A DNA stretch of 24,447 nucleotides from a virus. Below the pieces are notes generated by a model. The model did not search any database, had not been told where the DNA came from, and worked only from the letters and a program-made list of their open reading frames with translations. The translations under genes were made by a program, and so were the position numbers. How positions within the stretch are numbered: the stretch's first letter is position 1; the number at the start of each line of letters is the position of its first letter. The stretch is from IMG/VR virus record IMGVR_UViG_3300035158_000251, positions 1 to 24,447 of that record, one strand, 5' to 3'. This document shows, piece after piece, positions 1-24,447 of the stretch.

Positions 1-1
1 G

Positions 2-154
2 ATCATGATTCTCACAACCACTACCTTCCCGACCAAGCTCACAGCTCCACTCTGTCCCGAGACCGCACTCAAGAAGTTCACCAAGACAGAGGCCATCGTT
101 CCCTCGGATGAGTTCATCGAGACCCTCTACATGGCATTCGCGGCAGGAGCTTGA
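2..154 (+). CDS. Hypothetical protein, possibly 5'-truncated
   Basis: An open frame runs in from the window edge and stops at 154. An ATG at position 5 would give a 49-residue protein, but only four bases precede it, so I cannot tell whether this is the true start or the end of a longer gene. The peptide starts with a Thr-rich stretch, has a single Cys and ends in AFAAGA. Codon use resembles its neighbours (CTC, GAG, ACC common). The next small gene starts six bases after the stop, which suggests one transcript. I do not recognise a family. Confidence 0.45.
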   Translation: MMILTTTTFPTKLTAPLCPETALKKFTKTEAIVPSDEFIETLYMAFAAGA

Positions 155-160
155 ACAACC

Positions 161-322
161 ATGAGTCCCTATATCTCGACCACTGACAATGAGACCTGTG
201 GTTGGTGTGACAGGAAGGCACGATTCAAGGGCGTGACAATTCCCTATGGTGTGTACTTTGCATTCTGTCTCGAACACATGAGGGACTTCCTCAAGAAGTT
301 CCCCAACCAAACCACTGTGTAG
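161..322 (+). CDS. Small zinc-finger-like protein (53 aa)
   Basis: A short frame gives 53 residues with a CxxC pair (C13, C16) and a CxxH pair (C36, H39) about 20 residues later. That spacing fits a small treble-clef or zinc-ribbon metal site. The middle is hydrophobic (VYFAF) and the C-terminus basic. Small CxxC proteins are common accessory genes in archaeal viruses, often of unknown function. It follows the previous frame by six bases and ends just where the operator-like element of the next promoter begins (the stop TAG lies within GTAG). Another truncated CxxC protein lies at the far end of the window. The specific role is unknown. Confidence 0.6.
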   Translation: MSPYISTTDNETCGWCDRKARFKGVTIPYGVYFAFCLEHMRDFLKKFPNQTTV

Positions 323-374
323 GCGTCTACAAAACATTTAAATATTAGTTGTGGTATATATTACTTGAGCAAAA
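319..374 (+). promoter_or_regulatory. Accessory-type promoter cassette, copy 1
   Basis: GTAG-gcgt-CTAC (319-330), six bases, TTTAAATA (337-344), then 30 bases to the ATG at 375, with TTGAGCAA just before the start. An archaeal TATA box at this distance puts transcription start around 362-368, so the leader is very short. The same arrangement with identical spacing occurs before the genes at 16711 and 24190. Confidence 0.8.
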
Positions 375-836
375 ATGAACGTTAAAGTCTACTATTATCG
401 GTCAACCGAGGAACACTTCGTTGCAACCTATGGTTACGAGGAAGGCATCAAGCGATACAGGAACATTACTTTTCCCCTCAATGATGAGGTTCATGTCACT
501 GACCTGAGTGACCACGCTCTAGTTGCTGAGTTGGAGATTCCCGACTTCGAGAGTCCCCTTCAGGCAGCTGAGTTCATCTTCATGACATTCAACTCTTGGA
601 CTCAGAATCCCCTATCCGCAGGCTACGGTCTGAAGGATGAATACGGTGGCTCTGACTTCGAGGCTCTGTCTGAAGCTGAGAAAGCATTCAGGAGAGGTCA
701 CAACAGGAACTCCACCAAGGGCAAAGGTGTTGGTCACACTTCAATGAGTATTGGCGACATTGTTGAGATTGATGGCAGGTTCTTCTACTGTGCAAGCATT
801 GGATTCCGCGAGATTCCAATAGCAATCGCAGTATAG
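375..836 (+). CDS. Conserved virus-type hypothetical protein (153 aa)
   Basis: This 153-residue protein has its own promoter and is followed by a T-rich terminator, so it is probably transcribed alone. The C-terminal part, GHTSMSIGDIVEIDGRFFYC followed by ASIGF, resembles a motif I associate with uncharacterised small proteins of phages and plasmids, in which a phrase like 'HTSMSVGDVV-x-DG' precedes the end. The N-terminus is rich in Tyr and looks like an alpha/beta fold. No signal peptide or membrane segment is visible. It starts MNV (ATGAACG), as the other two cassette genes start with ATGAACG. It sits directly before the capsid operon, where portal or terminase would often be, so it looks like an inserted accessory gene. 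Function unknown. Confidence 0.8.
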   Translation: MNVKVYYYRSTEEHFVATYGYEEGIKRYRNITFPLNDEVHVTDLSDHALVAELEIPDFESPLQAAEFIFMTFNSWTQNPLSAGYGLKDEYGGSDFEALSEAEKAFRRGHNRNSTKGKGVGHTSMSIGDIVEIDGRFFYCASIGFREIPIAIAV

Positions 837-844
837 CTCTACTC

Positions 845-875
845 GGGGACTTGTTCCCCACTCTTCTTCTTTTTC
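845..875 (+). terminator. Weak hairpin plus T-rich terminator
   Basis: GGGGA (845-849) can pair with TCCCC (855-859) around a five-base loop, followed by a pyrimidine-rich run ending in TTTTT. T-rich tracts terminate archaeal transcription. It separates the accessory gene from the capsid operon. Confidence 0.55.
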
Positions 876-883
876 GCAGTTAA

Positions 884-891
884 TTTATACT
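884..891 (+). promoter_or_regulatory. TATA box of the capsid operon
   Basis: TTTATACT lies about 69 bases before the ATG at 953. The expected transcription start is near 908-915, leaving a leader of about 40 bases that contains a GAGGCG ribosome-binding sequence. This differs from the leaderless-style accessory promoters. Confidence 0.55.
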
Positions 892-952
892 AAACGAAGC
901 GCAAGTCTTATCTGAGTCTCATGTGATTTGTTCATATCAGAGGCGATTGAAC

Positions 953-2401
953 ATGGCAACCGAGACTATACCAAGCAGACCTCTCACTTTTCTTGCTGAA
1001 ATCACTCATGTGTCCAAGAACGATAAGGACAGACGCATCGTTGCTGGATATGGGTCTCTTGATATCATTGACAGACAAGGGGAACGAATCACGAAGGAAG
1101 CAATGCAGAGAGCTCTCGACAAATTCATGTCGAACCCAGAGTTCGCAAACACTCATGTGATGCATGGCAACCTGGCTGTTGGGAAAGTCATTCCCAAGTA
1201 CAAAGACAGGAACGGAGTGATTTGGGAGACCCGAGTCACTGACACTGGCACATTCATCGTGTCAGAGCTCAGAGACGACATCAAGCGAGCCGAACAAGTC
1301 TGGCAGCTGATTCAGGAAGGGAAGTTGAAGTCCTACTCAGTCGGTGGACTAGCACTCTCACCGAAGGAACAGGTCTGCACAGAGACTGGTCAGTGTCACT
1401 TCGTCATCAACGAGATTGAGATTCATGAGTTCTCATATGTTGACCGACCAGCAGTCAAGGGAGCTGATTTCATAATCGTCAAGTCTGGCGACTCTCTGAC
1501 AGTTACTCCTCAAGAGACCGAGCCTCCGAAATCCATGACCTGCCCTCTCAAAAAGTCTGTTCCAGTGGTCAAGGACACCATTTCTCACCCAGAAATAGTC
1601 GAGACGCTAGAACAAACTTATAAAGAGGCGTCTCCTAAGGAGGAAGTGATTATCATGACAGAAGCAGAAGCAGAAGCAGAAGTCAGTGAGGTCACTGATG
1701 CTCCTGAGCAGGAAGTCAAAGAGGAGCCTGAGGTAGAAGCTGAGGAAGCAGTTGAGGAAGCCGAGAAAGCTGACGCGACTCCTACAATGCTTGAACTGAA
1801 GGCAAAACTTGACATCATCGAGAACAAGCTCGACCAACTACTTCCAGCACCCAAGGAAGAGAAGTTTGACTATCCCCCTGAGGATGTCAAAGCTCTCCAG
1901 GACAAATTTGGTGAGGAAGAGACCCTTCATCTTTTGACAATTCTAGGAGACAACTACACCCGTCTCTTGGACAAGGCTGATGAGGAAGAGACTCCTGAGG
2001 AACCTGAGGCTGAAGCAGAGCCTGAGGCAGAACCAGAAGCTCCAATCGAGGCCGAGACCGTTGAGGAAGAGAAGGTCGATGAACCAGAACCAGAGGTTGA
2101 GGAAGAGGTTGTTGAGGAAGCAACTGAAGCACCCGAGGTTGCTCCAGAGACCGAGTCTGTTGAAGACGAACCTGCTACTGAGAAGTCTGTCCCAGATAAT
2201 CCAGACGAACTCCAAGTCGCGATGGAGGCAAAACTCAAGAAGGTCGATGAAACACTCGACCAGCTTGCAGAATACGCGAAGGTGCAGAAGCGCACTCCTG
2301 GTCCCACGACCAAACCTGAGACTGGTGTCGATGACATCTTCAAGTTTGTGAGTGACAAGTCCCTGAGTGAACTAGATGAGCTTGCACAAAGAGGTGCATA
2401 A
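953..2401 (+). CDS. Prohead protease fused to a scaffold-like C-terminus
   Basis: The N-terminal ~180 residues match the XkdF/S78-type prohead serine protease pattern. H71 lies in MHGN and S129 in KSYSVGG, and these are the likely catalytic His and Ser. The EIEIHEFSYVDRPAVKGADF segment is typical of the family and may supply the third residue. Such enzymes cleave scaffold and capsid protein inside the assembling head. From about residue 235 the protein becomes extremely acidic (Glu/Ala/Pro-rich) with short predicted helices, typical of a scaffold, so one 482-residue gene seems to carry both activities. I chose ATG 953 because GAGGCGA sits seven to eight bases before it. A GTG at 923 would add ten residues without a clear ribosome site. 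The major capsid gene follows within six bases. Confidence 0.88.
   Translation: MATETIPSRPLTFLAEITHVSKNDKDRRIVAGYGSLDIIDRQGERITKEAMQRALDKFMSNPEFANTHVMHGNLAVGKVIPKYKDRNGVIWETRVTDTGTFIVSELRDDIKRAEQVWQLIQEGKLKSYSVGGLALSPKEQVCTETGQCHFVINEIEIHEFSYVDRPAVKGADFIIVKSGDSLTVTPQETEPPKSMTCPLKKSVPVVKDTISHPEIVETLEQTYKEASPKEEVIIMTEAEAEAEVSEVTDAPEQEVKEEPEVEAEEAVEEAEKADATPTMLELKAKLDIIENKLDQLLPAPKEEKFDYPPEDVKALQDKFGEEETLHLLTILGDNYTRLLDKADEEETPEEPEAEAEPEAEPEAPIEAETVEEEKVDEPEPEVEEEVVEEATEAPEVAPETESVEDEPATEKSVPDNPDELQVAMEAKLKKVDETLDQLAEYAKVQKRTPGPTTKPETGVDDIFKFVSDKSLSELDELAQRGA
1655..2401 (+). CDS. Probable nested in-frame scaffold protein (internal start)
   Basis: Inside the protease gene, an in-frame ATG at 1655 is preceded by AAGGAGGAAGTGAT (1637-1650), a strong purine-rich match to the archaeal anti-Shine-Dalgarno end, with about 11 bases between GGAGG and ATG. 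Initiation there would make a 248-residue acidic protein lacking the protease domain: a Glu/Ala/Pro-rich stretch, a helical heptad-like part around LELKAKLDIIENKLDQLL, another acidic linker and a C-terminal helix. This mirrors lambda, where scaffold Nu3 is made from an internal start in protease gene C. The nested product is inferred; only the ribosome site and frame are seen. Confidence 0.6.
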   Translation: MTEAEAEAEVSEVTDAPEQEVKEEPEVEAEEAVEEAEKADATPTMLELKAKLDIIENKLDQLLPAPKEEKFDYPPEDVKALQDKFGEEETLHLLTILGDNYTRLLDKADEEETPEEPEAEAEPEAEPEAPIEAETVEEEKVDEPEPEVEEEVVEEATEAPEVAPETESVEDEPATEKSVPDNPDELQVAMEAKLKKVDETLDQLAEYAKVQKRTPGPTTKPETGVDDIFKFVSDKSLSELDELAQRGA

Positions 2402-2406
2402 ACAAA

Positions 2407-3555
2407 ATGACAGAACCAATCAAATTTCCAAAGCCAAGGAAATTCAACACCATGGAAGAGATGATGAGCCATTGGTATCCATCATCTGTTCTCGAAGAAA
2501 TCCAAAAGGCTGATGACCCACTTCTGTCCTCAGTGGACAACTGGTGGAGCATCATCTATGGTGCGAAGGTGTGGCAACAGCTCAACTATGAGGCTAATCC
2601 CTTCGCGATACTTCCGAAGAAACCCTGGCGTCAGTCAGGTTGGCGAGTCGAGACCGAGAAACCATCCAACGATGGTGGCACTCCACTCTACACTGGTGGT
2701 GTAGCTGAGAACGCTTCCCCATTGACCAGTGACAGTCTCAAACCAGACTGGCTAGAGGTTAGTGCAGGTGTCAAGTCCATTTGGCATCACTTCGAGCTCT
2801 CAGATGTCGCTGAGTTCTACTCAACAGTTGATGACTCAATCTCAGCCAAGGCAGAGATGAGAGAGTCACTTGGCAAGTGGCATGTTGAGGTCATGAACAG
2901 AATGCTCATGCAAGATGTTGGAGATGTTTCCGCACAGGCAACCGACATTGAGTCCATTGACAGAGTTGTGTCAAGCAACGCTGAAGCTGGACTTGTTGAT
3001 GCCAACGATGCAGACATCTATGGCGTTGACCGTGATGCAGCTGCTTCATGGGCAGACTCAGTGGTTACTCACAACAGTGACACAAATCAGCCGCTAACAC
3101 TGAAGCTGATTGACGACACTCTCCAAGCTCTATGGAGCAACGGAGCAAAACCAAAGGTCATCTTGACTGGCTACGACACTCTGATGGAGTGGTCACGACT
3201 ACTCGAAACTCAGAGGAGATTCATGCCAGCACAGAACCTGAAATTCACAAGTTTCAACGGAGTACAGCCAGCGGCTCCAGGAGTCGAGGCAGGATTCGCA
3301 GTGTCTGAATACTTCGGTATTCCTATCATTCCGACTCAATACTGCTTCAATGGTGGAGATGGAATTTCACACATCTACTTCCTAGACACTGACCACCTGT
3401 TCCTCAAAGTGGCTATGCCTACTCAGTACATTGAGCAGTCAGACCCACTCGCGATTGACAGGTTCGGTTCGGTTGGTGGCTTCTACACCATGGCTGAGCT
3501 TATCTGTACGAACTTCAGATTCCAGGGCAAGATTCGTGACCTAGAAGCTGCATAA
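2407..3555 (+). CDS. Major capsid protein, HK97 fold (predicted)
   Basis: A 382-residue protein directly after the protease/scaffold gene, where the major capsid protein normally lies. Length, the mixed alpha/beta pattern, and the middle section (DDTLQALWSNGAKPKVILTG, then YDTLMEWSRL) fit an HK97-fold capsid protein. The segment resembles the spine helix and P-domain of such proteins, and the C-terminal GGFYTMAELICTNFR resembles the final A-domain strand. GAGGTG lies about ten bases upstream of the ATG. Unlike some HK97-type capsid proteins it has no obvious long cleaved delta domain, because the scaffold is carried by the upstream gene. Unlike most of the window, this gene contains almost no GAGACC/GGTCTC. 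Confidence 0.85.
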   Translation: MTEPIKFPKPRKFNTMEEMMSHWYPSSVLEEIQKADDPLLSSVDNWWSIIYGAKVWQQLNYEANPFAILPKKPWRQSGWRVETEKPSNDGGTPLYTGGVAENASPLTSDSLKPDWLEVSAGVKSIWHHFELSDVAEFYSTVDDSISAKAEMRESLGKWHVEVMNRMLMQDVGDVSAQATDIESIDRVVSSNAEAGLVDANDADIYGVDRDAAASWADSVVTHNSDTNQPLTLKLIDDTLQALWSNGAKPKVILTGYDTLMEWSRLLETQRRFMPAQNLKFTSFNGVQPAAPGVEAGFAVSEYFGIPIIPTQYCFNGGDGISHIYFLDTDHLFLKVAMPTQYIEQSDPLAIDRFGSVGGFYTMAELICTNFRFQGKIRDLEAA

Positions 3556-3580
3556 TCCAACTAGCAGGTGATTCAAGAAA

Positions 3581-3847
3581 ATGGCATTCGCATTCACACG
3601 AGATGGAAAGTCCGTAATGGGCAACAAGCGCGTAGCTTGGGGAACATTCACTAATGCTTCAGGCGATACAGGCGGCAACATCGACACTGGACTTGTTCTA
3701 GTCGAGTCGATGTATTTTGCTGGCTCTGGCGCAGGTGCTCTCACAGCTCTCCCATCCGTGAACGAAACCCTACCTGCTAGCGGCGGGGCAATCACAATTG
3801 TCTGTGCCGATGGTGAAGACGGCTACTGGTTTGCAATCGGAAGGTAA
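3581..3847 (+). CDS. Putative head decoration/stabilisation protein
   Basis: An 88-residue, beta-rich, Gly/Ala/Thr-rich protein just downstream of the major capsid gene. It begins MAFAFTRDGKSVMGNKRVAW and resembles small proteins of tailed phages that commonly sit beside the capsid gene and are thought to be capsid-associated. There is no membrane segment. A textbook ribosome site, AGGTGATT, lies about nine bases before the ATG and suggests high expression, as expected for a protein needed in hundreds of copies. It is the last gene before a strong hairpin terminator. The family resemblance comes from memory and the role from position. Confidence 0.65.
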   Translation: MAFAFTRDGKSVMGNKRVAWGTFTNASGDTGGNIDTGLVLVESMYFAGSGAGALTALPSVNETLPASGGAITIVCADGEDGYWFAIGR

Positions 3848-3858
3848 CTTAGGATTCC

Positions 3859-3893
3859 AAGTAGGAAGTCTGCTTCCTACTTTCAGCCTTTTT
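3859..3893 (+). terminator. Strong hairpin terminator after the capsid operon
   Basis: A perfect 10-bp stem (3859-3868 with 3873-3882) with loop TCTG is followed six bases later by TTTTT (3889-3893). This has the form of a bacterial intrinsic terminator. It may stop, or limit, transcription from the highly expressed capsid genes into the next module. Confidence 0.75.
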
Positions 3894-3968
3894 GCCAAAA
3901 CACTATTATCCAGTTGAGACCATGTTCTGTCATGGGATGCACAGGCCGCACGAGTCGGAGAGATTTCC

Positions 3969-4388
3969 ATGGACATCGAAGAAGTTCCTGAAGAACATCG
4001 TAAACACCTTCTGAAGAAGGACAACCCAACCAGAGTGCCCAATGCATCAATCTTTTCCTTATTGTCAGAGATGGAGACCAAGGTCTCTAAGTTCATCTCG
4101 AAGATGCCTGAACGCATGGCAGTGGTTGAGATCAAGCAAGACCAGACCTATCAGTCTCTTTGTGAGCTTGATGAGAAGGTTGACAGGAAGCTTACGGAAC
4201 AAGACGAGAAAATCACAGCAACCAGAGACGACTTCCAAGAGTGCCAGCTCAAAGGGATAGGTCTCAGGTCGGAGAGAGAGACGGAGAACAAGTGGATTAT
4301 GCGAGCAATGGGTCTCGTCATATCACTCTCACTCGTCACCCTCTATCTCTTGTTCGTGCATCTTGGAGTCGAGATTCCAGTTCCATGA
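3969..4388 (+). CDS. Coiled-coil protein with a C-terminal membrane anchor
   Basis: A 139-residue protein: a charged N-terminus, a helical heptad-like region (about residues 30-105, rich in Glu/Lys with regularly spaced Leu/Val), then one hydrophobic helix at about 109-131 (IMRAMGLVISLSLVTLYLLF) and a short tail. The layout resembles XhlA-type or other holin-associated proteins and tail-anchored virus proteins, but I see no diagnostic sequence. GGAGAGAT lies directly before the ATG. It stands alone between the capsid terminator and the next small gene and could be a membrane-associated lysis, egress or virion protein. Function not established. Confidence 0.7.
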   Translation: MDIEEVPEEHRKHLLKKDNPTRVPNASIFSLLSEMETKVSKFISKMPERMAVVEIKQDQTYQSLCELDEKVDRKLTEQDEKITATRDDFQECQLKGIGLRSERETENKWIMRAMGLVISLSLVTLYLLFVHLGVEIPVP

Positions 4389-4399
4389 GACCGTAGTTC

Positions 4400-4406
4400 T
4401 TATATT
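4400..4406 (+). promoter_or_regulatory. TATA box before the small gene at 4440
   Basis: TTATATT lies 40 bases before the ATG at 4440. The predicted start of transcription is about 4425-4430, so the transcript would be nearly leaderless. It may drive the whole 4440-7760 gene run. Confidence 0.5.
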
Positions 4407-4439
4407 GGTGGGTCTCTTAAACAGAGTCAGTGAACTATC

Positions 4440-4601
4440 ATGGCATACGTAGTGAAGACAGATACGGCTCACGACCAAGCAGACATCAAGACAAAGCTCG
4501 AAGCTCTCATTACAGGTTCAACAATCACAACCTATCATGAGTCGGGCGTCATCAAAGATGGGTCTCAGTATCTTGTCTATCTCGTTTATGAAGGCACATG
4601 A
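4440..4601 (+). CDS. Hypothetical small protein (53 aa)
   Basis: A 53-residue acidic protein beginning MAYVVKTDTAHDQADIKTKL and ending in a beta-like QYLVYLVYEGT. No Cys, no membrane segment and no motif I recognise. It follows a TATA-like sequence at the short distance typical of this genome and precedes the large structural gene at 4620 by 18 bases. The pattern (one helix, then two strands) suggests a compact alpha/beta fold. Support comes from codon use, the promoter and the clean gap on both sides. Confidence 0.6.
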   Translation: MAYVVKTDTAHDQADIKTKLEALITGSTITTYHESGVIKDGSQYLVYLVYEGT

Positions 4602-4619
4602 TTTCATGAGGTCTGAATC

Positions 4620-5342
4620 ATGGGAACAATCGACCAGGACTTTACAGTTGATTTGAACGGGGACATCAGGTCAAGCGGACCTGACTATTTCAGAGTCATA
4701 GAACTCCACAGGTTCTTGCAAGACCTAGCTGATGACCAGCAGATGTCTGGCAATGACCTGATTGACATTACTTCTCAGAACCCGAGCACTCGGTCAACGG
4801 ACAACATCATCACCCTCAATGGGAACTACAACATCGATGATGCAACGGCCAAGTGGCTCTATGATGGTTCAGTCACCCAGGATGGTGGAGACACTGTCTA
4901 TGCAGGTCTCGAAGTAGTGGGCAATGTTCCAGGAACGACAGAGCTCCAAATCTTCCAGGATGACTCAGAGATTCCTGAATGGTGGGGAACTGGAATCAAC
5001 ACTGGCGGCGGAGCATTCATCATGAGAACCATGATTAAGATTCGTGGTGGTCTCCATGATGGCACAGAACAGATTGGTGCTCTCATCGATGGTGGAAGGA
5101 TTCGAGTCCAAGCGAGAGAGTTCAATGACACCTATGCAGAGTTCGAGGTCACACTAGGTCTCGGGAACTCCACAGCAGCTATCTTCACTGGAGACGACAT
5201 CTTCAACAACACAGCTCAGGCGACTGTGGCGGCTTGGGATTGCTCCAACACTGAAGGCTACCAGACCATCGACCTTCAGAATGGAAACGGAGCTCAGGAA
5301 CAACCATCGTCAATGAAGTGGGTCTCTCAATCACACAGATAA
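4620..5342 (+). CDS. Tailed-virus structural protein, apparently shortened
   Basis: A 240-residue protein beginning MGTIDQDFTVDLNGDIR and containing RFLQDLADD, a NIITLNGNYNIDD-like segment, GGALIDG-type and RVQAREFNDTYAEFEVTLGL segments. I recall the same order in much longer tailed-phage structural proteins, in which a further large domain follows. Here the frame ends abruptly with KWVSQSHR, while the -1 frame stays open from 5255 and encodes ITQINYFMSMLGKNT, which looks like the expected continuation. The gene may therefore be expressed through a -1 shift or as two pieces, or be frameshifted. It probably belongs to the virion, but the location is unknown. Confidence 0.7.
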   Translation: MGTIDQDFTVDLNGDIRSSGPDYFRVIELHRFLQDLADDQQMSGNDLIDITSQNPSTRSTDNIITLNGNYNIDDATAKWLYDGSVTQDGGDTVYAGLEVVGNVPGTTELQIFQDDSEIPEWWGTGINTGGGAFIMRTMIKIRGGLHDGTEQIGALIDGGRIRVQAREFNDTYAEFEVTLGLGNSTAAIFTGDDIFNNTAQATVAAWDCSNTEGYQTIDLQNGNGAQEQPSSMKWVSQSHR

Positions 5343-5548
5343 ACTACTTCATGTCGATGCTTGGGAAGAACACAGTGGTCGAGTACGACTACGATGCAAA
5401 CAACGACAACACTGGAGCGACCTTCTATCTCTACGAGACTGAAGCAGATGCAACACTCCATGACAAAGCAACAGGTCTCATCGACACGCTCACGATGACA
5501 GCCACTTATCAGGATGGCAGACCTCAAGTGATGAAGGTGGTCGAATGA
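5318..5548 (+). CDS. Downstream piece of the structural protein (overlapping frame)
   Basis: A 76-residue frame in the -1 phase relative to the preceding gene, overlapping it by 25 bases. The first possible start is GTG at 5318, with no well-placed ribosome site. The sequence EYDYDANNDNTGATFYLYET and a following TMTATYQDGRP look like a beta domain seen at the ends of long phage structural proteins. It overlaps the next gene by ATGA, as real genes here do, so it is probably translated by coupling, by frameshifting from the upstream frame, or by GTG initiation. Confidence 0.6.
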   Translation: MGLSITQINYFMSMLGKNTVVEYDYDANNDNTGATFYLYETEADATLHDKATGLIDTLTMTATYQDGRPQVMKVVE

Positions 5549-5724
5549 GCGCAACAGTTCCAATCAAGAGAATCCTCGGAGTTCCCAGGTTTCGAGTCGA
5601 TACTGTCAACAAGCAAGTCCTCGAACTTCCTTATGACATCACACTCGTGACTGGTGTGGCATTCGAGATTACACAGACAATCATTGAGCAGGTGAAGATT
5701 ACAAATGGCAGTCGCTATAAGTGA
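5545..5724 (+). CDS. Small protein ending in an EQ-repeat
   Basis: A 59-residue frame joined to the previous gene by ATGA and overlapping the next by 20 bases. The N-terminus (MSATVPIKRILGVPRFRVDT) is mixed. The C-terminus contains FEITQTIIEQVKI, which matches the repeat making up the whole of the next, overlapping protein in another frame. The two may once have been one gene. No known family. It lies in the structural region between head and connector genes. Confidence 0.5.
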   Translation: MSATVPIKRILGVPRFRVDTVNKQVLELPYDITLVTGVAFEITQTIIEQVKITNGSRYK

Positions 5725-5890
5725 CACAATCATCGAACAGGTGTCCATCACGTTCTCCGTTGTGGAGCAGGTCTCTATCAGCGAGACCATCATCGAGCAA
5801 ATACTTATCTCTGACAGTGAGATCGAGCAAATACTTATCTCTGACAGTGAGATAAACCAAGTGAACATCACCCAGGAGGTTCTGGTCTAA
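5705..5890 (+). CDS. Tandem-repeat small protein (61 aa)
   Basis: Almost the whole 61-residue protein consists of 10- to 12-residue units of the type [TS]-x-I-I-E-Q-[VI]-x-I-[ST]. There are about five, with EQ (once NQ) and alternating hydrophobics in register. Such regular short beta repeats suggest a small beta-solenoid or a fibrous trimer. The last units are an exact 30-bp DNA duplication. It overlaps the preceding small gene by 20 bases and is joined to the next by TAATG. A start at ATG 5705 is the only good choice. Function unknown; possibly a spike or spacer on the capsid or neck. Confidence 0.6.
   Translation: MAVAISDTIIEQVSITFSVVEQVSISETIIEQILISDSEIEQILISDSEINQVNITQEVLV
5792..5851 (+). 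repeat. Two exact 30-bp tandem repeats within a coding region
   Basis: The 30 bases at 5792-5821 are repeated exactly at 5822-5851 and code for ten residues ending in the EQ-repeat phase. A third, degenerate unit follows. Exact identity implies recent duplication, so copy number may vary between relatives. Confidence 0.9.
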
Positions 5891-6183
5891 TGTCAACACG
5901 AAGAGCTTACTATCCTGAACAGACGGTCTCCAGAAGGTTCAACTTCGAGGATGTCAGTGGAACTCTCACTGACCCAGACTCAAGCACATGTGAAGTCTAT
6001 GACCCGACTCACACTTCTCAAGCAACTCCAACACTGACCAAGATTAATGATGGAGTCTTTGAGATGAACTACACTCTTCCAAACAATCCTCAGAAGGGTG
6101 ACTGGATGATAGTGGTCACAGGAACGATAGGCTCTTACAAGGGCATTCAGAAATTCTATTTCGAGGTGGAGTTGTTACCATGA
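5890..6183 (+). CDS. Ig-like beta-sandwich structural protein (97 aa)
   Basis: A 97-residue protein with the strand pattern of a single immunoglobulin-like domain: RRFNFEDVSGTLTDP, then TCEVYDPTHTS, DGVFEMNYTLP, GDWMIVVTGT and KFYFEVELLP. I recall similar single-domain proteins in tailed phages, where a 'DxxGxLxDP' turn and a 'G-x-Y/F-x-Y-x-x-P' strand are typical. It is coupled to its neighbours by TAATG and ATGA. The position just before the connector gene suggests a capsid- or neck-associated role. No signal peptide. Confidence 0.6.
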   Translation: MSTRRAYYPEQTVSRRFNFEDVSGTLTDPDSSTCEVYDPTHTSQATPTLTKINDGVFEMNYTLPNNPQKGDWMIVVTGTIGSYKGIQKFYFEVELLP

Positions 6184-6911
6184 GTTCAGCATATGTCTCA
6201 CAATACACTGAGATTTCATCAGTCCGAGCTCTCACTGGAGAGACCATCGATGATGACTCAGACCCGACCAATGAACAGGTCATGCAATGGATTCGAGAGG
6301 TGGAGCAGAACATGGTCTCGAAGGGATACGACACACAGACCTTCACTTCTATAACCATAGATGTTCCTGAAGGAGACCCTGACTATCCACTCGATTTGTT
6401 GCAGAGAGGTCTCATCTATTCTGACAACGTGGTCAGAACTGGACTCGTCTTGGCTCTTCCCCATGAGCCAATCGTGTCAGTGGCGAATGTCCAGAGGAAC
6501 ATTGCTGGCTACACTGAAGACCCAAGCTGGGAAGACCTGACTGAAGGACCAGGTTCGGGAACTCACTTCCTGATTGTGAAGGGAGAGTTCAAGACAGGTC
6601 TCAAAGGCACAGCTCTCTACTTCTATCGAAACGCGCCAAAGACAGGCTATCAGAGACTGAAGCTCGATTACACTTGGGGATATGAACTTCCAGAAGATAT
6701 CCTTCGTGAATACGCAACCATCGTGGTCTCTCTCAAGTTCCTATATGCGAAATACTTGAGGAAGGAACCAGTGTTCGATGTGAATGTTGCAGGAATCAGA
6801 ACAGATCTGAATCCATTCACTGAAGTTCATCAGGCCATGTATGACAGGCTTGAACAAATCAAAGAAGACTACCTTCCAAGTGAGTGGGTAGGAGTCGCAT
6901 TGAAACCATGA
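6180..6911 (+). CDS. Head-tail connector/adaptor protein (predicted)
   Basis: A 243-residue protein. An N-terminal helical part begins near SSVRALTG and contains NEQVMQWIREVEQNMVSKG, as in gp6/gp15-type adaptors that bind the portal ring. A beta-rich insert (about 90-150) follows, then a helical C-terminus (LPEDILREYATIVVSLKFLY ...). The opening phrase 'threading through SVRALTG ... T-D-EQ-V-x-x-W-I' is typical of head-tail connector proteins. Order matches: capsid genes before it, head-closure and tail-terminator genes after. The role is inferred from pattern and synteny. Confidence 0.65.
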   Translation: MSSAYVSQYTEISSVRALTGETIDDDSDPTNEQVMQWIREVEQNMVSKGYDTQTFTSITIDVPEGDPDYPLDLLQRGLIYSDNVVRTGLVLALPHEPIVSVANVQRNIAGYTEDPSWEDLTEGPGSGTHFLIVKGEFKTGLKGTALYFYRNAPKTGYQRLKLDYTWGYELPEDILREYATIVVSLKFLYAKYLRKEPVFDVNVAGIRTDLNPFTEVHQAMYDRLEQIKEDYLPSEWVGVALKP

Positions 6912-6921
6912 GGAAAAATCC

Positions 6922-7290
6922 ATGTCAGCACACAGGTTTGAACAGGTCATTGACAAGATAGGTGAGACTGTAACTATATTGAAGTACACCTCAGGTGCGA
7001 CTGACCAGTTCGGTGATGAGCCAAAGACATGGGAGACCGAGACCACTGAGAAAGCAATCCTTCCTTCTCCAACGACCAAGAACTTTGCTGAGCTCTTCCA
7101 GCTCATGGCAGGTCATCTCACTGAGAGAGACCGTCTTGCCTACTTCAAGACCGACTCGGTTGTTGCGAAGGGGAAGAGAGTCCTCTTGGCATCAGGTGAT
7201 GAATACGAGGTGGATGTTCTCGACACTCCAAGGGTCTTCGACACAGCCATGATGAAGATAGTGAAACTGAGGCAGGTGGAAATGCAATGA
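6922..7290 (+). CDS. Head-closure (stopper) protein, predicted
   Basis: A 122-residue protein with a mostly beta pattern: GETVTILKYTSGATDQFGDE, then a long loop, then KGKRVLLASGDEYEVDVLDT and a final strand MMKIVKLRQVEMQ. This layout (short beta barrel with a loop) fits gp16/FII-type neck proteins that close the head after packaging. It is coupled to the next gene by ATGA. The identification relies on size, strand pattern and position between connector and tail-terminator genes. Confidence 0.55.
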   Translation: MSAHRFEQVIDKIGETVTILKYTSGATDQFGDEPKTWETETTEKAILPSPTTKNFAELFQLMAGHLTERDRLAYFKTDSVVAKGKRVLLASGDEYEVDVLDTPRVFDTAMMKIVKLRQVEMQ

Positions 7291-7760
7291 GCGTTCAGAC
7301 AAATCCCAAAGTCCTAATCAGAACAATCCTCCACAACAACATCGTGGTGAAGGACACCCAGACTCCAACACCTCAAGACATTCCTGGAAGAGTTGTCGTG
7401 TCCTGGTATGATGAGGAACTCATTGGCGAGGATGCTTGGCTCGTGACCATCGGACCAACGATTGCCGCTGGCAACAGACCTCAAGACATTGGTGGAAGCA
7501 CATTCTGGGAAAACAACGTTGTACAAATCGACCTCTGGGTTCCCAACAAGAAAGACTCCACAGCAAACCCTCTCTATTACAAACCCAAGAGAGTCATCCA
7601 TGACCTGAAGGAAGCAGTCAAGGGTCTCTTGCAGGCACAGCTTGTCAATCCTGCGGCTGATGTCAAATACTTGCGGTTAAGCAATTGGAGAGACATTCAC
7701 GACCCAGAACACGATATTTTGAGAGTCTCTGCCCAAGTGACAGTGGAATGGGAAGAATAA
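7287..7760 (+). CDS. Tail-terminator/tail-completion-like protein
   Basis: A 157-residue alpha/beta protein. The ending with HDLKEAVKGLLQ, followed by RLSNWRDIHDPEHDILRVSA and a last strand QVTVEWEE, is like small tail-terminator proteins that cap the tail tube and join it to the head. NNVVQIDLWV is a central strand also expected of that fold. Genes before it are neck genes and the two tail tube genes follow, so the synteny fits. I cannot exclude another neck protein. Confidence 0.55.
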   Translation: MSVQTNPKVLIRTILHNNIVVKDTQTPTPQDIPGRVVVSWYDEELIGEDAWLVTIGPTIAAGNRPQDIGGSTFWENNVVQIDLWVPNKKDSTANPLYYKPKRVIHDLKEAVKGLLQAQLVNPAADVKYLRLSNWRDIHDPEHDILRVSAQVTVEWEE

Positions 7761-7807
7761 ACTAATAAGCAGGAGTCTCCATCCATAGACATAACTGGTG
7801 TATCATC

Positions 7808-8248
7808 ATGTCACTAAAAGGATGGGAAGGCTCTATCAGAGTCGCAACAACCATTGCTAATGTTGAAGGCTCAGGTTCGGATGAAGACCACATCCAAAAC
7901 GTCTCCCCAAATTTCGGGAATTCTCTTGAGTCCATCTATGAGCTGGGTTCACGAGAACCACAGCTGGTCAAAGAAGGAAACATCGAGATTTCCGTAGACA
8001 TAACTGCTTTCTATCAGTCTGACACTCCAACCACATGGACAACTCGTTGTGGTGTTGGAGCTATAGGCGCACTCACTGAATATTACCTCGCAATCTATCC
8101 TGCCAAGTATAGTGGAGGGAATCCTGAGATTAGGTGTCTCGGGAAGTTCGGTGACTGGTCTCTCGACATGTCTCAAGACGGAATGTTGATGGAGAGCATG
8201 ACCTTCACAGGTCGAGTCGTAGCAGTAGGAGCAGCTCCAATCGTATGA
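7808..8248 (+). CDS. Tail tube protein, paralogue A
   Basis: A 146-residue protein beginning MSLKGWEG. It shares, with the gene at 8389, the start, a middle block (LESIYELGSREPQLVKEGNI versus LENVYEIGSREPVEIKEGNI) and the end (GKFGDWSLDMSQDGMLMESM then TFTGR versus GKFGDYSLDMSQDGILMDSI then TFTGR). The 'GSREP ... EGNI-I-S-x-D' block and a terminal beta pattern fit tail tube proteins of long-tailed phages. The position before the chaperones and tape measure is where the tube gene normally lies. This copy lacks the inserted domain of its paralogue, so it may be the basic tube subunit. Confidence 0.72.
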   Translation: MSLKGWEGSIRVATTIANVEGSGSDEDHIQNVSPNFGNSLESIYELGSREPQLVKEGNIEISVDITAFYQSDTPTTWTTRCGVGAIGALTEYYLAIYPAKYSGGNPEIRCLGKFGDWSLDMSQDGMLMESMTFTGRVVAVGAAPIV

Positions 8249-8249
8249 T

Positions 8250-8399
8250 ATGAGGATGCCAGTTTCGAGATGTCCGAATGGCAAATTCAGAATCGGAGAC
8301 GGACCATGCACCTTCTCCACGCGAGCTGCGGCTGAACGAGCTTGGGCGGCATATCGAGCAAAACACGTAGACAAGAAGGAAACGAACAATGAGTCTTAA
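8250..8399 (+). CDS. Small conserved virus protein (49 aa) between the tube genes
   Basis: A 49-residue frame between the two tube paralogues. It starts one base after the previous stop and overlaps the next gene by 11 bases. It contains RCPNGKFRIGDGPCTFSTRA followed by AAERAWAAYRAKH. I recall small phage proteins with the same pattern: a Cys, 'NGKxRIG', a second Cys about 12 residues on, then an Ala-rich helix. They appear near structural genes and have no known role. The two Cys could bind metal or each other. Confidence 0.65.
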   Translation: MRMPVSRCPNGKFRIGDGPCTFSTRAAAERAWAAYRAKHVDKKETNNES

Positions 8400-9054
8400 G
8401 GGTTGGGAAGGAGCCATCAAATACTCCAATCGTATAGTCAATGAGTCAGTGGGTATCGGAGACAACGCTGACACCACATGGGACTTGGACTATCCAGCAG
8501 TCGATGAGCTTGGTGATGTCACAGATGACCCTACAAAAATAGAGGTCTTCCTAGACGGAGTTCAACAGACTCCAACGACTGATTACACATTGGATGGTGA
8601 TGGTGGAGCTGGGTCTGTGGGTGAGATTACATTCGTGGTTGCTCCAGGCAGCTCTGTTGTAATCACAGCGAACTACTATCGCTACCAGGACATTGGTTAT
8701 GTCCAATCCATCAGTCCATCAGTCAGCAACAATCTGGAGAATGTCTATGAGATTGGTTCTCGTGAGCCAGTCGAGATTAAGGAAGGAAACATCGACATCT
8801 CTCTCGACATGACTCGTTGCTTCATTGACTTGTCACTCGTGTCAGTGGTCATTCACAAAGACAGTGATGCAGATGAATGGCTCGCACAGAACGAGTTCGA
8901 TATTGAGGTCTATCCAGCAGGAGACACTGGTGGAAATCCCCTCATGATTATCCGAGGCAAGTTCGGTGACTACTCGCTTGACATGTCTCAGGATGGAATC
9001 CTCATGGACTCCATCACATTCACAGGCAGAACTATCACACTGACCACAGCATAA
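8389..9054 (+). CDS. Tail tube protein, paralogue B with an inserted Ig-like domain
   Basis: A 221-residue relative of the 7808 gene, with about 75 extra residues (roughly 21-97) placed after the shared start MSLKGWEG. The insert runs from VGIGDNADTTWDLDYPA through DVTDDPTKIEVFLDGVQ and YTLDGDGG to PGSSVVITANYYR and looks like an independent beta-sandwich of a type common in phage proteins. A close copy sits in the tail hub gene at 12513. The rest matches the tube core. It could form decorated rings of the tube, or the tube's end. Two tube genes suggest a mixed tube or a specialised terminal ring. Confidence 0.72.
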   Translation: MSLKGWEGAIKYSNRIVNESVGIGDNADTTWDLDYPAVDELGDVTDDPTKIEVFLDGVQQTPTTDYTLDGDGGAGSVGEITFVVAPGSSVVITANYYRYQDIGYVQSISPSVSNNLENVYEIGSREPVEIKEGNIDISLDMTRCFIDLSLVSVVIHKDSDADEWLAQNEFDIEVYPAGDTGGNPLMIIRGKFGDYSLDMSQDGILMDSITFTGRTITLTTA

Positions 9055-9099
9055 TCTGGAGCCATCCTCAAAGGAGGATGAACAGGAGACAGACCTTTG

Positions 9100-9336
9100 A
9101 TGACATATGAGGACAGCGCAATTGACAGTGTGCGAGAGAAAGACCTAGACCTCTGGGTCTCTGGAGCTTTTGTTATGCAACTTTCCCTCAGGAACTTTGT
9201 CAAGATTCGTGACATGATTGAAGACCATCTGGAAGACTTCGATGGTGAGAAAATCATTCATGGCACAGCATCAGGCACAAAGCTCTTCATTGTCAAAGAG
9301 AAGGACTACAAGAAGATACAAACGAGGAACTACTAA
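9100..9336 (+). CDS. Hypothetical protein before the tail chaperones (78 aa)
   Basis: A 78-residue acidic protein from ATG 9100 (a TTG at 9097 is adjacent). AGGAGAC lies about ten bases upstream. Content: a helix-rich start (SAIDSVREKDLDLWVSGAF), SLRNFVKIRDMIEDHLED in the middle and a basic end. The stop overlaps the next start by TAATG. I do not recognise the family. Its place between tail tube and chaperone genes suggests a tail assembly role. A CATCCTC-GAGGATG inverted repeat lies just upstream (9063-9080). Confidence 0.6.
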   Translation: MTYEDSAIDSVREKDLDLWVSGAFVMQLSLRNFVKIRDMIEDHLEDFDGEKIIHGTASGTKLFIVKEKDYKKIQTRNY

Positions 9337-9725
9337 TGAGTAAGAAAACCGAAGCAGAAGAAAAAGAGGAAATCAAAGAGAAGGCTCAGAAGACCATCTT
9401 TGATGCCGAGAAGAAGGAAGTCAAGACACTCGCTGAGATTCTTGAGAAGACCAAGGAGCCGCGAGAGATTTTCATTCCTGCATTGGGTTGTGCAGTCAAG
9501 ATTGGATTCGTTCCAATGAAGAAGTTTGCAAAGCTCATGGCTATCGAGGACAAAGTTCAGATGTCCAATCAGATGGTCTTTGAGATGATGCAGGCGGCTG
9601 ACCCAAGTGTCACCATGGAACAGGTGATGGAACTTCCATTCCAGTTCGTTACAGCCATCGTTGAAGAGATGATGGAAGGGGGAATGGGGTTTCAAAGGGA
9701 CACGAAGCGGCGCAGACCTCAATAG
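9336..9725 (+). CDS. Tail assembly chaperone, upstream (G-like) frame
   Basis: A 129-residue protein with a highly charged N-terminal helix (KKTEAEEKEEIKEKAQK), then PREIFIPALGCAVKIGFVPM, a helical middle and a Glu-rich end. It sits between tail tube and tape measure genes, where tailed phages encode chaperones that coat the tape measure. In lambda and most others, a -1 frameshift near the end of G makes a minor G-T fusion. Here the -1 frame is open from 9665 through the stop of this gene and on to 9880. The synteny and that overlap are the main evidence. Confidence 0.72.
   Translation: MSKKTEAEEKEEIKEKAQKTIFDAEKKEVKTLAEILEKTKEPREIFIPALGCAVKIGFVPMKKFAKLMAIEDKVQMSNQMVFEMMQAADPSVTMEQVMELPFQFVTAIVEEMMEGGMGFQRDTKRRRPQ
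9676..9692 (+). promoter_or_regulatory. Candidate -1 frameshift site of the tail chaperone pair
   Basis: A G-rich stretch holds codons GAA GGG GGA ATG GGG TTT CAA. Possible slips are A-GGG-GGA (A-site re-pairs as GGG) and G-GGG-TTT (P-site GGG re-pairs perfectly). Neither is a classical XXXYYYZ heptamer, so the exact site is uncertain. Confidence 0.4.
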
Positions 9726-9730
9726 GCTGG

Positions 9731-9880
9731 ATGGTCTGGCTAGTCGTTCATGAGTTCCCTCAATACACAATAGAGGACATCATGGAGATGTCCATGGAGC
9801 ACATAGGATTTTTATTGGGAGGCTTAGTTAAGTATCACACTGGAAAGAAGAGTCAGGTGAGAAGACAGTTTGGTCGCTAA
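9731..9880 (+). CDS. Tail assembly chaperone, downstream (T-like) frame
   Basis: A frame in the -1 phase relative to the upstream chaperone gene. It is open from 9665; the first ATG is at 9731, giving 49 residues: WLVVHEFPQYTIEDIMEMS followed by MEHIGFLLGGLVKYH and a basic tail. The pattern of hydrophobic helices and length match the short T domain that is normally made only as a frameshift extension of G. No convincing ribosome site precedes the ATG, so expression as a G-T fusion is more likely than independent initiation. The end overlaps the start region of the next gene. Confidence 0.65.
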   Translation: MVWLVVHEFPQYTIEDIMEMSMEHIGFLLGGLVKYHTGKKSQVRRQFGR

Positions 9881-10253
9881 GAACATGTTCAAGGTCGAGG
9901 CAGTTGGACTCCAATTTCTTGAGCAAGCATTTGACACTCTCTCTGAATCCATGCAGAAGAAGTCAAAACAAGAGATAGGTGATTCAGCAACTGAAGCTGC
10001 TCGCATTGCGAAAATCCTGGTGAGGGTTGATACTGGTTTCCTTCAGTCACAGATTTTTGTCAGAGAGCTTCTAGGATTCAACAAGTTTGAACTGGTCGCC
10101 GCAACTCCATATGCCGAATACGTTGAATATGGCACAAGTCGAATGCCAGCATTCCCATATATTCGACCTGCGATTGAACAAGTTGGAAGGGAACTTCCTC
10201 GCAAGATTCTCAAAGAAGTCATGTCTGATGTCAGGAGAGTTCTACCCAAATGA
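9870..10253 (+). CDS. HK97 gp10-like tail completion protein
   Basis: A 127-residue protein with the hallmark of the HK97 gp10 family: VRVDTGFLQSQI in the first half, then YAEYVEYGTSRMPAFPYIRP and a helical end. The family joins tail and head or acts at the neck of long-tailed phages. Start choice: TTG at 9870 has AGGTGA nine bases before it, and the in-frame ATG at 9885 has no better site, so I keep the TTG. It is joined to the tape measure gene by ATGA. The gene's place after the chaperones rather than before the tube is slightly unusual. Confidence 0.82.
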   Translation: MVAKNMFKVEAVGLQFLEQAFDTLSESMQKKSKQEIGDSATEAARIAKILVRVDTGFLQSQIFVRELLGFNKFELVAATPYAEYVEYGTSRMPAFPYIRPAIEQVGRELPRKILKEVMSDVRRVLPK

Positions 10254-12520
10254 GCGAGAATGCCACAGGAAATGTCAGAGTAGTCCTTCAAGCTGTGGAC
10301 AATGCATCATCCACAATGCAGAAGGTAAAGGTCGGAATGACTCAGCTCTCAGGAGCATTATCTCAACTTGGTGGCGGCTTCGCATCTGTCAACAACATCA
10401 TGCAGGGATTCGCGGCTGGTGGACCGTGGGGAGCTGCCGCAGCTGCTATCGGTGAAATAATCGGGCAGGCTGAGAAGGCAGTCAGAGTTTTCGCTCAGTT
10501 CGAGACCGCAATGGTGGATGTTGCAGCTGCATCAGGAGCATCGGGTGAGGAACTCATCCAGCTCAGGAAAGACCTCCAGGAAGCTGCTATGGCCGCAGGA
10601 GTCGAGTTCGGAGTGGGTGCAACTGAAGCCATGAAAGCAATGGAGTCTCTGGTGAAGGCAGGTCTCGAAGGAGAGGAAGCCATCACAGCACTCAGCGCAG
10701 CTCTCACGATGGCACAGGTAGAGGGAATGGCAACTGCTGAAGCGGCTGACCTCATGGTTGGAATCATGGGAATGTTCCAGATGTCAGCTGAAGAAGCCGC
10801 ACATGCAGTCGATGTGATGGTCAATGCATCAATCGCTGGAATCGCAACATCCAATGAGTTCGCAACTGCCCTGTCATATGTTGGTGGTCGCGCCAACCAG
10901 CTTGGATTCAGTCTGGAAGAGACCACAGCTGCACTTGTCGCCATGAACAACCAAGGTATAGCGGCAACCACAGCAGGTCAGTCATTGAACATGATGATGA
11001 CCCAGATGATTCAGAAGTCTGACACACTTGGGTTCTCACTCTATGATTCACAGGGGAACATGCTGTCCCTCGCAGAGATTTCTGGAAATCTGGTGGACAA
11101 GCTCAACTCATTCTCAACAGAGGCTGAACGAAATGCCTACCTCACTTCAGTATTCGGAGCTCGTGCAGGTCGAGCCGCAGCTGCACTCGCAGGTTTCGGA
11201 GACACAGGAGCAGAAGTGCAAGCCGCATTGGAAGCACTCACTGAGGAGATGGAGGAAGGAGGAACTTCAGCTGACATCCTGGAGCAGAAGCAAGACACAC
11301 TCGCAGCTACAGGAGACCGTCTCGCGGCCATGTTCGAGAATCTCTACATCATGATTGGTGAGATTCTTGCTCCAGTCTTGGAGTGGTTCGCCAACTTCAT
11401 CGAGCAATACATCATTCCGTTCATTGAGGACATCATTCCTCCAATCGCGGCAGTGGTCAATGCCTTCCTGACATTCATCGACACCATCTGGAAGCTTGGA
11501 CAAATCATTGCTCACTACCTCAAGCCAATCATCGATGGAATCATGGCATTCCTCGGACCACTCATCGAAGCCATCAAAGCTGTTGTCGAGGCAGTCATGT
11601 TCCTCTTCGGAATCCTGGTGGAAGCTGTGAACACAGCCTATGATGAGATTACTCAGACCAATGATGCCATTGTCGATGACATGGAAGACACAGCTGACGA
11701 AATCAATGAGATTTCTGAGGAGGAGCAAGCTGAATATGACCGACTCGCGGCAATGTATCAGGAATATGCTGACTCACGCATGGGTGTGAATGACCAGATT
11801 GTCGAAGACACTGAGGAGACCGTGGATGCTGTCACTGATGCATTCAACAACATGGACCAGACAGTCGTTGGTTCCATGGAGCAGATGGCGGCAAATGCCA
11901 CAGCGGCAATCCAGCAGGGTCTCGTTGGAGACGCTCAGGATGCAATCCATGACTTTGTTGAGTGTTCGACCACCAAGCAACAAGAGATGGTGGAGGACAT
12001 CGATGGCTACTTGGAAGACATGCGAGAGCAATATCGTGAGAACATGATTGAGATTCGCAGACTCCAAGATGCAGGAATGCACCGAGAAGCAGAGCTCCTC
12101 ATGAAGCACAACAACGAGCTCACTCGTAAGATGGACCAGCTTCTCATCTGGCGAGACATGATTCTTCAACAGCAATGGGACTCGACAACTGATGCAGTCA
12201 GGCAGGCACTCATGGACCAATATGGTCTCTATGAGCAATACTACTCAGACCTGACTGGATTGGATGAAGAGTTCTTCCCAGACCCTGTTGAGCCTATCAT
12301 CGACCCAATCAGAGAACTTCCATTCGATGAGATTGACCCGATTAGATTCCCACAGCCAGACCCAATCACCATTGCTCCAACAGTCGGGAATGTTCAGCTA
12401 GACTTCCATGAGCCAGTGGACATGATTGATGCTCGAAGGATTGCTGAGGATGTCTATTCGGAGCTTCAGAAGATTCAGGAAGAACAACAGAGACAGAGAG
12501 GTTATCAGAGAAATGTCTAA
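10250..12520 (+). CDS. Tape measure protein (TP901-type)
   Basis: A 756-residue protein. The N-terminal ~330 residues match the TP901/PhageMin_Tail core: AQFETAMVDVAAASGASGEE, an Ala-rich helical stretch, GGRANQLGFSLEETTAAL, AAGQSLN, and an ERNAYLTSVFGARAGRAAAAL end. This is followed by a long hydrophobic region (about 350-470) with several possible membrane helices, then a charged helical tail to residue 690 and a Pro/Asp-rich end. Such proteins set tail length and may help the DNA cross the membrane; the hydrophobic centre fits. The stop overlaps the hub gene by eight bases. Confidence 0.92.
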   Translation: MSENATGNVRVVLQAVDNASSTMQKVKVGMTQLSGALSQLGGGFASVNNIMQGFAAGGPWGAAAAAIGEIIGQAEKAVRVFAQFETAMVDVAAASGASGEELIQLRKDLQEAAMAAGVEFGVGATEAMKAMESLVKAGLEGEEAITALSAALTMAQVEGMATAEAADLMVGIMGMFQMSAEEAAHAVDVMVNASIAGIATSNEFATALSYVGGRANQLGFSLEETTAALVAMNNQGIAATTAGQSLNMMMTQMIQKSDTLGFSLYDSQGNMLSLAEISGNLVDKLNSFSTEAERNAYLTSVFGARAGRAAAALAGFGDTGAEVQAALEALTEEMEEGGTSADILEQKQDTLAATGDRLAAMFENLYIMIGEILAPVLEWFANFIEQYIIPFIEDIIPPIAAVVNAFLTFIDTIWKLGQIIAHYLKPIIDGIMAFLGPLIEAIKAVVEAVMFLFGILVEAVNTAYDEITQTNDAIVDDMEDTADEINEISEEEQAEYDRLAAMYQEYADSRMGVNDQIVEDTEETVDAVTDAFNNMDQTVVGSMEQMAANATAAIQQGLVGDAQDAIHDFVECSTTKQQEMVEDIDGYLEDMREQYRENMIEIRRLQDAGMHREAELLMKHNNELTRKMDQLLIWRDMILQQQWDSTTDAVRQALMDQYGLYEQYYSDLTGLDEEFFPDPVEPIIDPIRELPFDEIDPIRFPQPDPITIAPTVGNVQLDFHEPVDMIDARRIAEDVYSELQKIQEEQQRQRGYQRNV

Positions 12521-14294
12521 GTATCGAGTGACGATTGATGGAGTCGATGTGTCCCAGAAACTGGTGGATGAAGGATTCACTCTCTCTTGGGGGGACATGG
12601 CTTCCAAGCGAGCATCAGTGAAGCTCTATGAACAGCTCTACAATCTGAACGATGAGCTGATTGTCTACTTCGATGACACAGTTATCTTCCAGGGTGACAT
12701 CGACAAGGAGTTCGTGAGACCTGGAGAGTTCATCTGCTATGCATCTGACCAGATGATTACTCTCGCTGATGTGATTGCCAGAAATGTAGACCATCGTGAG
12801 TATTCACTCCGGCGAAACGAGGATGTTGGAACTGGTGACAACATTGATACCACATGGGAACTCGACTATCCAGCTCTTGACAGATCATTGGCAATCACCG
12901 ATGATGAGAACGACATCGAGGTCTTTCTTGATGGAGTATATGTTGACCCTGCCGATTACACCCTCGATGGTGATGGTGGAACTGGTGGAGTCGGACTCAT
13001 CACCTTCGACACAGCTCCTGGAAGCTCAGTCGAAATCACATGCAACTACAACGCGAAGGAACCCGTTCAATATGAGGTCATCTTCAAAGACCTCCTGTCC
13101 TACTACTACCCTGGAGTCTTCGATGTCAGCAATGTGGATGACACGAACAAGACCTGCTTCTATGTTGACCTGACTGACAAGTCCATCTGGGAATGTCTCA
13201 AGGTTCTCTCACAGAGAGCAAACATGGCAATGTGGCTTGAACCTCCAAACAAACTGTATTGGAAGACTCGCGACTCAGTGTCATCAGACTTCTCAGCAAT
13301 CTATGGTCAGAACATCAAAGACCTGTCAATCACTCGTGACAACTTTGTGAAGACCAGAGTAATCGTTCTCATCACGCTTCCAGGAGGAAGGACTGGCGAG
13401 GTGATTGTGGGAACAGGGTCTCGGACTGCCATTGTCAATGATGACACCATCAACAACGAGACCGATGCAACCGCGAGAGGTCAGGCTGTTCTCGATGAGC
13501 TCCAGGACATTCAGATTCGAGGAGAGATTGAACTCACTGAGTCTCGGCATGACCTGATTCCTGGAACTACCTGTGTCTTGAATGCTCCTCAGTTCGGATT
13601 CGAGAACGAGACCCTTAGAATCAAACATGTCAATGTGACTCCGAAGGGAACCAAGCTCTCACTTGGTCTCATGACTGCAATGGTGGAAGACCAGATTGTT
13701 GACTTCGAGGAGAGAATCAGGCGGCTTGAGAATCGAGGCATGACTTGGAGAGTCGCATGTGACACTTCCCAACAGACCATGGCTGGATGTGTTGTGGTCT
13801 GCGAGGCCGAATGTCAGATAGCATGTGAGACCGTTGCAGGATGTGTGACTGCATGTCAAGAGGGTCTCTGTCAGACTGATTGCCAGACCTCTCTTCAAAT
13901 CACCTGTGTCACTGGTGAACAGATTTGTGGAGATGAGGGAACATGTCAGATTGCCTGCCAGACGGGACATCGATGTGAGACCACCTGCCAGAGCCAATGC
14001 CAAACAGAGTGCCAGACCGAGTGCCAATCTGAATGTCAACAGTCATGTCAAGGAGGTTGCGAGACCTCATGTCAAGCAACATGTGAAACTGCCTGTCAGA
14101 CTGGTTGTGAGATAGTGTGCAACACTGGTTGTGAGACCTCATGTCAGACCACTTGTCAACAGAGCTGTCAATCCGTCTGTGAGACTCAGTGTCAGACTGC
14201 ATGTGAAGTGAGCTGTGATGGCTCATGTCAGGTCGCATGTAAGATTGGATGTCAGGAAGAGAGTCTCTGTTGTGGAACTATCGGACCAGACTAA
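12513..14294 (+). CDS. Tail hub/baseplate protein with a long cysteine-repeat C-terminus
   Basis: A 593-residue protein starting at ATG 12513; the longer upstream frame lies inside the tape measure gene, and GAGGT sits about nine bases before 12513. Residues 1-410 look like a tail hub of the gp27/gpD type, starting YRVTIDGVDVSQKLVDEGF, with an inserted Ig-like domain at about 103-183 that matches the insert in tube paralogue B. From about residue 410 it changes to a 184-residue tail with 39 Cys. The last long run has 24 Cys spaced exactly four residues apart, each followed mostly by Gln or Glu (CETSCQTTCQQSC style). No known virus structural domain that I recall has this. The next gene encodes a radical SAM/SPASM enzyme fused to a glycosyltransferase, so the tail is probably a modified substrate. 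A metal- or disulfide-rich fibre is the alternative. Confidence 0.82.
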   Translation: MSKYRVTIDGVDVSQKLVDEGFTLSWGDMASKRASVKLYEQLYNLNDELIVYFDDTVIFQGDIDKEFVRPGEFICYASDQMITLADVIARNVDHREYSLRRNEDVGTGDNIDTTWELDYPALDRSLAITDDENDIEVFLDGVYVDPADYTLDGDGGTGGVGLITFDTAPGSSVEITCNYNAKEPVQYEVIFKDLLSYYYPGVFDVSNVDDTNKTCFYVDLTDKSIWECLKVLSQRANMAMWLEPPNKLYWKTRDSVSSDFSAIYGQNIKDLSITRDNFVKTRVIVLITLPGGRTGEVIVGTGSRTAIVNDDTINNETDATARGQAVLDELQDIQIRGEIELTESRHDLIPGTTCVLNAPQFGFENETLRIKHVNVTPKGTKLSLGLMTAMVEDQIVDFEERIRRLENRGMTWRVACDTSQQTMAGCVVVCEAECQIACETVAGCVTACQEGLCQTDCQTSLQITCVTGEQICGDEGTCQIACQTGHRCETTCQSQCQTECQTECQSECQQSCQGGCETSCQATCETACQTGCEIVCNTGCETSCQTTCQQSCQSVCETQCQTACEVSCDGSCQVACKIGCQEESLCCGTIGPD

Positions 14295-14310
14295 ACTGGA
14301 GAAACAAACA

Positions 14311-16182
14311 ATGGTAATTGCAGAAGAAATTAAGGATGGAGAGTCTCTCTTAGCGAGAGCAGATGTGAAGAAGAAAGAAAAGGAAGAGTGCAGTCCACGG
14401 AAGAAACATCTCGTGGGTCTCTGGCTCACTGATGCCTGCAACCTGAGATGTGACTATTGCTTCCAGGACAAAGACCACATTCCCAAGAACATGAATCAAG
14501 AGACCCTGGATGCGACAATCAAGTTCGTCAATGAGATTGAACCAATGGGCGTTGCATTCTTTGGTGGAGAACCACTCATTGCAAAGAGACAGTTCAAACA
14601 GGCTCTCGCAGAGATGAAGGTTCCCAAGTTCTATCTCACCACGAATGGAACATTGCTCGATGATGACATCCTCGATTGGATGGAGATATTCAAAGTACAT
14701 CTCAATCTGAGCCTGGATGGAATGAAGGACACACAAGACAGATGGCGAGACGGTTCTTACGATGCAATCATAAGGAACCTTCCTCGAATCCTCAGACATA
14801 TGGACATCGTTGGTGGAGAGGTCTTGATGACCATGGTGATGGAGTCTCAGCTCTATCGGAACGTGAAGCATGTGAAGGAGCTTGGCTTCCCCTCAGTCTA
14901 TATCAACCTGCTCGACCCATATGGAACTCAAGTGAGGAACGAGCCTGAGAAGGTTGACATCTTCAAGGAGCAATATCGCAAAGTCATCACAGAGCTTCGA
15001 GAGAAGAAGTTCAGGATTGATGACTATGACCGATGGGTGAAGCTCTTGAAGAACCCAAACTGGAAGGGCGGCGAATGTGGCTTCCACAACAGTGGACTTG
15101 GCATCTCACCAGATGGTCTTCTCTATCCCTGTCATCGTGGACCTGAACTCGGACCTGAGTATTCATTCGGAAGTGTCTTCGAGGGGATTGATGAGAAGAG
15201 GATGCAGGAAGTGAGGTCTCTTGGTTGGCATCCAGACGATTGCAGGTCTTGTGACCTCGCGTTCAATCAGTGTCCCGTTTCATGCTATGGTGAACATGGC
15301 GAGTTTGGAAAAACAGTCCATCCAGTCCACTGTCTCTATGAGAAGGCAAAGGCTGAGGTCGTTGCAGAGGTGGCAGGAATCTCTATCACTCCAGAGGCCA
15401 AGGCTGACTTCAATGTCATGGAGGATACGCGACTGATTGTTGGAACTCTGGTCGCTCCGCACAAATACTACATCCTTCCTCAGTTCCTCAAGAATCTCGA
15501 CAAGATGCAGTTCCCCGAGGTCACTGACTACTACTTCATTCTCGACTATGGAGACAATCGGACTTATCGACTCATCGACCTCTGGCTCAAGAACAAGATT
15601 CCATTCGCGCCATATGAGAGGAAGATTGTCAGGAGATTCAAGACAATCAGAATCCCGACCCAATCTGATGACATCGTGATGGACAGGATAACCAGAGCTC
15701 GGAACCTCCTGCTCAATCAGGCATTGCAGGGAACCTACACTCATCTGATGTGGTTGGACTCAGACATCATTGCTCCTCATGACACTGTGCCAAAGCTCCT
15801 CGCTGTGAATGATGCAATCGCAGGAGCTCTCGTGGAGACCCGTCAAGAGTTCGAGCGAGAGACCTGGTTCAACACCTACATGGATGCAGGCAATGGTTCA
15901 TGGCCTTCCAAGACAGACTTCATCAAGGGTGACATCATCACTGTCGATGCAACTGGCTGTGATGCTGTGATTATCAGAAGAGACGTTCTGGAAGATGTTG
16001 GTGTCTACGATTACAGGAGATATGACCATCCAGATGGACCAGCTGGGGAAGACATGCTGTTCTGTCTGAGAGCAAAGGCACTTGGTCACAAGACTCGCAT
16101 CCACACTGGAGTTCATCCAAGACATCTTGGGATTGCAGATGTGGAGCTCACGAGTTCGGTCATCTATGAACGACTTGCTTAA
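14311..16182 (+). CDS. Radical SAM/SPASM enzyme fused to a GT-A glycosyltransferase
   Basis: A 623-residue two-domain protein. Residues about 32-250 form the radical SAM domain with CX3CX2C (C43, C47, C50 in DACNLRCDYC) and GGEP (85-88). A SPASM region follows (C256, C274, C311, C314, C321, C325, C341), as in peptide-modifying enzymes that use auxiliary iron-sulfur clusters. From about 360 on there is a GT-A-type domain: VGTLVAPHKYYILPQFLKNL, the DxD motif DSD (483-485 in WLDSDI), a TGCDAVIIRRDVLEDVG loop, ED (580-581 in GEDMLFC) and a late HTGVHPRHLG. Start: ATG 14311 with GGAGA before it; the longer frame overlaps the hub gene. It follows the Cys-repeat hub gene by 16 bases, which points to post-translational modification of that tail. 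Confidence 0.87.
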   Translation: MVIAEEIKDGESLLARADVKKKEKEECSPRKKHLVGLWLTDACNLRCDYCFQDKDHIPKNMNQETLDATIKFVNEIEPMGVAFFGGEPLIAKRQFKQALAEMKVPKFYLTTNGTLLDDDILDWMEIFKVHLNLSLDGMKDTQDRWRDGSYDAIIRNLPRILRHMDIVGGEVLMTMVMESQLYRNVKHVKELGFPSVYINLLDPYGTQVRNEPEKVDIFKEQYRKVITELREKKFRIDDYDRWVKLLKNPNWKGGECGFHNSGLGISPDGLLYPCHRGPELGPEYSFGSVFEGIDEKRMQEVRSLGWHPDDCRSCDLAFNQCPVSCYGEHGEFGKTVHPVHCLYEKAKAEVVAEVAGISITPEAKADFNVMEDTRLIVGTLVAPHKYYILPQFLKNLDKMQFPEVTDYYFILDYGDNRTYRLIDLWLKNKIPFAPYERKIVRRFKTIRIPTQSDDIVMDRITRARNLLLNQALQGTYTHLMWLDSDIIAPHDTVPKLLAVNDAIAGALVETRQEFERETWFNTYMDAGNGSWPSKTDFIKGDIITVDATGCDAVIIRRDVLEDVGVYDYRRYDHPDGPAGEDMLFCLRAKALGHKTRIHTGVHPRHLGIADVELTSSVIYERLA

Positions 16183-16230
16183 TGCAACACCTATTGTCAA
16201 CAGAACTGTCAGGTTCATGGGCAGTTCTAG
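16183..16230 (+). repeat. Relic of the cysteine-repeat sequence after the radical SAM gene
   Basis: Directly after the TAA of the fusion gene and in its frame, 15 codons read CNTYCQQNCQVHGQF before the next stop. The Cys register is four, with N or Q following each Cys, as in the hub tail. A 17-base stretch (TGTCAACAGAaCTGTCA) differs by one base from the hub repeat at 14154-14170. It is a leftover or duplicated piece of the repeat, or a stop-readthrough extension. Confidence 0.7.
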
Positions 16231-16277
16231 TGGCAGTTAATCAGGGTTAACCGCAATCCGCGCCTGAAATTCACATA

Positions 16278-16304
16278 TTTAAATATTTCTGTACATTTTG
16301 TACA
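16278..16304 (+). promoter_or_regulatory. TATA box with an overlapping TGTACA operator pair
   Basis: TTTAAATA (16278-16285) is followed by TGTACA-TTT-TGTACA (16290-16304), two palindromic half-sites between TATA and the expected transcription start near 16303-16308. A protein bound there would block initiation. It drives the gene at 16331. Confidence 0.7.
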
Positions 16305-16330
16305 AATGATACAGGATTGCTTAATAGTAA

Positions 16331-16627
16331 ATGATGCGTAGTTACCTACGAAGTAAAATGAACGCTTTCAGTAATGTCATGAGCATGGGCATCAAACGCG
16401 GCTCAGCCGCTGGCACTGCCTACGAAGTAACACTGACCCTCACCAAAGTCACCTATGGTGACAGACCCTTCGAGGTTGTCAAGACAGCCTGGAGTCAGGG
16501 CGGCTTAATCTTGAGCGAGAGAGGTCGGAGACTATTCAAGCACCAGGACAAGGCCGAAGCCTACTTCAGAAGACTGATGCAGGAAGAGGACTTTGTTCCC
16601 ATTGATGTTGATGAGTGGTTGAAGTAG
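16331..16627 (+). CDS. Hypothetical accessory protein (98 aa)
   Basis: A 98-residue basic protein with a beta-rich start (TAYEVTLTLTKVTYGDRPFE) and a helical, charged end (RRLFKHQDKAEAYFRRLMQE). Three ATGs are possible: 16331, 16334 and 16358. The last begins ATGAACG like the other accessory genes, giving 89 residues, and is preceded by a GTAG-ttac-CTAC element at 16338-16349, so the shorter form may be the true product. The gene stands alone between an operator-bearing promoter and a T-rich end. No recognised family; a DNA- or RNA-binding role is possible from its charge. Confidence 0.68.
   Translation: MMRSYLRSKMNAFSNVMSMGIKRGSAAGTAYEVTLTLTKVTYGDRPFEVVKTAWSQGGLILSERGRRLFKHQDKAEAYFRRLMQEEDFVPIDVDEWLK
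16338..16349 (+). promoter_or_regulatory. GTAG-N4-CTAC operator-like element inside the 5' end of a gene
   Basis: GTAG-ttac-CTAC is the same element found six bases before the TATA boxes at 337 and 16673, but here it lies downstream of the TATA box at 16278. It could serve as a roadblock or a leader-RNA site. Confidence 0.5.
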
Positions 16628-16652
16628 CAATCACTCCATCAATCCTTTTTCT
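16628..16652 (+). terminator. T-rich terminator
   Basis: Short AT-rich stretch after the stop at 16627 with CCTTTTTCTCT (16643-16653). No stem-loop is evident. Fits an archaeal oligo-T terminator that separates the two accessory genes. Confidence 0.4.
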
Positions 16653-16654
16653 CT

Positions 16655-16710
16655 GTAGTTGCCTACAAAACATTTAAATAAATCCGAGACCATATACTAC
16701 TTGAGCAATA
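16655..16710 (+). promoter_or_regulatory. Accessory-type promoter cassette, copy 2
   Basis: GTAG-ttgc-CTAC (16655-16666), six bases, TTTAAATA (16673-16680), then 30 bases to ATG 16711 with TTGAGCAA just before it. Same spacing as copies 1 and 3. Confidence 0.82.
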
Positions 16711-17091
16711 ATGAACGCGAACACTCACGGACTAAAAATCGGCGACTTGTTTTCAACCACTTGGGGATACAATCAGACAAACTATGACTTCATTGTCATT
16801 GTCGGATTCACCAAGTCAGGCAAGTCGGCAAAGGTCAGAATGTCACGAGCCAAACTCGTTGAGTCTGGTCGTGGATATGACAAGCTTGTTCCAACTGGTG
16901 AAGCCTATGGCGACACATTCACCATGAGAATTGGAACCTGGACTTGGGGCGGCAAAGAGCACATCACTCTTCGTGGTTCCTATCCATATCTTAACACTGG
17001 TCTGAAGAAAGATGGAACTCGACTCGACACCTTCTCAAAGGTTGAGCCTGACGAGACCTTCAATCAGACCGCCGCTGGTTGGGGACACTAA
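16711..17091 (+). CDS. Conserved virus-type hypothetical protein (126 aa)
   Basis: A 126-residue, basic, beta-rich protein. Its first part, LKIGDLFSTTWGYNQTNYDF followed by IVIVGFTKSG, resembles small uncharacterised phage and plasmid proteins with a 'GDI-x-x-x-WGYDQTN-x-DF' phrase. The rest contains many Gly, Thr and Lys, an RLDTFSKVEPDETFNQTAAG end and no Cys. It has its own copy of the shared promoter, and the first codons ATGAACG match the others. It lies between structural operons, as an inserted accessory gene. Function unknown. Confidence 0.75.
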   Translation: MNANTHGLKIGDLFSTTWGYNQTNYDFIVIVGFTKSGKSAKVRMSRAKLVESGRGYDKLVPTGEAYGDTFTMRIGTWTWGGKEHITLRGSYPYLNTGLKKDGTRLDTFSKVEPDETFNQTAAGWGH

Positions 17092-17098
17092 TCCTCGA

Positions 17099-17117
17099 CC
17101 AACTCTCTTCTTTTTCT
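17099..17117 (+). terminator. T-rich terminator
   Basis: CCAACTCTCTTCTTTTTCT follows the stop at 17091, before the TATA box of the next operon. It is similar to the pyrimidine tract at 860-875. Confidence 0.5.
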
Positions 17118-17127
17118 AGCAACTAGA

Positions 17128-17135
17128 CTTATAGG
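17128..17135 (+). promoter_or_regulatory. TATA box of the distal tail operon
   Basis: CTTATAGG lies 45 bases before the ATG at 17173, with GAGGTC eight bases before the ATG as ribosome site. The leader would be about 18 bases. GAGACC also occurs in this leader. Confidence 0.55.
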
Positions 17136-17172
17136 CAGAGACCTCTCTTATCTTCCCATAGAGGTCGTAGAC

Positions 17173-17583
17173 ATGGCAAACCTGATTCATGATTTCTCAT
17201 TGCACTCTGTTGGCAACTTCTCATTCGGAAGAAGAGCTGTCAGACTTGATGGCTACGAGACCGATAGAGCTTCTCTCACAGCTCTTGCTGAGATGTTCGA
17301 CAAGGCTGAGTGGAATGTCCTCTACAAAGAACGGATGTCGGGAAGAGCACAGATTATCGACCTGACTCCTGAACAGAAGAACATCAGGTTTTGCTCCTTT
17401 GACACAAGTGAACTGGTGAGTGGATGGTATGCACTCAAAGCGTTCTCCTATCACCCACGACAGGCGAGACTGGACTATCATCCATATCGACTTCAGCTCT
17501 ATTACATTGGAACCGACCTCGCTCAGCAAGAATGGTACGAGATAGCAGACTTTCTTGTTGTATCGAATGATTGGGGGATATGA
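17173..17583 (+). CDS. Putative distal tail structural protein (136 aa)
   Basis: A 136-residue protein of mixed alpha/beta pattern. It contains SVGNFSFGRRAVRLDGYETD, then a helical stretch, IIDLTPEQKNIRFCSFDTSE and RLQLYYIGTDLAQQEWYEIA. It is the first gene of the operon that ends with the fibre gene, so it is likely to be a baseplate or fibre-attachment protein. I do not recognise a family with certainty. There is one Cys, no signal peptide and no membrane segment. The stop is followed directly by the next ATG. Confidence 0.6.
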   Translation: MANLIHDFSLHSVGNFSFGRRAVRLDGYETDRASLTALAEMFDKAEWNVLYKERMSGRAQIIDLTPEQKNIRFCSFDTSELVSGWYALKAFSYHPRQARLDYHPYRLQLYYIGTDLAQQEWYEIADFLVVSNDWGI

Positions 17584-17841
17584 ATGACAATCAAAGTTAG
17601 AAGAAGGGAACTGAAGAAGACTCGGGCACATGTCCACTATATGTTCACCCACGATGGCGAGGAGTATGAAGACAAGGCAATCTTCCCACTGAAGGAATAT
17701 GAGACCTGGTCTTTCCAGGAGGAGAGACAGAGACTTGTCGGAATCGTCATGAGGAAGCGTAGTGAGTTGAACAAGAAGAAGAAAGCTCCTGAGCCTGAAC
17801 CAGAACCCGAACCAGAAGAAGAGACAGAAACAGAGGAGTAG
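17584..17841 (+). CDS. Small charged protein with a Pro-Glu tail (85 aa)
   Basis: An 85-residue protein: a basic N-terminus (RRRELKKTRAHVHYMF), a middle FPLKEYETWSFQEERQRLVG and an extreme charge switch from KKKK to a Pro/Glu repeat (PEPEPEPEPEEETE). GGGGGATATGA is just upstream, and the gene begins immediately after the preceding stop. The tail is probably disordered. It may act as a linker, chaperone or attachment factor for the fibre made from the next gene. No family recognised. Confidence 0.6.
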   Translation: MTIKVRRRELKKTRAHVHYMFTHDGEEYEDKAIFPLKEYETWSFQEERQRLVGIVMRKRSELNKKKKAPEPEPEPEPEEETETEE

Positions 17842-17844
17842 TGA

Positions 17845-20800
17845 ATGCCAGCACATGAGATAGCGTTCCCTGTGGGATCTTACAATATCTACCCACCTGT
17901 TCCAGTGGTGAATAGGTCAGGCAAAGATGGCAACGTTCCAGTCGCCAGAATATTTGCAGGAGACAACTTTGTCGGTGAGTCGCTCGAGGGACATTGGAAG
18001 AAGGAGTCGGAGAACAATCCTGCCGCATGGTTCACAGCAAAGCTCAATGCTGGTTCTGTTGAACTGAACTCACGCTCATCAGCCGCTGGAACATATCAGT
18101 TTGCATGGTTGAACTCACAGCTGCCATTTCCAATGTTGCAGGACTCCTACATTGACGTTCATCTTGAGGTTCCAGCTGTCACTCCGACCTATGAGATTTT
18201 TAGCTTCTTTGTGATTGCAGCTTCTTCAGGAGAGGCAGACTATCGGAGACAGAGTGACCTCCTAGAAGTCTGGCTCTCTCGGTCTACTGGTGGAGCGAAC
18301 AACATCAGAGTTCGCAAGGAAGTTGGAGGAACATCAACCTTCATCTATGCCCGATCAGAAGTGACCAACAACGAGGGAACCTTCCGAATCAAGTTCAGAC
18401 CCACGGATGCAAAGATAGACGTCTACTTCCATGACGGGTCTGGAGCTGTTGTTGAGGGTTCGGATAAACTCACACTCACTGATGACACATATGACCTCGA
18501 CTTCGACATCGGCTATCCCGCACTTGAGGTAGCAATGGCCGAGACCACTGAGCGAGTGGTCATATCAGACGGAATCACAGTGAACATTCCAGACTCAGGC
18601 TTCTCCTATCGTCAACCTCCTGCTGACAAAGGGAAGGGAGATGCCAAGGTCTATGACCAGATGGGAACTGCAACCGAGTCAGACTGGCATAGGGTCTATT
18701 CCAATGACCATGACTATGCTGGAGACATGGTGATTGAGAACGGTCTCATCAGACTCATCATTGATGAAGCTGCGAACAATGGACTCAAGCTCTATCACTG
18801 GACTGGTTCTGCATATGTGCAATACAACGAGTTCCTCCTATTCAGACTTGATGATGATGCCGTCAACTGTACTGTGCCACATCTTGATGTAGTCCATTCA
18901 GTCACACCCGAGTCCGTATCGGTTCGAGTCAGAATGACCAACACCTCGTCTCCTGATGATTCCAACAACATCCTCGTTGACATCACAATGGAACGAGGAA
19001 GATATCATATCGAGGCCGACATCGAGGAAGCGAATCCCAAGCAAGACATCAGGCTTATGTTCTACGACACCACAAATCGCAGGTTCCAATATCTTGGAGA
19101 CAACTTTGTTGGTGATGCAGACCTGACAATCTCAGGAAGCAACACTGTGATGACTGACAACTTCATGATGGCAGTCGATGATGCCGGACCTGACTTCATT
19201 CCATATGTTGCATCGAATGAGAAACCAACCACCAGCTTCTATTCCTATCAAGGCTCATATCTTGCCTTCCTCAATATTGATGTTCTCGACTTCCCAGACC
19301 TGAAGCTCTACATTGGAGTCATGCCATTCTCGGACATTGATGACCTCGTGCGTGAGTGCGAGATTGATGGATCTGGAGTCACGACCAATGCACCTGACGA
19401 TGTTTCAGATGGCACAGCATCTGGTGGGAACAAACTCCAACTCGATGCTCTGAACGAATACTGGCAATACATCTGGACAACTGACAATCTTCCAGCTGGT
19501 CGATACAGATTCATAATCAGAGCAAAGGACTCCAATCAGGTCGCTGATGACTTTGGAATAAATGCTTACAACCAGACTGATTCTGTCTACATCAGTGAAG
19601 ACCAGGGAATCAAGACATTCACGCTCACTGGTTCTTGGGCATATTACTCTGTCATCTTTGAGATTAATGCTGATGACTCTGGTGACACACTGAGGGTCAA
19701 TGCGAAGAAGATGACAGCTGGAGCAAACACCATTGACATCGACCACATTCTGATTGTTCCTCTTGGCAACGGAGAGTCCTTCCCCCAGGACTTGGCGCAC
19801 AGTGAGATGAGATCGAAGGCAAAGAACTTCAGACTCATGGATGCAACCACCTACCAAGTCTTTGCAGGAGTGGGTCTCGGATATGGAATCCCAGACATTG
19901 CCTACACAGATGCAATGGCAGTCGCAGCTGTCGAATCAGTAGCAACACTCACTGCCACTGGTGCTTGGACAATAGGGTCTCTCACACTCACCACGATTCC
20001 AGCAGGCACAGCTGACTATGACAAGTTCTTGGTCTCTGACAGTGGAGTCATCAAGTATCGAACTGGAGCTGAGGTCTTGTCTGACATTGGAGCAGCTGCA
20101 ACAGGCCATGACTTCGACACTCACTCTGGAAACCTCGACCTCGTTGACATTGGTGACTATGGACAAGGCAAGCTCATCAGAGGTGGAGCATCGGATTGGG
20201 AAGCACTCGCGCTTGGAACTCAGAACTATGTATTGAAAGCTGGAGCATCGAACTTCTCATGGGGACAGGTTGATTTCAGCGAAATCACAGGAACACTCCC
20301 ATCTCACGGAGAGTCAGTCCACACTGGAGACATCCTTCCTGATGCTGACCAGACCACTGCCAACTCAATCACGATTGGAACGAACCTCACAATCTTCAGA
20401 GACCTTCTCGTTTCAAGCACAACTGGAAACCTGGAAGTCGCACCAAACTCTTCCAACCGAACCATGTACGGAGTCGGCTTCCCATCAGGCACTCAGGATG
20501 AGTCTGCTTGGCGTTGTGCCAATGCCAGTGACCAACTCAACTATGGTCTCATTGGACTCAGAGTGAATGGAGCAACTGCATATCTTGAGGTCGGTGAAGT
20601 CGGCACAGGAACAAAGCCAACTCAGACCAATGTGCTCTCACTTGGAGACCCTATCGACATCTGTGGTTCAATCACTGTCGATGCTTCTGGTCATGTCACC
20701 AAGATTGGACAGAGCACTCACACCACTGACTACTTCCTGAAGTGGGACGGAGCCAAAGCAGTCTGGGCATCTGCTCCAGGAACGATTGGTGGTTCAGGCA

Positions 20801-21636
20801 CAGTCAACACACTTGCTCGATTTGTTACAGACACAACGACCATCGGAAACTCAATGGTCTCTCAGAATGCGGCTGGCACTCAGCTCACAGTTGGAACAAT
20901 CGTGTCAGGCACTTGGCAGGGTTCAGCAATCTCGAACACCTACATCTCAGGTCTGAATCAGAACTGCACCACTGGAAGCACTCCGACCTTTGCAGGAGTG
21001 AACATCACTGGTGGACCGTCTCTCAGTGGAACAGGACTTGATATGAACACTCATGCCATCACTGAACTGACCAACATCACCATGACTGGCCATGTCAGAT
21101 TCTCGGGAACGGGTTCAGCTTCTGGAACTGATGGCTACTGCACCATGGGTGAATATGCTGATGGAGTCCAGTTCTTCGAGCCAACAGCTGGAAGTCAAGG
21201 TGGTTCAGCCTTCAGGATATACACACAACTGAGTCCCAACGGTTGGATTATCGACACATCCACTGGAGACAACATCTTCTTCGGAGAGAGCATCTTCCCT
21301 GTCACATCAGCCACTGGTGAAGACATCGGTTCAGCTTCTCACTATTGGGATGATGTCTATGCAGATGCTTACTATTACAAGACTGCTCCAACATCATTCG
21401 ACCATCTGGATGACCTCGCAATCCTAGAGACCATGCACTCCACGAAGGAGGGTCAGCTCAACTTGGAAGAGGTTCCAGAGGAAGTCTACACGAAGGATGA
21501 GTTTGTGAACTATGCCAACATGCAGGGATTCATCATCGGTGCAACTCGCCAGCTATATCTGAGATTCAAGGAGCAGGAGAAACTTGTTGCTTGGCTCATT
21601 GATGAGGTGGAGAGGTTGAAGGAAGATGCTAGCTGA
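17845..21636 (+). CDS. Large tail fibre/receptor-binding protein with self-chaperone-like end
   Basis: A 1263-residue protein, the longest in the window. Around residues 30-240 is a beta-sandwich like LamG/concanavalin lectins (FAGDNFVGESLEGHWKK, GTYQFAWLNSQLPFP). A second jelly-roll with PAGRYRFIIRAKDSN follows near 550, like carbohydrate-binding domains. From about 690 there are fibre-type Gly/Thr/Ser-rich repeats (GTVNTLARFVTDTTTIGNSM, AGTQLTVGTIVSGTWQG). The end has DIGSASHYWDDVYADAYYY and a coiled coil (LYLRFKEQEKLVAWLIDEVE), similar to the endosialidase-type chaperones of phage fibres. It is probably the main receptor binder and recognises host surface sugar. It overlaps the next gene by 11 bases. 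Confidence 0.8.
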   Translation: MPAHEIAFPVGSYNIYPPVPVVNRSGKDGNVPVARIFAGDNFVGESLEGHWKKESENNPAAWFTAKLNAGSVELNSRSSAAGTYQFAWLNSQLPFPMLQDSYIDVHLEVPAVTPTYEIFSFFVIAASSGEADYRRQSDLLEVWLSRSTGGANNIRVRKEVGGTSTFIYARSEVTNNEGTFRIKFRPTDAKIDVYFHDGSGAVVEGSDKLTLTDDTYDLDFDIGYPALEVAMAETTERVVISDGITVNIPDSGFSYRQPPADKGKGDAKVYDQMGTATESDWHRVYSNDHDYAGDMVIENGLIRLIIDEAANNGLKLYHWTGSAYVQYNEFLLFRLDDDAVNCTVPHLDVVHSVTPESVSVRVRMTNTSSPDDSNNILVDITMERGRYHIEADIEEANPKQDIRLMFYDTTNRRFQYLGDNFVGDADLTISGSNTVMTDNFMMAVDDAGPDFIPYVASNEKPTTSFYSYQGSYLAFLNIDVLDFPDLKLYIGVMPFSDIDDLVRECEIDGSGVTTNAPDDVSDGTASGGNKLQLDALNEYWQYIWTTDNLPAGRYRFIIRAKDSNQVADDFGINAYNQTDSVYISEDQGIKTFTLTGSWAYYSVIFEINADDSGDTLRVNAKKMTAGANTIDIDHILIVPLGNGESFPQDLAHSEMRSKAKNFRLMDATTYQVFAGVGLGYGIPDIAYTDAMAVAAVESVATLTATGAWTIGSLTLTTIPAGTADYDKFLVSDSGVIKYRTGAEVLSDIGAAATGHDFDTHSGNLDLVDIGDYGQGKLIRGGASDWEALALGTQNYVLKAGASNFSWGQVDFSEITGTLPSHGESVHTGDILPDADQTTANSITIGTNLTIFRDLLVSSTTGNLEVAPNSSNRTMYGVGFPSGTQDESAWRCANASDQLNYGLIGLRVNGATAYLEVGEVGTGTKPTQTNVLSLGDPIDICGSITVDASGHVTKIGQSTHTTDYFLKWDGAKAVWASAPGTIGGSGTVNTLARFVTDTTTIGNSMVSQNAAGTQLTVGTIVSGTWQGSAISNTYISGLNQNCTTGSTPTFAGVNITGGPSLSGTGLDMNTHAITELTNITMTGHVRFSGTGSASGTDGYCTMGEYADGVQFFEPTAGSQGGSAFRIYTQLSPNGWIIDTSTGDNIFFGESIFPVTSATGEDIGSASHYWDDVYADAYYYKTAPTSFDHLDDLAILETMHSTKEGQLNLEEVPEEVYTKDEFVNYANMQGFIIGATRQLYLRFKEQEKLVAWLIDEVERLKEDAS

Positions 21637-22204
21637 GACTGAAATCCTGGAAGCATATGCCGCTGTCGAGCTGACTCCTTCCCTCGTTGTACTTGGTGGC
21701 TCACGAGCCTTCGGATATGGTCTCGCGAGCTCAGACCATGACTACTTTGGTTATCACTTTGAGACCGAACCAGAGCTCATCGACATTCTAGTGAACAATG
21801 TGAAGATTGAGTCCAAGCCGCATCACTCGGTCATGTCACTTCTCTCAGACCCTCATCCATATCGGGTTGTCTACAATCTCACGAACTGGTTGTGGTGCGA
21901 ACCAATCTATCAGACCACTGAGGCAGAGACCCTTCGCACTGCCATCAGGTCATTCTTCGATGCTGACAGAGACCGATTCATCTCCAGGTTCGAGCAACTG
22001 GTCGATGACCTCAACAACATCTCGGTTGACCATGATGGGAAGTTCGACAAGCGATTCCGTAAGTGGAGAGAGACCGTTCACATCATCTTGGTCGCACACC
22101 ATCTGAAGACCACTGGAGACCTCGAATGCTCTTGGAAGACCCTCAAATCACTGTATTCAGTGGTGTTGAAGGACACTTTTGATAGAAAGTTTATAACTGA
22201 ATAA
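21626..22204 (+). CDS. Nucleotidyltransferase of the Pol-beta-like superfamily
   Basis: A 192-residue protein with GGSRAFGYGLASSDHDYFGY near residues 24-43. This is the GS-R-x-x-G ... D-x-D nucleotidyltransferase motif, with D37 and D39 as the likely metal-binding acids. Length and motif fit COG3541-like predicted nucleotidyltransferases, which occur in phages including T4-type viruses, often with unknown substrates. It starts inside the fibre gene (21626 versus stop 21636), with GAGGTTGA upstream, so it is co-translated with the fibre. It could add nucleotides to RNA or to protein (for example the fibre or a host component). The role is undetermined. Confidence 0.78.
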   Translation: MLAETEILEAYAAVELTPSLVVLGGSRAFGYGLASSDHDYFGYHFETEPELIDILVNNVKIESKPHHSVMSLLSDPHPYRVVYNLTNWLWCEPIYQTTEAETLRTAIRSFFDADRDRFISRFEQLVDDLNNISVDHDGKFDKRFRKWRETVHIILVAHHLKTTGDLECSWKTLKSLYSVVLKDTFDRKFITE

Positions 22205-22212
22205 TTTAAATA
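22190..22212 (+). promoter_or_regulatory. Two TATA boxes before the secreted protein gene
   Basis: TTTATAAC (22190-22197) is exactly 38 bases before ATG 22228, the same spacing as in the accessory cassettes. TTTAAATA (22205-22212) is only 23 bases before it. Both could act; the first fits the genome's usual distance. AGGAGCAG lies just before the ATG. Confidence 0.55.
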
Positions 22213-22227
22213 ATTCAACAGGAGCAG

Positions 22228-22959
22228 ATGAACTTGAACAAGAAATTAGTGGGATTTCTGTGTGTGTTGATGATGTTGAGCTTTGCTGTTGCTCCAGTCA
22301 TGGCATGGGAATTCGACACGGAACATGTATTCAGCACGAATGCAAGGAACGCCTACCTCGATGAGATGTCTTACGATGGAGTAACACAGGAGATCTCGTT
22401 CTACATATCTGCAAGAGACGACTCGACCTTCAACATAGGTCTCGCAAGCTTTGAGGTCTGTTTCAATCGCAGCTATGTTCCCGAGAACTTCACGACTGAC
22501 ATCCATGTTTGGCTCATCATAGATGGAGAGGAATATGTTGCCCAAGACCAGCTGAAGAACTTCACCTATGTGGAGAATGCTGTTCTGGTGAACTGGAACG
22601 AGAGTGGTGCATATCTCACCCGAGACTGTTCCTACTTCCAATGCTTCATCTATCTCTTCGAGAACCAGTCCATCGTGAACGAACTTCCAATGGAGAGCTA
22701 TCTCATGTGGGGAGATACGGTCTTCAATGAAGGACAGGTTCCAGCTCTGAGACCTCAGATGAGAATGTCTGCACTCTCGCACTTCACTCCAGCTCAGGCT
22801 GGCAGTGATGTCGTGATGGTCTTCGACTTCAATGAGCAGGACAGCAACGGTCTCGATGGAGAGACTTGGGGAATTCCCAACTACATTCTCGCCATCGTGG
22901 TCGGAATCCTTATCATTGTCCTGGTGATTCTGAAACTCAAACAATCTGGAAGAATCTAA
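22228..22959 (+). CDS. Secreted, membrane-anchored glycoprotein-like protein
   Basis: A 243-residue type I membrane protein. There is a signal peptide with positive start (MNLNKK), a hydrophobic core and likely cleavage after VMA at residue 26. The ectodomain (27-210) has five N-glycosylation sequons (N80, N87, N111, N124, N146). A single C-terminal helix follows (about 213-235, YILAIVVGILIIVLVILK) with a short basic tail. The layout suits an outward-facing protein in a host with an S-layer or glycosylated envelope. It could be a superinfection-exclusion factor, host-surface modifier or virion-membrane protein. No family recognised. Confidence 0.75.
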   Translation: MNLNKKLVGFLCVLMMLSFAVAPVMAWEFDTEHVFSTNARNAYLDEMSYDGVTQEISFYISARDDSTFNIGLASFEVCFNRSYVPENFTTDIHVWLIIDGEEYVAQDQLKNFTYVENAVLVNWNESGAYLTRDCSYFQCFIYLFENQSIVNELPMESYLMWGDTVFNEGQVPALRPQMRMSALSHFTPAQAGSDVVMVFDFNEQDSNGLDGETWGIPNYILAIVVGILIIVLVILKLKQSGRI

Positions 22960-22960
22960 C

Positions 22961-23224
22961 ATGGAACTGAAAGTATTGCGTGATAGACACGCACGACTGC
23001 AAACGTTGAAGTCTGAACTAGATGGCAAGATTGCACTTCATCAACAGAAGAACAGCATCATCATTGCTCAGCATGACGAGATTCAGGCGAACAATGAGAA
23101 GATTCAGAAGTGGGCAATCGAAGCCAACGAGACCCAAGGCAAGATTCAGATGGTCGAGGAACTCATCAAGCTTGAGGAAGAGTCTCAGAAGGAAGCCAAG
23201 AAGAAAAAGAAGAAGGAAGAGTGA
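22961..23224 (+). CDS. Coiled-coil protein with a poly-Lys/Glu end (87 aa)
   Basis: An 87-residue protein that is almost entirely helical with heptad-like spacing (LKVLRDRHARLQTLKSEL onward) and ends in a KEAKKKKKKEE run. The ATG follows the previous stop by one base, so it is translated with the membrane-anchored protein and may bind its cytoplasmic tail or the cell membrane. No Cys and no membrane segment. It ends 30 bases before the convergent gene's stop. Function unknown. Confidence 0.7.
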   Translation: MELKVLRDRHARLQTLKSELDGKIALHQQKNSIIIAQHDEIQANNEKIQKWAIEANETQGKIQMVEELIKLEEESQKEAKKKKKKEE

Positions 23225-23253
23225 TTGATTCACTCTCTCCTCATTTATTTTGT
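23225..23253. terminator. Convergent T-rich terminator region
   Basis: The 29 bases between the plus-strand stop (23224) and the minus-strand stop (23254) include CTCTCTCCTCATTTATTTTGTT. T-rich in the plus direction; in the minus direction the tract is A-rich. No strong hairpin. Confidence 0.4.
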
Positions 23254-23670
23254 TCAACCCTGTCCTCGTTCAAGGACTTTCTGGTAGAGTCCGATGGCGT
23301 TGAGAATCTTGATTATGACCTCCTGGTCAATACCAGCAGATGCGCCAAAAGCTAAGATTGCTACTGCCCACCAAGCTCCTTCTGGAATAGTCCAAGTAGC
23401 GAAGACCAATAGGCTGACTGCAACACCAATAATCAGGTTGATGATGAAGTTGACGAGGAAGCCGAAATTGAATTCGTTCCAGTCGAACTCATCAGCTCGA
23501 ACCTTCAGATAGAATGGAACGAGCAAAGAATACAATGCTCCAAGTATCCATCCAACTAACGCCCACTGATTGATGGTGAGATTCAGAAAGCTGAACTGCA
23601 AGAGCATAGCCAACATTCCGAAGACGTAGACTAGACTTGCTTTGATTATTACGATGACCACATGGTTCAC
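23254..23670 (-). CDS. Multi-pass membrane protein, holin-like candidate (138 aa)
   Basis: The only clear minus-strand gene. The 138-residue protein starts at GTG (23670) and has three to four hydrophobic helices (ASLVYVFGMLAMLLQFSFL, ALVGWILGALYSLLVPFYL, FLVNFIINLIIGVAVSLLVF, and AWWAVAILAFGASAGI). A hydrophilic loop with DEFDWNEFNF and a short C-terminal tail complete it. A TATA box on the minus strand lies about 31 bases before the start. The size and helix count match holins, but other small membrane proteins would look alike, and no endolysin is in view. The opposite orientation suggests separate timing from the structural operons. Confidence 0.72.
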   Translation of the reverse strand: MNHVVIVIIKASLVYVFGMLAMLLQFSFLNLTINQWALVGWILGALYSLLVPFYLKVRADEFDWNEFNFGFLVNFIINLIIGVAVSLLVFATWTIPEGAWWAVAILAFGASAGIDQEVIIKILNAIGLYQKVLERGQG

Positions 23671-23925
23671 CAGGATTTCTTCAACGCCCGTCTTATTTAA
23701 ATTATTCCAATATCAGTCTGGATGATGAAATTTGGCTATTGGGAAGCTTCTACACATCCTCTCGTATTGTAGTCCCGAAATACCTCACGACTGACAGACT
23801 TATATCGGTGTACTCGTGATGAGAACTCATGAAGCTACTTGAGGACTTCCATCTCTGAGCTGAGAGTTCTCGTCTGGATAACAGTGGCAACAGGCGAGTT
23901 GCAGCTCATAGATTAGGAAATCAAA
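23671..23925. other. Intergenic region with a TATA-like site and possible long leader
   Basis: No frame longer than about 16 codons is convincing in this 255-base stretch. CTTATATC at 23799-23806 would start a transcript near 23825, leaving about 100 bases before ATG 23926. Around 23850-23880 complementary short runs (CTGAGCTGAGAG) suggest weak stem-loops. A leader RNA or a short untranslated RNA is possible, but not shown. Confidence 0.4.
23694..23701 (-). promoter_or_regulatory. TATA box of the minus-strand membrane gene
   Basis: The plus-strand TATTTAAA reads TTTAAATA on the minus strand, 31 bases before the GTG start at 23670. That puts the expected transcription start within a few bases of the start codon, as in leaderless archaeal transcripts. 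Confidence 0.65.
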
Positions 23926-24156
23926 ATGGGCAAAGGTCGAGGAAAGAACGACAAGAACATGGGCAAGCAACACAAGGCTCATGTCTGGAACAAATGTGAA
24001 GTCAACGTAGCTCCTAACTGTAAGCTCTGGAGCAATGCTCACACCATGAGGGTCTCTGCATGTTGTAACAGATGCAGGCAGTCCCTTCATGACCGTGGTC
24101 TCTTGGAAGAGTTCCTCTTCAACAGGTCACTCGGTAAGTACCTACAGAGCATTTAA
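23926..24156 (+). CDS. Small basic Cys-rich protein, zinc-finger-like (76 aa)
   Basis: A 76-residue protein with a basic N-terminus (MGKGRGKNDKNMGKQ) and Cys at 24, 32, 46, 47 and 50, including a CCNRC cluster. Two Cys pairs separated by about 14 residues would suit one zinc site, with an acidic/hydrophobic C-terminal helix after it (LLEEFLFNRSLGKYL). Such proteins often bind nucleic acid and act as early regulators in archaeal viruses. It ends just upstream of the third promoter cassette's TATA box. Family not recognised. Confidence 0.65.
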   Translation: MGKGRGKNDKNMGKQHKAHVWNKCEVNVAPNCKLWSNAHTMRVSACCNRCRQSLHDRGLLEEFLFNRSLGKYLQSI

Positions 24157-24189
24157 ATATTCAAAGTGAGTAGTAGTTCTTGAGCAACT
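24134..24189 (+). promoter_or_regulatory. Accessory-type promoter cassette, copy 3
   Basis: GTAA-gtac-CTAC (24134-24145; one change from GTAG), six bases, TTTAAATA (24152-24159), then 30 bases to ATG 24190 with TTGAGCAA before it. Part of it overlaps the end of the preceding gene. Confidence 0.78.
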
Positions 24190-24267
24190 ATGAACGACTT
24201 TGAAGGTTTTGACTCATTGGAGTTGCCCGAACTGGATTCCGTGGTTCCTCTCACAATATTTAAATAA
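24190..24267 (+). CDS. Very small acidic protein (25 aa) with full cassette promoter
   Basis: A 25-codon frame (MNDFEGFDSLELPELDSVVP ...) that begins ATGAACG like the genes at 375 and 16711 and has the complete promoter cassette and TTGAGCAA leader at the same distance. Its stop overlaps the TATA box of the next gene. The promoter is the main support, since the length alone would not be convincing. The product is acidic and hydrophobic, with an amphipathic pattern that could bind a partner protein, for instance as an inhibitor. It may also be a translated leader. Confidence 0.5.
   Translation: MNDFEGFDSLELPELDSVVPLTIFK
24259..24266 (+). promoter_or_regulatory. TATA box of the last gene
   Basis: TTTAAATA 24 bases before ATG 24283, which fits a fully leaderless transcript. 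It overlaps the last codons and stop of the small gene at 24190. Confidence 0.6.
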
Positions 24268-24282
24268 TCTTGATTCGTAGAT

Positions 24283-24447
24283 ATGGCATTCAGTCTGGAG
24301 AAATTCGTAATGCTTGGACAAAAAGAACAGCTGCCTTTTCTCGTATATCATGAGTTCGAGGATGTTGGCTACTGTCGGTTCTGTCATGATGTGACTCGTG
24401 ATACAATTCACCCGCCTGAAATTCATGCCAGTCTTATTCAAACACCA
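24283..24447 (+). CDS. Zinc-finger-like protein, truncated by the window end
   Basis: The frame stays open to the window edge, giving 55 codons. The visible part has a CxxC pair (C31, C34 in YCRFCHD), with more His nearby (H23, H35, H43, H48), so a zinc-binding fold is likely. The start at ATG 24283 lies at the leaderless distance from its TATA box. It resembles in style the small zinc protein at 161, but I see no closer relation. The remainder lies outside the window. Confidence 0.6.
   Translation, partial: MAFSLEKFVMLGQKEQLPFLVYHEFEDVGYCRFCHDVTRDTIHPPEIHASLIQTP

Follow-up and report, generated by a model that had tools for sequence, protein, structure and literature searches.

Tail Genes of the Window

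The window, the whole stretch of virus DNA that was analysed, comprises 24,447 nucleotides (positions 1 to 24,447 of IMG/VR record IMGVR_UViG_3300035158_000251). The source record is a 24-kb fragment. All features of the tape-measure, hub and enzyme genes described here are on the plus strand. A tail tape-measure protein is encoded at 10250-12520 (PF10145, 4.2e-36; PHROG 1533, 6e-59), and genes for a capsid protease, the major capsid protein and the tail tube were found upstream of the hub gene. Directly 3' of the tape-measure gene is the gene of a hub-type tail protein, which carries a Cys tract. The longest ORF spans 12426-14294. The probable start is the ATG at 12513, in agreement with the starts of homologues, giving a protein of 593 aa (12513-14294).

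Two homologues were 54-56% identical to this hub, one on an IMG/VR contig (L002) and one on a contig in a Thorarchaeota bin (L003). PHROG 52 "tail protein" was matched by two of the three hub family members (best 2.1e-4). The hub also aligned with a YQBQ-like tail protein on contig L042, which likewise bears a tract, with an hhalign probability of 97%. Both the position after a tape-measure gene and the tail-protein family matches expected of a tail hub were present. The assignment as a tail-tip (hub-type) protein, made in the original prediction, is supported by these sequence comparisons.

An insertion of approximately 85 aa in the hub (12804-13061; EDVGTGDNIDTTWELDYPALDR...) was missing from the L002 and L003 hubs in a MAFFT alignment. 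By eye it resembles part of a second tail-tube-like protein encoded at 8389-9054 (NESVGIGDNADTTWDLDYPAVDE...), and the likeness may reflect a shared or mobile virion domain. A putative tail fibre of 1,263 aa is encoded at 17845-21636 and weakly matched a carbohydrate-binding family (PF02018, 0.0017). Where the tail fibre gene ends, a small protein with a nucleotidyltransferase-like start (GGSRAFGYGLASSDHDYFGYH) and no family match is encoded at 21626-22204.

The Cysteine Tract

Translation of 13740-14291 confirmed 39 Cys in the final 184 hub residues and few in the rest of the protein, with only 5 in the 438 ORF residues before. The Cys content of the other virion-type ORFs in the window was 0.59%. 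The tract runs from C416 to C587 (13758-14273) with the consensus unit C-[Q/E]-[T]-[S/G/A]. A run of 24 consecutive Cys exactly four residues apart had been described and was found at 13974-14252 (P0001 residues 517-609). The longest run of this spacing in 20,000 same-composition shuffles of 184 residues was 6. The spacing before the run is irregular yet conserved (10, 4, 4, 4, 6, 4, 5, 4, 8, 7, 6, 4, 6). Gln or Glu had been said to follow nearly every Cys of this run. Over the whole tract, the residue after Cys was Gln 20 times and Glu 9 times. Thr was the commonest residue two positions after Cys in the window (19/39).

Tandem Repeats Finder returned just two 12-mers of 2.5 copies each in the tract DNA. 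The Cys codons were mixed (30 TGT, 9 TGC), as were those for Gln and Thr. With mixed codons and hardly any tandem repeat in the DNA, the repetition is at the protein level and not the result of a recent DNA expansion. The L002 and L003 hubs each have exactly 39 tract Cys with the same irregular initial spacing, and the C-terminal end L-C-C-G-T-I-G-P (14265-14291) is identical in all three hubs. Across the three viruses 38 of 40 aligned Cys columns were invariant. Identity among the residues between the tract Cys was 26%, compared to 40% in the rest of the hub. Selection thus acts on the number and order of the Cys and not on the surrounding sequence.

The Radical SAM Enzyme

A predicted radical SAM/SPASM enzyme of 623 aa with a C-terminal glycosyltransferase-like domain (14311-16182) is encoded 16 bp past the hub stop (14294). 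It was matched by PF04055 (7.5e-16) and has both the CxxxCxxC motif and the auxiliary-cluster Cys of radical SAM/SPASM proteins. The CxxxCxxC [4Fe-4S]/SAM motif (C43, C47, C50; 14437-14460) did not vary among 17 enzymes from tract viruses. The SPASM auxiliary-cluster region (C256-G ... C311, C314, C321; 15076-15333) matched PF13186 weakly and its Cys were conserved in the alignment. The fused domain (15424-16179) has LDSD and GED motifs, and its Anp1/GT2-like matches were weak (PF03452 Anp1, 4.8e-6, and PF13641, 0.0065, both below gathering thresholds; PHROG 1574, 2e-9). A radical SAM gene was also found immediately downstream of the hub in L002 and L003, where it is interrupted by the contig end.

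The best NCBIfam match of the window enzyme was PapB (1.5e-41) followed by CcpM, SCIFF maturase, nif11 maturase and QhpD, all below their equivalog cut-offs. Scores were 142.7 bits against a cut-off of 340 for PapB (NF047865), 96.4 against 425 for the SCIFF maturase (TIGR03974), 90.1 against 453 for the QhpD maturase (TIGR03906) and 66.2 against 350 for the CXXX-repeat maturase (TIGR04115). By sequence the PapB and SCIFF maturase families are its nearest relatives, and it is a member of neither. Nineteen virus enzymes were scanned, including that of the window, and 16 had PapB, SCIFF maturase, QhpD or close nif11/ScfB-like families as their best matches, always below cut-off. The enzymes of L128 and L141 scored higher for PapB/SCIFF maturase than the window enzyme. 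The exceptions were the enzyme of L050, which is a true TIGR04115 member, that of L131, which had no match, and L135:3974-5038, an additional radical SAM gene located next to one that is PapB-like.

A PDB profile search with the enzyme family gave CteB (5wgg) at 6e-91 with the next match at 2e-46, and anaerobic sulfatase maturases were the next matches. AlphaFold modelled the radical SAM core of the window enzyme at a pLDDT of about 90, and CteB (5wgg/5why) was the nearest fold. Only about 42 residues precede the CxxxCxxC motif, compared to about 85 in several of the other virus enzymes. This is too short for a CteB-type N-terminal recognition (RRE) domain, which the window enzyme appears to lack. 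The enzymes of tract viruses did not form one clade in the enzyme tree, in which long branches make the topology unsafe.

Tracts and Radical SAM Genes in Other Viruses

IMG/VR was scanned with C[Q/E]xxC DNA patterns. This first scan was a sample and its counts are among the matches listed. A second, complete scan of IMG/VR with another pattern was used as replication. Real tracts were told from DNA-repeat accidents by reading frame and by the diversity of the intervening residues. Most raw matches of the first scan were frame accidents of DNA repeats. Low-diversity repeat-artefact contigs were reused as controls (22 from the first scan and 4 from the second, 26 in all). Tract matches on L004 (Dactylosporangium) and L005 (a proteobacterium) were rejected as alternate frames of Ser-Ala-Ser-Pro repeats.

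Genuine tracts were found on at least 43 contigs over both scans, mostly in tail or baseplate-type proteins. The tract stood as described and is not confined to one hub, recurring in many unrelated tail proteins. These included P2 gpI-like baseplate proteins adjoining baseplate-J-like genes, YQBQ-like hubs, a relative of the central tail fibre J and several large tail-region proteins with no family match.

In the first scan PF04055 was present on 22 of the 28 real-tract contigs listed compared to 2 of 22 controls. L026 and L081 had adjacent maturase-like enzymes that PF04055 missed (PapB, 3.3e-15, and QhpD, 4.4e-14, respectively). Three contigs among the matches listed ended at the tract gene. 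The sole candidate on L072 was a CxxxCxxC protein that matched no family. In the second scan 15 further real-tract contigs were found, of which 11 had PF04055 and 4 were cut at the tract gene; none of its 4 artefact contigs had PF04055. Pooled over the matches listed, a radical SAM protein lay within 9 kb in 35 of 36 non-truncated tract contigs compared to 2 of 26 controls. Many tract-bearing hubs without an adjacent radical SAM gene had been named beforehand as the outcome that would speak against the original prediction; the comparison was run and gave the opposite result.

The enzyme gene was on the strand of the tract gene in all cases except L184 and was often 27-100 bp downstream. No radical SAM gene was found before the contig end on L103, a 54-kb twin of L083. 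Some contigs were near-duplicates (L063/L178/L187, L060/L183 and L170/L173) and L181 looks like a continuation of L082, so there are fewer independent lineages than contigs.

The largest tract seen was on L132 (4936-8511), in a protein of 1,192 aa with 191 Cys whose gene overlaps in frame with a radical SAM gene. A 172-kb virus contig (L126:5312-15500) encodes three successive tract genes with 102, 75 and 126 Cys followed by a radical SAM gene. Two to three tandem radical SAM genes, one of them PapB-like, lie right behind the tract gene at L135:3974-7245, L136:1135-3286 and L110:7090-9241. A period-8 variant, C-x3-G-E-x2, was found at L131:7671-9947, in which alternate Cys are replaced by Gly and the Glu at i+5 is retained. 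The only candidate near this variant repeat was a CxxxCxxC protein without family matches.

Coupling Between Cys and Gln or Glu

The residues following each Cys were sorted by the distance to the next Cys. An earlier 2x2 test that ignored 5-residue spacings had blurred the signal. In 39 proteins, 157 Cys were followed by six residues free of Cys, and 122 of these 157 had Gln or Glu at i+5. The same isolated Cys had Gln or Glu at 9-12% at i+2, i+3, i+4 and i+6. When the next Cys was at i+5 the Gln or Glu shifted to i+6 (135/145). Gln or Glu came right after 1,277 of 1,437 Cys that had a Cys at -4 and after only 35 of 179 run-starting Cys. As run-initial Cys are seldom followed by Gln or Glu, these residues are not simply part of each C-x3 unit, and the retention of Gln or Glu at i+5 of isolated Cys ties the donor Cys to the residue five positions on.

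Fourteen new proteins were used for replication. Gln or Glu was at i+5 of 22 of 39 isolated Cys and at i+6 of 12, and followed 3 of 41 run-initial Cys. The direction of coupling was the same in all nine testable proteins of this set.

Three Cys of the window family with no Cys at i+4 keep an invariant Gln at i+5 in the alignment. These isolated putative donor and acceptor pairs are C416 and Q421 (13758-13775), C457 and Q462 (13881-13898), and C465 and Q470 (13905-13922). About 30 of the 39 window Cys obey the Cys(i)-Gln/Glu rule and about nine have no Gln or Glu at i+5 or i+6.

Comparison With Known Systems

The SCIFF system (CteA/CteB, thermocellin) is like the window system in several respects. 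The C-[QK]-[TS]-x unit of the SCIFF core (CQTSCQSACKTSC) is shared with the tract, and CteB is the nearest PDB enzyme by sequence and fold. The first two reports of the single SCIFF thioether placed it between Cys32 and Thr37, five residues apart, and a later report between Cys32 and Thr34, the bond found in CteA produced in E. coli (PMC8326336). SCIFF is a peptide of about 45 residues, whereas the tract, with its 39 Cys, makes up the C-terminal third of a virion protein of 593 aa, and the virus acceptors look like Gln or Glu. The window enzyme differs in scoring below the SCIFF maturase cut-off, in having no N-terminal recognition domain and in its glycosyltransferase-like fusion. Similar enzymes on human-gut "phage" scaffolds belonged to SCIFF loci, presumably clostridial host DNA, and were rejected as tract viruses; the peptide was kept for comparison. 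As in ranthipeptides, a Cys-rich core lies beside a maturase gene in the window, L002 and L003. The small leader-bearing precursor peptide of that class is missing, the candidate substrate being the tail protein itself.

PapB, which acts on PapA in freyrasin biosynthesis, ranked first in NCBIfam for the window enzyme and for many others. It joins Cys to Asp or Glu in serial thioethers and tolerates varied spacing (PMC9413430). The natural PapB motif is Cys-X3-Asp (i+4) in a peptide, unlike the tract, and the window enzyme scored 143 bits compared to the 340 required. QhpD/PeaB, of quinohemoprotein amine dehydrogenase, is a radical SAM/SPASM system that makes Cys-to-Asp/Glu links inside a structural protein subunit and not in a bioactive peptide. 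It differs in having few, uneven bonds in a compact enzyme subunit, in lacking a repeat tract and in not being viral. Precedents for acidic acceptors are Cys-X3-Asp/Glu for PapB and Cys-Glu for QhpD (PMC8326336, PMC9413430).

The CXXX-repeat system (TIGR04115) also has C-x3 repeats next to a radical SAM enzyme. L050, recovered in the scan, is a true member (485.6 bits, cut-off 350), but its substrate is a short peptide, not a tail protein, with Gln or Glu after just 41% of Cys. Covalent cross-linking within a virion is known from the HK97 capsid. Those cross-links are isopeptide bonds formed autocatalytically in the head, whereas the bonds proposed here would be made by an enzyme in a tail protein.

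To our knowledge, Gln is not a proven acceptor for enzymes of this kind; we infer that it may serve as one in the tract.

Interpretation of the Tract

Judging from sequence and gene order, the radical SAM/SPASM enzyme next door very probably acts on the tract. Our preferred reading, to which we give a probability of roughly 0.6, is that this enzyme is a virus-encoded ranthipeptide-type enzyme forming Cys(i)-Gln/Glu(i+5) thioethers, and that the product is a stapled tail-tip appendage. After synthesis of the hub, the co-encoded enzyme would walk along the tract in the cytoplasm. The sulphur of Cys(i) would be bonded to a side chain at i+5, that of the Gln or Glu immediately past the next Cys, by precedent at the gamma carbon. 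Overlapping thioether rings would form a ladder along a tail-tip appendage of about 170 residues. The bonds would presumably be made before assembly, which would place a stiffened, protease- and reductant-resistant rod at the tail tip. Its use to the virus might lie in stability, receptor engagement or passage through a membrane or wall; the harsh-condition stability and envelope penetration originally proposed are speculative roles. The remaining nine or so window Cys, among them the final CC, may have free thiols, form disulfides or be joined in some other way. Fused or neighbouring glycosyltransferases may decorate the rod in some viruses.

Since the tract is encoded beside a relative of Cys-stitching enzymes, viruses with a tract probably carry a chemically cross-linked tail tip. 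It is the i+5 coupling that points to sulphur-to-non-alpha-carbon thioether bonds in particular. Several observations count against the thioether reading. The window enzyme scores far below the PapB and SCIFF maturase cut-offs, and many radical SAM/SPASM enzymes have other functions. L072 has just a CxxxCxxC protein that matched no family, L103 shows no radical SAM gene before its contig end, and about nine of the 39 window Cys fall outside the rule. The bond of SCIFF itself is disputed and the window enzyme has no room for a CteB-type recognition domain.

The tract had originally been proposed to be cross-linked, metal-bound or sugar-coated. The coupling and the ancestry of the enzyme favour the cross-link, while sugar seems accessory. 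GT9 genes lay within about 3 kb of the enzyme on 8 of the 28 tract contigs listed, compared to any GT9 on 1 of 22 controls. They were absent from most tract contigs, GT2 was not enriched in tract contigs over controls and the glycosyltransferase-like domain of the window enzyme had weak matches only, which makes sugar decoration plausible but optional. The GT9 counts and the fused domain do lend something to a different chemistry, in which the enzyme would form Cys-Thr/Ser thioethers at i+2, oxidise the Cys Cbeta in the manner of sulfatase maturases, or make C-C bonds or epimerise residues, with a glycosyltransferase adding sugar to Cys or Thr. The frequent Thr two residues after the window Cys, the Cys32-Thr34 bond of CteA from E. 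coli (PMC8326336) and the sulfatase maturases among the PDB matches are in keeping with it. Isolated Cys keep Gln or Glu at i+5 (or i+6) and not at i+2, and we consider such a chemistry unlikely.

The C-x3-C spacing sets Cys along one side of a helix, and Cys-lined helices are known in metal-storage proteins. AlphaFold predicted the tract as two long helices, at a pLDDT of only 51-73 and within a hub model that is unreliable overall (mean pLDDT 39). A metal- or cluster-binding rod with free thiols on one helix face (Zn, Cu or Fe-S) and the radical SAM enzyme as an accessory would have no need for Gln or Glu at i+5, nor for a radical SAM neighbour in nearly all of the contigs listed, and is improbable. 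Ordinary disulfides within or between chains would suit an extracellular virion, as Cys-rich extracellular structures are often so bonded, and the Cys number is exactly conserved. They leave both the enzyme linkage and the Gln/Glu coupling unexplained, evenly spaced neighbouring Cys would pair promiscuously and 39 is an odd number, making this reading very improbable. A neutral or compositional repeat beside an unrelated cargo radical SAM gene might be supposed from how commonly C-x3-C low-complexity repeats arise by frame accident, as in most first-scan matches and in L004 and L005. Virion genes encode the tract in their own reading frame with no underlying DNA repeat, the tract Cys are more conserved than the rest of the hub and the linkage of tract to enzyme far exceeds that of the controls. 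Coincidence is refuted by the linkage counts of both scans and by the Cys conservation, and we give it next to no credence.

Stapling by Cys(i)-Gln/Glu(i+5) thioethers, our preferred reading, may extend beyond this hub. Odds are about even that many tailed viruses of bacteria, and probably of archaea, use radical SAM maturases of their own to staple the polyvalent Cys tracts of tail-tip and baseplate proteins, as a general class with Cys(i)-Gln/Glu(i+5) as an undescribed repeating crosslink. If so, the tail tips of many uncultured viruses would be rods covalently hardened by a virus-supplied enzyme, which would explain the frequent PapB/SCIFF-like radical SAM genes beside tail genes in phages. 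The motif of Cys(i) with Gln or Glu at i+5 is predictive. The tracts would also be a source of new cross-linking enzymes, whose substrates range from tens of Cys to almost two hundred, and would give cryo-EM of phage tails a novel structural element to look for.

Host, Literature and Related Cys-Rich Loci

A search of INPHARED for the tract hub gave no match. Among 227 Asgard genomes the hub was found in one Thorarchaeota bin only, as two contigs. No other real tracts were found in these genomes and a CRISPR spacer search of them gave nothing spacer-like beyond low-complexity matches. Only binning points to an Asgard host, as the hub relative was in one bin and had no spacer support. A full-text literature search, with subscription papers and preprints outside its scope, gave no recognisable report of thioether-modified virion proteins or of radical SAM genes accompanying Cys tracts in tail proteins. 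Thioether formation by radical SAM enzymes has been described for peptides and for one enzyme subunit. The class of chemistry is already known; the location in a virion tail, the scale and the apparent Gln/Glu acceptors at i+5 are not known from earlier work.

Other Cys-rich proteins were observed near radical SAM genes or on a genome with such genes. Contig 3300038428_000729 (L196:2034-2948) encodes a protein of 305 aa that has a twin-arginine-type signal and 60 Cys following the C[Q/E]xxC register. At a distance of 1.6 kb the opposite strand carries a radical SAM gene. The tract system may also occur in exported cellular proteins. Campylobacter phage CP220 encodes a protein with 27 Cys in 123 residues (L142:17848-18216), mostly as C-x2-C (NCINCSNCKNC), and has several radical SAM genes on its genome. 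This is possibly another modified phage protein. On a gut scaffold, a Cys-rich protein of 197 aa (CSGTCKGSCDTGC...) is encoded close to a radical SAM gene (L147:8469-9059 and 9944-11281), and this looks like a long CXXX-type system.

Follow-up and report, generated by a model that had tools for sequence, protein, structure and literature searches.

A viral protein joining a radical SAM/SPASM domain to a glycosyltransferase behind a cysteine-repeat tail gene: a candidate two-step virion maturase

What use might a tailed virus have for a single polypeptide that carries both a radical SAM/SPASM domain and a glycosyltransferase (GT) domain, and that is encoded directly behind a tail gene whose product ends in a long run of regularly spaced cysteines? 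The question is raised by the virus record IMGVR_UViG_3300035158_000251 of IMG/VR, analysed here over its whole length of 24,447 nt (the window), which is probably a fragment of a virus genome. Profile searches identify in it the head and tail module of a tailed virus, with a prohead protease, an SU10-like capsid protein, a neck protein and a tape measure protein. The tape measure gene directly precedes the tail gene, and the ATG of the fusion gene sits 16 bp past the stop of the latter at 14294. The features of the locus are the following.

10250..12520, + strand: tape measure protein, marking the tail module (phrog_1533, 6.1e-59)
12513..14294, + strand: tail gene, 593 aa, proposed substrate, named "hub" for its position after the tape measure gene
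13743..14288, + strand: C-terminal tract of the tail protein, 39 Cys, consensus C-[EQ]-[TSV]-[GSAT]
14311..16182, + strand: fusion protein, putative radical SAM/SPASM maturase plus GT-A glycosyltransferase, 623 aa (single open frame; profiles, model)
14311..15336, + strand: radical SAM and SPASM half, residues 1–342 (PF04055; PapB; CteB 5wgg)
14437..14460, + strand: CX3CX2C motif, C43/C47/C50 (invariant in radical SAM alignments)
15076..15333, + strand: SPASM region, seven Cys between residues 256 and 341 (radical SAM alignments)
15337..15420, + strand: interdomain linker, residues 343–370 (by difference)
15421..16179, + strand: GT-A type glycosyltransferase domain, residues 371–623 (Anp1 below cut-off; phrog_1574, 1.9e-9; fold Z 16.6)
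15757..15765, + strand: DSD motif, D483/D485 (both Asp invariant in 22 rows)
16045..16053, + strand: GED motif, residues 579–581 (invariant in 22 rows)

The initial annotation had read this frame as one protein uniting both domains, naming a CX3CX2C motif, GGEP, seven SPASM-region Cys, and DSD and ED motifs, and it was right on each point: the frame is open from 14311 to 16182, and its translation carries C43-x3-C47-x2-C50, GGEP at 85–88, Cys 256, 274, 311, 314, 321, 325 and 341 as well as both GT motifs. The codon usage of either half resembles that of the neighbouring genes, which gives no hint of an assembly chimera. Scans of the record for promoters and terminators stayed near chance level, and it contains no Rfam match and no tRNA. 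Elsewhere in the window, an ORF at 21626–22204 shows a GGSRAFGYG...SDHD motif that by eye is like Pol-beta type nucleotidyltransferases; Pfam gave no profile match for it.

The Pfam profile Radical_SAM (PF04055) matches the N-terminal half at 6.6e-16 with 59.4 bits, over its cut-off of 29.5, and together with the invariant CX3CX2C motif and the fold this places it in the radical SAM superfamily. Three alignments, with 15, 23 and 5 further radical SAM proteins, show little or no variation at the three core Cys and at most of the SPASM Cys. Enzymes of the SPASM subfamily share the Cys order CX9-15GX4C - CX2CX5CX3C - C, and the fusion follows it with C256-x12-G269-x4-C274, C311-x2-C314-x6-C321-x3-C325 and C341, one spacing being 6 instead of 5; the Pfam SPASM profile itself scores 0.016, below cut-off. 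The best NCBIfam profile is that of PapB (NF047865, 1.4e-41), whose 142.9 bits lie below the curated cut-off of 340, and the same holds for the SCIFF maturase TIGR03974 (94.5 bits, cut-off 425) and for TIGR04115, the maturase of CXXX-repeat targets (3e-18, 66.4 bits, cut-off 350). The last family is named for a CXXX-repeat target, and here too a CXXX tract is encoded next to the enzyme, in the gene 16 bp upstream. The CcpM and nif11 maturase profiles, both under their cut-offs, are also among the nearest, and sulfatase maturase profiles of NCBIfam match as well. Judged by family, this half thus appears to be a radical SAM/SPASM protein but one that reaches no named maturase model. The predicted structure agrees, CteB (5wgg) being the best solved structure by sequence (5.7e-20) and by fold (1.6e-18), with anSME structures just behind it in the fold ranking and BlsE and viperin further down. 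A viperin-like defence function (PADLOC pVip) was considered and rejected, as the viperin profile covers residues 36–142 alone, the common core. The whole-protein model was built with radical SAM rows, and its GT part (pLDDT < 50) is unusable.

Folded alone, the GT half gave a model of modest confidence (mean pLDDT 65) that matches COLGALT1, LH3, Mnn9 and polypeptide GalNAc-transferases with Z up to 16.6, among the matches listed. With a conserved DSD and GED in addition to this Rossmann-like fold, the assignment to the GT-A type made in the initial annotation is supported within the limits of such a model. Across 22 GT rows no variation is seen at D483, D485, G579-E580-D581 or H605, and Anp1 (PF03452) matches at 4.4e-6 with 26.8 bits, below its gathering cut-off of 28.8. 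Neither the earlier suggestion of an S-linked sugar on Cys nor that of an order of two steps finds support here, and the model is closest to collagen and Mnn9-type GTs. SunS was not among the matches listed for it by fold or sequence.

Within the C-terminal 185 residues of the tail protein there are 39 Cys, and 29 of the 38 Cys–Cys spacings are exactly 4, far beyond chance. The residue after the Cys (+1) is Gln in 20 and Glu in 9 of the 39 units. Searches of the tail protein against profiles, the PDB and 50,697 phage records returned no match, and its one relative found is encoded on a collinear contig (L541, record 3300029813_000020, 17.5 kb) with 36–63 % amino-acid identity to the window. 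There, too, a radical SAM gene comes next after the tail gene; its product is 56 % identical, and the contig end cuts it at residue 161. The two tail proteins share all 39 tract Cys but 66 of the 146 other tract residues (45 %); of four N-terminal Cys, one is shared. Within the tract units, +1 is identical in 29 of 39 cases, +2 in 13 and +3 in 10, and the retention of every Cys and of most +1 residues against fewer of the others indicates that selection keeps the Cys and the Glu or Gln following it. The same preference is seen over 40 CXXX proteins, 38 of them viral and two from Bathyarchaeota: when leading C[EQ] runs are set aside, 77 % of 838 units have E or Q at +1, with mostly T/S/V at +2 and G/S/A/T at +3. 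As an aside, 12813–13070 of the window encodes an inserted tail protein domain of ~90 residues that resembles part of the protein at 8389–9054 and is absent from the L541 tail protein.

Whether such tracts keep company with radical SAM genes in general was assessed in viral contigs by looking for CXXX proteins with no assumption about an enzyme, using TGY at every twelve bases and five C[EQ]xx units, and in a second scan using a mixed C[EQ]T-C[EQ][VIM] pattern that returned 39 stretches; in-frame, non-monotonous repeats were retained by script. PF04055 was found in 30 of 35 CXXX records of the first scan (whole records; among the matches listed). The script-chosen C[EQ]xx records by themselves account for 22 of 27, likewise among the matches listed and with one match below the family cut-off, while the other eight (8/8) had been picked by eye from ten non-EQ loci after their radical SAM matches were known, omitting L024 and L073. 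The second scan added 15 of 19. None of the 50 controls has the domain (Fisher p 4e-18 for the first CXXX set), these being first-scan records that had matched through low-complexity DNA and that differ from the CXXX records also in composition and lineage, beyond the absence of a tract. They are the first 50 first-scan loci in neither CXXX list, among the matches listed; loci from L058 onward were left out, among them L161 with a weak radical SAM match. L044, where a CAC-type repeat lies beside a radical SAM gene, and L024 belong to neither the CXXX nor the control set, and L291 is nearly identical to L217. Restricting the comparison to records of 10–70 kb leaves 19 of 22 CXXX records against 0 of 38 controls. 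In 18 of 20 loci the CXXX and radical SAM genes lie within 2.2 kb of each other on one strand, ten of them within 100 bp. Seen from the enzyme, a CXXX gene accompanies 20 of 69 viral radical SAM loci related to that of the window, a set in which some records overlap those above. A radical SAM match is missing from 9 of the 54 CXXX records, one of which is 54 kb long.

The pair is not confined to viral contigs and occurs also in bins assigned to Bathyarchaeota (two), Clostridiales, a Deltaproteobacterium, Kiritimatiellaeota and Phycisphaerales; in the two Bathyarchaeota bins no other window gene was matched in the stretches compared. Where CXXX proteins or their neighbours match a family, it is mostly one of tail or baseplate proteins, and in one case that of Hoc-like head decoration proteins. 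Inteins in radical SAM genes of CXXX records sit at the core Cys motif in two genes and, by eye, at SPASM Cys sites in one; intein insertion points as a rule mark essential sites.

Several individual loci deserve mention in their own right. In L275 (4954–6642), the CXXX tract is carried by a protein strongly matching Hoc-like decoration proteins (phrog_10993), and the radical SAM gene overlaps its gene by one base. A Phycisphaerales chromosome (L453, 3649–5631) encodes a CXXX protein with 144 Cys and, by eye, a twin-arginine-like signal in front, separated from the radical SAM gene by two genes. L446 (9109–12091), L447 (8555–11887) and L448 (5841–9082), from two Bathyarchaeota bins and one Clostridiales bin, share a CXXX family, a radical SAM gene and a small ORF of 67–109 aa. 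Two or three radical SAM genes stand close together in the CXXX loci L268, L269, L271, L272 and L284, and the second enzymes of L268, L269 and L271 form a deep branch of their own in the tree. Apparent intein-bearing viral radical SAM genes are L221 3744–6179, L403 367–2751 and L282 7169–9706. The PHROG family phrog_6085 matches 4 of 79 proteins scanned, and its match in L286 (7552–8931) falls inside the Cys tract, so the family may describe the tract itself.

We propose that the fusion is a bifunctional virion maturase that would crosslink the tail tract through thioethers and glycosylate the same protein. Like the ranthipeptide synthases PapB and CteB, the radical SAM/SPASM half would reductively cleave SAM and take an H atom from a side-chain carbon within the C-[EQ]-x-x tract of the tail protein, which is synthesised immediately ahead of it. 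Joining of the Cys sulfur to that carbon would yield a ladder of short thioether staples, whose partner would most likely be the beta or gamma carbon of a nearby Glu or Gln, or Thr. The GT-A half would then add sugars to the same tail protein, as COLGALT1 and LH3 do on collagen repeats, to leave a rigid, redox-proof, glycosylated tail-tip element. The initial annotation had likewise placed both activities, in turn, on one target. The first part of this has held up well: the recurring pairing and the constraint on the tract Cys make it very probable that the radical SAM half acts on the neighbouring tract. We consider thioether formation probable to a lesser degree, as the nearest radical SAM families, PapB and CteB, are thioether synthases, while Gln outnumbers Glu at +1 of the window tract and no NCBIfam thioether model reaches its cut-off on the fusion; the part of the PapB paper accessible to us (PMC9413430) does not report use of Gln. 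Glycosylation of the same tail protein we favour only slightly. Since the three claims are not independent of each other, the statement as a whole is given an even chance.

What else might the radical SAM half do? Another chemistry on the tract, such as an alpha-thioether (sactionine), the conversion of Cys to formylglycine as by anaerobic sulfatase maturases, or a C–C crosslink, with the GT possibly using the new group, would fit the strict Cys conservation, which suits any Cys chemistry, and the sulfatase maturase models and anSME folds that follow so closely on CteB. We regard it as improbable, given that PapB and CteB are best by sequence and fold and that the E/Q constraint at +1 favours a link from Cys to a side chain over Cys oxidation alone. 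Some radical SAM enzymes have sugars or nucleotides as substrates, and the tract could be a disulfide or metal-binding rod while the fusion serves a small molecule or nucleotide sugar, for instance as a sugar enzyme feeding its own GT. BlsE and viperin do turn up further down the fold ranking, and the core is matched by viperin profiles, but the full set of seven SPASM Cys, the affinity to PapB and CteB and the tight pairing with CXXX genes regardless of GT presence make this very unlikely. Hardly credible is a bystander origin, in which a host-derived metabolic gene pair fused by chance and has nothing to do with the tail: the fusion is known here from one instance only, but radical SAM genes recur in the CXXX records (among the matches listed) with none in the controls, adjacency is conserved, and a relative at 54–56 % identity retains the gene order.

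The role of the GT half is the more delicate part of the proposal. In 9 of 50 CXXX records a GT9 domain lies 1.05–1.78 kb from the radical SAM domain, compared with GT9 anywhere in 2 of 50 controls (Fisher p 0.05, presence alone), and a GT2-like family is found in 7 of 50 CXXX records against 0 of 50 controls, the profile having been built from five of these seven. One well-supported clade of 12 contains all ten GT-adjacent radical SAM proteins. The window enzyme stands outside it on a long branch whose placement the tree leaves unfixed, and since a tree joining it to that clade is not rejected (AU p 0.205), we make no claim that the GT link arose independently. A relationship between the fused GT and the GT2-like neighbours was not apparent (HHalign probability 27 %). 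The family of the fused GT itself occurs in 3 of 50 CXXX records and in just as many controls (3 of 50), which counts against the bifunctional reading, and its relatives, 280 of which were found among 600 viral stretches, had no radical SAM or CXXX gene beside them in any of 80 viral loci with a fused-type GT. These figures speak for a division of labour in which the radical SAM half modifies the tract and the GT works on another virion protein or a surface glycan of the host, or serves to mask receptors, and the fusion does no more than couple expression. We take this to be unlikely on the whole, if the most serious competitor, for the GT is fused to the tract enzyme 16 bp behind the tail gene, and GT9 and GT2 recurrently neighbour the radical SAM gene in other CXXX loci. 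The glycosylation that the initial annotation had assigned to the shared target thus stays plausible, from these neighbours in one lineage and from the fusion itself, which suggests a shared pathway for both halves, with the unenriched fused family counting against it. In L541, the contig ends before any GT could appear.

A second fusion was not found among the 54 CXXX records. In all 28 of the 35 first-scan CXXX records that match the window protein, the match stops at residue 356 or earlier, and in a script-based check the extra length of long radical SAM ORFs came from inteins, upstream frame extensions or tails with no GT motif. A search of viral contigs for close relatives of the full protein gave six stretches, none confirmed, and tblastn against 50,697 phage records matched 36, all within residues 5–342 and none covering 80 % of the query. 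We found no account in the open-licence PMC literature of this fusion, of the viral CXXX–radical SAM pair or of virion proteins as targets of radical SAM enzymes. Within the scope of these searches, the initial remark that no virus protein of this architecture is known stands.

Small peptides are the main known substrates of radical SAM/SPASM maturases, whereas the evidence here points to large virion structural proteins as substrates in many viruses and on some chromosomes. If this is true, virion parts contain crosslinks that are covalent and redox-proof and that would escape both structure prediction and routine proteomics, the class would amount to a new type of virion maturation, and the fusion, the first such enzyme with two functions, would lend itself to making stapled, glycosylated repeats in two steps. 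For the class as a whole, we tentatively suggest, at somewhat less than an even chance, that viral C-[EQ]-x-x tracts terminating tail, baseplate and decoration proteins are stapled by their radical SAM neighbour to form thioether-crosslinked rods and in some lineages glycosylated, the window encoding a one-chain enzyme for both. Phage radical SAM genes are often left as auxiliary or unknown, and a testable function is hereby offered for them.

Among known systems, PapB shares with the fusion the radical SAM/SPASM architecture, a Cys-rich repeated motif as target and the best family profile, whereas the target here is a virion protein with a C-[EQ]-x-x repeat rich in Gln, and a GT is fused to the enzyme. 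TIGR04115 resembles it as a family named for its CXXX-repeat target. CteB (5wgg, 5why) is the best PDB match of the radical SAM half by sequence and fold, and the core of its substrate family SCIFF likewise consists of a CXXX repeat, whose +1 residue is Q/K in precursors on two human-gut scaffolds that are presumably SCIFF. In contrast to CteB, the window system has neither an RRE domain, for which the 33 residues before the core of the fusion leave no room, nor a small leader–core peptide, and its tract has 39 Cys instead of six. PapB is reported to form its links between Cys and the beta or gamma carbon of Asp or Glu, with some freedom in their spacing (PMC9413430), and CteB to join Cys to Thr in SCIFF (PMC8326336).

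For the GT half, the collagen GTs COLGALT1 and LH3 are the closest solved folds among the matches listed, at 12–16 % identity; the aligned range of LH3 (276–580) we take to fall for the most part in its accessory GT-like domain, outside the catalytic one. SunS of the glycocins is a GT-A type enzyme acting on peptide Cys, and resembles the GT half in type, but it is a separate, stand-alone enzyme with no known radical SAM partner. LH3 combines hydroxylase and GT in one chain and first hydroxylates, then glycosylates collagen lysines. The proposed fusion would be alike in that a single chain oxidises and then glycosylates a repeat protein, with a different first chemistry, and by analogy LH3 is the best parallel for the two-step logic.

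A last comparison is provided by a cultured phage, Thermus phage Cumys (PQ109079), whose describing paper proposes DNA modification for the radical SAM module (PMC11437467). The radical SAM gene, in contrast, follows directly after that of a protein with a C-terminal H-x-D repeat (L456, 3928–6218), and the pair comes right after the baseplate and collar genes. The Cumys radical SAM protein itself ends in a similar repeat. Cumys thus presents a second kind of repeat and radical SAM pair, alongside the CXXX pairs to which the window belongs.

Follow-up and report, generated by a model that had tools for sequence, protein, structure and literature searches.

A Cys-array-like fragment in a predicted stem-loop directly behind the stop codon of a viral radical SAM-glycosyltransferase gene: a possible remnant of a C-terminal array tail

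The window analysed here, a linear virus record of 24,447 nt, carries head and tail genes, including those for a head maturation protease, a major head protein, tail tube proteins and a tape measure (10250-12520). The tape measure is followed by a tail protein with a cysteine array and by an enzyme gene, and the fragment under study begins directly after the stop codon of the enzyme. The features of this region are as follows.

12513..14294, + strand: tail protein (the hub) after the tape measure; its C-terminal ~160 residues are a Cys-x3 array, and it ends in LCCGTIGPD
13770..14255, + strand: Cys array of 29 Cys-x3-Cys units
14311..16182, + strand: enzyme gene with a radical SAM domain, a SPASM-like region and a C-terminal glycosyltransferase-like domain
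16183..16218, + strand: three Cys-array units, CNTY CQQN CQVH, in the enzyme frame
16219..16230, + strand: GQF followed by TAG; this may be where an array tail naturally ended, or a fourth unit in decay, or a hairpin arm
16231..16242, + strand: TGGCAGTTAATC, a possible decayed fifth unit that a hairpin arm explains equally well
16182..16250, + strand: alternative ORF of 22 codons, MQHLLSTELSGSWAVLVAVNQG, whose ATG overlaps the enzyme TAA (TAATG)
16193..16237, + strand: stem-loop of 7 bp, a 2x2 internal loop and 9 bp with a 9-nt loop, -18.3 kcal/mol
16278..16285, + strand: TATA-box-like TTTAAATA ahead of the next gene (16331-16627)

The name hub rests on gene position only, because the protein has no Pfam match. 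Its array is of the Cys-x3-Cys type with Gln or Glu mostly at Cys+1, and a structure model of part of the protein was poor (pLDDT 41). A gap of 148 nt separates the enzyme end from the next gene at 16331; the TATA-like box at 16278 precedes that gene, which puts the fragment where the tail gene set closes. Elsewhere in the window, a promoter-like block, CTACA..(A/G)CATTTAAATA, is common to positions 337, 16673 and 24152, and CTTGAGCAA and ATGAACG are found about 25 nt past it (archaeal-type TATA boxes, common start context). The TATA-like boxes suggest an archaeal host. A 30-nt unit also occurs twice without mismatch at 5792-5853, where a long intergenic stretch separates gene 4620-5342 from gene 5890-6183.

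The enzyme matches the radical SAM superfamily (PF04055) with 59.4 bits against a cut-off of 29.5 and possesses the CxxxCxxC triad; C43, C47 and C50 are invariant in alignment A1. Residues 256-315 score 16.0 bits with SPASM (PF13186, cut-off 21.5). Among NCBIfam families the best match is PapB (NF047865; 142.9 bits, 145 in a second run, curated cut-off 340), and the SCIFF maturase (TIGR03974) and CXXX-repeat rSAM maturase (TIGR04115) models score 94.5 bits against 425 and 66.4 bits against 350; the curated cut-off was reached for none of the 25 NCBIfam families listed. The closest solved structure by sequence is PDB 5wgg (E 5.7e-20), which we take to be the SCIFF maturase CteB. A structure model of the enzyme was good only in the radical SAM half. 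Searches of phages with the glycosyltransferase part alone, and DNA-level searches of phages and plasmids, gave no match. The enzyme TAA is found close to where a stand-alone glycosyltransferase homologue also ends, and the rest of the gene appears intact.

The closest known systems include the following. PapB-type ranthipeptide maturases share with the enzyme the radical SAM triad and a substrate with four-residue-spaced repeats, but the enzyme has a fused glycosyltransferase-like domain and scores under the PapB cut-off. The PapB motif consists of Cys-x3-Asp/Glu thioethers in peptides, according to the available part of the source (PMC9413430), whereas the target in the window would be Cys-x3-Cys inside a large tail protein. 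For SCIFF (TIGR03973/TIGR03974) the likeness lies in the 5wgg structure and in the SCIFF core CQTSCQSACKTSC (locus L211), which resembles the array units; however, SCIFF is a peptide of 46 aa, the tail protein carries ~30 Cys, and the SCIFF peptide profile did not match the hub array. The CXXX-repeat target and its enzyme (TIGR04117, TIGR04115) are alike in concept, with Cys-x3 repeats as the target of a radical SAM enzyme, but here viruses and tail proteins are involved, and the hub of the closest relative reaches 10.1 bits against 50 for TIGR04117. By analogy with PapB and SCIFF, the hub's Cys array is probably the substrate that the enzyme modifies.

Scans of IMG/VR and one genome scan turned up just one close relative, the contig IMGVR_UViG_3300029813_000020 (a single contig fetched as L002, L123, L203, L204, L208, L237 and L244). 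The genome scan matches, Mucilaginibacter and a Tenericutes MAG, are both distant (28-31% identity). The L002 hub is 54% identical to that of the window, the two arrays align unit for unit apart from two insertions of one residue each, and the L002 hub ends in LCCGTIGPI ahead of the enzyme gene. The L002 contig stops inside this gene and does not contain the orthologous 3' end.

IMG/VR was searched with the enzyme aligned to three relatives, and the best 80 of 281 confirmed loci were kept. By a script rule, 18 of these best 80 contain a Cys-x3 array, a count that includes at least three near-duplicate pairs (L125/L127, L160/L161, L194/L195) and the known relative (L123). The array gene is found upstream of the enzyme in L123, L139, L156, L157, L170, L180, L183 and L194/L195, downstream in L134, L141, L150 and L160/L161, between enzyme genes in L125/L127 and L159, and on the other strand in L201. 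Three more of the 80 loci (L136, L144, L146) have short, interrupted or TAG-containing arrays outside the script rule. In L170, L180, L183, L139, L194, L201 and others, viral proteins next to radical SAM genes carry Cys-x3 arrays of great length, the largest with about 125 Cys. Short C-terminal arrays (L144, L125, L159) have, like the fragment, 3-5 Cys in register and are found beside radical SAM genes, but they are translated within another protein, whereas the fragment lies behind the enzyme stop. In L144 the protein beside the radical SAM gene ends in CQRSCQINCQTSVQKS and a stop; by analogy, the former state of the fragment is best modelled on this short terminal array. A Cys tail right after the stop was found in 0/109 and 0/114 distinct radical SAM genes of the fetched loci, and CxxxCxxxC within the last 120 residues of the enzyme in only 1 of 109 (L159).

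Several loci are of interest in their own right. In the radical SAM and Cys-array region of L136 (7290-7410) Cys-Gln is written TGT-TAG, and TAG is apparently read as Gln. This locus was considered as a second array with an in-frame stop and set aside: TAG breaks its frames throughout, as in a recoded phage, and it is not a parallel. L211 (1020-1157) holds a true SCIFF ranthipeptide (TIGR03973, 88.5 bits) with a radical SAM gene, and L212 and L214 look alike by eye; these human-faeces 'phage' scaffolds are probably clostridial DNA or cargo. On the minus strand of L115 (5455-8505) a baseplate-like protein appears by eye to contain an intein with a homing-endonuclease-like insert, and the neighbouring protein (3854-5437) bears Cys arrays. 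Phage records searched at the protein level with the arrays gave no match, an uninformative result because the low-complexity filter hides such repeats. In the open-licence PMC literature no papers were found on Cys-x3 arrays in viral tail proteins together with radical SAM enzymes. Campylobacter phages CP220 and CPt10 encode 11-12 radical SAM proteins; the available text of that paper (PMC2853527) names no peptide substrate, and the word 'cysteine' is absent from it.

Behind the enzyme TAA (16180-16182) the frame continues as CNTYCQQNCQVHGQF and is closed by a TAG after 15 codons (TGC AAC ACC TAT TGT CAA CAG AAC TGT CAG GTT CAT GGG CAG TTC TAG). Three Cys stand at exact four-residue spacing, followed by N, Q and Q, which confirms the in-frame Cys repeat that the first-pass annotation had reported after the stop. 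The 17-base stretch it had described is also exactly as stated: TGTCAACAGAACTGTCA (16195-16211) has one mismatch to the hub at 14154-14170 (and three to 14034-14050). An apparent 12-nt register extends to 16242 (GGG CAG TTC TAG / TGG CAG TTA ATC). The units CNTY CQQN CQVH have no internal start codon and would therefore be translated by readthrough only, and there is no evidence that the 22-codon ORF at 16182..16250 is a gene.

The likeness to the array was scored with a 12-nt profile built from the 29 hub units. The 36 nt at 16183-16218 score 14.66 bits, and the 16183 region is the top + strand place outside the array for three, four and five units. The chance of such a score is 3.7e-6 per position, and a 14.66-bit stretch occurs somewhere in 18 of 122 random windows (~15%) of the same size with both strands' worth of positions. 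Among the 25 listed gene ends of the window the runner-up to the enzyme end reaches only 2.5 bits. In the fetched loci, where distinct ORFs of at least 150 aa were counted stop to stop, 0 of 2475 ORF ends had a score of at least 14.7 within ten codons after the stop (this cut-off sits 0.04 bit over the observed 14.66; the test on 122 windows used the exact value). An in-frame CxxxCxxxC within 15 codons after the stop was found at one of 2477 ORF ends, a simple CQQF repeat behind a gene other than radical SAM (L049). A first control set including L003-L122 gave 55 positions at or above the three-unit cut-off and 175 at or above the five-unit cut-off among 3,428,435, and is biased because L003-L122 were chosen by their Cys-Gln pattern. 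The 79 enzyme-chosen loci alone contain 29 places for three units and 26 for five in 1,523,864 positions; inspection by eye showed almost all of these places to be real in-frame Cys arrays. The Cys-array likeness at the post-stop site thus exceeds chance, although across the whole window it is not overwhelming. The fragment is notable for its position, directly after the stop of an enzyme that adjoins the array.

The fragment is identical to the hub in 24 of 30 nt (14141-14170) and, over the longer stretch, in 23 of 36 nt; the 30-nt identity was reached by 0/1000 shuffles and 0/394 60-mers from the window. When unit-phased windows of the hub (24 for each length) are compared with all its other parts, 19-24 of 30 and 21-26 of 36 nt are identical. 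The match to the fragment is no higher than matches within the hub, and the fragment is therefore array-type coding sequence and not a recent copy of 14154: as a piece of Cys repeat the earlier description holds, but descent from 14154 was rejected. The idea that the enzyme gene had been inserted into the array was also rejected, because the conserved hub end is intact before the enzyme: LCCGTIGP, one residue and a stop precede the enzyme in both the window and L002, the order of hub and enzyme is the same, and the arrays align without unit loss. Three further candidates were dropped. An assembly join through repeats is judged unlikely, as the longest exact tract shared by fragment and hub is 11 nt (TTGTCAACAGA), and this is shorter than the usual assembler words. 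A diversity-generating retroelement TR/VR pair does not fit, the mismatches not being adenine-specific (three of the six in 30 nt fall on a fragment A and one on a hub A). A recoded stop at the enzyme end is contradicted by the 12 of 25 listed window genes that end in TAA, the commonest stop.

The predicted stem-loop at 16193-16237 begins 10 nt past the TAA and has 16 bp in all; the fragment supplies most of its 5' arm. The 55 nt around it fold with -18.8 kcal/mol, a stability matched by 3 of 2000 shuffles, and both its energy and its z (-2.8) are the lowest among the 25 gene ends. On the + strand as a whole the place ranks 12th in 46-nt windows, with 11 others folding better. Of 150 random 60-mers from the window about 9% have z below -2 and 2% below -3, and the 151-nt region around the stem-loop is without unusual structure as a whole (z -1.2). 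These statistics are moderate evidence. Because the CAG triplets of 'units 4-5' can be put down to the 3' arm, they were not counted as array. No T-run (U-tract) follows and the terminator scan lists nothing there; the structure therefore fails as a standard intrinsic terminator. The region has no Rfam match. A perfect 10-bp hairpin elsewhere in the window (3859-3882) follows gene 3581-3847 and has T-rich sequence close by.

The reading preferred here, with about even chances of being right, is that a short C-terminal Cys-array left this fragment behind as an untranslated remnant, which is now part of a 3' stem-loop. The enzyme would end at its TAA, at about the natural end of the glycosyltransferase-like domain, and the next 36-48 nt would have once encoded a short array tail of the kind carried by other viral tail proteins. 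Such a tail may have been fused to the enzyme or have landed directly behind its frame, and would now be cut off by the TAA. The remnant would sit in the untranslated sequence that closes the tail gene set on its 3' side, inside the stem-loop of 16 bp, whose probable role is to protect or end the transcript. The radical SAM enzyme would cross-link the Cys array of the tail protein, and its glycosyltransferase part would perhaps glycosylate the array. Directly seen are the in-frame array-like units, the predicted fold, the unbroken hub end and a TAA close to the end of the glycosyltransferase domain; the remnant status, the untranslated state, the role of the stem-loop and the modification of the array are inferred. 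The profile score of the site, far above that of the other 24 gene ends, and the use of the commonest stop codon near the glycosyltransferase end speak for this reading. The array-like units begin at the first codon after the TAA and in frame, and since they start with zero spacing a former fusion is favoured over a random landing. Three Cys in register, six residues and a stop have a shape like terminal arrays of the L144 type, and the stem-loop, the most stable of 25 gene ends, lies in 148 nt before the next gene. Against a remnant, no orthologue with or without the tail is among the loci found, L002 stopping within the enzyme; a fused ancestor is without clear precedent here because of the counts of 0/109 and 0/114 for post-stop tails and 1/109 for a terminal CxxxCxxxC; an equal three-unit stretch is held by 18 of the 122 random windows; and the stem-loop could explain part of the sequence.

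This last point leads to the strongest rival, in which the tail gene set closes with an RNA stem-loop whose 5' arm resembles Cys codons by coincidence. It is unlikely. The 9+7 bp stem, matched by few shuffles and the best of the 25 gene ends, is in its favour, as are the perfect 10-bp hairpin at another gene end (after 3847) and the CAG triplets of 'units 4-5', for which the 3' arm accounts. However, coincidence would have to produce an array score of about 4e-6 per position at the exact in-frame site, and the greater part of unit one (TGCAACACCTAT) is array-like although it falls outside the stem. The missing U-tract, the 11 better-folding 46-nt places on the + strand and the lack of an Rfam match also weaken it.

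It is improbable that the fragment is a recombination scar or seed, copied from the hub array and enabling exchange of the enzyme gene or the hub end. The single mismatch of the 17-mer to 14154 and the differing order of array and enzyme among distant viruses would be expected from it, but the identities to the hub (24/30, 23/36) lie within the hub-internal range, the longest exact tract is 11 nt, and array length and hub end are conserved between the window and L002. The proposal of a seed that varies the hub end consequently finds no footing. That of a mobile gene-plus-repeat unit is borne out only as far as the variable order goes, and nothing links the fragment to that variation.

Slightly less probable still is that an error, from sequencing or in the population, put the TAA there and the enzyme truly carries the tail. 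The window is a single record from a metagenome contig and the tail is otherwise well formed, but the TAA falls near the natural end of the glycosyltransferase domain and the rest of the gene is unbroken in appearance.

Least probable of all, and very unlikely, is that a minor fraction of ribosomes continues past the TAA with help from the stem-loop, giving the maturase CNTYCQQNCQVHGQF as a substrate-like tail: the frame is unchanged and without a gap up to the TAG, the tail resembles true C-terminal array tails, and the strong stem-loop close after the stop is the sole hint toward readthrough, but TAA is the ordinary stop of this virus, the 109 and 114 radical SAM genes of the fetched loci offer no precedent, and for Archaea, which the promoter type makes the probable host domain, the available part of the source (PMC8037382) gives Sec and Pyl as the only unequivocally established cases of stop readthrough. 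The suggestion of a self-substrate enzyme thus fares poorly. In this very unlikely case low-level readthrough driven by the stem-loop would give a minority of the enzyme its own three-Cys tail, and these molecules would be cross-linked, tethered to the tail tip or self-limited; a virus-encoded protein-modifying enzyme would then be tagged by its own mark.

For the preferred reading, an untranslated remnant, the fragment after the enzyme stop hints that array pieces can be gained and lost as C-terminal tags. The interest of the locus lies mainly in the system of enzyme and Cys-array tail and not in the leftover fragment. That system is real: tailed viruses carry long Cys-x3 arrays on tail proteins and encode PapB/SCIFF-like radical SAM enzymes alongside. 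If the arrays are thioether-cross-linked, viral tail tips would be giant ranthipeptide-like proteins, and RiPP chemistry would be used for parts of the virion.
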